A stretch of 64,000 nt of DNA from Candidatus Saccharimonadota bacterium (GTDB lineage: Bacteria; Patescibacteriota; Saccharimonadia; Saccharimonadales; Saccharimonadaceae): positions 1-64,000 of the forward strand of contig DAICYC010000002.1 in the NCBI GenBank assembly GCA_027311865.1. The letters are read 5' to 3'. The position numbers and the translations under genes were made by a program. Of this stretch, positions 1 through 64,000 are shown in pieces (the stretch's first letter is position 1; the number at the start of each line of letters is the position of its first letter). The notes below the pieces were generated by a model. It was not told the origin of the DNA. It ran no database searches and saw only the letters and a program-made list of their open reading frames with translations.

Positions 1-2
1 AC

Positions 3-380
3 GAAGACCTCCAGACTGAAGAGTTTGCCAACGAAATCAAGCAAATGATTCTCGACGGTGTAACTATGGAAGAAGAATACAATCGTGACTTGTTGCCAAA
101 CGGCATTCTCGGGCTCAACGCCGACTACATAAATCAGTACGTCAAATACTTGGCCGACCGCCGCTTGGAAGAATTAGGTTTCGAGCCTCACTATAATGTG
201 ACCAATCCGGCCAAATGGATGGCGACAGCTAACGACACGCTTCAGCTGGTTAACTTCTTTGAGGCCACCAACACCAGCTATGAAGTTAACGCCGAAGCTA
301 GCCAAGGCACTGGCGGACAAAGTCCGAGCGCCGATCGTGATGAAAACAATCCCGATAACAGCATTCTCAAGAAAAAGTAA
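3..380 (+). CDS. nrdB: Ribonucleoside-diphosphate reductase beta subunit, C-terminal part (5' truncated by window edge)
   Basis: Frame open from base 3 (EDLQTEEFANEIKQM...); C-terminal RNR beta-like sequence YVKYLADRRLEELGFEPHYNVTNPAKWM...NFFEATNTSYEV. Confidence 0.8.
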   Translation, partial: EDLQTEEFANEIKQMILDGVTMEEEYNRDLLPNGILGLNADYINQYVKYLADRRLEELGFEPHYNVTNPAKWMATANDTLQLVNFFEATNTSYEVNAEASQGTGGQSPSADRDENNPDNSILKKK

Positions 381-409
381 ATCATAGCGTCGGTGTATAC
401 TTAAGACAG

Positions 410-1594
410 ATGAAGACGACGATTGTTATCTTTGGAATCACGGGTGATTTGAGCCGGCGAAAATTGTTGCCGGCTCTGTCGGCGCTGCGTGAAGCTGGTC
501 ATGATTTCGATGTTGTCGGTGTTTCACGTCGACAAGTTGATGTCGCAACTTTGCTAACAGAGGCTAACGCCATGAGTATCGTCGATCAGACTACTATTTT
601 TACGATGGATTTGGCTGATGTTAATGATTACCATCGGCTGCGAACCAGGCTGTCAGATGATAACGATCGTCAAATCCTGATGTATCTCTCGGTGCCGCCG
701 GCCGCTGCCGCCAGTATCACGGAGTTGCTTGCCAAAGCTGATCTGAATCGACATAATGTCAAAATTTTGTTCGAGAAGCCATTTGGCTTTGACGTTGAGT
801 CAGCCAAGGATTTCATCGAGCAGACGGCTAAATATTTCAACGAAGACCAGCTCTACCGAATTGATCATTATATGGCCAAGGAAGTGGCCGCTGAAATTAT
901 GAAGTTCCGGGCCGAATCTCAGCACGACCATCGTTGGGATCGACGATCAATTAGTTCGGTTGAGGTTATCGCCTCGGAAACGATTGGCGTGGAAGGTCGC
1001 ACGGTCTTTTATGAGCAGACTGGCGCACTACGAGACGTACTCCAGGGGCACCTTCTCCAGTTGCTAACACTGATTATTATGAACGTCGAAGGAATTTCGT
1101 CGCTTGATGAAATTGCCCAACGTCGCTTGATTGCGCTTGAGAATTTAAAAGAAGCTGACGTTACACTGTCAATCCGCGGCCAATATGAAGGTTACGACGA
1201 AGAGGTTGATAATGTCGGTAGTCAGACTGAGACTTTCGTGACGGTTGATTTGTCTAGTCGAGACTCGGCTTGGAATGGCGTCGTCTTGCGATTAATAACC
1301 GGCAAGAAACTCGATGCCAAGCGATCGGCTATCGAGATCAACTACCATGACGGATCGAGTCAGATGTTTGAAGAAAATCTGACATCAACTGACGCTTATC
1401 AGCGGGTGTTGCTTGATGCAATTGCTGGTCGGCGGGCAATTTTTACAACGAGTCCTGAGATAGTTCGGGCTTGGGAGATAGTCGAGCCGTTACAGTATGC
1501 TTGGTCGGACGACTCGCCGCTAGTAGTCTACCCGTCGGGCTCGACTCCGGCGGCGATTCGTGAGCTAGCCCACAATACACTAGATGTAGCGTAA
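410..1594 (+). CDS. zwf: Glucose-6-phosphate 1-dehydrogenase (short, 394 aa)
   Basis: N-terminal IFGITGDLSRRKLLPAL, EKPFG and active-site YRIDHYMAKE motifs. Confidence 0.9.
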   Translation: MKTTIVIFGITGDLSRRKLLPALSALREAGHDFDVVGVSRRQVDVATLLTEANAMSIVDQTTIFTMDLADVNDYHRLRTRLSDDNDRQILMYLSVPPAAAASITELLAKADLNRHNVKILFEKPFGFDVESAKDFIEQTAKYFNEDQLYRIDHYMAKEVAAEIMKFRAESQHDHRWDRRSISSVEVIASETIGVEGRTVFYEQTGALRDVLQGHLLQLLTLIIMNVEGISSLDEIAQRRLIALENLKEADVTLSIRGQYEGYDEEVDNVGSQTETFVTVDLSSRDSAWNGVVLRLITGKKLDAKRSAIEINYHDGSSQMFEENLTSTDAYQRVLLDAIAGRRAIFTTSPEIVRAWEIVEPLQYAWSDDSPLVVYPSGSTPAAIRELAHNTLDVA

Positions 1595-1672
1595 TTAAAT
1601 ATTACAACACTCTACTGCTGGTGTATTATCTCTCGGTGGTGCTATAATAAAAATCCATGGAGGGGTAAGGCC

Positions 1673-3250
1673 ATGGCCAAAAAACAAAAATATATATTTG
1701 TAACCGGGGGCGTATTATCGGGAGTTGGTAAGGGTATTACCGCTGCCAGTATGGGTGCTATCTTACAAGCCAAAGGCTTGACAGTTTCGATTCAAAAATG
1801 TGATCCGTATCTGAATGTTGATGCGGGTCTTCTTAATCCCCGGGAGCATGGCGAATGCTTTGTCACCCGCGATGGTGCGGAAACAGATTTGGATCTCGGT
1901 CACTACGAACGATTTCTCGACATCGAATTGACGCAAGCTAATGCGACCCTATCGGGTCGTCTTTTTCGCCAGCTGATTGATGATGAACGAGCCGGTAAGT
2001 TTAACGGTCAAACTGTTCAATTGGTGCCACACCTGACGAATGCTATCAAGAATTCGATTTTCGAAGCGGCCGACGACGCTGATGTTCACATCGTTGAAAT
2101 TGGCGGCACGGTCGGCGACTACGAAAGCTTGAGTTTTATTGAGGCGATTCGTGATTTTTCGCGACGAGTCGATCGTGAAAATTGTTTATACGTTCATGTT
2201 GTTTACGTACCATATATTCAGACTAGCAAGGAGTTCAAGTCTAAACCGGCTCAGAATGCTCTGTACGAACTACGCGGTTTTGGCATTGAACCTGACTGCG
2301 TCGTTGTTAGGACGGACGAACCAGCTCCGCAGTCGATAGCGACTAAGATTTCTCGATTTAGCGGTGTGCCCGAGGAGGCCGTTGTCATGGTACCCAACGC
2401 CAGCACCGTCTACCAGGTTCCATTGACACTTCACGCCAGCGGAATCGGTTCAGTGCTAGCCAAATTTACCGGTAATAGCAACGAACCAGATATGGCCAAG
2501 TGGCAGTCGGTGGTAAATTCACAACTGGCATCGACTCGGCGCGTCGTTCGGGTTGGTCTAGTCGCCAAATATCTCGACAACGAAGACACTTACATTTCGG
2601 TTATAGAAGCCTTGAAGGCAGCTGCTTGGAGCGAAGGCGTCGGTTTGGCTATAGTTGGGTTGAATGCTGAAGCTATCGACGAATCAGATCTCGAGTCGGT
2701 TGATGCCCTGTTGGTGCCCGGTGGATTCGGCGCCCGTGGCGTCGAGGGTAAAATTCGGGCGGCTGATTATGCGCTAACGCACCAAAAGCCATATTTAGGT
2801 ATTTGTCTAGGCCTGCAGGTGGCGGTAATTGCGGCGGCGCGCCGGAGTGGTTTGACCGATGCTAATAGTACCGAGTTTGACATCGAGGCCACGCCCGTAA
2901 TTGGTTTGATGAATGGCCAGGCTGGTCAGGAATCGACGGGTGGCACTTTGCGACTCGGCGACTATCCAGCAACGCTGGAGAGTGAGTCGAAAGTCGCCCA
3001 GCTATATGGCTCGACAGATGTAATTGAGCGACATCGTCATCGCTATGAGGTCAATCCAAAGTATCTAAACGATGTTCATGAGGGTGGCGTGATTGTGACG
3101 GGTCGTTCGCCAGACGGCAAGCTCGTTGAATTTATTGAGGCTGTCGATCACCCTTATTTCGTGGCCACTCAGGCTCATCCTGAGTTTCGTAGTCGACCGT
3201 ACCGTGCTCATCCATTATTCAGCGGTCTGATTAGGGCGGCGCTTGATTAG
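1673..3250 (+). CDS. pyrG: CTP synthase
   Basis: KYIFVTGGVLSGVGKGI, DGAETDLDLGHYERF, GATase GICLGLQ and HPEF motifs. Confidence 0.97.
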   Translation: MAKKQKYIFVTGGVLSGVGKGITAASMGAILQAKGLTVSIQKCDPYLNVDAGLLNPREHGECFVTRDGAETDLDLGHYERFLDIELTQANATLSGRLFRQLIDDERAGKFNGQTVQLVPHLTNAIKNSIFEAADDADVHIVEIGGTVGDYESLSFIEAIRDFSRRVDRENCLYVHVVYVPYIQTSKEFKSKPAQNALYELRGFGIEPDCVVVRTDEPAPQSIATKISRFSGVPEEAVVMVPNASTVYQVPLTLHASGIGSVLAKFTGNSNEPDMAKWQSVVNSQLASTRRVVRVGLVAKYLDNEDTYISVIEALKAAAWSEGVGLAIVGLNAEAIDESDLESVDALLVPGGFGARGVEGKIRAADYALTHQKPYLGICLGLQVAVIAAARRSGLTDANSTEFDIEATPVIGLMNGQAGQESTGGTLRLGDYPATLESESKVAQLYGSTDVIERHRHRYEVNPKYLNDVHEGGVIVTGRSPDGKLVEFIEAVDHPYFVATQAHPEFRSRPYRAHPLFSGLIRAALD

Positions 3251-3271
3251 CTCTCTGTTATAATAAGCTCG

Positions 3272-4951
3272 ATGAAAAATGATATCGAACAGATAGTTCA
3301 GTCCGCTTTCGGCTTGTCGGTCGAAGCGATTATTTCACGCCCCGATGCGAATTTTGGCGATTACGCTACGAATATCGCTTTACAGCTAGCCAAGTCGGTC
3401 GGCCAGAACTCGCGTCAGATCGCCGAGCAGATCGCCGACGGTCTTCGTCAAACGGGAAATTACAGTGACGTAGCGATTGCTGGACCGGGCTTTATCAATG
3501 TTCGTCTATCAAGCTCTCGATTGGCAGCACAGTTAATCGAGAATTGGTCAGATAATTACGGTTCTTCAGCCGACGGCGCTGGTAAAACGGTCGTTGTTGA
3601 CTATCCGAGCCCGAACATGGCCAAGCCGTATTCGGTTGGCCACTTACGCCCCGGCAATCAAGGCTGGGCAGCTCGACGATTAATGGAAGAGACCGGCTGG
3701 CGGGTCATCTCAGATAACCACCTGGGTGACTATGGTGCTCCACTCGGTATTTGGATCACTGGCTTTGAAATGTTTAGTGACCGAGACCGCCTGGAGGCCA
3801 ATGGCGTTTACGAACTGGGTCGAGTGTATATCGAAATGAAGCAAGCCCTCAAGGATGAGAAAGAATCGGGCGGCAACGAGTTAGCTGACCGAGTTCAAGA
3901 TTGGCTACTTCGTTACGAGCGAGGTGACGAGGAGGCGCTGGCTTACAGTCGTCGTTTTAATGAGATATCGTTGGCCCACATACATCACGTAATGGATCGT
4001 CTGGGCATTTCAACTGATTACGAAATGGGTGAATCGCAATTTGCTGAATCCGGCAAGCTAGCAGTTAACGAACTGGTTGAGCAGGGTGTTGCCGTGCGCA
4101 ACGACGACGGGTCAGTTATCGTGCCGCTCGACGGGTTTGACGTACCCCTGTTGATACTCAAGAGCAATGGAGCGGCCCTCTACGCCACGACCGATTTGGC
4201 GACAATTTTGTATCGTGAACAGAACTGGCAGCCAGATCGGGTTATCTATGCCGTCGGGGCTGAACAACAATTTTACTTTGCTCAGTTGTTCGCAATGGCC
4301 AAGAAAATGGGCCTCACTACCGAAATGATCCATCTCTGGTTCGGTGTAATCGAACAGCGCAATCCCGATGGCACTCGTGAAAAGATGAGCAGTCGAAAAG
4401 GTGTCGTCCTGATGGAGGAATTATTAGATCAAGCCGAGGCACGCGCTCGTCGACTAGTCGGTGATCGTCCAGTTCTGGAAGAGGATATTAAAAAAATCGC
4501 CCTAGGGGCGATTAAGTTCAGTGATTTCACGGCTGATCGTCGGACCAATATCTTGTTCGATTGGGACTCCATTTTTGCCCTGAGTGGATTTAGTGGGCCT
4601 TACGTTCAATACGCTGCTGTTCGGGTGAACAAAATCTTAAATGAGAACGGTAACGGGACGGCTCAACTGGAGGATTATGACTATCAAGCTGAAAAAAATG
4701 TCTTGCTCAAACTAATTGATTATCCGGCTGTCGTGGCCGGCGCCGCCGCCGAACTAGAGCCCCATCGTATCGCTAGCTATTTGTTTGAATTAGCTCAGAC
4801 GATGAATCGTTATTACGAGTCGACACCTATCGCGACCGGCGGCGTTAGCGATGTCGAAAAACAAGCCCGGCTGAACATTTTGAGCCGAGTTAGCCACGTT
4901 TTTGGGCATGGTCTCAGTATTTTAGGAATTGAAATTCCATCATCAATGTAG
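3272..4951 (+). CDS. argS: Arginyl-tRNA synthetase
   Basis: VDYPSPNMAKPYSVGHLRPGNQG (HIGH-like), REKMSSRKGVV; C-terminal anticodon-binding domain. Confidence 0.95.
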   Translation: MKNDIEQIVQSAFGLSVEAIISRPDANFGDYATNIALQLAKSVGQNSRQIAEQIADGLRQTGNYSDVAIAGPGFINVRLSSSRLAAQLIENWSDNYGSSADGAGKTVVVDYPSPNMAKPYSVGHLRPGNQGWAARRLMEETGWRVISDNHLGDYGAPLGIWITGFEMFSDRDRLEANGVYELGRVYIEMKQALKDEKESGGNELADRVQDWLLRYERGDEEALAYSRRFNEISLAHIHHVMDRLGISTDYEMGESQFAESGKLAVNELVEQGVAVRNDDGSVIVPLDGFDVPLLILKSNGAALYATTDLATILYREQNWQPDRVIYAVGAEQQFYFAQLFAMAKKMGLTTEMIHLWFGVIEQRNPDGTREKMSSRKGVVLMEELLDQAEARARRLVGDRPVLEEDIKKIALGAIKFSDFTADRRTNILFDWDSIFALSGFSGPYVQYAAVRVNKILNENGNGTAQLEDYDYQAEKNVLLKLIDYPAVVAGAAAELEPHRIASYLFELAQTMNRYYESTPIATGGVSDVEKQARLNILSRVSHVFGHGLSILGIEIPSSM

Positions 4952-4961
4952 AGGAGTGATT

Positions 4962-5378
4962 ATGGCTGCCAAAAAACAACCAAAAGAAACTGTTGTTAAG
5001 GAAAAGAAAGTAATTATTCGGGAGCGGGCGACTGGCTTGGCGACGATTGGCGGTCAGCAGGTGCGAGGCTTTATGGATTTCATTCGGACCCAAGGGGTGG
5101 TTGGTCTGGCTGTCGGTTTGCTGCTTGGTACAGCCGTTAGCGTGCTAACAAAATCGTTGATCGATAATGTTATTATGCCGCCAATTGGTTTGCTGCTCGG
5201 CTCGGGTGACGGGCTGAAAGGCCTGATGTGGACAATCGGTCAAGCCGATGGTGAGCCGGTCGTATTGAAATACGGCGTGTTCTTGAATGACTTTGTGAAT
5301 TTCTTGGTCATCGCTCTAGTTGTTTACGTCGTCTTTCATTCGCTTGGTTTGACGAAACTCGATAAGAAAAAAGCCTAA
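4962..5378 (+). CDS. mscL: Large-conductance mechanosensitive channel
   Basis: GFMDFIRTQGVVGLAVGLLLGTAVSVLTKSLIDNVIMPPIGLLLG; start chosen at ATG 4962 after gaggag RBS. Confidence 0.9.
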   Translation: MAAKKQPKETVVKEKKVIIRERATGLATIGGQQVRGFMDFIRTQGVVGLAVGLLLGTAVSVLTKSLIDNVIMPPIGLLLGSGDGLKGLMWTIGQADGEPVVLKYGVFLNDFVNFLVIALVVYVVFHSLGLTKLDKKKA

Positions 5379-5392
5379 ACTGCCAATAGAAA

Positions 5393-5450
5393 AGCCGTGG
5401 AGGCCTAAGTTCTCACCCCGGCGATGGGGGATAACTTAGGCTCCACGGCT
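5393..5450 (-). terminator. Very long hairpin (about 18 bp plus inner stem); terminator for the minus-strand orphan gene
   Basis: AGCCGTGGAG(g)CCTAAGTT ... AACTTAGGCTCCACGGCT; on the minus strand followed by TTTTC. Confidence 0.75.
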
Positions 5451-5455
5451 GGCTC

Positions 5456-6016
5456 CTAGTGACGTCGGTTGCGCTTGACCGGCGAATGACCGTCGTGATG
5501 AGTCTTCAGTCGACGCTGATCGACGGCTGTGACCGTCAGAACCCAGGCGTCGTTGACGTAGGCCAAGTCGCCTTGCTCAATGAGGTCATCGATGGCATCG
5601 CGCAGCAGCGTGGTCTGGCACTCGAGAACGAGGGCATTGACGGCCGACTCCTTGTAGCGACCCGCCTCCTTGAAGTAATCGTTGTCGAACAGGTCCTGCC
5701 GGCGGAACAAGCTCCGCCACTTGCGGGTGATGGCCGGCTGCGTCTGCGCCGGGTGGGTGGCGGCTTCATCGAAGGCCAGACTCGGGCACTGCAGCAGAAA
5801 GTTGAGCAGTTCGTCAGGCGTGCGACCGGCATTGGTCACCTCGGTGCAGAAGCCTGCTCCGAACGGTGTGCTGGACAGATGCCTGACGGCATTGACGACA
5901 AGGTCGCGAGCGACCCCGAGCCGGCGCTCGTACTTGGACTCACCGAGGATGCTCCGGGGGTGGTTCTTGCCGAGTGACTTGGGATGCAGACGCGACAGCG
6001 TGCCGATATGCGGCAT
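5456..6016 (-). CDS. Hypothetical protein, 186 aa, no recognised family; apparent GC/codon shift relative to neighbours
   Basis: ATG at 6016 with AGGAG RBS and upstream promoter TTGCTA-16-TATAAT on minus strand; terminator hairpin downstream. Confidence 0.7.
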   Translation of the reverse strand: MPHIGTLSRLHPKSLGKNHPRSILGESKYERRLGVARDLVVNAVRHLSSTPFGAGFCTEVTNAGRTPDELLNFLLQCPSLAFDEAATHPAQTQPAITRKWRSLFRRQDLFDNDYFKEAGRYKESAVNALVLECQTTLLRDAIDDLIEQGDLAYVNDAWVLTVTAVDQRRLKTHHDGHSPVKRNRRH

Positions 6017-6109
6017 TTTGACTCCTATGTCTAGGTGCGGCTACTTTTGTAGCGTAGTCATATTATACTTACTTTCACGGTTTTAGCAATAGTTGCTATA
6101 CTAGTGACT

Positions 6110-6667
6110 ATGACTCGACATTCTGCTGCAAAAATTCTTTGGCTCGATTTAGAAATGACCGGCCTCGATCCGGTTAAAGACCGGATTATGGAAGTTGGCA
6201 TGATAGCCACCGACTGGGACTTTCAAACCGTGGCGACGCTAGAGGCCGTTGTAAGGGTTAGTCCGACCATTATTAAGCGACGGATGCTCGAAGGTCCCTC
6301 GGCGGCGTTTTTTGCCCAACACACCGACACGCGCGATCAATTAATCAAACAGAACGCTGAATCGGGTCGCTCCGCTAAGAAGGTTGAGGCGGAAATTATC
6401 GATTTTATACACAAAAACTTCGCTGATAGCCAACCGGTGTTGCTGGCTGGCAACTCCATTCACATGGATCGACAATTCATTGCTCGGGAGTGGCCGAATT
6501 TTGACAAGCTGCTCCACTATCGAATGCTAGACGTCAGTGCCTGGAAAGTAGTTTTCGAAGGGCGTTATCGCAAAAAGTATGCCAAGCCAGAAGCTCACCG
6601 GGCTATGGCCGATATCCAAGGCAGTATCGAAGAATTAAAATATTATTTAGGTAAAATTAAACTATGA
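6110..6667 (+). CDS. orn: Oligoribonuclease (DEDDh 3'-5' exonuclease)
   Basis: LWLDLEMTGLDPVKDRIMEVGMI, AGNSIHMDRQFI, HRAMADI; ATG 6110 lies 7 nt after TATACT. Confidence 0.93.
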   Translation: MTRHSAAKILWLDLEMTGLDPVKDRIMEVGMIATDWDFQTVATLEAVVRVSPTIIKRRMLEGPSAAFFAQHTDTRDQLIKQNAESGRSAKKVEAEIIDFIHKNFADSQPVLLAGNSIHMDRQFIAREWPNFDKLLHYRMLDVSAWKVVFEGRYRKKYAKPEAHRAMADIQGSIEELKYYLGKIKL

Positions 6668-7017
6668 TGACTCACGCTGAACTCGACGCCTATCTGCTGA
6701 AATTCGATGGCGCCACAAAAACTACCGACCTTGATAATCGGGATATCGGCTATACAGTCGTCAATCGAGCCGGCGAAACCAAGTTGTTTGCCGTCGTCGT
6801 TGAAAATAGCCGACCGATTCAAATAAGTTTACGCTGCGATCCGTTGCTCGCCAAAACTCTCCGAGAACGTTACGAGTCTGTCGTACCCGCCACTAAATTA
6901 CACCGACGGAGCTGGAACACGATTTTATGGACCGGCCAACTGAGTGACGATGAGATTAAAGATTTAGTTCATCTCAGCTATCGATTAGCTCGCGGTGAGG
7001 TCGTGGCGACTCTCTAG
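6664..7017 (+). CDS. MmcQ/YjbR family protein
   Basis: YTVVNRAGETKLFAVV...ISLRCDP...RRSWNTILWTGQLSDDEIKDLVHLSYRLA pattern. Confidence 0.75.
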   Translation: MMTHAELDAYLLKFDGATKTTDLDNRDIGYTVVNRAGETKLFAVVVENSRPIQISLRCDPLLAKTLRERYESVVPATKLHRRSWNTILWTGQLSDDEIKDLVHLSYRLARGEVVATL

Positions 7018-7745
7018 TAGACAGTTTCGCTGTAGTTGGCAAAGGCCTCGCGGACTGTTGTTAGGTCGATCTTGGCTCGGTTCAGCTGATTGACTAATTC
7101 GTCGTCGCGTGTCGAAGTCAGGATCTGGTCAATTTGATTGATCAAAACGGCCAATCGATAGGCCATTTCACGAGCATAAGTCCGATCGAAGACGGCATTT
7201 AATCGAGCGTCCTCAAGGGTTGACTGGAGTTGAGCCGTGACGTCGGCCTCGGCGGCAACGGCTTTTTCGTCTAATTTAGCAGCCTCGACCCCATTATCAG
7301 CCAGCGCAGTGTTTAGGTCGCGTGATGTATTGGTTAAGGCGACGCGTAGATCGCTGTTGGCGCTCCGTAGTTGGCTGCTTTTTAACTGGCGGCGCGCGTC
7401 ATCGGCCACTTCTTCGGTAGCCAGAAGCTTGACGGCCAATCGTTCGAGACTTGAGCCCGAGGAGGAGTTGACCAGATTCAAAATCAACGCCAGTAGCAGA
7501 GTTAGAATAACGGCAACGACTGCTACTAGTAGGATGACCTTCGCCTTGCTCGACTTGTTCATTTGGGGCTGAACCGCAATCTGGTTCAAATAATCGAGGG
7601 GCACCGGTTGAACCGGGGGATTGCTAGTAACAGGCTGCGGAGAGTACGCCGGTGGCTGTGATGCCACCGGTGGTGGATAGTCCGGAGGATTTGGGCCTGA
7701 CGGTGTCGGCGGCTGGACCGGCGGTTGCGGTTGATTCGGATACAT
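7014..7745 (-). CDS. Proline-rich N-terminus plus single TM protein, hypothetical
   Basis: Pro-rich 1-60, TM VILLVAVVAVILTLLLALILNLV, coiled C-terminus. Confidence 0.7.
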   Translation of the reverse strand: MYPNQPQPPVQPPTPSGPNPPDYPPPVASQPPAYSPQPVTSNPPVQPVPLDYLNQIAVQPQMNKSSKAKVILLVAVVAVILTLLLALILNLVNSSSGSSLERLAVKLLATEEVADDARRQLKSSQLRSANSDLRVALTNTSRDLNTALADNGVEAAKLDEKAVAAEADVTAQLQSTLEDARLNAVFDRTYAREMAYRLAVLINQIDQILTSTRDDELVNQLNRAKIDLTTVREAFANYSETVY

Positions 7746-7840
7746 AATCTAATTTAAGCACAAACACTACTGTTAACAAAGTCGTCCGACTTTTGTGATT
7801 TATCTATAGAACAGAGGTGCCGGTGGAGTATACTAAAGAT

Positions 7841-9595
7841 ATGCAAGACGCCAAAGAGGAGATTCGATCTCGTCTAGCGATTGAGGACGTGATTGGTGAT
7901 TATGTACAGCTTCAGCGAGCTGGACGTAGTTTCAAGGGCCTCAGTCCGTTTACAGGTGAAAAAACACCGAGTTTTTACGTTAGTCCGGAGAAAAACATCT
8001 GGCACGATTTCTCATCGAATAAGGGCGGCGATATTTTTAGTTTCATTATGGAAGTCGAGGGCGTCGAGTTTCGTGAAGCGATGGAAATACTTGCCCGACG
8101 AGCTAACGTGGACTTGTCGGCGTTCGATTCCAAGCAGGCCCAGCAGCGCGCTAAAAAGAAGCGTCGCCTGGCCGAGGCTCTCGAGCTGGCGACTCAGTAT
8201 TTCCAGCAAAGCTTGATCCGTAACAATCATGCGCTAGAATACGTTTTCAAAAAACGCCAACTCAGTAAGTCGATTGTTCAAACTTTTCGGATCGGCTATG
8301 CGCCGTCGAGCGGCAGTGCTTTAGTTGATTTTTTAACCAAGAAAGGTTTCACTCGGCAAGAACTTGACGAAGCTGGACTGACTAATCGATTCGGCGGCGA
8401 TCTGTTTCGTGGCCGGATGACCGTACCGCTGATGGATGGCTCCGGACAAGTAATTGGTTTTACGGCTCGCATCCTAGCTGATGAACCAAATGCCCCGAAG
8501 TATCTGAACACTCCGCAAACGTTACTGTTTGACAAAGGACGACACATCTTTGGGCTGAGTCAGGCCAAAGAAGCCATTCGGACCTCTGACTACGCGGTTA
8601 TTGTCGAAGGTAATCTCGATGTTGTCAGCAGTCACCAGGCTGATATTTGTCAAGTTGTAGCGACCGCCGGCACAGCCATGACCGAACATCACCTCCGTAC
8701 TCTGGGACGTTTGACGCCGCACGTTAAACTGGCCTTTGACGGTGACAAAGCCGGTTTGGCGGCAACCGAGCGATCGATTCCCATTGCTCAGTCTGTTGGT
8801 ATCGAAGCTACCATCGTTTCTTTACCAGATGGATTCAAGGATCCCGATGAAGTCATCAAAAGTGATCCCCGATTGTGGCAACAGGCGATCGATAAATCGG
8901 AGCCGATTGTCGACTGGGTACTCAAGCAATACGCCACGCGTGAGGACTTGACGACGGCTGGTGGCAAGCGCCGATTTACTGATGCCGCCATCGCGGTAAT
9001 TAGGTCACTTCACGATTCGGTTGAACAAGAACATTATCTGCAGTTGATTGCTTCGAGGACCGGCACTTCGTTCGAAGGTCTTCAGGATAAGTTAGCCGGC
9101 GTCATCGACGAACAAACCGATAAGCCACTAAAGAAAGCTGTTCAGACCGTTGAACCGGTCAAACCAGACAGCGAAATGCGTCAGGATAGTTTGCTGGCAG
9201 TTGCCGCCGTCGAGCCGAGCGCCCGGGAGGTGCTACGCGATCTGCCGATCGACATGTTTAGTGGCCCAGCTCGACAGGCATTATTTGAGTACTTGAAACA
9301 AAATCGTGAAGTTGTGTCCGAAACACCTTCCTCATTGAAAAATTACAACGATTCTGTTAAAATAATCTTATTCAAGGCCGACACACGATACGGGCAATGG
9401 AGTGATAAAGATCGCTACTTCGAAGCCGCCCGACTGGTCCGCCAGCTAATAACCGAACACAAGCAACAGCAGAAACAACAGTTGACCGATGCCCTGCGGA
9501 TCGCCGAAGATGATGGCGACGACGCCAAGGCTCAACAGATTCGTCAACAAATCAACGATCTAATCAAGGAGACGCCACGTGCCAAGAAAAGGTAA
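7841..9595 (+). CDS. dnaG: DNA primase; zinc-binding domain lacks canonical Cys/His ligands
   Basis: [43 protein letters not shown]; start ATG 7841 preferred over listed GTG 7817. Confidence 0.92.
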
Positions 9596-10598
9596 ACCAG
9601 CTGACGAAAATATCGACAAAACTAGCGACGAAATCGAAGAAGTCGTTGCTGTTACTAATCCCTTAGTCGCCGATGTCGAAGAGCCCGCTATCGAAGACCT
9701 CGAAGAAGAAGAGGTCGACACTGACGAAGATTTGCTCAGCCAAGAGCAATATTTTGATGATGCTAGTGACGACAGTGTCCGTTTGTACCTGCGCGAAATC
9801 GGCAAGATTCCACTGCTCAGTGCTGAAGAAGAGCTCGCCCTAGCGCAACGAGTCGTGGCTGGCGAAAAGAAGGCCAAGGATAAGATGGCCGAAGCCAACA
9901 TGCGACTGGTAGTTTCGATCGCCAAGCGATACAGCGGCCGCGGTCTGGACTTCTTGGACTTGATTCAAGAGGGCAATACTGGACTATTACGCGCCGTCGA
10001 GAAGTTTGATCCCGACAAGGGCTTCAAATTTTCAACTTACGCTACTTGGTGGATTCGACAGGCGATTACGCGAGCCATTGCTGACCAAGCCCGAACGATT
10101 CGCATTCCAGTTCACATGGTTGAAACTATCAACAAATTACTTCGTACCCAACGTCGGATGACCCAGGAATTGAACCGCGAGCCGAGTATCGAGGAGCTGG
10201 CTAAAGAGCTGGAAATGGAACCAGAAAAAGTCGAGTATGTCATGAAAATCAAGCAAGACATTACATCACTCGACGCCGGTGTCGGTCGAGATGGTGATGA
10301 CGAGGATTCGGTTCTACGTGATTTCATCGAGGATGAAGATTCAGCTACACCGGAAGAGTCAGCGGCCTCACAGCTACTCAAAGAGCAGGTTCAGTCGATT
10401 TTATCGACGTTGTCAGATCGTGAACAAAAGATAATCAAAATGCGCTTCGGTCTCGAAAATGGTAAGAGCCACACTCTCGAGGAAGTTGGTCAAGAATTTG
10501 CCGTTACGAGAGAGCGTATCCGCCAGATTGAAGCCAAGGCGCTAGCCAAGCTACGTAAACATAAAGACTCAAAGAAGCTTCACGAATATATTCAATAG
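9579..10598 (+). CDS. rpoD: Primary RNA polymerase sigma factor
   Basis: [58 protein letters not shown]-terminal [17 protein letters not shown]. Confidence 0.96.
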
Positions 10599-10602
10599 TG
10601 AA

Positions 10603-11178
10603 CTATTCGCGAAAATCAATCGCCTCGAGGATATCGTCGAGGCGATTTTCAAAGGTTTCAGTATCGGCATCGTTCATCGCATAATAGTCCGCGATGGCAA
10701 TCGGGCCGCCTTTTTCAAGATGCTCAATTTCTGACCAATCGCGTTCGCTAGCTTCTTTTTCGGTGAGAGGTCGAATCGGCCGATTAGCCAGGCGATGATA
10801 ACGCTGACGCTTTGGAGCGACGATTGCAACGACCGTCAGTTCACCCGGAAAGGCTCGCTTCAAGGCCTTGTACTCAGTCCAGGTGTACAAGCCGTCGGCC
10901 ACAATCCGGTGTTGTCCGGCATTAGCTAGATTTTCAATTTGTTCAATGATTCGTTTAGCGACAAAATCTTTACCCTCCTTGGCGCGTAGATCCTCACGAA
11001 AGCGACGTTCATTTTCTTCGGTATGTTCGAGCCCGGCTTCTTTCATGGCGTCGAGTACAACACCGCCAAAATATACTTTCGGAAACGATTTGGCGGTTAG
11101 GTAGTCAACGGCGGTAGATTTGCCGGAGCCAGGTAGTCCGGTAAAAGCTAGAATCTTGAGGTTATCGAAATGTGTCAT
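10603..11178 (-). CDS. P-loop nucleotide kinase / dephospho-CoA kinase-like
   Basis: Walker A GLPGSGKSTAV; AAA/kinase-like layout. Confidence 0.7.
   Translation of the reverse strand: MTHFDNLKILAFTGLPGSGKSTAVDYLTAKSFPKVYFGGVVLDAMKEAGLEHTEENERRFREDLRAKEGKDFVAKRIIEQIENLANAGQHRIVADGLYTWTEYKALKRAFPGELTVVAIVAPKRQRYHRLANRPIRPLTEKEASERDWSEIEHLEKGGPIAIADYYAMNDADTETFENRLDDILEAIDFRE
10619..10649 (+). terminator. Rho-independent-like terminator for rpoD, embedded in the 3' coding end of the convergent gene
   Basis: ATCGCCTCGA-ggatatcg-TCGAGGCGAT followed by TTTC. Confidence 0.6.
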
Positions 11179-11215
11179 GGACTTATTCTAACACCTAGGC
11201 GTGTATACTAAGATT

Positions 11216-13753
11216 ATGAAGAGGTTAGCCGTTATTGACGGGAAGTCAATATTTTATCGTGGATACTATGCCATGCCCAACTTGTCGTTGGCTGACGGCA
11301 CGCCAACTGGTGGCGTTTACGGTTTCGCTTCGATTGCTATCGAGCTAATCAAGAAGCTCCAGCCAGATTATGTTGCGGTCGCCTGGGATAAGAAGTCAAC
11401 TAATATCCGCAAGCGCCGAGAAATTTATCCCGAGTATAAAGCCGGCCGCAAGCCGGCTCCTGACGATTTTTACGCGCAGATCCCAATACTCTACGAGTTG
11501 CTCGAAGCTTTTGGCTGGCCGCTGTATGAACTCGATGATTATGAGGCTGATGATATCATGGGAGCTTTTGCCAAACAGGCAACGGAGCGCGGGATTGAAA
11601 CCTGTCTACTAACGAGTGACCTCGATGCACTACAACTAGTTGGTCCACTGACCAAGGTTTACGCCATTAAGAACGGTCTGTCCAATCTCGAAGAATTTGA
11701 CATACCGTATTTTGAAAACAAGTATGGTATCTCGGTCCATCAGTTTCTCGACCTAAAATCACTAAAAGGGGACTCATCGGATAATTTGCCTGGGGTACCG
11801 GGTGTAGGTGAAAAAACGGCTATCCAGCTGCTTCAGCAGTATAAAGACTTAGACAATATTTATCGTCACGTCGATGAAATCAAGCCGGCGGTGTCAAAAA
11901 AGCTAATCGCCGGCAAAGAATTAGCTTATATGAGCAAGGAGGTCGGCCGAATTTGGGTCGATGCGCCAGTCGAGCTCGATTGGGCTGTGGCTAGTATTGA
12001 TGACATCGATTTGAACAAAGTCGCTGCCATATTACAACGGCTGGAGTTTCACTCTTTGACTCGGCGTTTGCCGAAACATATGCAGCAGGTTAGTGATGAT
12101 GATTCGTCGATTACTCAGGTGGCGGAACTACCGAAACTAACGGAACGTGACTGGCCAACGACGGCTCAGTTTGATGGTCCGGTACTATTGTCCTTCGAGG
12201 AAGCCAGTGGTGATTTGATTATGTCGACCCAGCGCGACTGGTTCTGTCGTCAGCCAGCACGAGACGTCGATTCGTCAATCTGGAGCGCGTTGGGCTTGGT
12301 TAAAATAGTTGCTTTCGATATCAAGCAGCTGCTTCATCAGTTGGCTGCCCGAGATGTACATATAAAAATCGATGAAGTCCATGACATCAAGCAGGGAGCC
12401 TTCTTGATCGATCCATTGCGTCGGGACCGTTCGTTACTCGGACTGACGGGTGCGGACTTTGATAATATTCCAGCGATGATGGCTGGATTGTGGCGGGCGT
12501 ATGATATTCAAGTCGAAAAGTTTGCTCAGAGTCCAAAGCTTCGTGATATTGCCTACGAACTAGACTTTCCTCTAACGAAGGTGTTGTTTGAGATCGAAGA
12601 CCGCGGCGTCTTAATCGATCCGACCGTATTAGCTGAGATGTCCAATCGCCTTCAGGCGCGCCATCGAGAGCTAGAGCAAAAAATGTATTCAATGGCTGGT
12701 GAAGAGTTTAACATCGGTAGTCCAGCCCAATTATCTAAGATTCTGTTCGAAAAGCTACAGCTGCCGACTCAGGGCATCAAAAAAGGCAAAACTGGCTATA
12801 GTACTGGTCAAGCCGAGCTCGATAAATTACGCAACCAGCACCCAATTATTGAATTGATTGAACAGACTAGGGAACTGGCTAAGTTAAAAAATACTTACAC
12901 AGATGCTCTACCTAAGCTGGTCGACGAAAACGATCGAATTCATACGACCTTCAACCAAGACGTCGCAGCGACAGGACGACTCAGCAGCACCCAGCCGAAC
13001 CTGCAGAATATTCCGATTCGAACTGAGTTAGGTCGTGAAATCAGACGAGCCTTCATCGCGGCGCCTGGCAAAATGTTAGTTAGCGCTGACTATTCGCAGT
13101 TTGAGCTTCGTTTGGCGGCCGTCTTGGCTGGCGACGAGGTGCTGATTGCGGACTTCAACAGGGGAGTCGATATTCACACCAAGTCAGCTAGCGACGTCTA
13201 TGGAGTTGCGATGGATCAAGTCACCAAAGATCAGCGCCGGGCTGCTAAGGTGATTAATTTTGGTGTGCTCTATGGAATGAGTCCGCACGGCTTGGCGGCG
13301 GCAACCGGCATGTCGTTTGGCGAGGCCAAGACTTTCATTGATCAATATTTTGAACTTCGCGCTCCAATCAGACAATTTATTAATCAAACCCTCGATCAGG
13401 CACGACGTGATGGCTACGTTGAGACTTTTTATGGTCGTCGTCGCCCAACGCCAGACATCCTGAGTTCAAACTTTATGGTTCGTTCCGGTGCCGAACGGGC
13501 CGCGGCGAACATGCCAATTCAGGGAACGGAAGCCGATCTGATGAAGCGAGCTATGTTGCGAATTGAGGAACAGCTAGGCGATAAAGGGCAGCAGATTCTC
13601 CAGATTCACGACAGTATTTTGGTCGAATGCGACGAAGCCAATGTTGAGTCGGTCGGTCAGATATTAAAGCGTGTCATGGAGTCGATTGCGCCGGAATTGC
13701 CGATTAAATTAGATGTCGATGTAAGTTATGGAAAAGATTGGGGAGAATTGTAG
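11216..13753 (+). CDS. polA: DNA polymerase I
   Basis: 5'-3' exo domain (DGKSIFYRGYYAM, GDSSDNLPGVPGVGEKTA) and polymerase motifs (SADYSQFELR, RRAAKVINFGVLYGMS, QIHDSILVE); start ATG 11216. Confidence 0.96.
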   Translation: MKRLAVIDGKSIFYRGYYAMPNLSLADGTPTGGVYGFASIAIELIKKLQPDYVAVAWDKKSTNIRKRREIYPEYKAGRKPAPDDFYAQIPILYELLEAFGWPLYELDDYEADDIMGAFAKQATERGIETCLLTSDLDALQLVGPLTKVYAIKNGLSNLEEFDIPYFENKYGISVHQFLDLKSLKGDSSDNLPGVPGVGEKTAIQLLQQYKDLDNIYRHVDEIKPAVSKKLIAGKELAYMSKEVGRIWVDAPVELDWAVASIDDIDLNKVAAILQRLEFHSLTRRLPKHMQQVSDDDSSITQVAELPKLTERDWPTTAQFDGPVLLSFEEASGDLIMSTQRDWFCRQPARDVDSSIWSALGLVKIVAFDIKQLLHQLAARDVHIKIDEVHDIKQGAFLIDPLRRDRSLLGLTGADFDNIPAMMAGLWRAYDIQVEKFAQSPKLRDIAYELDFPLTKVLFEIEDRGVLIDPTVLAEMSNRLQARHRELEQKMYSMAGEEFNIGSPAQLSKILFEKLQLPTQGIKKGKTGYSTGQAELDKLRNQHPIIELIEQTRELAKLKNTYTDALPKLVDENDRIHTTFNQDVAATGRLSSTQPNLQNIPIRTELGREIRRAFIAAPGKMLVSADYSQFELRLAAVLAGDEVLIADFNRGVDIHTKSASDVYGVAMDQVTKDQRRAAKVINFGVLYGMSPHGLAAATGMSFGEAKTFIDQYFELRAPIRQFINQTLDQARRDGYVETFYGRRRPTPDILSSNFMVRSGAERAAANMPIQGTEADLMKRAMLRIEEQLGDKGQQILQIHDSILVECDEANVESVGQILKRVMESIAPELPIKLDVDVSYGKDWGEL

Positions 13754-14209
13754 ATGAATATAAAAGTTCAATTGTTGAATCCGAAAGCCAAGCTGCCGGT
13801 TTACCAAACAAGCGGATCAGCCGCTTTGGACGTTGAGGCTTGTTTAGACGAGCCGTTGATTATCCAGCCAATGGAGCGAGTTATGGTGCCGACGGGATTG
13901 GCTTTTGAGCTGCCGGAAGGTTCTGAGCTTCAGGTGCGCGCTCGAAGTGGCTTGAGTATCAAACATGGCCTGACCCTAGTCAATGGCATCGGTACGATTG
14001 ACGCCGATTATAGGGGTGAACTAAATGTCCTGATGATTAATCTAGGAACGGAAGCCTTTACCATCGAACCGGGCATGCGCGTCGCTCAAATAATTGCTTA
14101 TCAGTATCAACCAATTGCCTGGGAGGCCGTCGACGAATTAGGCAAGAGTGATCGTGGCGCGGGTGGCTTTGGAAGCACCGGGTTTGACAATCCTACCACT
14201 AGAGAATAA
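13754..14209 (+). CDS. dut: dUTP diphosphatase
   Basis: SGSAALDVEA, RARSGLSIKHGLTLVNGIGTIDADYRGEL, RGAGGFGSTG. Confidence 0.95.
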   Translation: MNIKVQLLNPKAKLPVYQTSGSAALDVEACLDEPLIIQPMERVMVPTGLAFELPEGSELQVRARSGLSIKHGLTLVNGIGTIDADYRGELNVLMINLGTEAFTIEPGMRVAQIIAYQYQPIAWEAVDELGKSDRGAGGFGSTGFDNPTTRE

Positions 14210-14218
14210 GGTTGAAAT

Positions 14219-14824
14219 ATGGCAAAACTTCGAAATCAACGCATCATTCCATTCATCTTAGTCATCGTTATCGTTATTATTGCTATCGCTGCGCTGGTGT
14301 CTCTAGCGCGAGCCGTTTTCTTTTCAGATCGTCCGACTGAAGTAGCTATCACCGATACTAGCCGTCAACAATTGTTGGCCGTAACGGCTGATAGTAGTGT
14401 TCGTATGACGGTTCGTGGTCCGATTGTGGCCGACGAAGAATTCAACTCTTATTCAGTGGTTGTTAGTCCATCGCGACGAGCCATGACAACTTATACCGGC
14501 TACCTTGATACAATTGTCGATCAAGTAAATTACGGCAACAACAGCGCCGCTTATGAAGAGTTTGTCTATGCTCTTGATAAAGCCCAATACGCGACCGGCA
14601 AACAACTCGATGAGGACGAGGATGACACCCGCGGAGTCTGCGCCCTCGGACGAGTTTATGAGTTTTATATTTTGGATGGCTCGGATGTCACCAAGCGACT
14701 CTGGACAACGTCTTGTCGAGGTTTGAACGGTTCATTGCGGGCCGATGCGACACATTTGCGCAATTTATTCCATGCTCAGATTCCAGAGAGCAACAGCTTG
14801 TTAACTAAAATTGATATTCGTTAG
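14219..14824 (+). CDS. Hypothetical membrane-anchored protein
   Basis: Single N-terminal TM (FILVIVIVIIAIAALVSLARAVFF). Confidence 0.65.
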   Translation: MAKLRNQRIIPFILVIVIVIIAIAALVSLARAVFFSDRPTEVAITDTSRQQLLAVTADSSVRMTVRGPIVADEEFNSYSVVVSPSRRAMTTYTGYLDTIVDQVNYGNNSAAYEEFVYALDKAQYATGKQLDEDEDDTRGVCALGRVYEFYILDGSDVTKRLWTTSCRGLNGSLRADATHLRNLFHAQIPESNSLLTKIDIR

Positions 14825-14826
14825 CA

Positions 14827-15708
14827 ATGCCGGAGTTGCCGGAGGTCGAAACCGTTGTTCGTGGTCTCCGTCGATTAATCATTGGTGCTACGGTCAAGTT
14901 GGCAACTACCGACAACCCGAAGAGCTTTCCTAATGCTCCGGCTGATGTTGCCGATTACTTAATCGGCGCCCAGGTGGCGTCGATCGAGCGTCGTGCTAAA
15001 GTTTTGATGATTCATCTCGATAGTGGGTATACGCTTCTGGTACACCTGAAAATGACTGGTCAGCTAGTTTATATTGGCAATAATCAACGCTTTGGGGCCG
15101 GGCATCCCAATGACAGTCTGATCCAGGCGCTGCCCGACAAGTCGACCCGTGTGACAATTGAGTTTAGCGATGGTTCGAAGCTATTTTTTAATGATCAGCG
15201 AAAGTTCGGTTGGATGCGATTATTGCCAACGGTCAGTATTCCGGAAATAGACTTTATGAAAAAAGTCGGGCCCGAACCATTGGCCGATGACTTTACGAGC
15301 GACGATTTCATGAGTCGATTTCAGCGTCGGCGTCGCTCGTCCATCAAGGCGGCTTTGTTGGATCAGACGGTTATAGCTGGTGTTGGCAATATTTATGCCG
15401 ATGAGGCGTTGTGGGGTGCTGGTATCCATCCGTCGCGTCGTGTTGAGTCGTTGTCGGCGGTCGACTTTGAGAATTTATACGCTGAACTACGGGCTGTGTT
15501 ACAGACCTCAATCGATAATGGTGGTTCGTCTGATCGAAATTATGTCGATGCCGAAGGAAAGCGGGGGAGTTACTTGAAATTTGCCCGCGTTTTCCGTCGT
15601 GAGGGTCAAGCCTGTACGCGGTGCGGCGCCATCATCGAAAAATCACGCGTGGCAGGCCGAGGCACCCACACCTGTCCGCACTGTCAGCCGAGCGATATAA
15701 TAGAATAA
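14827..15708 (+). CDS. mutM: Formamidopyrimidine-DNA glycosylase
   Basis: MPELPEVETVVRGL; GNIYADEALW; zinc finger CTRCGAIIEKSRVAGRGTHTCPHCQ intact. Confidence 0.96.
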   Translation: MPELPEVETVVRGLRRLIIGATVKLATTDNPKSFPNAPADVADYLIGAQVASIERRAKVLMIHLDSGYTLLVHLKMTGQLVYIGNNQRFGAGHPNDSLIQALPDKSTRVTIEFSDGSKLFFNDQRKFGWMRLLPTVSIPEIDFMKKVGPEPLADDFTSDDFMSRFQRRRRSSIKAALLDQTVIAGVGNIYADEALWGAGIHPSRRVESLSAVDFENLYAELRAVLQTSIDNGGSSDRNYVDAEGKRGSYLKFARVFRREGQACTRCGAIIEKSRVAGRGTHTCPHCQPSDIIE

Positions 15709-16613
15709 TGATTACCGTTCTAACTGGTGATAATTCATTTGAAATTAACCGCGCATTAGGCGAGCTAACTGATAATTCCAATCAGTTAGTCGAGAACTAT
15801 GATGGCGAGACGCTGACACTTGAGCAGGCGGCTGATATTTTTAGTGGAATCAGCTTCTTTGGTGACGGGCGAACGGTTATTATTCGTTCGCTGTCGAGCA
15901 ATGGTTTAGTTTGGGCAAAGTTGACAGATTTTCTCAATCGACATCATGGAGATACGACGGTCATACTAATTGAGCCAAAACTTGATAAGCGAACGTCAAC
16001 CTATAAAGAGTTGAAATCTGCCGGCGCGATTCGTGAATTTCATCAGTGGACAGCTCGCGATGACGCCGCCGCTCTTCAGTGGCTGGCTGCTCGGTTGGCC
16101 GATGAACAAATTGAAATTTCGAGTCGTGACGTGCGCTATCTACTGGAACGGGTTGGTCGCGATCAATGGGCCTTGGCTCGAGCTGTGGAAAAACTGGCTC
16201 TGATTGGACGAGTTGACCAAGCGGTGATTGACGAACAAATTGAAGCCTCGGCTGATTACAATATCTTTCAGTTGTTAGAGTTGGCCTTGCTAGGCAAAGC
16301 TCAGGCAGTCGAAGAAGAGTTACGGAGCATGCGTCTGTCACAAGATCCGTTTGCTTTGATGGCTTTAATCGGCAGTCAAGTGGTTCAACTGTTGGCGGTG
16401 GCATCGGCCACCAAGTCCGACCATCCGGCACAAGATTTTTCGATTCACCCGTATGTTGTCGGCAAGATGGAGCGACTGAGTCGTAATGTCGATAGTGCGG
16501 TCATCCGGAGGGCCGTGCGGATTATTGCGGATACCGATTATCGATTAAAGTCGTCCGTCGACGATCCGTGGTTGGCGATTGAGTTGGCTCTGCGGAAAAT
16601 TAGTCGAAAATAA
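15708..16613 (+). CDS. holA: DNA polymerase III delta subunit
   Basis: MITVLTGDNSFEINRAL...; HolA-like fold pattern; start ATG overlaps mutM TAA; -10 TATAAT 6 nt upstream. Confidence 0.8.
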   Translation: MITVLTGDNSFEINRALGELTDNSNQLVENYDGETLTLEQAADIFSGISFFGDGRTVIIRSLSSNGLVWAKLTDFLNRHHGDTTVILIEPKLDKRTSTYKELKSAGAIREFHQWTARDDAAALQWLAARLADEQIEISSRDVRYLLERVGRDQWALARAVEKLALIGRVDQAVIDEQIEASADYNIFQLLELALLGKAQAVEEELRSMRLSQDPFALMALIGSQVVQLLAVASATKSDHPAQDFSIHPYVVGKMERLSRNVDSAVIRRAVRIIADTDYRLKSSVDDPWLAIELALRKISRK

Positions 16614-16618
16614 AAATC

Positions 16619-16636
16619 GCCTGTCGGGGGACAGGC
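16619..16636 (-). terminator. Terminator of rpsT
   Basis: GCCTGTC-gggg-GACAGGC; on minus strand followed by GATTTTTATTTT. Confidence 0.75.
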
Positions 16637-16656
16637 AATTATGATCAACCAAGGGT

Positions 16657-16992
16657 TTATTCAGCCGATTTTTTAACAGCTGGCTTCTTGGCGGCGGTAG
16701 AGGTTTTGGCTGGAGTTGCTTTAGTAGCTGGCTTCTTGGCGGCGAGCTTAACGCCGGCTTCTTTAGCAGTTCGTGACAACGAAGCTTTGCGGCGAGCAGC
16801 GGTGTTCTTGCTGATAAGGTTTTTCTTGACAGCCGTGTCGATTTCGCTCTGAGCTTTCGCTAGCGTATCAGCACTTGGCTTAGCCAAGAAGGCCTTGACG
16901 GCGCCCTTAATGTCGCGCTTGATACCGACATTACGCTCACGTCGTTTAACGGTTTGTTTGGCTCGCTTGATAGCGGATTTGATAATTGGCAT
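16657..16992 (-). CDS. rpsT: 30S ribosomal protein S20 with Lys/Ala-rich C-terminal tail
   Basis: MPIIKSAIKRAKQTVKRRERNVGIKRDIKGAVKAF...KNLISKNTAARRKASLSRTA. Confidence 0.9.
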   Translation of the reverse strand: MPIIKSAIKRAKQTVKRRERNVGIKRDIKGAVKAFLAKPSADTLAKAQSEIDTAVKKNLISKNTAARRKASLSRTAKEAGVKLAAKKPATKATPAKTSTAAKKPAVKKSAE

Positions 16993-17148
16993 GAAGTTCC
17001 TTTACCTCTGATTTGTTGTATCTAGTCAAGGGGTGATTATAGCGGAAAATCATCAAAAAGTAAAGGCTAGTGCGGTCATTTGTTGACGGTGTGCAAACCC
17101 TTGTGGTATAGTAAGCGAAACTGCTAGCGCTTCAAAAAGAAAAACACC

Positions 17149-18870
17149 ATGGATGATATAAAAGCCAAACAACAACTCGTCGAAAAGATTAAAGAATCAA
17201 CCAATATTTTGGTAACCGTATCCGATAATCCGTCAGTTGACGCCTTGTCGGGTGCCATCGGTCTAACGATGCTGCTCGATAAAATGGGCAAGTATGCGAC
17301 CGCTGTCTTCAGTGGGACTGTGCCGCCGGCCATCGCGTTCCTTGAACCAGAGAAGGTTCTCGATGATACGACCGATAGCTTGCGCGACTTTATTATCGCC
17401 TTGGACAAGGAAAAGGCTGATCACTTGCGCTACAAAGTCGATGGCGACGTCGTCAAAATTTTCATTACGCCGTACAAGACAACTATTACCAGTGATGACC
17501 TCGATTTCAGTCAGGGTGATTACAACGTCGAACTTATCATTGCCCTGGGTGTCGATAATCAAGAAAATCTGGACGCGGCGCTCGATGCCCACGGACAAAT
17601 TTTACACGACGCTACTGTCGCGACTCTAACAGCCGGTGAGCAGACAAGCACTCTCGGTGGAATTGATTGGCACGACGATCAGGCCAGTAGCCTCAGTGAA
17701 ATGCTAGTCGGTCTGGGTGACGTACTCAAGCCACAAAAGGGCAAATCGCCTATGAACGCCGATATTGCGACGGCTTTTTTGACCGGAATTGTCGCTGAAA
17801 CAGAACGTTTTAGCAATCCTCATACAACCTCGAAATCACTAACCGTGGCTTCACAGTTGATGGCTGCCGGTGCTGATCAGCAATTAATTGCTACCAAGCT
17901 GGAGGAGGCTGAAACTGCTGAGTCGACCGAACCAGAGCCGGCCGAGGCCATCGAAGAGGCGAGTGACAGTGAAGACGTTGCTGACAGTCCTAGCGACGAC
18001 GTGGTTGGGGCTGACGGTACATTAAAGATTTCCAAACATGAAACAGATGATTCTTCGAAACCTAACGAAGCAGATTCTCAGCCAGTTGAGTCAAAACCAA
18101 CCGAAACGCTCGAAGAACTTGATCGTCGTGTAAAAGAGTCGGAGCAAGCCGCTGCCGCGGCGGCCGCTAACGAAGCCCTAGCTTCGGCAACAGTTGAGGC
18201 TTCAGCGACACCTGAATTTATACTAGACGAAACGGCTGCGGCGCCTTCGGTCGATGCTTCGCCGGCCGAACCGGTGCCGACTGATAATCAAACACAGCCA
18301 CCAGAGATGCCGACAATTAGCGATGTATCTTACCCTTCGATTCAGATGGAACATGCCGGTGAGCCAATGCTTGGCGGAACCCTAAATGCAACTACTGATC
18401 AGGCCGAAGAGGATGCTCGCCGCCAAGCGGAAGATGAGCAAAACAAGACTATATTGTCACATGGTATGGTCGGAGGAGCGGAAACGTCGACGCCAGTTAG
18501 TGAATTTGACGACCAGCCGGCTAATCAGCCAATGCCCGGTACTCCAGCGGTCAATGCTTACGGTACGGCATATGCTGAGCCATCAACGCCAGTCGACTTG
18601 GGCTTGCCAATGCCGCCATCGGTCGTACCTGACTTTATTCCGACGCCAGCTCCGGGTGATCCGTTAGCACCACCAGCTAATTTAACAGGTCCCTACGCAC
18701 CAGTCGACAGTCCGCAACCCGAGAGACTTGGTGATATATTTGCACCCGATCCGAACGTTGGTGTCCAGCCGCCGGAAACATCTGCCGTGCCACCGATTCA
18801 ACCGGCCGGTCCATACGCTCCACCAAGCAACGATCCAGGACAATTTCAAATCCCCGGTCAGCAGCAGTAA
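17149..18870 (+). CDS. DHH phosphoesterase-like protein (degenerate motif) with long acidic/proline-rich tail
   Basis: N-terminus NILVTVSDNPSVDALSGAIGLTMLLDKMGK resembles NrnA-type DHH N-terminus but lacks H..PDGD; residues ~260-573 low complexity. Confidence 0.6.
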   Translation: MDDIKAKQQLVEKIKESTNILVTVSDNPSVDALSGAIGLTMLLDKMGKYATAVFSGTVPPAIAFLEPEKVLDDTTDSLRDFIIALDKEKADHLRYKVDGDVVKIFITPYKTTITSDDLDFSQGDYNVELIIALGVDNQENLDAALDAHGQILHDATVATLTAGEQTSTLGGIDWHDDQASSLSEMLVGLGDVLKPQKGKSPMNADIATAFLTGIVAETERFSNPHTTSKSLTVASQLMAAGADQQLIATKLEEAETAESTEPEPAEAIEEASDSEDVADSPSDDVVGADGTLKISKHETDDSSKPNEADSQPVESKPTETLEELDRRVKESEQAAAAAAANEALASATVEASATPEFILDETAAAPSVDASPAEPVPTDNQTQPPEMPTISDVSYPSIQMEHAGEPMLGGTLNATTDQAEEDARRQAEDEQNKTILSHGMVGGAETSTPVSEFDDQPANQPMPGTPAVNAYGTAYAEPSTPVDLGLPMPPSVVPDFIPTPAPGDPLAPPANLTGPYAPVDSPQPERLGDIFAPDPNVGVQPPETSAVPPIQPAGPYAPPSNDPGQFQIPGQQQ

Positions 18871-18893
18871 CTATTTAGGCTATACTTAGCTGT

Positions 18894-19550
18894 ATGCAAA
18901 ATGACAGTATTATCTTGGTTGATAAGCCGGCTGGCCTAACCAGCTTTGGCGTTGTGGCTCGAGTGCGTCGCGTGCTCAGTGAGCAGCTTGGTAAGAAAGC
19001 CAAGGTTGGCCATACCGGCACCCTCGATCCATTCGCGACCGGTTTGATGATTATCGTAACGGGCGTTAAGTGCCGCGAGGCGATGACTTTTTCAAAGCTC
19101 GACAAAGAGTACGAAGCCGTTATTGAGTTGGGCAAAACTAGTTCGACGGGCGATCCAGAAGGTGAACTGACGCTGGTTGACTCACGTGTTCCAACACTCG
19201 AGGAGGTGCAGGCTGCTGCTGCTAAATTCACTGGTCAGATTGAGCAAACACCGCCGCAATTTAGCGCTATCAAGATTAACGGCCAGCGAGCCTACAAACT
19301 AGCCCGGAAGGGTCAAGTCGTTGAAATGCCGAAGCGTCAAGTAACTATTTATGAGCTGGAAGTGATTAGTTACGATTATCCTGATGTCAAAATCCGGGTA
19401 AGAGTTAGTAGTGGAACCTATATTCGAACATTAGCTGAGGATATTGGATCAGAACTAGGGGTCGGCGCATATTGTCGTGAACTTCGTCGAACTAGAGTAG
19501 GCGAATGGTCGGTTGAAGACGCAATCGCTACTCCTCGTCTTCATCAATAA
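18894..19550 (+). CDS. truB: tRNA pseudouridine(55) synthase
   Basis: LVDKPAGLTSFGVV, GHTGTLDPFATGLM, GTYIRTLAEDIG. Confidence 0.96.
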   Translation: MQNDSIILVDKPAGLTSFGVVARVRRVLSEQLGKKAKVGHTGTLDPFATGLMIIVTGVKCREAMTFSKLDKEYEAVIELGKTSSTGDPEGELTLVDSRVPTLEEVQAAAAKFTGQIEQTPPQFSAIKINGQRAYKLARKGQVVEMPKRQVTIYELEVISYDYPDVKIRVRVSSGTYIRTLAEDIGSELGVGAYCRELRRTRVGEWSVEDAIATPRLHQ

Positions 19551-22278
19551 TTACGGTCGGCTGATCTAGTCTATCAGCTAGATCGGGGCGAATCTGGAGC
19601 ACTTGGTTACGAAGATCGGTCTTAACTTTCTTGAGGCTAGTGATCGTTCCCTGGGAGGCCGTTGAGCGCATCTCGGGATCATTGAGAATGTTGTGAGCGC
19701 TAACCAGCAAGCTAGTTCGGTACTTAATAAAGTTATCGTGGGCTTTGCGGCCCTTTTCGGTAGAGGTGTCAAAGAAGCGCGCTCCATTCTTGGCGCTCTC
19801 GAGCAATAGCTCAATGTTGTAGCCGTCATTGAGGGCCAATTCGCCAGTCTTTATCTTACCGCCAGCAATAGTCTCGGCACCCGATCGGTAGATATCGTTA
19901 ATGTCTCCGACCTTACCGGCCTTGACGTCATCGATAAACTTGCCGCCGAATTGAACTCCCTTGGTGGCTAGCTTATTTTCGACAATCGCGTTAGATATCT
20001 GATCGCGGAACTCGTAGTTTGCTTTACCGACACCAGACGACAGGAAGAGTGCTTGGAGTTGATCTGGAGTTGTAATTTTGGAGTGAGCGTCAATCGCTGC
20101 CGAACGTAGATACTTGTCGGTCATTGAGTCAAAAGTGTGAGTCATGCCGTCACGAGTGATTTCCAGCCGAGCTCCGTGTGCCAATTTTTCATACTCAGCG
20201 CCACTGAGCTTGAAGTGTTTATTAAGCATGTCGCGCTCCTTGATCAGCTTAGCTTCGGCTTCTTGGTGTAAGGACATAGCGATAGTTAATGCTGACTCAG
20301 CGCCATTGTCGGGATCGACGGCTCCAGCCCAGCTGCGCAGGTTCATGCCATCGATAGTTTCGGTGTTGTCCATCATCGCCTTAGCTAGGTTACGTTGTTG
20401 AACCCGCTTGGCGCTGTCAGCTGACACGCTGGCGAGTGACATATTGCGGACGGCTTCTTGATTGCGAACAGCTAGGTCGCCCAAGTTGGCACCCGAGCTG
20501 AGATCTTGGCCGGCTTTGAGGCCTTCGGCGATGCGGTTGAGACGCTCTTTTTCATCAGACGATTCAAGGTTAAGGGTTCGGCCAGCCATTTCTTTACGGA
20601 GGCGGGTTGGTGAACCACGTAGTTCACGGTTCCAGCTCAAATCAAGCTGGGCATCAACAATATTGCGGTCAAGTCCAGCGTCATGTTCTGATTCGTGAAG
20701 AGCTCGAAAGGCTTTGTTTTTATCCATGTAGTGAGTTTCAGCTTGCTGCTCGTACAGCTTAGTGGCTTTTTCGACATTTCGCTTGCGTTCGTATGACGAT
20801 CGGGCAATGGCTCGGAATGGATTCTTGTTGCTTGGGTTGGCCAAAGATTTGTTGCGATGCATATTGGCCCGCTCTTTGGAGAAGTTTTTGGTGCGGTCTA
20901 ATAGACCACGGCGTGGATCGTTGATCATACCAGCTAGGCGACCGAGCAGTCCACCGCTTAACTTAATCAATAGCGGCGTAATCACTAGCGGCGCAACCTG
21001 GACGGCCATACCGAAAAGCATCATGATGATGTTCGATTGTCCGGCGTTTTGAATGATTATGCCGCCAGCCAATTGCGAGCCACCGAATACTAACGAAAAG
21101 GCCGGGAAAAAGATTAACATCGTCGTGAAGATATCTTTCCATTTCTCAAACCATTTTTCGGTGTTGGGTAGAAGGTTAGCGACGAACGCCAAGGGGGCGA
21201 TGATAATCAGAATGATGATTAACGCTTGGCGGGCGACCAGGACAATCAACACAAAAAGTATCGTTAGGAGCAGAGCCATCATCAGTGGCAAGAGTAGGTA
21301 TACTGCCGAAGCGATGCCGCCGGCGGTGGCGGTACTGATGCCGATGATACCAGCAGAAATGGCACCACCTGACAGAATGACAGTCGTTATATCCGCCCAG
21401 GTATTCTGAGTCGAAGCTGGATAGGTCTGGTCGGTGATTACGAAAGTGCCTTCACGAATATTTATCAGCAGCTTTTGTAGTTCGAAGCCGAAGATGTTAG
21501 AGATATCAACCAGAATTGAACTAATGAAGAACGACAAGTTGACGAGCACAGCCCCAATTATCATTCGGGGAAGTAGCTTCTTGATGCCGTAATTAGTGAC
21601 GCCTAGTCCGGTTAATTGAGAGTAGATAATTATCAGAAAGACAACTATAAAGGCCAAGTTGGCCACGCTTCGCACGACATTCCAGGCAATGTACAGGGGT
21701 GTTGTAGTGTCGTTAACGGTAACGGGCTGGACGGCCACGAAACCAGAGATGGCATCAAAGACCCAGTCCATGGCGTTGGCAATCATGACCGTAATCGGGC
21801 AGATGAACCAGCCCATGCCGCCACTGATGTCACAGCTGCTAGCGATATTAGATCCACTGCCAGCCGGCGTTAAGGGTATGGTGGTGGGAGCTGATGGGTT
21901 AGCTAGGTCGCCGTTGCGTTCGACGTCATAAGTGACGTACTCGGCTGAGGTTTCCTGGGGTGGATCAACGTTTGAGCCGAAATAGATGATATAAGCCTGA
22001 CGATTTCCGCCCGTGGTTGACGGGGCGTCCATCGATAGATATAGCTGGGCATTGTTGGGGACGATATTCGATGGCTCAATTTGCTCACGCAGGGTGGGGA
22101 AGAACTGCTTGCCATCATAAATGATAGTGTCGCCTTTCCAGTCGGCGGCGGCTTGGGCGGAGACGTTGGGGCTGAGTCCGGCTGTCGTCAAGAAGGCCAT
22201 AACTAAAATGGCTAGGACAACAGATAAAATTCTTCGTACGGAGAACCCTCCGGGCGAAGTGGACCTAGTAAGCTCCAT
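19528..22278 (-). CDS. Large multi-pass membrane protein with long soluble helical C-terminus (TrbL/VirB6-like at best), 916 aa
   Basis: Signal peptide MELTRS...SVVLAILVMAFLTTAGLSPNVSAQA then multiple TMs; start at 22278, not 22641 (upstream extension overlaps rpsO and looks non-coding). Confidence 0.7.
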   Translation of the reverse strand: MELTRSTSPGGFSVRRILSVVLAILVMAFLTTAGLSPNVSAQAAADWKGDTIIYDGKQFFPTLREQIEPSNIVPNNAQLYLSMDAPSTTGGNRQAYIIYFGSNVDPPQETSAEYVTYDVERNGDLANPSAPTTIPLTPAGSGSNIASSCDISGGMGWFICPITVMIANAMDWVFDAISGFVAVQPVTVNDTTTPLYIAWNVVRSVANLAFIVVFLIIIYSQLTGLGVTNYGIKKLLPRMIIGAVLVNLSFFISSILVDISNIFGFELQKLLINIREGTFVITDQTYPASTQNTWADITTVILSGGAISAGIIGISTATAGGIASAVYLLLPLMMALLLTILFVLIVLVARQALIIILIIIAPLAFVANLLPNTEKWFEKWKDIFTTMLIFFPAFSLVFGGSQLAGGIIIQNAGQSNIIMMLFGMAVQVAPLVITPLLIKLSGGLLGRLAGMINDPRRGLLDRTKNFSKERANMHRNKSLANPSNKNPFRAIARSSYERKRNVEKATKLYEQQAETHYMDKNKAFRALHESEHDAGLDRNIVDAQLDLSWNRELRGSPTRLRKEMAGRTLNLESSDEKERLNRIAEGLKAGQDLSSGANLGDLAVRNQEAVRNMSLASVSADSAKRVQQRNLAKAMMDNTETIDGMNLRSWAGAVDPDNGAESALTIAMSLHQEAEAKLIKERDMLNKHFKLSGAEYEKLAHGARLEITRDGMTHTFDSMTDKYLRSAAIDAHSKITTPDQLQALFLSSGVGKANYEFRDQISNAIVENKLATKGVQFGGKFIDDVKAGKVGDINDIYRSGAETIAGGKIKTGELALNDGYNIELLLESAKNGARFFDTSTEKGRKAHDNFIKYRTSLLVSAHNILNDPEMRSTASQGTITSLKKVKTDLRNQVLQIRPDLADRLDQPTVIIDEDEE

Positions 22279-22426
22279 ATCTCTATAATCATAGCATTTT
22301 ACAGATAAAAAGTCAATCGCCGGCAACCATTTTTCTGGCATTTTTCGGCTCTCGAGGGACTTAGGAATTAGTCGCGCTTGATGAGCTGTTGAAAAACGCC
22401 GACTAGTCTGGTATAGTACGTTCCTG

Positions 22427-22693
22427 ATGATTACAGCAGAGAACAAGGCGAAGGCTTTTAGCCAGACCCAGACACACAAGAACGACGTCGGCAGTCCGCA
22501 GGCGCAAGCTTCTGTGCTCACTACTCGTATCAAAGAAGTTACCGAGCACCTAAAGACCAACAAGCACGACCACATGGCTCGTCGCGGCTTGATCCAGATG
22601 GTATCTCGACGTAAGCGACTTCTGAAGTACTTAGAAGCCAAAGACTTTGAAGCCTACAAGGCCGTCGTTGCGAAACTTGGACTCCGCAAATAG
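22427..22693 (+). CDS. rpsO: 30S ribosomal protein S15
   Basis: GSPQAQASVLTTRIKEVTEHLKTNKHDHMARRGLIQMVSRRKRLLKYL. Confidence 0.95.
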   Translation: MITAENKAKAFSQTQTHKNDVGSPQAQASVLTTRIKEVTEHLKTNKHDHMARRGLIQMVSRRKRLLKYLEAKDFEAYKAVVAKLGLRK

Positions 22694-22708
22694 CGGAGTT
22701 CATTTTTT
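22681..22708 (+). terminator. rpsO terminator overlapping its stop codon
   Basis: ACTCCGC-aaata-GCGGAGT then cATTTTTT. Confidence 0.8.
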
Positions 22709-22741
22709 ATTACGACCTCTCTGCTATACTACGACTTAAGT

Positions 22742-23668
22742 ATGAGCGGTAAAGAAGTTGTTATTGACGTCCAAAATCTGACCAAACGATATGGTGAGGT
22801 AGCGGCGGTTGATGATGTTAACTTTCAGGTTAAGCCCGGTGAGATAGTTGGTTTTGTCGGCCTCAACGGTGCCGGAAAATCGACCACAATCAATCTGCTG
22901 CTCGGCTTTATTAATGCCAACTCGGGTAAGGTTAAGTTGTTTGACGAGGTGGTCGCACCGGCGAATGCCGCCGATAGTCATCAAGACATCGGTTTCGCGA
23001 CCGGCGATATGGCCTTGTTCGACAAGATGACTGGCCGACAATACCATGACTTTATTGCGAAAAGTTTCCGTCGCCCGATCGACAAGACTGTCTACGATTC
23101 ACTGTGTGATCGTTTCCAGCCCGAATTAACAAAACCTATCCGACAATTGTCACGAGGTAATCGCCAAAAAGTCGCTCTGATCGCGGCCTTTATGACTGAT
23201 CCAAAGCTGGTGATACTCGACGAACCGAGCAGCGGTCTCGATCCAGTGATGCAGCAGGCTTTTCGTGATCTGCTACGCGAACATCAGAATCTTGGAACGA
23301 CGGTGTTTATGTCGTCGCACTATTTGAGCGAAGTGCGTGAGGTTTGTAGCCGGATTTTGGTTATTCGGGATGGCAAGATTATCAAAGACATCGAAGCCGA
23401 CGAGCTCGCCTCAACTGGTGGTAAGCTGATTCGCCTCGTCACTGAATCACAGTGTTCACTGCCCGAGGGTTCGAAACTCGTCCAAGCCGAACAGCTCGAT
23501 AAAGGTTTCGTGACGGAATTTGTCACTTCCTTGAATATGGCGGAACTGCAAAAATGGCTCGGTTCAATTGCTGGCCTAAGGGACATCTCAATTGCGGATT
23601 CGACCATTGAAACGGCTTTTCATGATTTATATAACGCCCCAGGAGTCGATGATGTTTCAAATTTTTAA
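22742..23668 (+). CDS. ABC transporter ATP-binding protein
   Basis: Walker A GLNGAGKSTT, signature QLSRGNRQKV, Walker B LVILDEPSSGLDP. Confidence 0.93.
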   Translation: MSGKEVVIDVQNLTKRYGEVAAVDDVNFQVKPGEIVGFVGLNGAGKSTTINLLLGFINANSGKVKLFDEVVAPANAADSHQDIGFATGDMALFDKMTGRQYHDFIAKSFRRPIDKTVYDSLCDRFQPELTKPIRQLSRGNRQKVALIAAFMTDPKLVILDEPSSGLDPVMQQAFRDLLREHQNLGTTVFMSSHYLSEVREVCSRILVIRDGKIIKDIEADELASTGGKLIRLVTESQCSLPEGSKLVQAEQLDKGFVTEFVTSLNMAELQKWLGSIAGLRDISIADSTIETAFHDLYNAPGVDDVSNF

Positions 23669-24446
23669 AAAGACCCTCCGTGACAAACGAGTTTTTATTT
23701 ACGGCTGGTCGCTCGGTTTGATTGTGATGGCGGTTTTCATGGTGATTCTGTTCCCGTCATTTAGCGGGGGAGAGGTTGATCAGCTAGTTGAAACCCTTCC
23801 GGCTTTCTTTGACGGCTTTATGGGCAATCTTCAAGATTGGCGCCAGCTACCAGGCTATATCGGTAGCCAACTTTATGATATTCGTTTACCAATGCTATTA
23901 AGTGTTCTAGCAATCATGTTGCCGTTATCGATTTCGGTTGCCGAAGAAGAGAAAGGGCAGTTACGTACGCTGTTGTCGCTTCCGTACTATCGCCGGACGG
24001 TCTTTTGGGGCAAGTGGTTGGCAATTATTTCAATCAGCCTAATCGCTGCGTTGTCGACTCTGATTGGCGTCTGGATTGGTGTCATGTTAATCGACGAGAG
24101 TCTAGCCAGTGATGTATATGCCCGATTCGGTTTATATTCATGGCTAGTTACGATGACGATGGCTAGTGTAACTTTTGCCGTCGGTATGGCAACAGGCAGT
24201 CGTTCGGCTGCTCTGGGTGTTGGAATCATCGCCACTGTCGGTAGCTTCTTGTTAACGACTTTTGCTCAAGCGGTTGATTGGCTGGAGCCTTATACTTGGT
24301 TATCGATTCTTCATTATTTCCCGGCAGCTGATGTGGCCAAAGGGGTGATGAACTGGTCGGACATCGTTGTTCTGGCGGCAGTTACAATCCTGCCGATTGT
24401 GATTGCGTCCTTCATCTTTGGTCGTCGTGACATTAGCGCAGCCTAG
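23649..24446 (+). CDS. ABC transporter permease
   Basis: Multiple TMs, follows and overlaps ATPase gene; RBS aggag. Confidence 0.85.
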   Translation: MMFQIFKKTLRDKRVFIYGWSLGLIVMAVFMVILFPSFSGGEVDQLVETLPAFFDGFMGNLQDWRQLPGYIGSQLYDIRLPMLLSVLAIMLPLSISVAEEEKGQLRTLLSLPYYRRTVFWGKWLAIISISLIAALSTLIGVWIGVMLIDESLASDVYARFGLYSWLVTMTMASVTFAVGMATGSRSAALGVGIIATVGSFLLTTFAQAVDWLEPYTWLSILHYFPAADVAKGVMNWSDIVVLAAVTILPIVIASFIFGRRDISAA

Positions 24447-24463
24447 CGTGTTATAATATAGCT

Positions 24464-24578
24464 ATCGCCAAGAGTGGAGTAGGTGGTGGATAGAGCGATT
24501 TGCGGCAGCGCAAATTCCTGTACCCGTTACTTATTTACTCGAGGTCGAGTAAGTGCACAATTCTAAAAGGAGGTCCTA
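24464..24578 (+). promoter_or_regulatory. Structured 5' leader of pnp
   Basis: TATAAT at 24452; hairpins ATTTGCG-gcag-CGCAAAT (24499-24515) and TTACTCGA-gg-TCGAGTAA (24535-24552) before aaaggagg RBS. Confidence 0.6.
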
Positions 24579-26696
24579 ATGGCCACAATTAATCCTTACG
24601 GTAAGGAAATTATCAGTGTAACAACCGAGTTCGAGGGTCGTCCACTGACCCTGGAGGTTAACCGAGTCGGCTTTCGAACAACAGCATCGGTTTTAGTTAA
24701 ATACGGCGACACTGTCGTCCTGGGAACCGCTATGGTTGGCAATCGTCCGGTCGCTATGGACTATTTCCCACTCAGTATTGACTATGAAGAAAAGTTTTAT
24801 GCAGCAGGCAAGATCAGCGGCAGCCGCTTTATCAAGCGAGAAGGTCGTCCGAGTGATGAAGCTATTTTAATTGGCCGATTGATTGACCGTCCGATTCGAC
24901 CGCTCTTTCCAAAGGGATACCGCCAGGAAGTTCAAGTCGTTGCCAGTATTCTATCGATGGACCCAAGCTTCCGCCCTGACGCAATTGCCATGATTGCGGC
25001 TTCGAGCGCTCTGATGCTAACTGGCACACCTTTTGACGGTCCGGTCGCCGGTCTGCGTATCGGTCGGGTGAATGGCGAATTTAAGGCTTTCTTGAACGCC
25101 GATGAACGCGCTGCTAGCGACCTTGATTTGGTCGTGGCTGGAATCGAACGCGGTATTACGATGGTCGAAGCCGGCGCCAACGAAGTTGCCGAAGAGGTGA
25201 TTGCGGATGCCCTCGAATGGGCCTTTGAGCACTATCAGCCAGCGATTGCTCTTCAGCGCGAATTAGCCGAGAAAGTTCAGCCAGCCGTTCAGGACTATAC
25301 ACTCGTTCTTCCTGATGAAGACATTCAAGCTGAAGTCGACGCTTGGGCCAAAGGTCGACTAGGTGAATCATTGCGCCATCCGTATCCACAGCGAAATGCC
25401 ATGTTGGCTGATCTCCGTGATGAATTCCACATGGCGATGGCTGACAAGCTCGGCGAAGACGACTATGCGACACTCCGCAATGAATACGACGAAGCCTTCA
25501 CGATGGCTGTCCACAAAGATGTTCGCCAGGGGATTGTTAAAGATAAGGTTCGTCCGGATGGTCGGAGCTTTGATGAAATTCGACCACTCTCGAGTGAAGT
25601 CGGAGTCCTGCCGCGCACTCATGGATCGGCATTGTTTACTCGTGGTGTGACTCAGGGACTAAACATTGTGACCCTGGCGCCGCTCAGCTACTCTCAAATG
25701 GTTGATACCATGGAAGTGAATGACGGTGAGCGTCGTTACATGCACCATTACAATGCGCCAGGCTTTACCGTCGGCGAAGTTCGCCGACTCGGCAGCCCTG
25801 GTCGTCGTGAGATTGGTCATGGCTTCCTGGCCGAAAAAGCGCTAATTCCGGTTTTGCCAGCCGAAGAAGATTTCCCGTACGCTATCCGTAGTGTCACTGA
25901 AATCATGAGCCAAAACGGCTCGACCTCGATGGCGGCAACTTGTTCAAGCTGCTTGGCCCTCATGGACGCTGGCGTGCCGTTGAAACGGCCGGTCGCTGGT
26001 ATCGCAATGGGACTTATCATGGACGGTGAGGAGCCGAACATTCTGTCGGATATCGCTGACGCTGAAGATTTTGCGGGCGATATGGACTTTAAATCAGCCG
26101 GCACCGAACAGGGTGTAACGGCTATCCAGATGGATATGAAAGTTCATGGCTTGCCGGTTAACATTTTGCGTGATGCGCTGATGACAGCTCGCTCTGGGCG
26201 CAATCGTATCCTCGAGCACATGCTCAGTACAATTGCTGCGCCACGTGTATCGCTCAGTCCATACGCTCCACGAATTGAAAAGATCAAGATTAATCCGGAA
26301 AAGATTGGAGCCGTTATCGGCAAGGGTGGCGAAGTGATTAACAAGATTACCGCCGAAACCGGTGCCGAAATTGACATCAAGGACGACGGACTAATCACGG
26401 TTGCCGCTGCGGATACCGAAAAGATTGAACTAGCCCTAAACTGGATTAAGAGTTTGACCGAAGAGCCAGAAGTTGGTCGGATTTACGAAGGAACAGTCGT
26501 TAGTATTAAGGACTTCGGTGCTTTCGTTAATATCCTTCCTGGCACCGATGGCATGGTCCATATTTCTCAGCTAGCCGATCATCGGGTTGAAAAGGTTGAA
26601 GATGTCCTCCATGAAGGCCAAATCGTTAAGGTCAAACTCACCGGTATCGATGAGCGTGGCCGTCTCAGCTTGAGTATTAAAGACGCTCAGCAATAA
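24579..26696 (+). CDS. pnp: Polyribonucleotide nucleotidyltransferase
   Basis: RNase PH domains (DYFPLSIDYEEKFYAAGKI...), KH GAVIGKGGEVINKI, S1 GTVVSIKDFGAFVNILPGTDGMVHIS. Confidence 0.97.
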   Translation: MATINPYGKEIISVTTEFEGRPLTLEVNRVGFRTTASVLVKYGDTVVLGTAMVGNRPVAMDYFPLSIDYEEKFYAAGKISGSRFIKREGRPSDEAILIGRLIDRPIRPLFPKGYRQEVQVVASILSMDPSFRPDAIAMIAASSALMLTGTPFDGPVAGLRIGRVNGEFKAFLNADERAASDLDLVVAGIERGITMVEAGANEVAEEVIADALEWAFEHYQPAIALQRELAEKVQPAVQDYTLVLPDEDIQAEVDAWAKGRLGESLRHPYPQRNAMLADLRDEFHMAMADKLGEDDYATLRNEYDEAFTMAVHKDVRQGIVKDKVRPDGRSFDEIRPLSSEVGVLPRTHGSALFTRGVTQGLNIVTLAPLSYSQMVDTMEVNDGERRYMHHYNAPGFTVGEVRRLGSPGRREIGHGFLAEKALIPVLPAEEDFPYAIRSVTEIMSQNGSTSMAATCSSCLALMDAGVPLKRPVAGIAMGLIMDGEEPNILSDIADAEDFAGDMDFKSAGTEQGVTAIQMDMKVHGLPVNILRDALMTARSGRNRILEHMLSTIAAPRVSLSPYAPRIEKIKINPEKIGAVIGKGGEVINKITAETGAEIDIKDDGLITVAAADTEKIELALNWIKSLTEEPEVGRIYEGTVVSIKDFGAFVNILPGTDGMVHISQLADHRVEKVEDVLHEGQIVKVKLTGIDERGRLSLSIKDAQQ

Positions 26697-26708
26697 CCAA
26701 AACATTCG

Positions 26709-27284
26709 TTGATGACCAGCCAGACACAAGCTTTAGCCGATCTCGCCGCCCAAATCCGGGCGGACGAGGTCTGTCCAGAGCTAGCTGCCACCGCCAACTC
26801 TCTGGTGATGGGAGAAGGTGATTCGAACGCCAGGGTTATTTTTATTGGCGAAGCCCCTGGACGACTCGAAGATGAAACTGGTCGCCCGTTTGTCGGAGCG
26901 GCTGGCAAGATTCTCGATCAACTACTGGATTCGGCTGGCGTCAGTCGATCGGAGGTCTATATCACCAGTATCATCAAGTATCGACCACCGAATAATCGCG
27001 ATCCATCACCAGTAGAAAAAGCCGCCTTCTGGCCGTATCTTGAACGGCAGATTGAAATTATTGACCCCGACTACATCCTGACGCTGGGTCGACATGGTTT
27101 GAGTGCTTTCTTGCCGGAGGCCCAAATTCGCGATGTTCATGGACTCGTCCAGAATGTAGTGGTGGCTGGTAGGGAGCGGCATATCATTCCGCAGTATCAT
27201 CCGGCGGCGGCTATTTATAATCGGAAATTGCGCGATATCTTGACTACAGATATGGTTGAGGCTTTCAAGATCATCAATCAATGA
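26709..27284 (+). CDS. Family 4-type uracil-DNA glycosylase lacking most Fe-S ligand cysteines
   Basis: GEAPGRLEDETGRPFVGAAGKILDQLLDSAG, IIKYRPPNNRDP, HPAAAIYN. Confidence 0.88.
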   Translation: MMTSQTQALADLAAQIRADEVCPELAATANSLVMGEGDSNARVIFIGEAPGRLEDETGRPFVGAAGKILDQLLDSAGVSRSEVYITSIIKYRPPNNRDPSPVEKAAFWPYLERQIEIIDPDYILTLGRHGLSAFLPEAQIRDVHGLVQNVVVAGRERHIIPQYHPAAAIYNRKLRDILTTDMVEAFKIINQ

Positions 27285-27287
27285 AAA

Positions 27288-27308
27288 AGCCCAGTGGTTA
27301 GCTGGGCT
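27288..27308 (-). terminator. Terminator for the minus-strand gene 27332-27799
   Basis: AGCCCAG/CTGGGCT stem; minus strand followed by TTTTTC. Confidence 0.7.
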
Positions 27309-27331
27309 TGTACCGGTTAAGGATTGACGGG

Positions 27332-27799
27332 TCAGACGAACTGTTTGATGTCCGCTATAACTTTGTCGGGATCGAAGCCGTGGACTTTCACTTTTTGGAG
27401 ATAGTCGCTTAGCTGATCTTGAAAGGGTTGACGGATAATCCGCGCAATTTCGGGTCGCTCATGCTTGGTGATTTCATCGATAACGAGTTCGATAATTGGC
27501 TGAGCTTCCTTGCGATGAACATATCCAAAGACGTCTTCAAACGCCTCCATCAGTTCGCTATCGCGCATCTCAGTGCGATAGTCGGTCGGGTAGTTGTTGC
27601 GAAATTCATGACGACCGTCTTGGTTCCACCATTTACAAGTCGGTAGGAACAACCAACTGGCATGAAGGTCGATAACTCGGCGAATTGGCTTCATGCGAAT
27701 TGAGATCATCACTCGACGGTATACATCCCAGAGGACTATCGCGGCAATCGCGACGGCCAGTATCAACCACAGATAAGCTGTGTCGCTCAGCTCGTACAT
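27332..27799 (-). CDS. Hypothetical membrane protein
   Basis: N-terminal TM LILAVAIAAIVLWDVYRRV. Confidence 0.65.
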   Translation of the reverse strand: MYELSDTAYLWLILAVAIAAIVLWDVYRRVMISIRMKPIRRVIDLHASWLFLPTCKWWNQDGRHEFRNNYPTDYRTEMRDSELMEAFEDVFGYVHRKEAQPIIELVIDEITKHERPEIARIIRQPFQDQLSDYLQKVKVHGFDPDKVIADIKQFV

Positions 27800-28017
27800 T
27801 TAACCTCTTCCTTTTTCCGGTACGTCTCGATCAAGCGATAGAGAATACCTATACTCTATCAAATGCCGCTGATTAGTCAATTTGAATTCCAGCGTCATCT
27901 GTGCTACAATCAGTCTACTGTCATCGTGGACGCGTACACACGTTCTCGTCCATCTCGTAACATAAATTAATCGAAAAAGAAATTTTATATTCTTAATTAA
28001 AGGAGAAATAACAATCT

Positions 28018-30135
28018 ATGGGTCAACGAAGACTCTCTACGCCTCAGTCGGACGATAGTTCAAAAATGAGGCCACAACAAAATAATCAACGACCGAAACA
28101 GAACAACACGGTCCTAGCCAACACTCAGACGCGCCGCGGCGAAGTTTTTCGAGCACAGCGCCGTACCTCGGAAGGGGTTAACCTGCGGGCTAGTCAGCAT
28201 ATTGTCAACATTCCGGTCAACAAGTCGGTCTACAACGGCTACGAAGGCCGTCAGTTCAGTCTAGCCGATCAAAAGAAGATGCCGCGTACCAACTCGCCAA
28301 AACTGCGGATTATTCCAATTGGCGGTGTCGGCGAAATGGGTATTGGTAAAAACATGAATGCTATTGAGTACGATAATGAAATTCTAATTATCGACATGGG
28401 CTTCTTGTTTCCGGGGGCTGATTATCCGGGTATTAACTATATCGTGCCTGATATCACTTATCTTGAAGAAAACAAGCACAAGATTCGCGGTATCGTCTTT
28501 ACGCACGGTCACTTAGACCACATTGGAGCTTTTAAGCACTTAATCGACAAGATTCCGGCACCGGTCTACGGTTCGAAATTTACTCTCGCCATGGTTCAAA
28601 AAACCATGGAGGAGGCAACCACTGACTACGAGCCTGAGTATCACGTGCTCGACCCCGAGGCTCATGAGCGGGTTCAGATTGGCGACAGCTTTAATGTCGA
28701 GTTAGTTCGCGTTAACCACTCAATCCCCGATGCCACTGCCGTAGTTGTTCGAACGCCGCTAGGCGTCGTTGTCGACAGTGGTGACTGGCGCTTCGAAGAT
28801 CAGCCAGTCGATGGACGAAAGTTCGACCTCGAACGCCTGTCAGAAATCGCTGCCAAAGAAGGCATCCTGATGTTCATGAACGAATCGACCAACTGTGAAT
28901 CAGAAGGTACGCATACTCACGGCGAATTCGATATTCAGCAAAGTATGGGGCAGGTTATGGATAAATATCCAAACAGTCGTCTGGTCATTTCGACTTTCTC
29001 CAGTCAGATTCACCGTATCCAGCTGATTCTTGACGAAGCCAAGCGACACGATCGCAAGGTCGCCTTTGCTGGTTACAGTATGATTCAAAACGTCGAGGTT
29101 GCTTTGCGCACTGGAACGATTAAAGTACCAAAAGACGTCGTCATGAAAATGGAGGACATTGTCAAGATTCCCGACAACAAGGTGACGATTGTTTGTACCG
29201 GCTCACAAGGTGAGTTTACGGCGGTGCTTAACCGTATGGCTAGTGGCTCGCACAAACATATTAAGGTCAAGCAATCAGATGTGATTGTCTTTAGCTCGAA
29301 TCCGATTCCAGGTAACGAGAAGTACGTCGTTCGAACAGTTGATGGTTTGATGCGTGAGGGTAGTGAAGTCATCCAGAATGGCAAGACCCACCTCACGGGT
29401 ATCGGTCCAATTCACTTGTCAGGACATGGTTATTACGAAGATCACGTTCTGTTGATTAACGCTCTCAACCCAACCTACTACATGCCAATTCACGGTGAAT
29501 TCCACATGTTGGTTCACAACGCCGAACTGGCTGAGAAGGAAGCTGGTATTCCACGCCAGAACATCTTTGTATGTGACGCTGGTGACATCATCGAAATTAC
29601 TGCCGATAGCGGTCGCAAAGTTGGTCGCGTACCAGTTGGCGGCATAATGTATGACGACTCCGGTGCCATTGTTTCGGAAGTTGTCCTAAAAGATCGTATC
29701 CACATGGCTAGCGAAGGTATGTTTGTGGTCGTACTGACTGTCGCCAAGGGCAACGGTCGACTGTTGACTAGTCCGGACATTATCTCGCGCGGTTTCATCT
29801 ATCTGCGAGATAGCGAAGAACTAATGGGGATCATTCGGCAGTACCTGAAGCAAAAAGTTGCTCGAACCTTTAATGGCCGTAAGGTTGATCTCGATATCGT
29901 CAAGAAAGAAATTAAAGACGAAATTACCCACATTCTCTACGATCAAACTCGACGCACACCGATCGTTATTCCGGTTATCAATGAAATAGGCGGCTCGGGC
30001 AAGTCTCAGCCAAAAACTGACTCAGTTGGTAATAAAGAATTTAAACGACCAGCGCCGAAAAAACTCCCAGCACCAATGGTGCCGGATAGTGAAGTCGCCG
30101 AATTGCGGGCTCGAACCGAAAGCCGCGGCTACTAG
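28018..30135 (+). CDS. rnj: Ribonuclease J
   Basis: IPIGGVGEMGIGKNMNAIEYDNEILIIDMGFLFPG, THGHLDHIGA; aaaggag RBS. Confidence 0.95.
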   Translation: MGQRRLSTPQSDDSSKMRPQQNNQRPKQNNTVLANTQTRRGEVFRAQRRTSEGVNLRASQHIVNIPVNKSVYNGYEGRQFSLADQKKMPRTNSPKLRIIPIGGVGEMGIGKNMNAIEYDNEILIIDMGFLFPGADYPGINYIVPDITYLEENKHKIRGIVFTHGHLDHIGAFKHLIDKIPAPVYGSKFTLAMVQKTMEEATTDYEPEYHVLDPEAHERVQIGDSFNVELVRVNHSIPDATAVVVRTPLGVVVDSGDWRFEDQPVDGRKFDLERLSEIAAKEGILMFMNESTNCESEGTHTHGEFDIQQSMGQVMDKYPNSRLVISTFSSQIHRIQLILDEAKRHDRKVAFAGYSMIQNVEVALRTGTIKVPKDVVMKMEDIVKIPDNKVTIVCTGSQGEFTAVLNRMASGSHKHIKVKQSDVIVFSSNPIPGNEKYVVRTVDGLMREGSEVIQNGKTHLTGIGPIHLSGHGYYEDHVLLINALNPTYYMPIHGEFHMLVHNAELAEKEAGIPRQNIFVCDAGDIIEITADSGRKVGRVPVGGIMYDDSGAIVSEVVLKDRIHMASEGMFVVVLTVAKGNGRLLTSPDIISRGFIYLRDSEELMGIIRQYLKQKVARTFNGRKVDLDIVKKEIKDEITHILYDQTRRTPIVIPVINEIGGSGKSQPKTDSVGNKEFKRPAPKKLPAPMVPDSEVAELRARTESRGY

Positions 30136-30141
30136 AAACCA

Positions 30142-30175
30142 GCAATGCCCTCTGTGATAACACAGGGGGTATTGC
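30142..30175 (+). terminator. Hairpin terminator after RNase J (no U-tract)
   Basis: GCAATGCCCTCTGTG-ataa-CACAGGGGGTATTGC. Confidence 0.6.
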
Positions 30176-30255
30176 AAAATGTAGTAAATTTTGCTATAAT
30201 ATGTTAGTTAACGTTAGCAAACATATCAATAAATAAAGTAAGATAAGATATAGAT

Positions 30256-32502
30256 ATGGCGAAAAAGAAAAAGCGAAACTCTTCAAGGGGTAAAAAACAA
30301 GTCCAAACAACACCACAGCACGTTTTGCCGTCCGGCTTTTGGGCGCAAGTCGGGGCTGTTTTATTAATGGTCTTTTCATTCATGATTATCTTGAGCTGGT
30401 TCGGACTAGGTGGTCCAATCCTAGAGTGGTTGTATGATGCCACTCAAGCCACAATTGGCTACGCCGTCTATGTCGTCCCGGCATTGTTTGCTTATGTGGC
30501 GATCGAAATCTTTCGAGCCGAAAACAACCGACTGCCGTTTGCGATGAAATTCGCGTCTTTCCTGTCGCTGGTGTGGTTTGCTGGTTTGTTCGGGTTGTTA
30601 CGTAATGGCAACGGTGAAACCACGGGCGGCTTTATCGGTGAACTGGTTAACGATGGCATGTTGGCCTTAGTTGAACCGGGAGTGGCTGGATTTTTGTACG
30701 TTGTCTTGATTGTTTTAACGGCCTTGTATATTTTGCGGGTTTCACCGTTTGATGTCATCAAAAAGATTTGGGAAACAATTCGACGTGACACTAGCGAGCT
30801 AGACGCCAACAGCAAGTTAATGCGTCAGGCCGCGGCAGCCGATTCACCCAAAGCATCGCTGGCCGAATTCAAGCTCAATGCCGGTGTACCAACACTTGAT
30901 CCATCCGATGAGGCTGACAAAAAGCAGCGTCACCGCTCGTCATTTAAAGACTCTGCGCCTCGAGATAAGGTAGCTGAAGAACGAAGTGCGCTGGTTGTCG
31001 TCAAGGATCCTAATTGGAAGGCGCCGAGCCTCGACCTGCTCGAAAAGAAGCAATCGCCAGCTGATGCCGGCGACGTTCAGCAGAACGCTCAGACTATCAA
31101 GGACACCTTGTCAGAATTCAACATCGATGTCGAAATGGAGGGTGCTAACATTGGTCCAAAAGTCACGCAGTACACCTTGCGTCCACCGAGCGGCGTCAAA
31201 TTAGCGCGGATTACTCAGCTCGAAACTAATCTAGCTCTTAACTTGGCGGCGTCGAGTTTGCGAATCGAAGCACCGATTCCCGGTCAAAAAGCGGTTGGTA
31301 TAGAAGTGCCAAACCGCAAGGCGGCCGACGTCCGTCTACACTCGATGTTGACTAGCCGACAGTGGAGCGTTAGTGGTGAACCACTGCCGTTCGCCATCGG
31401 TAAAGACATATCTGGTCAAGCTGTTATCGGCGAGCTTAACAAGATGCCGCACATGCTCATCGCTGGTCAAACTGGTTCCGGTAAGTCGGTCATGATTAAC
31501 ACGTTACTCAGCAGTTTGCTCTACCGCAACAGTCCGAGTGAGATGCGTTTGATTTTGGTTGACCCGAAACGAGTTGAGATGGCACCGTATGCTGACATTC
31601 CACACTTGATAACTCCAGTCATCACCGAGCCGGAGAAGACGATTAGCGCTCTCAAATGGGCTGTCAATGAAATGGAACGACGCTACAGCCTGTTGGCCGA
31701 GCACAAGATGCGCGACATTAAATCCTATAACGCGATGATTCAGTCGGCCGGCAAAAAGGTTACTGTTACGGACGAAGCCGGCAATCCTCAGCAGCATCGT
31801 GATGGAGCAATGCCGTATATCGTGATTGTCATCGATGAGTTGGCTGATTTGATGATGGCGGCCGCTCGCGATGTGGAAGCCTTGATTGTTCGTATCGCTC
31901 AAAAAGCCCGGGCTGTTGGTATTCATCTCGTTTTGGCCACTCAGCGTCCGTCAGTTGACGTTATTACTGGCTTGATTAAGGCCAATGTCCCGGCCAGGAT
32001 AGCCTTTACCGTCGCTTCGCAGATCGACTCTCGCACCATTCTCGACCAGGGTGGAGCTGAAAAGCTTCTCGGTCAAGGTGACATGCTTTACGTCACTCCA
32101 AGTATGAGCAAGCCCAAGCGTATTCAGGGCGCCTGGGTTACCGACGAAGAAGTCGTCAAGATTACCGATCATTTGCGTATGCAGTCGCCACCACAGTACG
32201 ACGATGAAGTTATTAGCCAGCCAGTTCAGCTAAACGGTAAGGGTGGCGTCGTCATGGACTTCGACAATAGCGGCAATGATGACATGTTCAAGGATGCCGT
32301 TCGAGTCGTCGTTGACAGCGGCAAGGCCAGCGCCAGTCTCTTGCAGCGCCGGTTGCGTGTTGGCTATGCCCGTGCCGCTCGTCTCATGGAGGAGATGGAA
32401 GAACAAGGTATCATCGGCCCAGCGGACGGTGCCAGACCGCGCGACGTGCTGGTCAGTAGTCTCGATGATGTCTTTGGTGGCTCGTCAGAAGACGATATCT
32501 AG
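30256..32502 (+). CDS. ftsK: DNA translocase FtsK/SpoIIIE
   Basis: HMLIAGQTGSGKSVMINTLL, VDPKRVEMAPY, ATQRPSVDVITGLIKANVPARIAF, gamma domain LLQRRLRVGYARAARLMEEME. Confidence 0.97.
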   Translation: MAKKKKRNSSRGKKQVQTTPQHVLPSGFWAQVGAVLLMVFSFMIILSWFGLGGPILEWLYDATQATIGYAVYVVPALFAYVAIEIFRAENNRLPFAMKFASFLSLVWFAGLFGLLRNGNGETTGGFIGELVNDGMLALVEPGVAGFLYVVLIVLTALYILRVSPFDVIKKIWETIRRDTSELDANSKLMRQAAAADSPKASLAEFKLNAGVPTLDPSDEADKKQRHRSSFKDSAPRDKVAEERSALVVVKDPNWKAPSLDLLEKKQSPADAGDVQQNAQTIKDTLSEFNIDVEMEGANIGPKVTQYTLRPPSGVKLARITQLETNLALNLAASSLRIEAPIPGQKAVGIEVPNRKAADVRLHSMLTSRQWSVSGEPLPFAIGKDISGQAVIGELNKMPHMLIAGQTGSGKSVMINTLLSSLLYRNSPSEMRLILVDPKRVEMAPYADIPHLITPVITEPEKTISALKWAVNEMERRYSLLAEHKMRDIKSYNAMIQSAGKKVTVTDEAGNPQQHRDGAMPYIVIVIDELADLMMAAARDVEALIVRIAQKARAVGIHLVLATQRPSVDVITGLIKANVPARIAFTVASQIDSRTILDQGGAEKLLGQGDMLYVTPSMSKPKRIQGAWVTDEEVVKITDHLRMQSPPQYDDEVISQPVQLNGKGGVVMDFDNSGNDDMFKDAVRVVVDSGKASASLLQRRLRVGYARAARLMEEMEEQGIIGPADGARPRDVLVSSLDDVFGGSSEDDI

Positions 32503-32599
32503 TCAATTAGCCAAATCTTTCATCGTCTTCTAAGAATCGCCCGCTACACTATAGAGGTAGAAGCTTGCGATAACAGGGGAGGTAGGGTATAATAACTCG

Positions 32600-32668
32600 G
32601 ATATTAACTCAAGCTTACATGATGAGTGTAAGCATTCGTCTCACGACGGATTCCAAAAGGAGATACTC
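32600..32668 (+). promoter_or_regulatory. rpsF leader with two adjacent hairpins (candidate S6:S18 autoregulatory element)
   Basis: TATAAT 32588; GCTTACA-tgatgag-TGTAAGC and ATTCGTC-tcac-GACGGAT just before aaggag RBS. Confidence 0.45.
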
Positions 32669-33004
32669 GTGAAAGAATACGAACTAACAGTTCTAATTCA
32701 TCCAGATTTGGAAACAGACTTGGATGCGCCTTTAACAAAAGTGCGCGACATCATCACCGGTGCTGGTGGTAAAATCATCCGCGAAGATAACTGGGGCAAG
32801 AAAAAACTCGCCTACGCTATCAACAAGCAAGATTTTGCTGTCTACGTTTATATGGACGTTGAGCTTCCAGCTGATGCACCGTTGAAGGTTTCGAATACCT
32901 TGAATATCACCGAAGAAGTAATTCGTTACCTCTTGGTCAAGGTTGACCTCAAGGCTCGCAAGGCACTCGCCGAACAAGCCGCCGACGCCAAAGAAGAAGA
33001 ATAA
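32669..33004 (+). CDS. rpsF: 30S ribosomal protein S6 (GTG start)
   Basis: KEYELTVLIHPDLE...GKKKLAYAINKQDFAVYVYMDVE. Confidence 0.93.
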   Translation: MKEYELTVLIHPDLETDLDAPLTKVRDIITGAGGKIIREDNWGKKKLAYAINKQDFAVYVYMDVELPADAPLKVSNTLNITEEVIRYLLVKVDLKARKALAEQAADAKEEE

Positions 33005-33020
33005 TTAGGAGGGTACATCC

Positions 33021-33455
33021 ATGGCACGTAGCATCAATCAAGTCATCCTAATGGGGCGACTGACTCGTGATCCTGAACAACGAACAACCACTACCGGCAA
33101 GACGATTGCGAACTTTAGTATCGCCGTCGACCGGGCCGGCCAAGACGATAGTGCCGATTTCTTCGACGTCACGGCTTGGGAGAAGTTGGGTGAACTAGTC
33201 ATGCAATACCTTGCCAAAGGTCGTCGCGTGCTCGTTCAGGGACGTCTACGCCAAGATAGTTGGGACGACAAAGAGACCGGCAAAAAGCGTACTCGTGTCG
33301 AAGTTGTCGCGACTGATGTAACATTCCTCGATAGCCCAAGCGGTGGCGACAGTGGTTCGACTTCGTCAGCCCCTCGCCAAGCTTCCGCCTCAAAAGACGT
33401 CGTCATTGACGACATCGACGATAAACCAATTGATTTAAGTGAAATTCCGTTTTAA
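33021..33455 (+). CDS. ssb: Single-stranded DNA-binding protein
   Basis: MARSINQVILMGRLTRDPEQRTTTTGKTIANFSIAVDR; acidic tip DLSEIPF. Confidence 0.96.
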   Translation: MARSINQVILMGRLTRDPEQRTTTTGKTIANFSIAVDRAGQDDSADFFDVTAWEKLGELVMQYLAKGRRVLVQGRLRQDSWDDKETGKKRTRVEVVATDVTFLDSPSGGDSGSTSSAPRQASASKDVVIDDIDDKPIDLSEIPF

Positions 33456-33474
33456 TACTTAGGAGAACATACTC

Positions 33475-33675
33475 ATGCCAAAGCGATCTCGAAAAGATAC
33501 ACCAGCTTATTTTGACTACAAGGACGTCAAAACCTTGCAGCGTTTTATCAACATCTACGGCCAAATCGAGCCTGTCGGCAAGACTGGACTTAGCGCCAAG
33601 CAACAACGACAGCTAGCCGTTGCTATCAAGCGCGCCCGACACCTAGCTCTATTGCCATTCGTCGCCCAAGGTTAG
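33475..33675 (+). CDS. rpsR: 30S ribosomal protein S18
   Basis: [52 protein letters not shown]. Confidence 0.94.
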
Positions 33676-33681
33676 TCGCTC

Positions 33682-34251
33682 ATGGCTCAATATCAGCCAA
33701 CTGACCTCAAGAAAGGTGTCGTCGTTCAAATCGACGGCAAGCCTTTTAAGGTTATCGAATATAGTCAAAAGGTGATGGGCCGGGGCGGGTCAATCGTTAA
33801 TGTAAAGATAAAGAATCTCATCGACGGTTCGGTCCTCCCAAAGACCTTCAAGGGCCAGGAGCGGATTGAACCAGCCGACGTGACGAACAAAAACGTTCAA
33901 TATCTTTATTCGGACGGTAGCGATTTCCACTTCATGGATCCTGAAAGCTTCGAGCAATTTCAGTTACCGGCCGATGCGGTCGACGACAATGCTGGCTATC
34001 TCAAGGAAGGTGAGCAGTTGATGCTTCAGTTCTTCGATGGACGAGTCATCAACGTTGATTTGCCGAAAAACGTCTATCTCGAAGTTACGTACGCCGAGGA
34101 TGTTGTCAAAGGCGACACTACCAGTAGCGTTTTAAAGGACGCGACGCTAGAAACCGGTTTAGTTGTAAAAGTTCCGGCGTTTATTAAAGTTGGCGATGTT
34201 ATATCTGTCGATACCGCGACCGGTGAGTATCGCGAGCGCAAAAAAGATTAG
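33682..34251 (+). CDS. efp: Elongation factor P
   Basis: KKGVVVQIDGKPFKVIEYSQKVMGRGGSIVNVKIKNL; three OB-like domains, ends GVVISVDTATGEYRER-like. Confidence 0.93.
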   Translation: MAQYQPTDLKKGVVVQIDGKPFKVIEYSQKVMGRGGSIVNVKIKNLIDGSVLPKTFKGQERIEPADVTNKNVQYLYSDGSDFHFMDPESFEQFQLPADAVDDNAGYLKEGEQLMLQFFDGRVINVDLPKNVYLEVTYAEDVVKGDTTSSVLKDATLETGLVVKVPAFIKVGDVISVDTATGEYRERKKD

Positions 34252-34253
34252 TC

Positions 34254-35000
34254 GTGATAAAGAATCGTTTAGACATTGAATTGGTCAAACGAGGATTAGT
34301 TCCAACTCGCTCGCAAGCCGAGAGTTACATCAAATTGGGTCAGGTAACTGTCGACGGCGTCATCCAGACCAAACCTGGTTTTTACGTTCGCGATGATGCC
34401 AACGTGCGATTAACGGCTTCGGAGCAATATGTTAGTCGAGCTGGTTTGAAGCTAGCTAGCGTCGCAAAGGTTCTACAGATTGATTTTCAGAATAAAATCG
34501 TTCTTGATGTCGGTAGCAGCACGGGTGGATTCACCGACTACTCCCTCCAGCATGGCGCCAGTCAGGTTTTGGCGGTCGATGTCGGAACCGATCAGCTACA
34601 TCCATCTTTACGGAATGATGAGCGAATATCGCTCTACGAAAAGACTGATATTCGTGACTTTGTTCCGTCTATCGAACCCGATATCATTCTGATTGACGTG
34701 TCCTTTATTAGTCTGAAGGAAATTTTGCCTCATCTGACAAAGATCTCGACACCGTCAACCCAAGTTGTAGCGATGCTCAAACCTCAATTTGAAGCCGGTC
34801 CTAATGCCACAGTTCGAGGCGTTATCAAAAATGACGCCCGCCGGCGCCAAATTCTCAAAGACTTCGAAGATTGGGTGAAGCAACAGTGGGTAATTGTTAG
34901 TAAGCGCGACAGCGATGTCGCTGGCGCTAAGGGCAATCGAGAACGCTTTTATATTCTCAAGCTACAAGCACCCTCGAAAATACACAGAACCCGCCGCTAG
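34254..35000 (+). CDS. tlyA: TlyA-family rRNA methyltransferase/hemolysin-like (GTG start)
   Basis: N-terminal S4 RLDIELVKRGLVPTRSQAESYIKLGQVTVDG, LDVGSSTGGFTDYSLQHGA. Confidence 0.9.
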   Translation: MIKNRLDIELVKRGLVPTRSQAESYIKLGQVTVDGVIQTKPGFYVRDDANVRLTASEQYVSRAGLKLASVAKVLQIDFQNKIVLDVGSSTGGFTDYSLQHGASQVLAVDVGTDQLHPSLRNDERISLYEKTDIRDFVPSIEPDIILIDVSFISLKEILPHLTKISTPSTQVVAMLKPQFEAGPNATVRGVIKNDARRRQILKDFEDWVKQQWVIVSKRDSDVAGAKGNRERFYILKLQAPSKIHRTRR

Positions 35001-35036
35001 GCGAGCCCTTGGACTCCATCCCAGTTTCCCGAGATG

Positions 35037-35085
35037 ACGCGTAAACGAACCTGAACGACGGGGTCAGTATTGTTTACGCGTTTTT
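35037..35085 (+). terminator. Terminator after tlyA with extended loop
   Basis: ACGCGTAAAC ... GTTTACGCGT followed by TTTT (10-bp perfect stem, 25-nt loop). Confidence 0.7.
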
Positions 35086-35213
35086 CAACCATGCTTTTCG
35101 CCGATTGGCTAATCAGGTTAGGTTGGTTGCCGAATTGTTATAACACTACGAAAAGTAGAGTTGACGCTAGTTTAACACGACAGTGAAAATTCTTACAACA
35201 CAGGGTGAAGTTA

Positions 35214-36296
35214 TTATTTCGAAACGTTGAATCGAAACTCGACGACATCACCGGGCCGCATGATGTAGTCACGTCCTTCGGTCCGCATCTTGCCAGCAGC
35301 TTTGGCTGCCACCTCGCTACCGGCTGTAATCAAATCGTCATAGTCAACAACCTGGGCGGCGATAAAGCCTTTTTCAAAATCGGTGTGAATGACGCCAGCG
35401 GCTTGAGGCGCAGTTGAGCCTTGCTTAATCGTCCAAGCTCGGACTTCTTTCGGACCGGCCGTCAGATAGCTCTGGAGCCCGAGTGTCTCGTAAGCTACGC
35501 GCGCCAGTTTGTCGAGACCCGATTCGGTAACGCCGTAGGCATCGAGGAGCTCGGCAGCATCGGCTTCAGCTAGTCCACGCAGCTCTTCTTCGAGTTTGGC
35601 ACAAATAAAGACTGCTTCGCTTGGCGCGATTAGATCTCGGAGCTTGGCCTGTTGCTCAGCTTCGCCGAGTAACGCTTCGTCCACGTTAAAGACAAAAATC
35701 ATTGGTTTGGCGGTCAAGAGCTGGAGCTGCTTGATGAAGATGTCGTCAGGCTTGACGTGTGTCGAAGCCAACTCGCCGTCATTGAGCTTCTGGCGGAGAT
35801 CCTGAACGAGGCTTAACTCTTCACGCGCGGCTGGTCGAGCTTTAGCTTCACGCTCTAGGCGACTGACGACATTATCAAGTGTTTGGATATCAGCTAGGAT
35901 CAATTCGGTATTAATCGTCTCGATGTCTCGCTGTGGGTCAACGCTATTTTCGACGTGAGTGATATCATCGTTTTCAAAAGCTCGGACCACGTGAACAATC
36001 GCATCGCATTCGCGAATATTGGCCAAGAATCGATTGCCGAGGCCTTCGCCCTTGCTGGCACCAGCCACAAGTCCGGCGATGTCGACAAAAGTTACCGCCG
36101 CCGGAATGACTTTCGCTGCTGAATACATTTTTTGTAAGACAGCCAAACGATCATCGGGTACGGCAATAATACCGGTGTTCGGCTCAATCGTTGCAAAAGG
36201 GTAGTTAGCCGCCAGAATGTCGTTGTCAGTCAGGGCATTAAAAAGTGTTGACTTGCCGACATTAGGCAAGCCGACGATGCCGATCGATAAACTCAT
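35214..36296 (-). CDS. ychF: Redox-regulated ATPase/GTPase YchF
   Basis: MSLSIGIVGLPNVGKSTLFNALT, IEPNTGIIAVPD, TGS C-terminus. Confidence 0.97.
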   Translation of the reverse strand: MSLSIGIVGLPNVGKSTLFNALTDNDILAANYPFATIEPNTGIIAVPDDRLAVLQKMYSAAKVIPAAVTFVDIAGLVAGASKGEGLGNRFLANIRECDAIVHVVRAFENDDITHVENSVDPQRDIETINTELILADIQTLDNVVSRLEREAKARPAAREELSLVQDLRQKLNDGELASTHVKPDDIFIKQLQLLTAKPMIFVFNVDEALLGEAEQQAKLRDLIAPSEAVFICAKLEEELRGLAEADAAELLDAYGVTESGLDKLARVAYETLGLQSYLTAGPKEVRAWTIKQGSTAPQAAGVIHTDFEKGFIAAQVVDYDDLITAGSEVAAKAAGKMRTEGRDYIMRPGDVVEFRFNVSK

Positions 36297-36436
36297 ATAG
36301 ACGATTATAGCAAACAGGGGTCAGGATTGACAGAACCTGACCAAAATGCACGAACAGCAGCAGGTTTTAATGTGCCACCTTGTTGATTAAGGCGCTTTAG
36401 CTTACAATTAAATCAACATTGTCAAAAGGGGATTTT

Positions 36437-36922
36437 ATGGCCAAGAAGCGCATCGTCGGAATAATTATTGCGATATTCGTCGTACTAGGAGTTGGGCTGA
36501 CAATCTGGGCTTTTCAATCAGATAGCCTTAAGGGTAAATTAGCTGGCGGCAAAGTGTCCTCAATATTTGGCGGCCAAGGTGTCGTCTGTGCGGATAAGAT
36601 TATTGCTGACTATAATGACGCTCTCGCCAAAGATACTTATGACGAACAAGATGTGTTACTAAAAACGCTTCTGACTAAAGTTGAATCTACACCCAACTAC
36701 GAGAGTGACGCCACCTGTCAGTTCATACGCTATAAAGCTTACCAGCGACAAGGTGCGATTTCAAAAGTTAAAGACGTGGCGTCCAAGCTCGAATTGTTGG
36801 TCGAAGATGGAAAATATCCCTCTTTGAATCTAGATAATATCGAGAGCATGTCTCGAATCAAGGAATTTATTGGACGTTACGAAGAGAGTGAGGCGGCTAA
36901 GCAGGCTGGGGGAGCGGGGTAG
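36437..36922 (+). CDS. Hypothetical single-TM protein
   Basis: MAKKRIVGIIIAIFVVLGVGLTIWAFQ; start ATG 36437. Confidence 0.65.
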   Translation: MAKKRIVGIIIAIFVVLGVGLTIWAFQSDSLKGKLAGGKVSSIFGGQGVVCADKIIADYNDALAKDTYDEQDVLLKTLLTKVESTPNYESDATCQFIRYKAYQRQGAISKVKDVASKLELLVEDGKYPSLNLDNIESMSRIKEFIGRYEESEAAKQAGGAG

Positions 36923-36923
36923 T

Positions 36924-39221
36924 ATGCGCTTGCTATACAAGTTGGGTCTTGCGGTCACCGTAGTGATAATAGTCGCTGTCGGCTACGGACTGCTAGACAG
37001 CTCGGCAGTTGGAGCACAGGCCTACGTAGTTAGGGGCGCCGCCAACGACTCTGAGCGAACGGCTGCGAGTCTATGTAATGTGGCGCGTCGAGGTGCTATT
37101 TGGTTTTCAAATTCCAGCAATTATTATCAGGACTTTGTTTCTGTTTCGGCTACGGCGACGTCGGTCCCGATTTACATAAGGGGGTCAGTTTACAGTTGTG
37201 GCATACTGGGTTACTCCAGCACTGGAGCTAGTAATGTCCGAGCTGAGGGTACTAACGGCTGGCGAGTCACCGGCATTAACTCATCGTCCATTTTGAATCG
37301 TGGCAGTATGAACGCCACCAGTTCGCAGCGATATGTCTGGAGCAGTACTGGAAGCAGCCTGCCCGCAACGCTAAATGTCAGCGGTTTAGCGCCATCAGTC
37401 ACTCCTGGTGTGCCTTCTCAGCAGACAATCACTATCGATTTATATCGATGCTTCTACAGCATATCGGGCAACTATACGGGAGACTGTTATTCTGACCCAG
37501 TCGATGTAACGATTCGTCGCGAAGCACGTCCATATAATTGGAGTGCTTCGGCAACAACGACGACAAATCTATCTTCCGCGCAGCCGGGGCAAACAATTAA
37601 CTGGTCGCACAATCTTCGGAATAATGGTCCAGACTTAACTAATCGTGCGATTACTAGCAGTCTGTCTGTATCGGGTTTCACTAACGGCTGGGTCTCAGGT
37701 ATGAGCTCTCTCACATCACCGACCGGTCGACCAGTTGGAGTGTTTCGATCGTCAACTTCGTTTGCCAATCGCAGTTATACTGTAACTCAGAACGATGTCG
37801 GTCGCACCTTGTGCCAGCGTGTTCAGTTTAGCCCCACGAATGCCGCCGGCTCTAGTGGTGGGCTAGGCAACCAAAGCTGTGTGTCGGTACCATATAACTA
37901 CAATCTCACACCGAGTATTTCTCTCGATACTGGTGTTGTCGAACCAAATGCAACTATTAGAATCAATCCTCGGATTGATAACGCTGGCCCAACCAAGAGT
38001 CAGACAGCCCAGTGGCGATTGTCGTACGTGACAGTTCCTCCGTCTGGTACTGTGCCGGCGGCCGCATCGTCGTCCTCGGACCCTTGTGCCTACTATGGCG
38101 GTAGCGGACGGACATGTGCTACAGCCAGCTTCACGAGCGGTGGTGGCGCTAGCGGCAGTCTGGTCGTTAATCCGCCAGGCCAGACATTTAGTCAGCGTCA
38201 AGCAATTATCGCCGATCTGCCGGTCGGGACAAGAATCTGTTACGGATTGTCAGTCAGTCCTCGCTCACACAGTGTCGGAACAACACCTTGGCGACACTCT
38301 GGCCTGGCCTGTGCCGTCGTGGCGAAACGACCGTCCCTCCATGTCACTGGTGGCGATGTGATTGTCGGCAAGGGCACGACGTCTAATATCGTCACCTCAA
38401 CCAGTACGAAGACCGTCTCTGGTTCGCAGCGGACTTTCGGCAGCTGGGCTGAATATGCCGTAACGGCGTCTGGATCGATTACGGGATTGGCTTCGGGGGC
38501 TGGCTATAGCGAGGGTGCGGCGCCAGGTAACTTTTGTAACGTCAGTTTCTTGACAATTACAACTGGTGTTAGCGGCGCTTGTACGGTTGGATCTACCAAG
38601 GGTGATTATAATTTCGGTACGGATCTGCCGAACGTGTCGTCGCGCTTTGCCCAGACAACCAATCGTGGCTCCAACCCAACAATTGACGTGGCGACAACCG
38701 GATCGGGTACTTATACTGGTTCAGGAACGATAACTGTGCGAGCCTCGACGACCGTACCGCAGGGTCGATCGATCATCATAAATGCGCCAGGGGCTAGTGT
38801 CGTTATTAACTCGAACATTACCTACAACAACGGTCCGTACAGCGATGTGGCTCAGATTCCTCAGGTCGTGATCATTGCCAATCGAATTGATATCGAAGCG
38901 GCCGTGTCGCGGGTTGACTCTTGGCTGATAGCTAGCGGTACTAATGGGACCCTAAAAACTTGTCGTAGCGTTCCAGATTCACCGTCGAGCAGTCAATTGA
39001 CGTCATCATTATGTAATACGCCTCTCTCGATCAATGGACCCGTTATGGCCCGTCGTCTCTTGGCGTTTCGAACGGCCGGTGCTGGTACGGGGGCTGATTC
39101 CTCCCGGGCGGCCGAAGTGTTTAATCTTCGACCAGACGCTTACTTGTGGGCAACTCACCAGAACAGCTTAGGTGGCCGCCTCCAGACAATGCAGACTACC
39201 GAGTTGCCGCCGCGATTTTAA
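36924..39221 (+). CDS. Large secreted Ser/Thr-rich surface protein (putative adhesin), 765 aa
   Basis: N-terminal signal/TM LGLAVTVVIIVAVGYGLLDSSAVGAQA; Ig/DUF11-like beta-rich repeats; start ATG 36924. Confidence 0.7.
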   Translation: MRLLYKLGLAVTVVIIVAVGYGLLDSSAVGAQAYVVRGAANDSERTAASLCNVARRGAIWFSNSSNYYQDFVSVSATATSVPIYIRGSVYSCGILGYSSTGASNVRAEGTNGWRVTGINSSSILNRGSMNATSSQRYVWSSTGSSLPATLNVSGLAPSVTPGVPSQQTITIDLYRCFYSISGNYTGDCYSDPVDVTIRREARPYNWSASATTTTNLSSAQPGQTINWSHNLRNNGPDLTNRAITSSLSVSGFTNGWVSGMSSLTSPTGRPVGVFRSSTSFANRSYTVTQNDVGRTLCQRVQFSPTNAAGSSGGLGNQSCVSVPYNYNLTPSISLDTGVVEPNATIRINPRIDNAGPTKSQTAQWRLSYVTVPPSGTVPAAASSSSDPCAYYGGSGRTCATASFTSGGGASGSLVVNPPGQTFSQRQAIIADLPVGTRICYGLSVSPRSHSVGTTPWRHSGLACAVVAKRPSLHVTGGDVIVGKGTTSNIVTSTSTKTVSGSQRTFGSWAEYAVTASGSITGLASGAGYSEGAAPGNFCNVSFLTITTGVSGACTVGSTKGDYNFGTDLPNVSSRFAQTTNRGSNPTIDVATTGSGTYTGSGTITVRASTTVPQGRSIIINAPGASVVINSNITYNNGPYSDVAQIPQVVIIANRIDIEAAVSRVDSWLIASGTNGTLKTCRSVPDSPSSSQLTSSLCNTPLSINGPVMARRLLAFRTAGAGTGADSSRAAEVFNLRPDAYLWATHQNSLGGRLQTMQTTELPPRF

Positions 39222-39284
39222 TCGAGAACTTTTAGGATAATTAACTTGCTTAATCCGCTTACGCTTCTGTATAATAGGGGCAAT

Positions 39285-40328
39285 ATGGCAATACGTGGCG
39301 TGGGCGACTTCTTTGCACTCGATATCGGAACTAATGCGATTAGAGTAGTACAACTTTCACCTTCAGGGGCAGGGTGGACTTTACAGCACTATGGGTACGC
39401 ACCACTAGATGAAAAAACAGCCCTCAGTAACTCACCAGAGAGCCGACGCCGACTAGGGGAGGTCATCATGACTGCCATCGGCCAGAGTGGTATCAAAACC
39501 AAGAATGTCGTTATCGGTCTGCCGTCGAGCAAAACCTTCACGACTGTTATTGAGTTGCCGACTATGCCGGAGCAAGAGTTGAAGAGTACGCTCAAATACC
39601 AGGTCGATCAGTATATTCCGATGGCCGTCAATGAGGCCAAGGTTGACTGGGCACCACTGGGTACTTCACTTCACGATCCAAAGATGCAAGAGGTCCTTCT
39701 AGCCAGTACAGCCAACGCCTACGCCGAGGAGCGCCTCGAGTTCATCGAAGGTTTAGGGCTCAACGTGGTGGCGGCCGAACCTGACCCTCTGGCGATGATT
39801 CGATCGCTGTTGCCGGATGGCGTTAACGACGCCCGATTGATTATCGATGTCGGTGAACAATCAACCGATTTGGCGATTACGTACGATGGTAGTCCGCGAT
39901 TAGTCAGGACAATCCCAGTTGGCATACGTTCTTTAGTCAAGGCGGCTGTTCAAAATCTCAACGTTCAAGAAGATCAAGCGCGACAGTTCATTCTCAAATT
40001 CGGCTTAGCGCCTGATCGTCTCGAAGGTCAAGTCTATCGCGCTATCGAATCCACACTCGATAATTTCGCCAATGAATTGACCAAATCGATAAAATTCTTC
40101 CAGACGCGTTATCCGAGCACGCCGGTCGGCGGCATCCTGTTGTCGGGCTTTAGTGCGGTTGTGCCTCAGTTTGGTGATTATGTGACCGCCAAGACCGGCG
40201 TCGCCTCGACACCAGCTAATCCGTGGCAAAAAGTCAGTGTCGCCCAGGCTGATCAACAGCAGCTGGCACCGATTGCGGCCGAATTTGCGACCGTTCTGGG
40301 CCTAGCTCAGCGGAGGAACAAGTCATGA
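39285..40328 (+). CDS. pilM: Type IV pilus assembly protein PilM
   Basis: FFALDIGTNAIRVVQL, GLPSSKTFTTVIELPTMPEQEL, LIIDVGEQSTDLAI; start ATG 39285. Confidence 0.92.
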   Translation: MAIRGVGDFFALDIGTNAIRVVQLSPSGAGWTLQHYGYAPLDEKTALSNSPESRRRLGEVIMTAIGQSGIKTKNVVIGLPSSKTFTTVIELPTMPEQELKSTLKYQVDQYIPMAVNEAKVDWAPLGTSLHDPKMQEVLLASTANAYAEERLEFIEGLGLNVVAAEPDPLAMIRSLLPDGVNDARLIIDVGEQSTDLAITYDGSPRLVRTIPVGIRSLVKAAVQNLNVQEDQARQFILKFGLAPDRLEGQVYRAIESTLDNFANELTKSIKFFQTRYPSTPVGGILLSGFSAVVPQFGDYVTAKTGVASTPANPWQKVSVAQADQQQLAPIAAEFATVLGLAQRRNKS

Positions 40329-41032
40329 TTGAAATCAACCTGATTCCTGATGTGAAACAGGAGCTCATTCGAGCTCAACGTCAACGAGCGCTGGTTATTT
40401 CAGCATCGGTAATCACCGGTATCGCTGCGCTCGGAGTGGTCGTCTTGTTGGCAATATACATTTTTGGTATCCAAGCGGTTCGATTTGCGGTAGCCGAGGA
40501 CAATATTCAGAAGGGTAGCGAGCAGCTTGCTTCAATCGAAGATTTGCCCAAAGTCTTGACGATCCAGAATCAGCTTAACCAGATTTCAGCCCTTAACGAG
40601 ACCAAGAAGGCCGAATCGCGCATTTTTGATATGCTCAAGTCTGTCGTTCCGCCGGCTCCGAACCAAGTTCAAATTGCTTCGATAACCGTTGACGCTGAAC
40701 AAAAGTTAATTAGCCTCGAAGGGCAGACACCAGCCTACGACTCGGTTGAGGTATTCAAGAAGACCCTCGAGGGTGCCATGGTGACTTACGGTTCAGACGG
40801 TGAATCGACCGCCGATCCACTAGCCACCAACATTAGTTTGACTGACGTCAGCTTCGGCGAAGACAGCTCTGGCGCAAAAGTTGTCCGGTTTATGTTGTCA
40901 TTTACGTATCCCGAGAGCCTACTCGATGCCAACATAGCTGAAATTGTCATCAAGTTGACAAATATTGGCAACGTTACTGACTCATATCTCGGTGTGCCAC
41001 GCAGTATCTTTGTCGAAGAGGGGGAGCAATAG
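40325..41032 (+). CDS. pilN: PilN-like protein
   Basis: MIEINLIPDVKQELIRAQRQRALVIS + TM; position after pilM. Confidence 0.75.
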   Translation: MIEINLIPDVKQELIRAQRQRALVISASVITGIAALGVVVLLAIYIFGIQAVRFAVAEDNIQKGSEQLASIEDLPKVLTIQNQLNQISALNETKKAESRIFDMLKSVVPPAPNQVQIASITVDAEQKLISLEGQTPAYDSVEVFKKTLEGAMVTYGSDGESTADPLATNISLTDVSFGEDSSGAKVVRFMLSFTYPESLLDANIAEIVIKLTNIGNVTDSYLGVPRSIFVEEGEQ

Positions 41033-41034
41033 TC

Positions 41035-41751
41035 ATGGGTGATTCAGGTAGCACGAGTAATAACGCCGCTATTCGTAAGCGCGCCCAAATAGCTAAGGCT
41101 AATCGTACGATGTTCCTATGGATTGCGATTAGCTCGGCTCTAGTGGGCTCGGCGATCGTCGTTTCCTACTTCCTCGGTCAGAAAATGATTTATAACGAAA
41201 AAGTTTTAGCTGAGATGGGTCGAACGGTGTCGACTCTCAAGGCTAACAACGATATCGCACCCGAATTACAGGCTCAGATACGAATTTTGGATACGAACGA
41301 AAATTTAAATTCCGCCAAAGCCAATCCCGACGATCAAGCCCTCCAGGTTATCCTCGATGCTTTACCCGATGACGCCAATTCGCTGGCACTCGGAGCTTCA
41401 TTCCAGTCCCGTTTGCTGACCGGCGTTGACGGTGTCGTCATTGAAAGTCTCCAGGTTGAACCGGTTGTTGGTATTGAGTCGCAGACCGAGTCAGCCGCAC
41501 CGGTTGTTATGACTGAGACGGAAGGTGAAACCGTGTCTCAGCATATGATTAATATTCAGTTCGCCGTATCTGGTAGTCAAGACGCCCTCCAGACAGTTCT
41601 ACGCAACCTTGAGCGGTCAATTCGATTAATCGACATTCGACTGCTCCAGGTCGAGAGTCGCGGCGAAACGCAGATGATGACCATTCAAGCTCGCGCTTAC
41701 TATGAGCCGGCTAAAACAATTGAGCTCCAAGAAAAGGTGGTAGAGCCATGA
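41035..41751 (+). CDS. PilO-like protein
   Basis: Single N-terminal TM plus periplasmic-type domain; position after pilN. Confidence 0.6.
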   Translation: MGDSGSTSNNAAIRKRAQIAKANRTMFLWIAISSALVGSAIVVSYFLGQKMIYNEKVLAEMGRTVSTLKANNDIAPELQAQIRILDTNENLNSAKANPDDQALQVILDALPDDANSLALGASFQSRLLTGVDGVVIESLQVEPVVGIESQTESAAPVVMTETEGETVSQHMINIQFAVSGSQDALQTVLRNLERSIRLIDIRLLQVESRGETQMMTIQARAYYEPAKTIELQEKVVEP

Positions 41752-41969
41752 AGAAAACCGATATCGCAATGATTGTCTTGATTGCTTCATTGAGTATTAT
41801 TGCCGCTTTCTTTATTACCCGGGCGATTCTGGGCGATAGTACACAGACGGAGCGCAGTGTTAAAACAATTGATCCAATTACGGCCGAAGTTGCTGAACCT
41901 GATCCGAAAATATTTAACGAGAACGCTATTAATCCTGCTGTTGAAGTTCAGGTTGGCGCATCTCAATAA
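41748..41969 (+). CDS. Small single-TM protein in pilus operon
   Basis: 73 aa, MKKTDIAMIVLIASLSIIAAFFITRAILG; ATGA overlap with upstream gene. Confidence 0.65.
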   Translation: MKKTDIAMIVLIASLSIIAAFFITRAILGDSTQTERSVKTIDPITAEVAEPDPKIFNENAINPAVEVQVGASQ

Positions 41970-41985
41970 TAAGGAGTAGTCGCCA

Positions 41986-43749
41986 ATGGCGCTTTTAACT
42001 GACGACAATCAGGAAAAGCTGACCAAACTTCTCATTGACGAGGGGTTGGTGACTGCTGAGGTGATCGACGAAGCGGTCGCCACGGCTAAACAGGCGAAAA
42101 AGCCACTCTTTTCGCATTTAACTGAACAAGCCATTGTTGATGAAGAGATGTTGACGCATGCTATCGCCCATGTATCTGGTGTGCCATACGTCAATCTGAC
42201 TTCAACGACTGTTGATCAAGAGATTTTAAATCTTTTGCCCGAAGATATAGCTGATCGATTCATGGCGGTGCCTCTGGCGGAGATTCAGAACCGGTTGGCA
42301 GTAGCGATGATTGACGCCAATAACGTTCAGGCTGTCGACTACTTGGCTAATCGAATTCAGCGTCCGCTAAAGGTCTTTATGGCCTCCGAATCGAGTGTTC
42401 GGCATATCATTAGTCAGTACAAAACCGACTTGTCAGATGTCGGTCGAGCAGCCGAGGACTCTCAAGAGGAGGCCGCTGAACAGTCGGCTAGCGACGTCAA
42501 GACTATTGTTCAAGATTCGCCAATTTCTCAAGCTCTCAGCAAAATTCTTGAATATGCCATCAAGGCTAGGGCCAGTGATATTCATGTTGAGCCGATGGAA
42601 AAGGCACTCAAAATTCGTGTCCGAGTCGACGGAGTACTGCGCGAAATCATGCAGCTACCAAAAAGCATCGAACCGGCCCTAGTGAGTCGAGTAAAGATTT
42701 TGTCCAACTTGAAAATCGACGAACACCGCACACCTCAGGATGGTCAATTCGCCGTCAAAGTGGCTGGTAAAGAAGTCGACCTCCGTATTGCTATCAGCCC
42801 AGTTGTTTGGGGCGAACAAATCGTTATTCGTTTGCTCGACAAAACTGGCAACACTTTTAATATTGAAGAAATGGGTTACGCCGGTCGATCACTTCGCGTA
42901 ATACGGCACGGTATCAAGCGGCCAAACGGCATGGTGCTGACGTCGGGCCCAACTGGTTCTGGTAAGTCAACCAGTCTGTACGCTTTGATAAAAGAAATCA
43001 AAGACGACAGCGTAAATATTGTGACTCTCGAGGATCCGGTCGAGTATAAAATGGCTGGCGTCAATCAGATTCAGGTTAACTCCGAAGTTGGTTTAACCTT
43101 CGCTAACGGCCTGCGATCAATTTTGCGTCAGGATCCTGATGTCGTGATGGTTGGTGAGATTCGTGACAATGAAACGGCTGCCCTAGCGGTCCAGGCAGCC
43201 CTGACCGGACACTTAGTCTTTAGTACGCTCCACACCAATAGCGCAGCGGGCGTCTTGCCGCGACTCCTTGATATGCAGATTGAACCTTTCTTGATTGCTA
43301 GTACCGTGAACACGATTATTGGTCAGCGGTTGGTTCGTCGAGTGGGGCCAAAGCGCGAGACTTATCAATCCAACGCTATCGAGACACAAAATATTTTAGC
43401 AACGGTTGGCCATCTCTTGCCAAAGACAAAAGAAGAAATCGCCTCGGTATCAGCCGATTTGGGTTATAAAGACCTACCGCTCGCAGGTCAAAACGCTTAT
43501 ACTCTAGTCAGAGGTGTCGATTCGCCCCAGCAACCAAACGGTTACAGCGGTCGGGCTGGCATCTATGAGGTCATGGACGTGAACAGTGAGATACAGAAAA
43601 TGATTGTCAATCGGGCGACGAGTTCCGAGATTCAACAAAAAGCAGTGTCTCAGGGTATGATTACGATGCGTCAGGACGGATATTTGAAAGCCTTGACAGG
43701 CATCACCACATTAGAAGAAGTAAACAGGGTAACGTCGGATACGGCATAA
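41986..43749 (+). CDS. pilB: Type IV pilus extension ATPase PilB/GspE
   Basis: GPTGSGKSTSLYALI, DPDVVMVGEIRDNETAALAVQAALTGHLVFSTLHTN. Confidence 0.95.
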   Translation: MALLTDDNQEKLTKLLIDEGLVTAEVIDEAVATAKQAKKPLFSHLTEQAIVDEEMLTHAIAHVSGVPYVNLTSTTVDQEILNLLPEDIADRFMAVPLAEIQNRLAVAMIDANNVQAVDYLANRIQRPLKVFMASESSVRHIISQYKTDLSDVGRAAEDSQEEAAEQSASDVKTIVQDSPISQALSKILEYAIKARASDIHVEPMEKALKIRVRVDGVLREIMQLPKSIEPALVSRVKILSNLKIDEHRTPQDGQFAVKVAGKEVDLRIAISPVVWGEQIVIRLLDKTGNTFNIEEMGYAGRSLRVIRHGIKRPNGMVLTSGPTGSGKSTSLYALIKEIKDDSVNIVTLEDPVEYKMAGVNQIQVNSEVGLTFANGLRSILRQDPDVVMVGEIRDNETAALAVQAALTGHLVFSTLHTNSAAGVLPRLLDMQIEPFLIASTVNTIIGQRLVRRVGPKRETYQSNAIETQNILATVGHLLPKTKEEIASVSADLGYKDLPLAGQNAYTLVRGVDSPQQPNGYSGRAGIYEVMDVNSEIQKMIVNRATSSEIQQKAVSQGMITMRQDGYLKALTGITTLEEVNRVTSDTA

Positions 43750-43762
43750 GGGTAGGGGAGAT

Positions 43763-44833
43763 ATGAACAATCAACAGCTCAGAATCGAAGTATTACTAGA
43801 AGAAGTCGTTCGCCGTCGGGCGTCGGACCTTCACTTGCAGGTCGGCTTGCCGCCGATGCTTCGGATTGACGGTTCACTGGTGCCAGTGGCTGGTTTCAAC
43901 CCGCTCGATGAAGCTGGTGTCGAGACTCTAGTGTTTGCCATTCTCGATCAAGACCAGCGTCAGATCTTGATGAAAGACAAAGAGTTTGACTTTAGTTTCG
44001 CTTTTGGTACGCTCGGACGTTTCCGTGTTAATGCCTTCCACGAACGCGGTAACTTGGCCGCCGCTCTTCGTCTAATCCCTAATGAAATCAAATCTGTTAC
44101 AGAGCTCGGCCTACCGAACGTTGTTATGAGTTTCGCTGATTACCCGCGCGGTTTGGTTCTAATCACCGGTCCAACTGGTTCCGGTAAGTCAACCACGCTA
44201 GCAGCGCTAGTTGATAAGATTAATACCGAGCGGTCGCATCACATTATTACCATCGAAGATCCGATTGAGTTTACTCACAAATCGAAAAAGTCGGTTGTCG
44301 TTCAGCGTGAAGTCCACTATGACACCTATAGCTTCTCGGCTGCACTGCGTTCGAGCTTGCGTCAGGACCCTGATGTCGTTCTAATCGGTGAGATGCGTGA
44401 CCTGGAGACAATTTCGGCCGCAATTACAATTGCCGAGACTGGCCACTTGGTCTTTGCGACCCTTCACACCAACAGTGCTGCTCAATCGATCGATCGTATG
44501 ATTGATGTGTTCCCACCGCACCAGCAACCGCAAGTTCGAGCGCAGCTCTCCAATATTCTGATGGCGATTGTGTCGCAGCGACTCGTGCCATCAATTGGTG
44601 GTGGTCGAGTCGCCGCCGCTGAAATCCTGGTTGCTAACCCGGCGGTTCGCAATATTATTCGCGAGGGCAAGTCTCACCAGCTCGACGCTGTGATTCAGAC
44701 CGGAGCTGACCAAGGTATGCAGACAATGGACCGCACGCTGGTTAACCTCGTCCAGTCCGGTACGGTGACTTATGATAACGCGCGTGAATACGCTGTCGAC
44801 TTGACCGAATTTGAACGGTTGATGAGAGGATAG
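43763..44833 (+). CDS. pilT: Type IV pilus retraction ATPase PilT
   Basis: RASDLHLQVGLPPMLRIDG, GPTGSGKSTTLAAL, MIDVFPPHQQPQVRAQLSN. Confidence 0.95.
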   Translation: MNNQQLRIEVLLEEVVRRRASDLHLQVGLPPMLRIDGSLVPVAGFNPLDEAGVETLVFAILDQDQRQILMKDKEFDFSFAFGTLGRFRVNAFHERGNLAAALRLIPNEIKSVTELGLPNVVMSFADYPRGLVLITGPTGSGKSTTLAALVDKINTERSHHIITIEDPIEFTHKSKKSVVVQREVHYDTYSFSAALRSSLRQDPDVVLIGEMRDLETISAAITIAETGHLVFATLHTNSAAQSIDRMIDVFPPHQQPQVRAQLSNILMAIVSQRLVPSIGGGRVAAAEILVANPAVRNIIREGKSHQLDAVIQTGADQGMQTMDRTLVNLVQSGTVTYDNAREYAVDLTEFERLMRG

Positions 44834-44843
44834 GCGAGGATCG

Positions 44844-46055
44844 ATGAAAAAGTTTAACTACGAAGCCAAGGACCAAGCGACCAACAAGGTCGTCAAGGCA
44901 ACCATCCAAGCCGAATCAGAATCGTCAGCCGCCCGCTTGCTGGTAAAGCAAGGTTTTGTACCGCTGTCGATTAAAGAAATCAATGAGCAGGGCAATTTCA
45001 TCGGAAAAATAACCGGCCGAATTACTACCAAGGATCGGGTTATGCTCAGCCGTCAGCTGGCGACATTGATTGGAGCTGGTCTGCCGCTCAGCCAGAGCCT
45101 CCACACGGTACTCGAGCAGACTGAAAACAAGCAGCTTCGCTCCGTCGTCGAAGATATTGCCGCCAGTGTTGAGGGTGGCCGATCGCTATCGGAATCATTT
45201 GGTAAGTACCCGAAAGTTTTCGACGAAGTCTTTATCTCTTTGATTGCCGCCGGTGAGCTATCGGGGACGCTCGACGAGTCACTGCGTCGAATTGCTGATC
45301 AGCAGGAGAAAGACGCCTCGGTTTCGAGTAAAATTCGTGGGGCTATGACGTATCCAATTATCGTATTGGTCGTTATTTTCGCTGTTATGGCATTCATGCT
45401 GTTCACGGTTGTGCCGCAAGTTGAAAAACTCTACGAAGACCTCGGTAAAGAGTTGCCGTTCCTAACCATGATGATGGTCGGTATGGCTAACTTCTTGAAA
45501 GATTTCTGGTGGTTGGCGATCCTAGTAGTCGGCGCTGGTATTTACTTCTTGATTCAATATCTTCAGACTGACTCGGGAATTGCTTTTAAGGACAATTTCA
45601 AGCTCAAAGCGCCAATTGTTGGTGGTATGTTCCAGAAACTATACATGGCTCGATTTGCTCGGACTGGCCAAACTTTGCTCAGCTCTGGCGTGGCGATGCT
45701 CGATATGCTCAAAATTACCGGTCGAGCCGTCAACAATACCGTGCTAAAGAAGAGTATCGATCGGGCGACCGAAAAAGTTCAGGGTGGAAAAGCCTTGTCG
45801 GTAGCCTTAACTCCCGAAGATGCTATTTTGCCGCTAGTGCCGCAAATGATAAAAATCGGTGAACAGTCGGGCCGAATCGACGAAATGATGGGTCGAGTTG
45901 CCAAGGTGTACGAAGATGAACTCGACGAACAGATCAAGACCATTTCCACCGCCATTGAGCCGGTGCTGATGGTCGTCCTAGCCGTCGTAGCTGGTGGTAT
46001 GGTTGGAGCAATTTTGCTGCCGATTTACAGCTTGGTCAACGGCATTAATATCTAG
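44844..46055 (+). CDS. pilC: Type IV pilus inner membrane platform protein PilC/GspF
   Basis: LSRQLATLIGAGLPLSQSL..., three TMs, KIGEQSGRIDEMM. Confidence 0.95.
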   Translation: MKKFNYEAKDQATNKVVKATIQAESESSAARLLVKQGFVPLSIKEINEQGNFIGKITGRITTKDRVMLSRQLATLIGAGLPLSQSLHTVLEQTENKQLRSVVEDIAASVEGGRSLSESFGKYPKVFDEVFISLIAAGELSGTLDESLRRIADQQEKDASVSSKIRGAMTYPIIVLVVIFAVMAFMLFTVVPQVEKLYEDLGKELPFLTMMMVGMANFLKDFWWLAILVVGAGIYFLIQYLQTDSGIAFKDNFKLKAPIVGGMFQKLYMARFARTGQTLLSSGVAMLDMLKITGRAVNNTVLKKSIDRATEKVQGGKALSVALTPEDAILPLVPQMIKIGEQSGRIDEMMGRVAKVYEDELDEQIKTISTAIEPVLMVVLAVVAGGMVGAILLPIYSLVNGINI

Positions 46056-46129
46056 ACAGATTATTAGCAGTAGAGTACTATAAACGTAACCAACTTAACT
46101 AGTTTGTAAGGAAAGGTGGGAAACACTTT

Positions 46130-46651
46130 ATGAGCAAACAATCAACTAATAAGGGATTCACGATCATCGAGGTCGTATTGGTCTTGGCGATTGCCGGATT
46201 GATCTTCTTGATGGTCTTTATCGCGTTACCAGCGTTGCAGCGTAACCAACGAGACACCCAGCGCAAGAACGACATGAGCCGTTTACAGACGGCCGTCGCC
46301 AACTACACTAGCGCCAACCGAGGTAACTTGCCGGCTAACACTACTGCTGGATGGGGTTCATTCACTTCGCAGTATCTAACAGTTGGTAGCGATACCTTCA
46401 TTGATCCGAGCGGAGCAAACTCAGCTCAGGCGTCCACAGTAACTACATACGTAATTACGCCACAAGCAGCCGCTACGCTAACTGGTGGATTCTCTGACAA
46501 CGGCACTAGCCCGACTCAGAATGTTATTTATGCCACTCCAGCAACAGTTTGTAGTCCAACTAACTCCGCCGCGACTCAAACGGCTGGTAGCCGCAAGGTT
46601 TCATTCCGCATGGCTCTCGAAGGTGGCGGTTACCACTGCGTCAACAATTAG
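46130..46651 (+). CDS. Type IV prepilin (likely major pilin)
   Basis: KGFTIIEVVLVLAIAGLIFLMVFIALPAL; stand-alone position, strong aaaggtgg upstream. Confidence 0.88.
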   Translation: MSKQSTNKGFTIIEVVLVLAIAGLIFLMVFIALPALQRNQRDTQRKNDMSRLQTAVANYTSANRGNLPANTTAGWGSFTSQYLTVGSDTFIDPSGANSAQASTVTTYVITPQAAATLTGGFSDNGTSPTQNVIYATPATVCSPTNSAATQTAGSRKVSFRMALEGGGYHCVNN

Positions 46652-46668
46652 TCATTCGATAGTACCTT

Positions 46669-47553
46669 ATGATTTTGCCTGATTACTTTTACATCATCAG
46701 CCTAGGATTACTCGGGCTGGTGATGGGGAGTTTTGCGGGCGCCACTGTCTGGCGAGCACGAGCTCGCCAGCTTTTGTTTGACAAAGACACTGGCGGAGAG
46801 GTTGATGATGTGGAGTGGAAGCGACTCCGACCACTTACAAAAGCTTCGACCAAGGCCGACCGATCGCGGTGTCTTAATTGCCAAAAGCCACTGCGTTGGT
46901 TCAACCTGATTCCGCTGGTTAGCTGGCTCTATCAGCACGGTCGATGTCAAGCTTGTCAGCAACCAATTGGTCGCTTCGAGCCGCTGATCGAAGTTAGTGT
47001 GGCGGCTGTTTTTATTGCTTCCTATGTATTTTGGCCAGGCGAGATCGCGTCAAGTTTGGCGATAGCCGAATTTGTTGTATGGTTGATGGCCGTGGTAGTT
47101 ATGGCGATTTTATTTGCTTATGATGCCAAGTGGTTTTTGCTTCAAGATCGTCACAATCTGGCGTTGGCGGTCGTCGGTACTGTTACTACAGGCATTGCTA
47201 TCACTGGGTCATCTAATCCATCCGAGACACTGCTGAGCGCTCTAGGAGCGGTTGGCGTGCTTAGTGGAATTTATTTGCTGCTGTATCTGGTGTCGAAGGG
47301 TCGCTGGATTGGCTTTGGCGATATCAAGCTCGGTGTCGGTCTGGGACTACTTCTGGTGGACTGGAAGTTAGCCATACTGGCTTTCTTTATGGCTAATTTA
47401 ATCGGCTGTCTCTATGTTATTCCAGGCATGCTGAGCGGTCGATTAGGCCGACAGTCGCAGGTTCCGTTTGGGCCGTTTCTAATTCTCGGCACCATTATCG
47501 CCAAGCTCTTCGGCGCGGCAATAATCGCTTGGTACGTGAGTATTTTAGCCTGA
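46669..47553 (+). CDS. pilD: Prepilin peptidase
   Basis: CLNCQKPLRWFNLIPLVSWLYQHGRCQACQQPIG; GFGDIKLG. Confidence 0.95.
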   Translation: MILPDYFYIISLGLLGLVMGSFAGATVWRARARQLLFDKDTGGEVDDVEWKRLRPLTKASTKADRSRCLNCQKPLRWFNLIPLVSWLYQHGRCQACQQPIGRFEPLIEVSVAAVFIASYVFWPGEIASSLAIAEFVVWLMAVVVMAILFAYDAKWFLLQDRHNLALAVVGTVTTGIAITGSSNPSETLLSALGAVGVLSGIYLLLYLVSKGRWIGFGDIKLGVGLGLLLVDWKLAILAFFMANLIGCLYVIPGMLSGRLGRQSQVPFGPFLILGTIIAKLFGAAIIAWYVSILA

Positions 47554-47589
47554 AATTATCATTATTGCTTATGCTATAATGACCTCAGT

Positions 47590-48366
47590 ATGCAGACACG
47601 GGTAGAAACCGGTTTTACAATCATCGAGACGATGCTGGTCTTGGCTATTACCGGTCTGCTGGTCGCCGGTCTATTTGTTGGAGTCGGCACTTCATTATCG
47701 ATACAGCGGTATCGCGATTCAGCCGAGAGCTTCAAAGCTTTGTTGCAGAGTCAGTATGGCGAGCTGGCCAATATTCGAAATGATCGACCTGACACTTGGC
47801 AGTGTAACCCGGCCGGGCAGTCAAACTCGGGCAGCCCGGAAGTGCGCGGCCAAAGTGATTGCATAATGGTTGGTCGAATGGTAGATATCGTTGGAGCGAA
47901 CGTCAAGCTCTATACGATTGTCGGGATAGAGATTAATAATCCTACGCCCGGTAACGATATTCATGTTTTGCGAAACAACTATACACTTCGGGTGTCGAAC
48001 GTCGAAATCGAACAGGATAGCTTAGACTGGGGCTCGGAAATTGGCTGGCCAGTGAGTGGCACCGGCTCGGGCGGTTCAACACCACGTCGCTTGTCGATAT
48101 TAATCGTTCGATCGCCGGAAAGCGGCCAGGTCTACACGTTTACCTCCAACAACGTTTACAATAATCCGTCGCAAGCTCATATCCGTAACTTAATTGTTGC
48201 TAATACCGGACAAGGTGAGCGACTAGTCTGTATTCGACCAGCTGATAATGCCATCGTCGGTGAGCGCCAGGGGGTGCTGCTGACTTCCTACGCGTCATCG
48301 GCTAGTGCGGTTGAGATGGTGTCAAATAGCTTTCTGCAGACTTCAGGCAGGAGCTCACGATGCTAG
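47590..48366 (+). CDS. Minor prepilin
   Basis: TGFTIIETMLVLAITGLLVAGLFVG. Confidence 0.8.
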   Translation: MQTRVETGFTIIETMLVLAITGLLVAGLFVGVGTSLSIQRYRDSAESFKALLQSQYGELANIRNDRPDTWQCNPAGQSNSGSPEVRGQSDCIMVGRMVDIVGANVKLYTIVGIEINNPTPGNDIHVLRNNYTLRVSNVEIEQDSLDWGSEIGWPVSGTGSGGSTPRRLSILIVRSPESGQVYTFTSNNVYNNPSQAHIRNLIVANTGQGERLVCIRPADNAIVGERQGVLLTSYASSASAVEMVSNSFLQTSGRSSRC

Positions 48367-48983
48367 GGCGTTATCAAAACGGCGACACATTAGTTGAGGT
48401 TCTGTTTGCGATTACAGTGTTTAGCTTGGTTGTCGTTGGCTCACTGGTCATCATGAATCAAGGTGTTGCAGCGGCTCAGCGTTCAATCGAGATATCATCA
48501 GTTCGTCATCAGATTGATGCCCAGGCTGAAACGCTGCGTTTTATGCACGATTCCTATTCGGCGGCTCGCCAGGCGGGGACGACTTTTAACCTTAGCGATG
48601 GCGTTACTTCGCCAGCCGAAGAATGGCAGCGGATGATTAGTTCTGGTTCGATGGTCAACTCCGCAACGGCTTTCAACACTAATGACGCTAGTGCCCGGCG
48701 CTGCCAGGCGATTCCGTCGGCTGGTTTTGTGGTTGATCCAGTTAACGTCCGTTTCATCAATAGCGGTAGTATATTAACGCAATCGCAAACTTATTCACAA
48801 CTTGTCTACAGTGGATCGGTTCTCAGCGCGGCACGCGGTATTTGGATCGAAGCTGTTCGATCAGCACCCGTGGCAAATAACACCGGTTATATTGATTTTC
48901 ATATCCGCGCGTGCTGGGATACAGTGGGCATGAATGTGCCGATGCGAATCGGAACGATTGTGAGGCTCTATGACCAACGATAA
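48360..48983 (+). CDS. Minor prepilin (PilV-like, G-D cleavage context)
   Basis: NGDTLVEVLFAITVFSLVVVGSLV. Confidence 0.75.
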   Translation: MLGRYQNGDTLVEVLFAITVFSLVVVGSLVIMNQGVAAAQRSIEISSVRHQIDAQAETLRFMHDSYSAARQAGTTFNLSDGVTSPAEEWQRMISSGSMVNSATAFNTNDASARRCQAIPSAGFVVDPVNVRFINSGSILTQSQTYSQLVYSGSVLSAARGIWIEAVRSAPVANNTGYIDFHIRACWDTVGMNVPMRIGTIVRLYDQR

Positions 48984-49692
48984 TCACCGAAATCAGCGCG
49001 GCTTTACCATAATCGAGATGATGCTGTCGATGATTTTTATATCATTCCTGTTGCTAGCGATTGCGATGATTATTGTTCACGTTGGCAATATCTACAATAA
49101 AGGCATGACTCTCAAAGAGGTTAATCAGGCTTCACGACTAATAGAGTCTGATATTTCGCGCAGTATGCGTGAAAGTGGCTCGTTTTCTATGACTTCCAAT
49201 TATCGGCCAGTTTCCGGTGTCGGTGGTCGTTTGTGCTTGGATAAATATAGTTATTTGTGGAATTATGAGGCCGCCATTCAGTCTGGCAATTCAGGCGTCA
49301 TCACTTATGCTAGTGGGGGATCGCTGTCGGGACGGCCGATTCATCTTGTCAAAGTTCCGGATTCGTCGGGTGCTTACTGCGCACGTTCCGGCTCGAGTTT
49401 CGTATTGGGTGACGTGAGAGTAGCTGATCAGGCCGAAGCCGTTGAGTTGTTAAAAGGCGGTGACAAGATGTTGAGTATTCATAGATTGAGTCTCCAGACT
49501 AATGCGGCCGGCACCAACAGTCTAACCGGGCAGCAGCTATATCGATTGTCGTATACTATCGGCACCGGTGATATAGCGGCACTGAATTCAACGCGAACCG
49601 CTTGTCGAGTACCGAGTGACGCCGCGGCCAACTTCAATTTTTGTTCCGTTCAGCAATTTGATTTAGTTATAAGAACTGGGAATGGTATTTAA
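48970..49692 (+). CDS. Minor prepilin (PilW/GspJ-like)
   Basis: RGFTIIEMMLSMIFISFLLLAIAMI. Confidence 0.8.
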   Translation: MTNDNHRNQRGFTIIEMMLSMIFISFLLLAIAMIIVHVGNIYNKGMTLKEVNQASRLIESDISRSMRESGSFSMTSNYRPVSGVGGRLCLDKYSYLWNYEAAIQSGNSGVITYASGGSLSGRPIHLVKVPDSSGAYCARSGSSFVLGDVRVADQAEAVELLKGGDKMLSIHRLSLQTNAAGTNSLTGQQLYRLSYTIGTGDIAALNSTRTACRVPSDAAANFNFCSVQQFDLVIRTGNGI

Positions 49693-50918
49693 TGAGAGGT
49701 GACATGAAACATAATCGACAAACCGGTGCTGTATCAATTTTTGTAGTTATTTTTGCCGCCTTGCTTTTAATTATTGTGACAGTTGGTTTTATTCAGATTA
49801 TGATTGCTGATCAACGCGAGGCGACTAATCGAGATTTGTCGCAGAGCGCCTACGATTCGGCTCTGGCGGGAGTAGAGGACTCTAAACGAGCTTTGTTAAG
49901 ATATCTGTCGATCTGTGAAACCGGTTCGGCGGCGGCTTGTAGTGCCGCTCGAACGGCTATCGATAGTGATGTCTGTAATGAGGCAGTCCGAGCGGGCAAT
50001 ATTATTGGATCCGATAGCGAAGGTCCACGCACGACTTCGGGTACTTACGGTGAAATCAAGATTCAACAAAGTACTAGTACTGGCGACGGCAGTCTGGATC
50101 AAGCTTACACTTGTGTCAAAATGGAACTCGATACCGATGATTTTGTCGGCAATACGGCTATGAATCAATCAGTTCTGGTGCCCCTCCGGGGAACCGGCGA
50201 TATCGATGCCGTGACGGTCGAGTGGTTTTCGCGGGATGATTTGAGCGGAGCCGCCAGCACCGCCGTCAGCCTGCTTGGTGCGACCGCCGCCCCAAAGCCG
50301 TTAATCGCTCAGGCCAACTGGCCAGGTAATCGTCCACCATTACTTCGAACGCAACTGATGCAGTTCGGCAATAGCTTCACGCTCGATGGTTTTGACGTGA
50401 TGCCGAGCGGTAGAAGCAACACCAACACCGTCTTCTTGTACCCAACCTCAGACGGCGCTGCCAACACATCAACTTCGTTTGCGGCGCGTGATGTTCGCAA
50501 ATCAACGGCAACCGATCCAACTTTACCGGCCACATCGGCTGACACGCCATTGCCGGTTCGTTGTAGCAACAACCTGTCGTCGGGTGGCTATTCTTGCCGT
50601 TTACGTCTGGCTCTGCCGGACCCGATCGGCGGTGGTGATCGAACGGCTTATCTGCGTCTAACGCCGCTCTACAACTCAACGCATTTTCGAATTACCATGT
50701 CACGCGGTCCACAGGCCGTTCAATTCAGCGGCGTTCAGCCGATTGTTGACTCAACTGGTCGTGCCAACGATTTGTTCCGCCGAGTTGAGAGTCGGGTCAA
50801 TTTAGTTGACACTAGCTTCCCGTATCCGGAAGCAGCCATCGATCTGACGGGCGATTTGTGCAAAGACTTTGCGGTAACTGATACAACATACTACGCCAGT
50901 TCGAGCTGTACACCTTAG
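49692..50918 (+). CDS. PilX-like pilus-associated protein
   Basis: TGAVSIFVVIFAALLLIIVTVGFIQIM N-terminal helix; alternative start ATG 49704. Confidence 0.65.
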   Translation: MRGDMKHNRQTGAVSIFVVIFAALLLIIVTVGFIQIMIADQREATNRDLSQSAYDSALAGVEDSKRALLRYLSICETGSAAACSAARTAIDSDVCNEAVRAGNIIGSDSEGPRTTSGTYGEIKIQQSTSTGDGSLDQAYTCVKMELDTDDFVGNTAMNQSVLVPLRGTGDIDAVTVEWFSRDDLSGAASTAVSLLGATAAPKPLIAQANWPGNRPPLLRTQLMQFGNSFTLDGFDVMPSGRSNTNTVFLYPTSDGAANTSTSFAARDVRKSTATDPTLPATSADTPLPVRCSNNLSSGGYSCRLRLALPDPIGGGDRTAYLRLTPLYNSTHFRITMSRGPQAVQFSGVQPIVDSTGRANDLFRRVESRVNLVDTSFPYPEAAIDLTGDLCKDFAVTDTTYYASSSCTP

Positions 50919-51826
50919 CCGTCGCTGTGAAACTTTTCGTAAACTTCGCGTAAGTGTTCATCGGTAACGTGGGTATAGACCTGCGTCGTGCTGATATTGC
51001 TATGTCCGAGCATGCTTTGAACGCTTCGAATATCGGCGCCATTCATCAGTAAGTCGGTCGCAAAGCTGTGACGCATCGTATGAGGGCTGACGTGTTTCGT
51101 GATGCCGGCTAGACGGGCATATTTTGATATCATTCGTTGAATACTCCGAGCCGTCAGTCGGCGATAATCACCAGAGGTGGTGGCTTCGTTGTTGCGGCTG
51201 TAGCTTAAAAATAGCGCCGGCAGACTGTCATCTCTGGCGTCGAGGTAGCGGTTGACCCAGTCGGCGGCCGTTTGGCTGATAAAGACCGGGCGATCCTTTT
51301 GGCCTTTTCCCCGAACCATGAATTCACGTCGTTTGGTGTTGACGTGATCGCGATCGAGATTGACCAGTTCCGATACCCGTAGGCCACTAGAGAAGAGTAG
51401 TTCGATGATGGCTCGATCACGCAAGCCAGCTTCGGCTGTCAGATCAATATTGCTCAGCAGCCGTTCAACTTCGTCGTAGTGAAGAAAGGTGACTTGCTTG
51501 CGACTAATTTTCGGTAGGATAATTTTATCGGGAGCTAGGCTGTCGATGTCGCGCGAAGACAAGTATTTCAAAAAGCCACGCAGGGCAATTAGGTGGTAGG
51601 CTTGAGTAATTGTCGCCAGTTCGTCGCCGGCTGGATTTTTATAACGATTGAGCCACAAACGATATTTTCTAACCATTTCGCTATCAATCTTATCGACTGT
51701 GATATCGCCGGCAAACTCGACTAATCGTTCCAAATAGAGTCGATAGTTTTCGGCTGTCTTGGCCGAGCGACCGCCCTCAACTTCGAGGTGTTCGATGAAA
51801 TCTAAAATCAGCTCACTGAGAAACAT
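50915..51826 (-). CDS. Tyrosine recombinase XerC/XerD
   Basis: LLFSSGLRVSELVNL, HTMRHSFATDLLMNGADIRSVQSMLGHSNISTTQVYTHV. Confidence 0.95.
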   Translation of the reverse strand: MFLSELILDFIEHLEVEGGRSAKTAENYRLYLERLVEFAGDITVDKIDSEMVRKYRLWLNRYKNPAGDELATITQAYHLIALRGFLKYLSSRDIDSLAPDKIILPKISRKQVTFLHYDEVERLLSNIDLTAEAGLRDRAIIELLFSSGLRVSELVNLDRDHVNTKRREFMVRGKGQKDRPVFISQTAADWVNRYLDARDDSLPALFLSYSRNNEATTSGDYRRLTARSIQRMISKYARLAGITKHVSPHTMRHSFATDLLMNGADIRSVQSMLGHSNISTTQVYTHVTDEHLREVYEKFHSDG

Positions 51827-51862
51827 AACCTCATTGTATTACACATCTGGTAAAATGGGGCA

Positions 51863-52651
51863 GTGGACTATGTAATAGGCATTATTCTCGGACTGATTCA
51901 GGGCTTGACGGAGTTCATTCCGATTAGTAGCTCTGGTCATCTGGTGATTGCTCAGACATTCCTGTTGGGGGCTTCAGATCACCTGCTATTAGAATTTTTG
52001 AATATTGGCACCATGCTGGCCTTGTTTGTGTACTTTCGTCGCCGAATTATTCAGATTATAAGAGATATTTTGTTTGAAAAAGACTACCGTTTACTTCGCA
52101 ACGTTATTTTGACGTCGGTGCCGGCCGGGATCATTGGTTTTGTTTTTGCCGATTATATTGCCGGAGCAGCCTTTTTTGGCAGCGCGGTGGTCGTGGTGTT
52201 CACTCTAGCTATCGTCGGCGCCATCATGATTATCATTGAGAAGTTGCCACGCGCCAGCGATGTCGCCGATGGAGCGGAGTTGAGGCCATCTCGGGCCCTG
52301 GGCGTCGGCTTGGCTCAAGCCCTAGCGCTCATACCAGGAGTGTCTCGCTCGGGTTCGACAATCGTCGCCGGACGCCTGATGGGCCTGCCGCCAGCTGCCG
52401 CCGCTGAATATAGTTTTCTGGCTTCGCTACCAATTATGCTCGGAGTTACAGCAAAAGTAATTTTGACGGATACTGATTACATGCTAACTCACGGTGGCAC
52501 CTTGTTGGTGGCCAATTTGGCGGCTTTCCTGAGTGGACTACTGGCGGTTGGCTTTCTGATGCGCTATCTGTCGAAGCACTCATTAGCAGTCTTTGGCTGG
52601 TACCGAATTGGTCTGGCTGTCGTTTTGGCAGCAGTGCTTTTGTTACAATAG
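51863..52651 (+). CDS. uppP: Undecaprenyl-diphosphatase (GTG start)
   Basis: GLIQGLTEFIPISSSGHLV, PGVSRSGSTIVAGRLMGL. Confidence 0.95.
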   Translation: MDYVIGIILGLIQGLTEFIPISSSGHLVIAQTFLLGASDHLLLEFLNIGTMLALFVYFRRRIIQIIRDILFEKDYRLLRNVILTSVPAGIIGFVFADYIAGAAFFGSAVVVVFTLAIVGAIMIIIEKLPRASDVADGAELRPSRALGVGLAQALALIPGVSRSGSTIVAGRLMGLPPAAAAEYSFLASLPIMLGVTAKVILTDTDYMLTHGGTLLVANLAAFLSGLLAVGFLMRYLSKHSLAVFGWYRIGLAVVLAAVLLLQ

Positions 52652-52669
52652 ATTAAATAAGGAGTATTC

Positions 52670-53176
52670 ATGGCTACACACATTCAACGTACACTGATTT
52701 TATTCAAGCCTGACGCCGTCCAGCGCGGAGTCGTAGGCGAGATTTTGACCCGTTTCGAGCGAGTCGGTCTAAAAATCATTGGCACCAAAATGATTGCCCC
52801 GGATCGTGAACATTACTACAAGCACTATGAAGAAATTGGTCACGTCATCAGTCGTCGCGGCGAGAACACGTTTAATAACGTCGTCGCGCTCATGACGCAA
52901 GGTCCAGTTATTGCGATGGTCCTGGAGGGAGTTGAGGCGATTGAACTAGTCCGCAAGTTGGTTGGTTCAACTGAGCCGAAAACGGCTGCCCCCGGAACGA
53001 TACGAGGCGACTTTTCGCACATGAGCTTCGGTTACGGTGATGAAACCAATAAGGGTATCCCTAACTTGATTCACGCTTCGAGCGACGCCGATGACGCCGA
53101 AAAGGAAGTCGCTCACTGGTTCAGCGAGCAAGAGCTGTACGATTATAGTGTTTTGCATGAGAAGTACACCAGGTAA
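52670..53176 (+). CDS. ndk: Nucleoside diphosphate kinase
   Basis: RTLILFKPDAVQRGVVGEIL, GTIRGDFSH, NLIHASSDADDAEKEV. Confidence 0.96.
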   Translation: MATHIQRTLILFKPDAVQRGVVGEILTRFERVGLKIIGTKMIAPDREHYYKHYEEIGHVISRRGENTFNNVVALMTQGPVIAMVLEGVEAIELVRKLVGSTEPKTAAPGTIRGDFSHMSFGYGDETNKGIPNLIHASSDADDAEKEVAHWFSEQELYDYSVLHEKYTR

Positions 53177-53284
53177 TTGATCGAAGTTGTTTTCTGGTGC
53201 TGGCTGCGTCGCTTCGCGACCGTGGAGGCATTAGTCTGGCCGGCGTGAAGCTAGCGAGCAAATTTCCTGCTACAATAACACTAT

Positions 53285-53361
53285 GCCCCGGTAGCTCAAC
53301 TGGATAGAGCAGATCCGTCCTAAGGATAAGGTTATAGGTTCGACTCCTGTCCGGGGTACCA
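53285..53361 (+). tRNA. tRNA-Arg(CCT)
   Basis: Cloverleaf: acceptor GCCCCGG/CCGGGGT, anticodon loop GTCCTAA, T-arm ATAGG-TTCGACT-CCTGT, encoded CCA; -10 TACAAT 8 nt upstream. Confidence 0.92.
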
Positions 53362-53393
53362 AGTGTATTTATTTAGATTAAGGAGTCGATCAA

Positions 53394-53966
53394 GTGGCGA
53401 AGAAAGTATCGAAAGAATCGGCCGTCGTCGCTTTCGAAGGTCAACGGCCAGGCGAAGAAGTGTTATTTGTGTTTCGACGACATATTATCGCTATGCGCAA
53501 GGGCTTTTACTTATTGCTGATTCCTTTCGCCCTAACATCAATTCCGCCGCTGATTTGGCAAGATAATCTCGAGTTATTTTTATTACCACTCGGGGGCTTT
53601 ATACTCGGCTTGATTATGTTCTTTTATCACTTCATGATGTGGTATTTTACGATTTTTATCGTTTCGACCGAGCGTATCCGTCAAATCACCCAGCACGGCT
53701 TCTTCGGAACCGATGTCGTTGAGCTGCGACTGTCAAAGATTCAGAACATAAGCTATAATATACCTGGATTCACCGGTGAGATATTTAGATTTGGAACCAT
53801 TGTGATTCAGACTTTTGTCGGTGACTTGGTGATCCGTAATGTCGAGCATCCGGAAAAGATTTACTATAAGTTGCAAGACGCTGTTGCCCAGGCAATCGGC
53901 CAACAAGGAGATTATGAAGAAGATTTTCCAGAAGAGACAAGCCAAGCAGCCGCCCGAGAAAGTTGA
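53394..53966 (+). CDS. PH domain-containing membrane protein (GTG start)
   Basis: Two TMs followed by TERIRQITQHGFFGTDVVELRLSKIQNISYNIPGF...GDLVIRNVEHPEKIYYKLQDAV. Confidence 0.75.
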   Translation: MAKKVSKESAVVAFEGQRPGEEVLFVFRRHIIAMRKGFYLLLIPFALTSIPPLIWQDNLELFLLPLGGFILGLIMFFYHFMMWYFTIFIVSTERIRQITQHGFFGTDVVELRLSKIQNISYNIPGFTGEIFRFGTIVIQTFVGDLVIRNVEHPEKIYYKLQDAVAQAIGQQGDYEEDFPEETSQAAARES

Positions 53967-54975
53967 GCGGATTACTAACGACACCTTGGCGCAGCACCGT
54001 GAACAAGTCCTAGCTGGCGGTCGACGATTCAAGTATCCGGTTCAATACGCGCGTCACAAGCTAGTTATCAACGCGATTTTGATTGGTGTCGGTGCCGTGA
54101 TCGCCCTGCTGGTCATCGGTTGGTGGCTGTTGTATCCAGCCCAAAATACCTCGGAGTTTATGTATCGAATCACCCGAGTGATTCCAGTGCCTGTCGCGTC
54201 AGTTGATGGTTACCCGGTCCGCTATAGCGATTACTTGATGAAATATCGAAGTTCGATGCATTACTTGGTTGAAAAAGAGCGAGTTAATCCATCGACGGAA
54301 GATGGTCAGCGTCAATCGGACTTCGTCAAAACCGAAGCAATGAAAGACGCCGTGGCTGATGCGTACGCTGCCAAGCTTGCCAAGGAGCGTGATATCGCCG
54401 TGACCGATGCCGAGCTAGAGCAGTTCTTGACTCAACAGCGCTACATGAGCGATGGTGAAGTGTCGGAACGAGCGCACGAAACGGTTGTGCGTGACTATTA
54501 CGGTTGGTCACCTGAAGAGTATCGTGAAGCTATGAAGAACAAGTTGCTTCGTCAGAAAGTAACCTATGCGATTGACGACCAGGCTAATCAACTCCGCGAT
54601 CAAGTGTCTGAACGCATCAAGGGTGGTGAAAAGGACTTGAATAAGATTGTCGAACAACTAGGCGGTGATGACAGTCAAAAGATACGTTTCGAAAGTTTAG
54701 ACTGGTTGCCACGTAGTAATCAAGACGGCGGTGTGACCGAAGCGGCGGCCAAGCTGGTACCGGGTCAAATCTCCGACGCCATACGATCGACGACTGGCGA
54801 AGGATACTATTTCGTCAAGCTGCTCGAGCGAAACGATTCACGAGTCAAATACGAGTTCATTCAGATTCCGCTGACCAAGTTTGTGGCCGACCTGAAGCAG
54901 GCTAGCGAACAACAAACTGATACGTACATCGATCTACCGGTCATTGAGAACCCGGCGCAACAACGACAACAATAG
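53914..54975 (+). CDS. SurA/PpiC-type peptidylprolyl isomerase, membrane-anchored
   Basis: N-terminal TM, SurA_N-like domain; rotamase-like FESLDWLPRSNQDGGVTEAAAKLVPGQISDAI; start ATG 53914 with aaggag. Confidence 0.75.
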   Translation: MKKIFQKRQAKQPPEKVERITNDTLAQHREQVLAGGRRFKYPVQYARHKLVINAILIGVGAVIALLVIGWWLLYPAQNTSEFMYRITRVIPVPVASVDGYPVRYSDYLMKYRSSMHYLVEKERVNPSTEDGQRQSDFVKTEAMKDAVADAYAAKLAKERDIAVTDAELEQFLTQQRYMSDGEVSERAHETVVRDYYGWSPEEYREAMKNKLLRQKVTYAIDDQANQLRDQVSERIKGGEKDLNKIVEQLGGDDSQKIRFESLDWLPRSNQDGGVTEAAAKLVPGQISDAIRSTTGEGYYFVKLLERNDSRVKYEFIQIPLTKFVADLKQASEQQTDTYIDLPVIENPAQQRQQ

Positions 54976-54990
54976 GGGAGGAGACGAGCC

Positions 54991-55590
54991 ATGTATAGCT
55001 TGCCGCAACTACCATACAGTTACGAGGCTCTTGAGCCAGTTATCAGTCGCGAGATTATGCGGCTTCACCACGCGGGCCATCATCAAGCCTATGTCGATAA
55101 GCTCAATCAGGCCCTGGCTGGGCAGCCCGATGAACTTAAGGACCGACCATTAGTCCAGTTGCTAGCTGGTATCGATGAGTTGCCAAATTCGATTCGAACT
55201 GCCGTTCGCAATAACGGCGGTGGACACTATAATCACTCATTATTTTGGCAGGTGATGTCACCAAATGGCGGCGGTGAACCAGTCGGTAAACTGGCTCAAG
55301 CAATTGAACAAAAATATAGTTCATTCGCCGCTTTTAAAGCCCAATTTACAGAGGCGGCGACTGGTCTGTTTGGTAGTGGCTGGGTTTGGTTAACGGCTGA
55401 TTTGTCGATCGAGACTAGTCCGAATCAGGACTCACCAATTATGAACGGCGCGGCCGAGCCATTACTTGGTTTGGATGTTTGGGAGCACGCTTATTATTTG
55501 GATTACAAGAATAAACGGGCTGACTATATTGAGGCCTGGTGGGATGTCATCGACTGGGAGTTCGTGGCGGAACGTTTCCAGGCTAAATAA
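54991..55590 (+). CDS. sodA: Superoxide dismutase (Fe/Mn)
   Basis: LPQLPYSYEALEPVISREIMRLHHAGHHQAYVDKLN, DVWEHAYYLDYKNKRADYIEAWW. Confidence 0.96.
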   Translation: MYSLPQLPYSYEALEPVISREIMRLHHAGHHQAYVDKLNQALAGQPDELKDRPLVQLLAGIDELPNSIRTAVRNNGGGHYNHSLFWQVMSPNGGGEPVGKLAQAIEQKYSSFAAFKAQFTEAATGLFGSGWVWLTADLSIETSPNQDSPIMNGAAEPLLGLDVWEHAYYLDYKNKRADYIEAWWDVIDWEFVAERFQAK

Positions 55591-55593
55591 AAA

Positions 55594-55616
55594 ACTACCC
55601 GCGCTTGTGGGGTAGT
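55594..55616 (-). terminator. Terminator downstream of tRNA-Asp
   Basis: ACTACCC/GGGTAGT; minus strand followed by TTTTTTATTT. Confidence 0.7.
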
Positions 55617-55629
55617 CATGTAATACTCT

Positions 55630-55707
55630 TGGCGGGCCCGACCGGATTCGAACCGGCGATCTCCTCCGTGACAGGGAGGCGTGATAGGCCAACTTCACTA
55701 CGAGCCC
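55630..55707 (-). tRNA. tRNA-Asp(GTC)
   Basis: Minus: GGGCTCG...CCTCC-CTGTCAC-GGAGG...GCCGG-TTCGAAT-CCGGT...CGGGCCC-G-CCA. Confidence 0.93.
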
Positions 55708-55824
55708 TCGTAGACGCTTTGGCTAAGCTCTCTGGATTTTAGCAGTTTTCGTCCTTTGAATCAATAGCCTGGTGGCTGTATTTGCTTGGTCTGGCTATGG
55801 TATAATCACAGGAGTAGGGATGAC

Positions 55825-55900
55825 GCCGCTATAGCTCAGCTGGTAGAGCGGCGCTTTCGTAAAGCGTAGGTCTCCGGTTCAATCCCGGATAGCGGCTCCA
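55825..55900 (+). tRNA. tRNA-Thr(CGT)
   Basis: GCCGCTA...GCGCT-TTCGTAA-AGCGT...CCGG-TTCAATC-CCGG...TAGCGGC-T-CCA; discriminator U. Confidence 0.94.
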
Positions 55901-55919
55901 TACGACTAAACCACACGAT

Positions 55920-56297
55920 ATGCTAAATAAAATTACCACCTCACTCAAGCAACTTTTTACTAATCGCTATTTAACGACATTAGCTATCGTTATGATTCTG
56001 TTAGCGTTAGCAAATTTGATTTATATCGTGCTAACGGTCCAGCCATCGGAGCTTCAGCTTGTCGCTCATTACACAGCCTTCGGTATCACGAATTTATACC
56101 GTGACCAGTGGATTTATTTATGGGGCTTTGGTCTGTTCGGCCTATTAGTTGCTTTTTTCCATATCGGTTTGTCGATTAAAGTCTACATCGCCAAGGGGCA
56201 TCCGCTAGCCCTGATGATCGCTTGGCTGGGCATTGCCATCATCGTGTTTGCCTGGATTATGGCCTTTTCTATTATCAATGTTTGGTCACCACTCTAG
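55920..56297 (+). CDS. Hypothetical multi-TM protein
   Basis: Three predicted TMs, 125 aa. Confidence 0.65.
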   Translation: MLNKITTSLKQLFTNRYLTTLAIVMILLALANLIYIVLTVQPSELQLVAHYTAFGITNLYRDQWIYLWGFGLFGLLVAFFHIGLSIKVYIAKGHPLALMIAWLGIAIIVFAWIMAFSIINVWSPL

Positions 56298-56301
56298 AGC
56301 G

Positions 56302-57957
56302 ATGGCCGACTTTGAACTGCCACTAGGTAAGCGAACGCGGTTCTATCGATTCTTTGAGATGGTTCCGGCGATCTTTAGCTACGGGGCTTTTATTTTATTG
56401 ATTGTCTTGTCAATAATTTCGCCACTTTGGGCAGCCATCTATACACTTATCATCATCACGACCATGTTAGTGAAGGCGATTGGTATCGTTTATCACACGA
56501 TTCGTGGTCATCAACGTCTCGAAAAGGCTATGCGAATTGACTGGCTGGGGCGATTATCGGATATGGAAAAGCCAAAAGCGGCTTATGTTTATAGACGAGA
56601 TGAGCCAACTAATTCTTATGGTGCTTTGCAGCATGTCGAGAACCTCAGGTTGGCCGCGGCCGACCCGGAGGCCTTTCCGAAGCCATCGTCGCTGTATCAA
56701 CTGGTGATCGTCGCGGCTTATAATGAAGACTATGAAATTATTGAACCGACAATCCAATCGGTAGCCGATTCACACTACGACGCCAAGCAGATGGTCGTGG
56801 CGTTAGCCTATGAGGAGAGGGGTGGGCTTGCGATGGAGCAGACGGCCCGTCGTCTCGAAGCGCACTTCAAGGGGGTTTTTGCTGATTTTGTTATCGTCAA
56901 GCATCCGCGTGATTTGCCGAATGAAGTTGTCGGCAAGGGTGGCAACATTACCTACGCCGGCAAGCAGATGCAGGCGTGGTTCGATGATCGAAAGATTAAT
57001 TATCGAGACGTAATCGTGACGACGCTTGATTCCGATAATCGCCCGCACCCGTCGTATTTTGCTTATACGACTTATGAATTTGTCGTTAACGAAGATCGTA
57101 AGCACCTGGCCTATCAACCGATTGCCTTATTCTTTAATAACATCTGGGATGCTCCGGCTCCGATGCGGGTGGTGGCGACCGGCAATACTTTTTGGAATAT
57201 CATCAGTGCTATGCGCCCGCATATTTTGCGGAATTTTGCTTCGCACTCGCAGCCGATGGAGGCTTTGGTGGAGATGGATTGGTGGAGTACCCGGACGGTT
57301 GTCGAAGACGGTCATCAGTTCTGGCGCAGCTACTTTTACTTTAACGGTAATTATTCGGTTCATCCGGTGTATATTCCGATTTACCAGGATGCGGTCATGG
57401 ATGTTACCTACACCAAGACACTCAAGGCTCAGTTCGTTCAACTTCGCCGTTGGATGTACGGCGCATCCGATATTCCTTATATCGCCTCGCACATCTTTAA
57501 AAAGAAGCGGACCGTACCATTCTGGCCGGCCTTCGTGTGGTTTGTGCGGGCACTTGACGGCTACGTCACGGCGGCTAGCGTTTCGATTATTGTGGCCTTT
57601 GGTGGCTGGGTACCGCTATTCATTAACAGTGAAGCCTACAACAACGTTGTTGCTCATCAACTACCAGACGCCATCAGTGTGATTCAACGGATCGCGTTGA
57701 TTGGTCTATTGGTGATGGTCTTCTTGGCTTTAAAGATGCTGCCGCCGCGGCCAGCACGCTACAAGCGACATCGCAATATATTCATGGTCCTTCAGTGGGT
57801 TCTGATGCCAGTGGCTGCCATCGTCTACTTGTCGTTTGCGGCGCTCAACGCACAGGCTCGCTTGTTCGCCGGTAAGTACCTGACCAAATTCGACGTTACC
57901 ACTAAAGCGACTGTTGCTCAGCAGGAACTGGCGAAAAAGAAAAAGTCAGCTGCCTAG
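56302..57957 (+). CDS. Membrane glycosyltransferase family 2-like protein
   Basis: LVIVAAYNEDYEIIEPTIQSVADSHY, VTTLDSDNRPHPSYF, QLRRWMYGASDIPYI; start ATG 56302. Confidence 0.78.
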   Translation: MADFELPLGKRTRFYRFFEMVPAIFSYGAFILLIVLSIISPLWAAIYTLIIITTMLVKAIGIVYHTIRGHQRLEKAMRIDWLGRLSDMEKPKAAYVYRRDEPTNSYGALQHVENLRLAAADPEAFPKPSSLYQLVIVAAYNEDYEIIEPTIQSVADSHYDAKQMVVALAYEERGGLAMEQTARRLEAHFKGVFADFVIVKHPRDLPNEVVGKGGNITYAGKQMQAWFDDRKINYRDVIVTTLDSDNRPHPSYFAYTTYEFVVNEDRKHLAYQPIALFFNNIWDAPAPMRVVATGNTFWNIISAMRPHILRNFASHSQPMEALVEMDWWSTRTVVEDGHQFWRSYFYFNGNYSVHPVYIPIYQDAVMDVTYTKTLKAQFVQLRRWMYGASDIPYIASHIFKKKRTVPFWPAFVWFVRALDGYVTAASVSIIVAFGGWVPLFINSEAYNNVVAHQLPDAISVIQRIALIGLLVMVFLALKMLPPRPARYKRHRNIFMVLQWVLMPVAAIVYLSFAALNAQARLFAGKYLTKFDVTTKATVAQQELAKKKKSAA

Positions 57958-57983
57958 TTTATCAAAACTTTACCGGGAATATA

Positions 57984-58015
57984 GAAATCCCCGAACCGTA
58001 GTGGTCGGGGATTTC
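57984..58015 (+). terminator. Intergenic hairpin (convergent side of GT2-like gene and small ORF)
   Basis: GAAATCCCCGA-accgtagtgg-TCGGGGATTTC. Confidence 0.65.
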
Positions 58016-58053
58016 GTTTGCTTGATCAGCGTGACGTAGCGAAGGGCGGACGA

Positions 58054-58179
58054 TTAAATCGTACGTTCGCGGACGTCGCGTTTGATTTCGCGCAGCGTCT
58101 TGTTGTATTCGAACGACAACGCGAAGCGATCAAGCGCAGTCGGTTTTTGTGTCTGTTCAATCTGTTCTTTGTGACGCAT
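58054..58179 (-). CDS. Small 41-aa ORF MRHKEQIEQTQKPTALDRFALSFEYNKTLREIKRDVRERTI (not in ORF track)
   Basis: Promoter TTGACA-17 nt-TAATAT then GTAAGT-ATG (minus strand); terminator hairpin downstream. Confidence 0.6.
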   Translation of the reverse strand: MRHKEQIEQTQKPTALDRFALSFEYNKTLREIKRDVRERTI

Positions 58180-58350
58180 ACTTACATATTAGCATAAACA
58201 CTATAAATTGTCAATAGAACAGGTGTCGCGCCGTGATATCGTCTGTGATATACAAAGTCTGTTTCAATTCACAAAGTGATGGTGGAAAAGTCGTGGCCGA
58301 CTGTGGGCAAATAAAAAACCGCCGCTAACGGCGATCTGGTTGGTTCAATC

Positions 58351-58427
58351 TGGTGGGTCCTAGAGGGCTCGAACCTCTCACCTCCACAACGTCAATGTGG
58401 CGCTCTAGCCAAATGAGCTAAGGACCC
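58351..58427 (-). tRNA. tRNA-Val(GAC)
   Basis: Minus: GGGTCCT...CCACA-TTGACGT-TGTGG...GAGAGG-TTCGAGC-CCTCT-AGGACCC-A-CCA. Confidence 0.93.
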
Positions 58428-58514
58428 AGACTGGTGAACTTAGATAATGATAGCACCCTGACGGCTTTGGTGCAAGCTAATGACAGTGGTGGAGGGGAGT
58501 GCTATAATCAAATC

Positions 58515-58700
58515 AAGCGCTGATGCGACCTAACCAATCGCGGAGCTTCGTCGGTGTGGCTTCGTACGAAACGAGCCTCATAAGTTAAACGTCCGGTGGA
58601 ACCGTCCGCATCAGTGGACCCGAGACATGTGATTGTTGGATTTAAGCGTCAGCTTGAAACCGTCGACCGCATGTTTCTTTTAATTAACAAAGGAGTAAAT
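58515..58700 (+). promoter_or_regulatory. Structured thrS leader; candidate T-box-like tRNA-Thr sensor
   Basis: TATAAT 58503; TGGAACC at 58597-58603 (UGGNACC with N=A, complementary to UCCA of tRNA-Thr); CTGATGCG (58520) / CGCATCAG (58607) 8-bp stem; several hairpins; RBS aaaggag before ATG 58701. Confidence 0.45.
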
Positions 58701-60506
58701 ATGTCAGATCACCTCTATGCTATGCGCCACAGCTTGGCCCACATTATGGCGTCGGCCGTTAAAGAACTTTGGCCAGAAGCCAAGTTTGGTGTCGGTCCGG
58801 TCGTCGAGAACGGCTTTTATTACGATATTGATTTGGATGGTCATACTATTTCCGTTGATGACTTCAAGCAAATTGAGAAAAAGATGCGTCGGATTATCAG
58901 TCAAGATCAGACTTTTGATCATCAGATGATGTCGCTTGAAAAAGCCAAAGACTGGGCGAAAGATAATAATCAGCCCTACAAGTCAGAATTACTTAACGAT
59001 CTCGGTCGCGCGGGTACGACCATCGCTCGGGACCTTGATGTCAACGAGTTGGGGCTCGACGGCGACGGCGAAAATGCTGTCAAAGAAGTGTCGTTTTATC
59101 AAAATGGCGAGTTCCTCGATTTGTGTCGAGGGCCGCATGTTCATTCGACTGGCGAGGTGGGGGCTTTCAAGTTAATGCGGGTCGCCGGCGCTTATTGGCG
59201 CGGTAAGGAAACTAACCCACAGATGCAGCGATTGTACGGTGTGGCTTTCGAGACGCAGGCCGAGTTAGATGATTACCTTGAGCGCCTCGAAATGGCCAGG
59301 CAGCGCGATCATCGTAAATTGGGCGTCGAGCTAGACTTGTTCAGTAGCTCGAAACTGATTGGGGCTGGCCTTCCACTATTTACACCTCGAGGAACGATTT
59401 TACGGGATAAGTTAAACGACTTGGCGCAGCGTTATCGTCTCGATAGGGGATATCAGAAAGTCTGGATTCCGCACATTGCCAAGCTTGATACCTATAAAAC
59501 CTCTGGACACTTCGAGAAGTTTCCCGAATTGCTTCGCTTTACATCGACGGAATCGGGTGATGAATTGGCATTAAAGCCAGTTAACTGCCCGCACCATACG
59601 CAGATTTTTGCCGCCCGGCCGCGTAGCTATCGTGATTTACCGATTAAGTACCTCGAAACGACCGCCGTCTATCGGGATGAAAAGAGCGGTGAATTGGGTG
59701 GACTGAGTCGTGTTCGAGCGATCACTCAGGATGATTCACACGTGTTTTGTACCGAAGATCAGGTCGAGGCTGTTTTTGCTGAATTAATTGAGAGTGCTCA
59801 GGATATGTATGGACTGCTGGGGCTGGGTCTGTCGTTGCGTCTATCATTTCGCGACGAAGCTGATAATTATCTAGGCGAGCGGGCGACTTGGGACAAGGCT
59901 GAGCAGTCAATTCGATCACTGGCTGAACGCTTCGAGCTCGATTTTGAAGTCGGCGTTGGTGAAGCGGCTATTTATGGTCCAAAGATGGACTTTATGGCAA
60001 CCGATGCGCTGGGTCGACAATTCCAGCTCGCTACCGTTCAGCTCGACTACGCTCAACCGGAACGCTTCGATCTCGAATACACTGCCGAAGATGGCAGCAA
60101 GCAGCGACCGGTTATGGTTCACTGTGCTTTGCTTGGGTCAATCGAGCGATTCATGAGTATCTACATCGAGCATACCGGCGGTTGGTTCCCATTCTGGTTG
60201 GCTCCGGAACAACTAAGAATTCTAACTATCAATGATACGGTGGCTGACTATGTTGATGAAATTCGACAGATTTTAGATAATGTCGTTCTGAATCATCCTA
60301 TTAAGCATAACGAACTGCGCTTTATGATTGATAATCGTAACGAATCGCTAGGCAAGAAAATTCGTGAAGCCACGGCCATGAAAATACCGGTCCAGCTAAT
60401 CGTCGGACCAAAGGACATGGAGTCACGCGAAGTGAGTGTTCGAACTCAGGCCGGTGAATCAAAAGTCGCTATCGATCAGCTAGTCGACTACTTGAACGAG
60501 CTGTAA
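58701..60506 (+). CDS. thrS: Threonyl-tRNA synthetase (no N-terminal TGS domain)
   Basis: MRHSLAHIMASAVKELWP, FYYDIDLDG, LKPVNCPHHTQIF, RVRAITQDDSHVFC; start ATG 58701. Confidence 0.96.
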   Translation: MSDHLYAMRHSLAHIMASAVKELWPEAKFGVGPVVENGFYYDIDLDGHTISVDDFKQIEKKMRRIISQDQTFDHQMMSLEKAKDWAKDNNQPYKSELLNDLGRAGTTIARDLDVNELGLDGDGENAVKEVSFYQNGEFLDLCRGPHVHSTGEVGAFKLMRVAGAYWRGKETNPQMQRLYGVAFETQAELDDYLERLEMARQRDHRKLGVELDLFSSSKLIGAGLPLFTPRGTILRDKLNDLAQRYRLDRGYQKVWIPHIAKLDTYKTSGHFEKFPELLRFTSTESGDELALKPVNCPHHTQIFAARPRSYRDLPIKYLETTAVYRDEKSGELGGLSRVRAITQDDSHVFCTEDQVEAVFAELIESAQDMYGLLGLGLSLRLSFRDEADNYLGERATWDKAEQSIRSLAERFELDFEVGVGEAAIYGPKMDFMATDALGRQFQLATVQLDYAQPERFDLEYTAEDGSKQRPVMVHCALLGSIERFMSIYIEHTGGWFPFWLAPEQLRILTINDTVADYVDEIRQILDNVVLNHPIKHNELRFMIDNRNESLGKKIREATAMKIPVQLIVGPKDMESREVSVRTQAGESKVAIDQLVDYLNEL

Positions 60507-60508
60507 GT

Positions 60509-61399
60509 ATGCTGGTGAGTCGGGCAAGCTCGTTGCCGTTAGTCGTGATTGTTGGCCCTACGGCCAGCGGCAAGACCGCACTGGCCATTGATATTGCTGA
60601 ACGACATAACGGTGAAATAATCTGCGCCGACTCGCGCACTGTTTATAAAGGACTTGATATTGGAACCGCCAAGCCGACTCCGGCCGACCAGGCGAGAGTG
60701 CCGCATCATGGACTCGATTTGGTTGAGCCGGATGAATCTTTCTCGGCGGCTGATTTCAAGTCCTATGCCAATCAGAAAATTGCTGAAATCCGTCAGCGGG
60801 GACGAATGCCGGTTCTGGTCGGCGGGACTGGGCTATATGTTGATTCGGTTATCTATGACTATCAATTCGGACCACCAGTGGATAAAGAGCGTCGCCAAGA
60901 GTTGTCGATGATGACTATCGAAGAGCTGCATGAATATTGCCATAAGCACAACGTTCCGTTACCGGAAAATATTTACATCAAGCGCTATGTGGTTCGGTCA
61001 ATTGAACAACAAGGACTTAATCAACAGAGACGAGACACTCCGATAAGCAATTCCATTGTTGTCGGAATATCGACAGATAGGGATGTGTTGAAACAAAGAA
61101 TTGTCCAGCGGGCGAGCCAACTTTTCGCGGCCGGTATGCTCGACGAAGCCCTCGAGGCTGGTCGCAAATACGGTTGGGATAATGAAGCTATGACTGGAAA
61201 TATCTACCGACTAGCTCGTCAATATTGCGATGGTGAGCTGACGCTGGATCGAGTCAAAGAGCGTTTCGTGACTCTCGATTGGCAACTGGCGAAGCGCCAG
61301 CTGACGTGGTTGAAGCGACGTGAACACATTCATTGGGATGAGCCCGATCAGTTGGTCGAGTATCTCGACCAGGCTATCGCCCTGGCGAACAATTCGTGA
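60509..61399 (+). CDS. miaA: tRNA dimethylallyltransferase
   Basis: VIVGPTASGKTALAIDIAE, SRTVYKGLDIGTAKP, LVGGTGLYVDSVIY, KRQLTWLKR. Confidence 0.95.
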   Translation: MLVSRASSLPLVVIVGPTASGKTALAIDIAERHNGEIICADSRTVYKGLDIGTAKPTPADQARVPHHGLDLVEPDESFSAADFKSYANQKIAEIRQRGRMPVLVGGTGLYVDSVIYDYQFGPPVDKERRQELSMMTIEELHEYCHKHNVPLPENIYIKRYVVRSIEQQGLNQQRRDTPISNSIVVGISTDRDVLKQRIVQRASQLFAAGMLDEALEAGRKYGWDNEAMTGNIYRLARQYCDGELTLDRVKERFVTLDWQLAKRQLTWLKRREHIHWDEPDQLVEYLDQAIALANNS

Positions 61400-61437
61400 T
61401 AAGATAGAACACGAAAGTTATACGAGGGACGCCACTC

Positions 61438-62052
61438 ATGATAGATGCATTGTTCGGATCAAAAACGAGAGTTAAACTCTTGCATCTTTTCATGAACCAT
61501 CCGGGTGAGGCTTTTTATGTTCGCGAAATTACTAGACTCATTGAAGAGCAGATCAACTCGGTCCGCCGTGAACTGTCTAATATGATGGGGGTTGGTGTAA
61601 TCACTAGTGATAGTGCTGACAACAAACTCTATTATAAGGTCAACGAAGACTATGAATTCTATACGGCCCTACGGGCGATCTTTGCCAATGAGCCGATTGC
61701 CGTCACGACGTCGGCGGCGCCAGCGGCCACGGACGATGCGGCGGTTGTCGGTCGTTTCGAGTCAATTCTCGAAACAGTACCAGCTCTGCGTCTGGCGGTC
61801 GTGGCTGGGTCGTTGGTTCGTGGCTCATCGAGTCCAGTTGACCTATTGATAGTCGGTAATGTTTCAGCCGCCAAGGTGGCTGCGGCCGTCAAGGCCATTG
61901 AGCGCCAGGAGAAACAAGAACTCAATTACACGGTTCTGCCTTATGACGAGTTTTACTACCGCTTAAGCGTCCGCGATAAGTTCTTGACGCAAATATTAAC
62001 CGCCAAACATTCCATCGTCATAGATAAAGATAACGTCCTGCGACAGAAATAA
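61438..62052 (+). CDS. Winged-helix protein with nucleotidyltransferase-like C-terminus
   Basis: LFGSKTRVKLLHLFMNHPGEAFYVREITRLI...; VVAGSLVRGSSSPVDLLIVG NTase-like remnant. Confidence 0.65.
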   Translation: MIDALFGSKTRVKLLHLFMNHPGEAFYVREITRLIEEQINSVRRELSNMMGVGVITSDSADNKLYYKVNEDYEFYTALRAIFANEPIAVTTSAAPAATDDAAVVGRFESILETVPALRLAVVAGSLVRGSSSPVDLLIVGNVSAAKVAAAVKAIERQEKQELNYTVLPYDEFYYRLSVRDKFLTQILTAKHSIVIDKDNVLRQK

Positions 62053-62061
62053 GGAGACAAT

Positions 62062-62700
62062 ATGCTAGAAATCGAATACAAAGGTGGTAACACCGTCACT
62101 ATCGGTACCAAGCAGGCGACGATAATCGTCGACCCCAAGGCTTCGTTAGTCGGCTTGAAAGATATTTCCACTAAAGGACAGATCGAACTGGCCACCGAAG
62201 ACCGCTTTGCGCTGAATAACGCTGATGCGACGCTCAACATCGAAGGTCCGGGTGAGTACGGTATCGCCAAGTTTGATATTAGGGGTATCGCAGCCCAGCG
62301 TCATCTCGATACCGAGAATCAGCCGCTGATTTCAACAATGTATCGGATTGAAGTAAACGATGTGCGGATTGGTGTTATCGGAAATATTTACGAAAAGCTC
62401 CAAGACGACCAGCTCGAAGAACTCGGTGTGATTGACATTTTGATTTTGCCAGTCGGTGGTAACGGTTATACGCTTGATGCCACGGCAGCTGCTGGGTTGA
62501 CTCGTCAAATTAGTCCGAAAGTCGTTATCCCAGTTCATTATGCTGATGCTAATTTGAAGTATGAGGTGCCACAGGATGACGTCGAAGTTTTTGTTAAGGA
62601 GCTCGGCGCCACAGTCGAAGAATCGTCTAAATTAAAAATTAAGCAAGCTTCTCAATTACCGGCCGGACTGACGATCGTTAAACTTGATCGAACGGCTTGA
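62062..62700 (+). CDS. MBL-fold (UPF0173-like) protein with degenerate metal motif
   Basis: TIIVDPKASL...GEYGIAKFDIRGI...DILILPVGGNGYTLDATAAAGLTRQISPKVVIPVHYAD. Confidence 0.65.
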   Translation: MLEIEYKGGNTVTIGTKQATIIVDPKASLVGLKDISTKGQIELATEDRFALNNADATLNIEGPGEYGIAKFDIRGIAAQRHLDTENQPLISTMYRIEVNDVRIGVIGNIYEKLQDDQLEELGVIDILILPVGGNGYTLDATAAAGLTRQISPKVVIPVHYADANLKYEVPQDDVEVFVKELGATVEESSKLKIKQASQLPAGLTIVKLDRTA

Positions 62701-62720
62701 GGTTAATCGTACTGACTAAC

Positions 62721-62750
62721 AAAAACTCCCTGACTAATCAGGGAGTTTTT
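62721..62750. terminator. Symmetric bidirectional terminator between MBL gene and rpmB
   Basis: AAAAACTCCCTGA-ctaa-TCAGGGAGTTTTT. Confidence 0.92.
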
Positions 62751-62767
62751 GTTTGAGGTTGATTGGC

Positions 62768-62962
62768 TTAGGCGAGAAGGCCTTTTTTCTTGAGCGTTCG
62801 AATCGCTTGCGTGCTGAGAACCATAGTGACTTTTTGGCCGTCAACAAAGAAAGTTTTCTTTTGTAGATTTGGCTTAAAGACACGGTTCGTGCGACGCAAA
62901 GAGAAGCTCACATTGTTGCCAAATTGCTTGCCTTTACCGGTTAATTCGCATCGTGCTGTCAT
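62768..62962 (-). CDS. rpmB: 50S ribosomal protein L28
   Basis: MTARCELTGKGKQFGNNVSFSLRRTNRVFKPNLQKKTFFVDGQKVTMVLSTQAIRTLKKKG. Confidence 0.93.
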   Translation of the reverse strand: MTARCELTGKGKQFGNNVSFSLRRTNRVFKPNLQKKTFFVDGQKVTMVLSTQAIRTLKKKGLLA

Positions 62963-63070
62963 TGTTATTACTCCTTATCAGGACACTGCGATACATTGTA
63001 CACTTTTTCCTCTGTTGGGTCAAGGGCAGTCGACGGTTCTAACTGGCCGCGAATAGGTTATAATGAGGCG

Positions 63071-63700
63071 ATGGATATTATTACGACAATTCTTATTGTG
63101 TTGGGTACTGTCTTGATTTCGATGACGCTTCACGAGGCGATGCACGCTTTCGTGGGTTATTGGCTGGGTGATGATACGGCTAAGCTACAGGGTCGCTTGA
63201 CGTTGAATCCAATCAAGCACATCGACCCTTTTTTGACAGTTTTGTTACCGCTGACTTTGGCGGCAATCGGTGCTCCAATTTTTGGTGGCGCCAAGCCAGT
63301 TCCCTTTAATCCCGATCGGGTCAGGGGAGGCGACTGGGGTGCTGCGCTGGTGGCGCTCGGCGGACCACTGACCAATCTGGTCCTGGCGTTCGTTGGCTAT
63401 GGTGTCTGGGTGTTGCTCGGTTCACCTCTCGGGTCGTTGTTGTCGATAGTTTTGATGACCTTCGTCTTGGTCAATCTCGGATTTTTCGTTTTTAACATGC
63501 TGCCGTTGCCGCCACTGGATGGTTCGCGAGTGATTTATGCCTTGGCACCGGAATTCGTGCGCACTTTCATGCGATTTATGGAGAGCTATGGATTGATTTT
63601 TATCTTCGCAATCGTGCTCCTGGCTTCCCAGCCGTTAGGCTTGTTTATATCAGGTGCCATCGACTATATTCTCGCTGGCTTTCAATTTATTTTCAGCTAA
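63071..63700 (+). CDS. Site-2 protease family (M50) membrane metalloprotease
   Basis: TLHEAMHAFVGYWLGDDTAKLQGRLTLNPIKHIDP, FNMLPLPPLDGSRV; start ATG 63071. Confidence 0.92.
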   Translation: MDIITTILIVLGTVLISMTLHEAMHAFVGYWLGDDTAKLQGRLTLNPIKHIDPFLTVLLPLTLAAIGAPIFGGAKPVPFNPDRVRGGDWGAALVALGGPLTNLVLAFVGYGVWVLLGSPLGSLLSIVLMTFVLVNLGFFVFNMLPLPPLDGSRVIYALAPEFVRTFMRFMESYGLIFIFAIVLLASQPLGLFISGAIDYILAGFQFIFS

Positions 63701-63720
63701 CTAGTGCTATAATAAGACGT

Positions 63721-63868
63721 GTCCAACCGGGCCAAAGGTACATATGATTTTCCGATATCATATGATAGGGAAGCCATACGCTTAACTCCGTGGAGTTGAG
63801 CTGAGGTCAACCACCGTATTCGTACGTGGGAAACTATCATGCGTACTGGCGGGCCGGCTGGACTTTTT
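63721..63868 (+). ncRNA. Putative structured ncRNA of unrecognised class (~148 nt) ending in an intrinsic terminator
   Basis: TATAAT 63708-63713; terminal helix GTCCAaCCGGgCC (63721-63733)/GGgCCGGcTGGAC (63851-63863) followed by TTTTT; internal hairpins P2-P5 and possible pseudoknot. Confidence 0.7.
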
Positions 63869-63908
63869 GTTTGCCCAGAAGTCGATCAGCTCATGCTAAA
63901 ATAAGCTT

Positions 63909-64000
63909 ATGTTAATGCCGCGCCGGACAGGGTTCACAATCATTGAAGTCATGGTCGTTGTCGTAGTGGCGATAATGGTGAGTGAGTTTAAATCCCATGA
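63909..64000 (+). CDS. Prepilin-like protein, N-terminal part (3' truncated by window edge)
   Basis: MLMPRRTGFTIIEVMVVVVVAIMV; TAAAAT 6 nt upstream of ATG. Confidence 0.75.
   Translation, partial: MLMPRRTGFTIIEVMVVVVVAIMVSEFKSH

Follow-up and report, generated by a model that had tools for sequence, protein, structure and literature searches.

The RNA gene at the far end of the window (the whole 64,000-nucleotide stretch of DNA analysed here) encodes, with high confidence, a strongly diverged homologue of 6S RNA. It is very likely the 6S RNA (SsrS) of this Saccharibacterium in the full sense, an RNA that would block RNA polymerase and be released by synthesis of a product RNA (pRNA). In other bacteria, 6S RNA is a small RNA that blocks and then releases RNA polymerase, and its textbook length is ~200 nt. 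The original prediction described a structured RNA of unrecognised class and offered three identities: a 6S-like RNA, a riboswitch or attenuator of the downstream prepilin gene, or a new class.

The analysis supports a real, compact and independent RNA with its own promoter and terminator (Table 1). All motifs quoted in the original prediction were found in place, including CATATGAT/ATCATATG at 63741-63748/63757-63764, and the complementarity claimed for the two ends of the transcript stands. The structure is stable beyond chance, with a fold energy of -59.4 kcal/mol against -45.05 for shuffled sequences (sd 3.89; z -3.69), a value equalled by 0 of 200 shuffles. Of 74 homologous loci, 66 carry a TANANT-like box in the 60 nt upstream of the core, against 16% of random positions, and 63 carry a T run in the 60 nt downstream, against a background of 35%. 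The conserved -10-like box and T run support the promoter and terminator that had been read from the window.

Table 1. Coordinates of the RNA, its structural elements and its conserved neighbour in the window.
Feature	Position	Strand	Evidence
M50 peptidase gene, conserved upstream neighbour	63071..63700	+	PF02163; context, outside the RNA
-10 box TATAAT, promoter of the 6S RNA	63708..63713	+	Sequence; TANANT-like box in homologous loci
6S RNA gene (very probable), ~148 nt (ends inferred)	63720..63868	+	R3 match; class-wide distribution
Closing stem, 5' strand GTCCAACCGGGCC	63721..63733	+	11/13 pairs with 63851-63863; present in the minimum-energy fold
Inner closing stem, GGTAC with GTACT 63843-63847	63737..63741	+	A3 helix 1: compensatory changes at 5/5 pairs, 92.7% paired
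P2 (downstream helix), 5' strand ATGATTTTCC, opposite GGAAA 63829-63833 and ATCAT 63836-63840; contributes to the predicted pRNA template	63744..63753	+	A3 helix 2
Central bubble, 5' strand GATATCATATGATA; predicted pRNA start opposite U63756	63754..63767	+	CCGATAT as in E. coli 6S; pRNA hallmarks
Predicted central bubble collapse helix, 5' half, pairs with CTATCAT 63834-63840 (first read as a pseudoknot)	63762..63768	+	Cognate-strand test; template-blocking fold
Apical stem: GG/CC 63769-63770/63811-63812, GCC/GGT 63773-63775/63805-63807, TTAACTC/GAGTTGA 63782-63788/63793-63799, loop CGTG 63789-63792	63769..63812	+	A3 helices 3-5
Central bubble, 3' strand with hairpin CCAC-C-GTA TTCG TACGTGG (CCACCGTA...TACGTGG)	63811..63829	+	A3 helix 6, 92.7% paired
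Predicted collapse helix, 3' half, and P2 3' strand: switching strand	63834..63840	+	Cognate-strand test; folding probabilities
Closing stem, 3' strand GGGCCGGCTGGAC, also the intrinsic terminator stem	63851..63863	+	Sequence; T run after it
T run TTTTTGTTT, intrinsic terminator	63864..63872	+	Sequence; T run in homologous loci

Rfam returned no match at the window RNA, even at E<=10. The sequence has diverged far enough to escape Rfam's 6S model in this genome, and the failure to recognise its class by eye is thus understandable. Homologues supplied the identity. A scan of 20 short homologue sequences against the full set of 4227 Rfam families brought up the 6S family RF00013 in 11, each time at the RNA, on its strand and below the cut-off; the best, L100, reached 45.8 bits (cut-off 46.4; E 3.4e-7) over its full length. 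No second Rfam family recurred at the RNA among these 20 sequences. L093 held an additional weak 6S match outside the RNA. The Rfam scan that had been proposed as a check thus gave nothing at the window itself and led, through the homologues, to a known family.

Detection is reciprocal. Across 389 genomes of the phylum, RF00013 scored above its cut-off in 5 and was seen at E<=0.001 in 29. R3, a covariance model built only from Saccharimonadia sequences, gave coinciding matches at 28 of the 29 RF00013 loci, among them all five above the cut-off; a few of the 29 are Saccharimonadia, and one of these (L132) comes from a genome used for R3. The five above-cut-off loci all lie outside Saccharimonadia, and R3 recovered them at the same coordinates with E values of 3.2e-8 to 2.3e-4. 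R3 gave no match to Escherichia coli 6S. We file the window RNA as 6S even though it misses the Rfam cut-off, which is a detection threshold rather than a biological criterion, because the two models recover each other's members and because of the synteny described below. Of the three identities first offered, the 6S-like RNA was the right one.

Homologues extend throughout the class. BLASTN against 100 relatives returned clear homologues for the majority of genomes in the genus and for part of the family, and the homologue alignment contains the near-invariant blocks AUGAUUUUCC, AUAUCAU, GGG, CCGUGG, CCACCUUGC and GCGGGGAAUAUCA. Covariance model R1, whose structure is close to the one first proposed (a local 5' hairpin plus ATGATAG/CTATCAT), recovered the RNA, once per genome, from 227 of the 298 genomes of the class. 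R3 detected it once per genome in 278 of 298 Saccharimonadia genomes (~93%), or 273 of the 289 of good quality, and scored 75.8 bits in the window (63736-63848, E 1.4e-16). At E<=0.01, it marked 145 of the 389 phylum genomes, weaker matches outside the class being counted as scored. The R1 structure was set aside for the 6S ground state, represented on R1's alignment by model R2. This gain was modest: R2 outscored R1 in 14 of 21 distant homologues and the reverse held in 7, with means of ~49.3 and 46.2 bits.

The ground-state fold is conserved. A MAFFT alignment of distant homologues (A2) was poor at its 3' end, and A3 was used instead. Among the 63 distinct sequences of A3, 93.0% of base-pair cells were paired and 24 of 30 pairs showed compensatory changes, figures that lean towards the tested structure because A3 was fitted to it. 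The covariation score was 0.633, against 0.200 in shuffled and at most 0.130 in slid controls, the latter being at most 59.2% paired. Compensatory changes fell on 7 of 9 pairs of P2 (89.6% paired) and on 9 of 12 pairs of the apical stem (93-100% paired). The unfitted alignment A1 likewise shows covariation in the apical and inner closing stems. A3 thus contains the rod characteristic of 6S RNA, with closing stem, central bubble and apical stem, and relatives display both the conservation and the covariation that the original prediction had named as a check. Its helix P3 (63774-63781/63841-63849) is not a conserved pairing; homologues instead pair 63773-63775/63805-63807 and 63737-63741/63843-63847. 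A pseudoknot of UUUCC with GGGA was also considered and rejected, the same letters lengthening P2 instead.

Two helices compete for one strand. In the free RNA in silico, P2 has pair probabilities of 0.82-0.996 in its outer part (ATGAT/ATCAT) and 0.37-0.47 in TTTCC/GGAAA, against at most 0.001 for the alternative helix ATGATAG/CTATCAT. The complementarity of these two heptamers is as first reported, but the pseudoknot drawn from it does not hold: ATGATAG/CTATCAT and ATGAT (63744-63748)/ATCAT (63836-63840) vie for the same 3' strand, and so represent alternative conformations. The supposed pseudoknot is better read as a predicted helix mutually exclusive with P2, matching the "central bubble collapse helix" of Bacillus subtilis 6S-1. 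In a duplex test with strands swapped between sequences, a kind of test that sequence relatedness inflates, cognate strands paired more strongly than swapped ones in P2 (-6.71 vs -5.34 kcal/mol), in the collapse helix (-3.68 vs -2.55 kcal/mol) and in the 5' bubble hairpin, a second competitor of P2 (-5.16 vs -4.22 kcal/mol), and 0 of 500 shuffles reached the cognate value in each case.

The predicted order of these helices depends on the template. Blocking 14 template nucleotides in silico reduced P2 to 0 and raised the collapse helix to a mean probability of 0.89, whereas blocking merely 6-10 gave other folds. The collapse helix is therefore predicted in silico to prevail only with a 14-nt product RNA bound to its template. 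The reported release length of E. coli and B. subtilis 6S is 13-14 nt (PMC8876501). Strong collapse helices occur chiefly in the window's genus and family; in several other families the helix is weak or absent. A longer 3' bubble hairpin is possible in L062 (CACCUG/CAGGUG), L066, L070 and other families of the order, as in E. coli. Given the longer hairpin and the weak collapse helix, the mode of release may differ among families.

The 5' bubble strand carries the marks of a pRNA template. CCGATAT at 63752-63758 is identical to nt 40-46 of E. coli 6S (CCGAUAU). We take the E. coli pRNA to start opposite U44, and the pRNA predicted from U63756 would read 5'-AUCGGAAAAUCAUA. Judged by its letters, the predicted opening AUCGGAAAAU has GG at positions 4/5, with A63757 just upstream of the start. 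In verified pRNAs, GG occupies positions 4/5 or 5/6 and an A sits upstream of the start (PMC8414754), template hallmarks that the window sequence shares.

These elements suggest how the RNA would act. It would be transcribed from its own promoter and end at the terminator made by its own closing stem. The rod with its central bubble would imitate an open promoter, and the bubble would occupy the active site of sigma-70 RNA polymerase, blocking transcription; a sigma-70 gene is present in the genome (PF04539, 83.3 bits, window 10122-10361). When NTPs return, the polymerase would copy the 5' bubble strand from U63756 into pRNA, which would strip strand 63744-63753 from P2. The freed 63834-63840 would then pair with 63762-63768, collapsing the bubble and releasing the polymerase. 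For Saccharibacteria, we infer polymerase binding, pRNA start and synthesis, and release from this picture; that pRNA is made and triggers release is an energetic prediction.

Less probably, the RNA may be a minimal 6S RNA that works as a switch for growth, its sequence encoding a two-way exchange of strands between P2 and the collapse helix, possibly in connection with transitions between free and host-attached states, or it may have moved to a modified target such as core polymerase. We consider it quite unlikely that this 6S descendant works differently altogether, for instance by targeting sigma-free core RNA polymerase in the manner of Ms1, or by acting without a pRNA. Ms1 demonstrates that 6S-shaped RNAs can bind the core enzyme (PMC9130861), and the window RNA is very diverged and short, but its pRNA start region still matches E. 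coli in sequence and carries both hallmarks (GG and A), both competing pairings (P2 and collapse) are stronger between cognate strands, and no other Rfam family matches.

Gene order also bears on the identity as 6S RNA. Almost every Saccharimonadia locus examined has an M50 gene directly upstream of the RNA, and the RNA lies downstream on the same strand at 75 of 80 M50 loci from named public genomes. The cultured Saccharibacterium TM7i is among the carriers of the RNA (L139). Six loci from other classes have an upstream same-strand M50 gene, namely four of the five above the RF00013 cut-off and two weaker ones; no M50 gene was found at five other loci of the same neighbourhood survey. This M50-6S linkage, class-wide and present in other classes of the phylum, is unusually deep for a 6S gene. 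The idea of a structured housekeeping RNA of a new class, with no relation to 6S, could appeal to the window sequence itself, which lacks any Rfam match at E<=10, yet it is highly improbable in the face of reciprocal detection with above-cut-off RF00013 loci, the conserved M50 synteny and the matching fold: homologues reach or nearly reach the Rfam 6S model, and the reciprocal search closes the gap.

Downstream genes vary among relatives, with tRNA-Pro(GGG) in many, others elsewhere, and prepilin in the window. A cis-acting riboswitch or attenuator of the prepilin gene would fit a terminator that ends ~40 nt before the prepilin start, but has next to no probability, since the downstream gene is not conserved, unlike the RNA and the upstream M50 gene, and the RNA's own -10 box abuts the structure. 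At the loci L062-L067, L069, L003, L018, L024, L026 and L028, many relatives have the tRNA-Pro(GGG) gene close to the 6S RNA, usually immediately downstream, and several have an RNase P RNA gene within ~2 kb of it. RNase P RNA (RF00010, class A) was rejected as an identity for the RNA itself, since four relatives have, close to the 6S RNA, a full-length RNase P RNA gene distinct from it.

Bacterial SRP RNA was likewise rejected: RF00169 was found in 0 of 41 relatives and not in the window's own genome at E<=10 (92% complete), and RF01854 in 0 of 31. A search for SRP54 in that genome gave only a short match below the cut-off; all 14 controls matched. Parcubacteria are reported to lack ffh and 4.5S RNA (PMC4508563), and a similar absence of SRP may hold here, in a genome that is 92% complete. 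The window contains a second structured RNA, a LOOT RNA (RF03000) at 35003-35124 on the minus strand (64.2 bits vs a cut-off of 46.4). Between a metallo-beta-lactamase-fold gene and rpmB (L28), a long inverted repeat with A and T runs (62716-62755) looks like a bidirectional terminator and attracts spurious Rfam matches.

6S RNA is a known kind, and the window RNA belongs to that known family. What appears to be new is its presence throughout Saccharimonadia, its class-wide conserved neighbour and the comparative signature of strand exchange. We found no earlier report of a Saccharibacterial 6S RNA in the searchable literature, where an earlier mention is possible; "6S RNA" and "Patescibacteria" co-occur in a single paper there, in which "6S RNA" denotes SRP RNA. 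To our knowledge, few global regulators are known in the tiny genomes of episymbiotic Saccharibacteria. That a 6S RNA occurs in ~93% of sampled Saccharimonadia, a group in which no SRP RNA was found, points to a polymerase brake under strong selection. Most of the phylum escapes Rfam's 6S model (5 of 389 genomes exceed its cut-off vs 145 of 389 with an R3 match at E<=0.01), and 6S absences inferred from Rfam annotation of Patescibacteria are thus doubtful. The competing pairings add a comparative case for the collapse-helix release model from B. subtilis.

Compared with known systems, the window RNA shares with 6S/SsrS (RF00013) a closing stem, P2, a central bubble with a 3'-strand hairpin, an apical stem, one copy per genome and, in most homologues, a conserved GGGAG...CACCCACCU core. 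It differs in its length of ~148 nt, its short apical arm, its position beyond the Rfam model and its M50 neighbour. Actinobacteria are the known hosts of cultured Saccharibacteria. Ms1 of Actinobacteria is also 6S-shaped and binds RNA polymerase (PMC9130861), but Ms1 binds the core enzyme, and we found no sequence relation between the two RNAs. E. coli 6S (ssrS, NC_000913.3) has the same CCGAUAU at the pRNA start, and close relatives of the window RNA carry CACCTTG (CACCUUG) in the 3' bubble, identical to E. coli nt 130-136; the extended 3' bubble hairpin possible in other families of the order is a further likeness, whereas E. coli 6S is 183 nt long and lacks an R3 match. Relative to B. subtilis 6S-1 (PMC8876501), the predicted collapse helix of the window RNA stands out for 7 pairs without a mismatch and a strength similar to that of P2.
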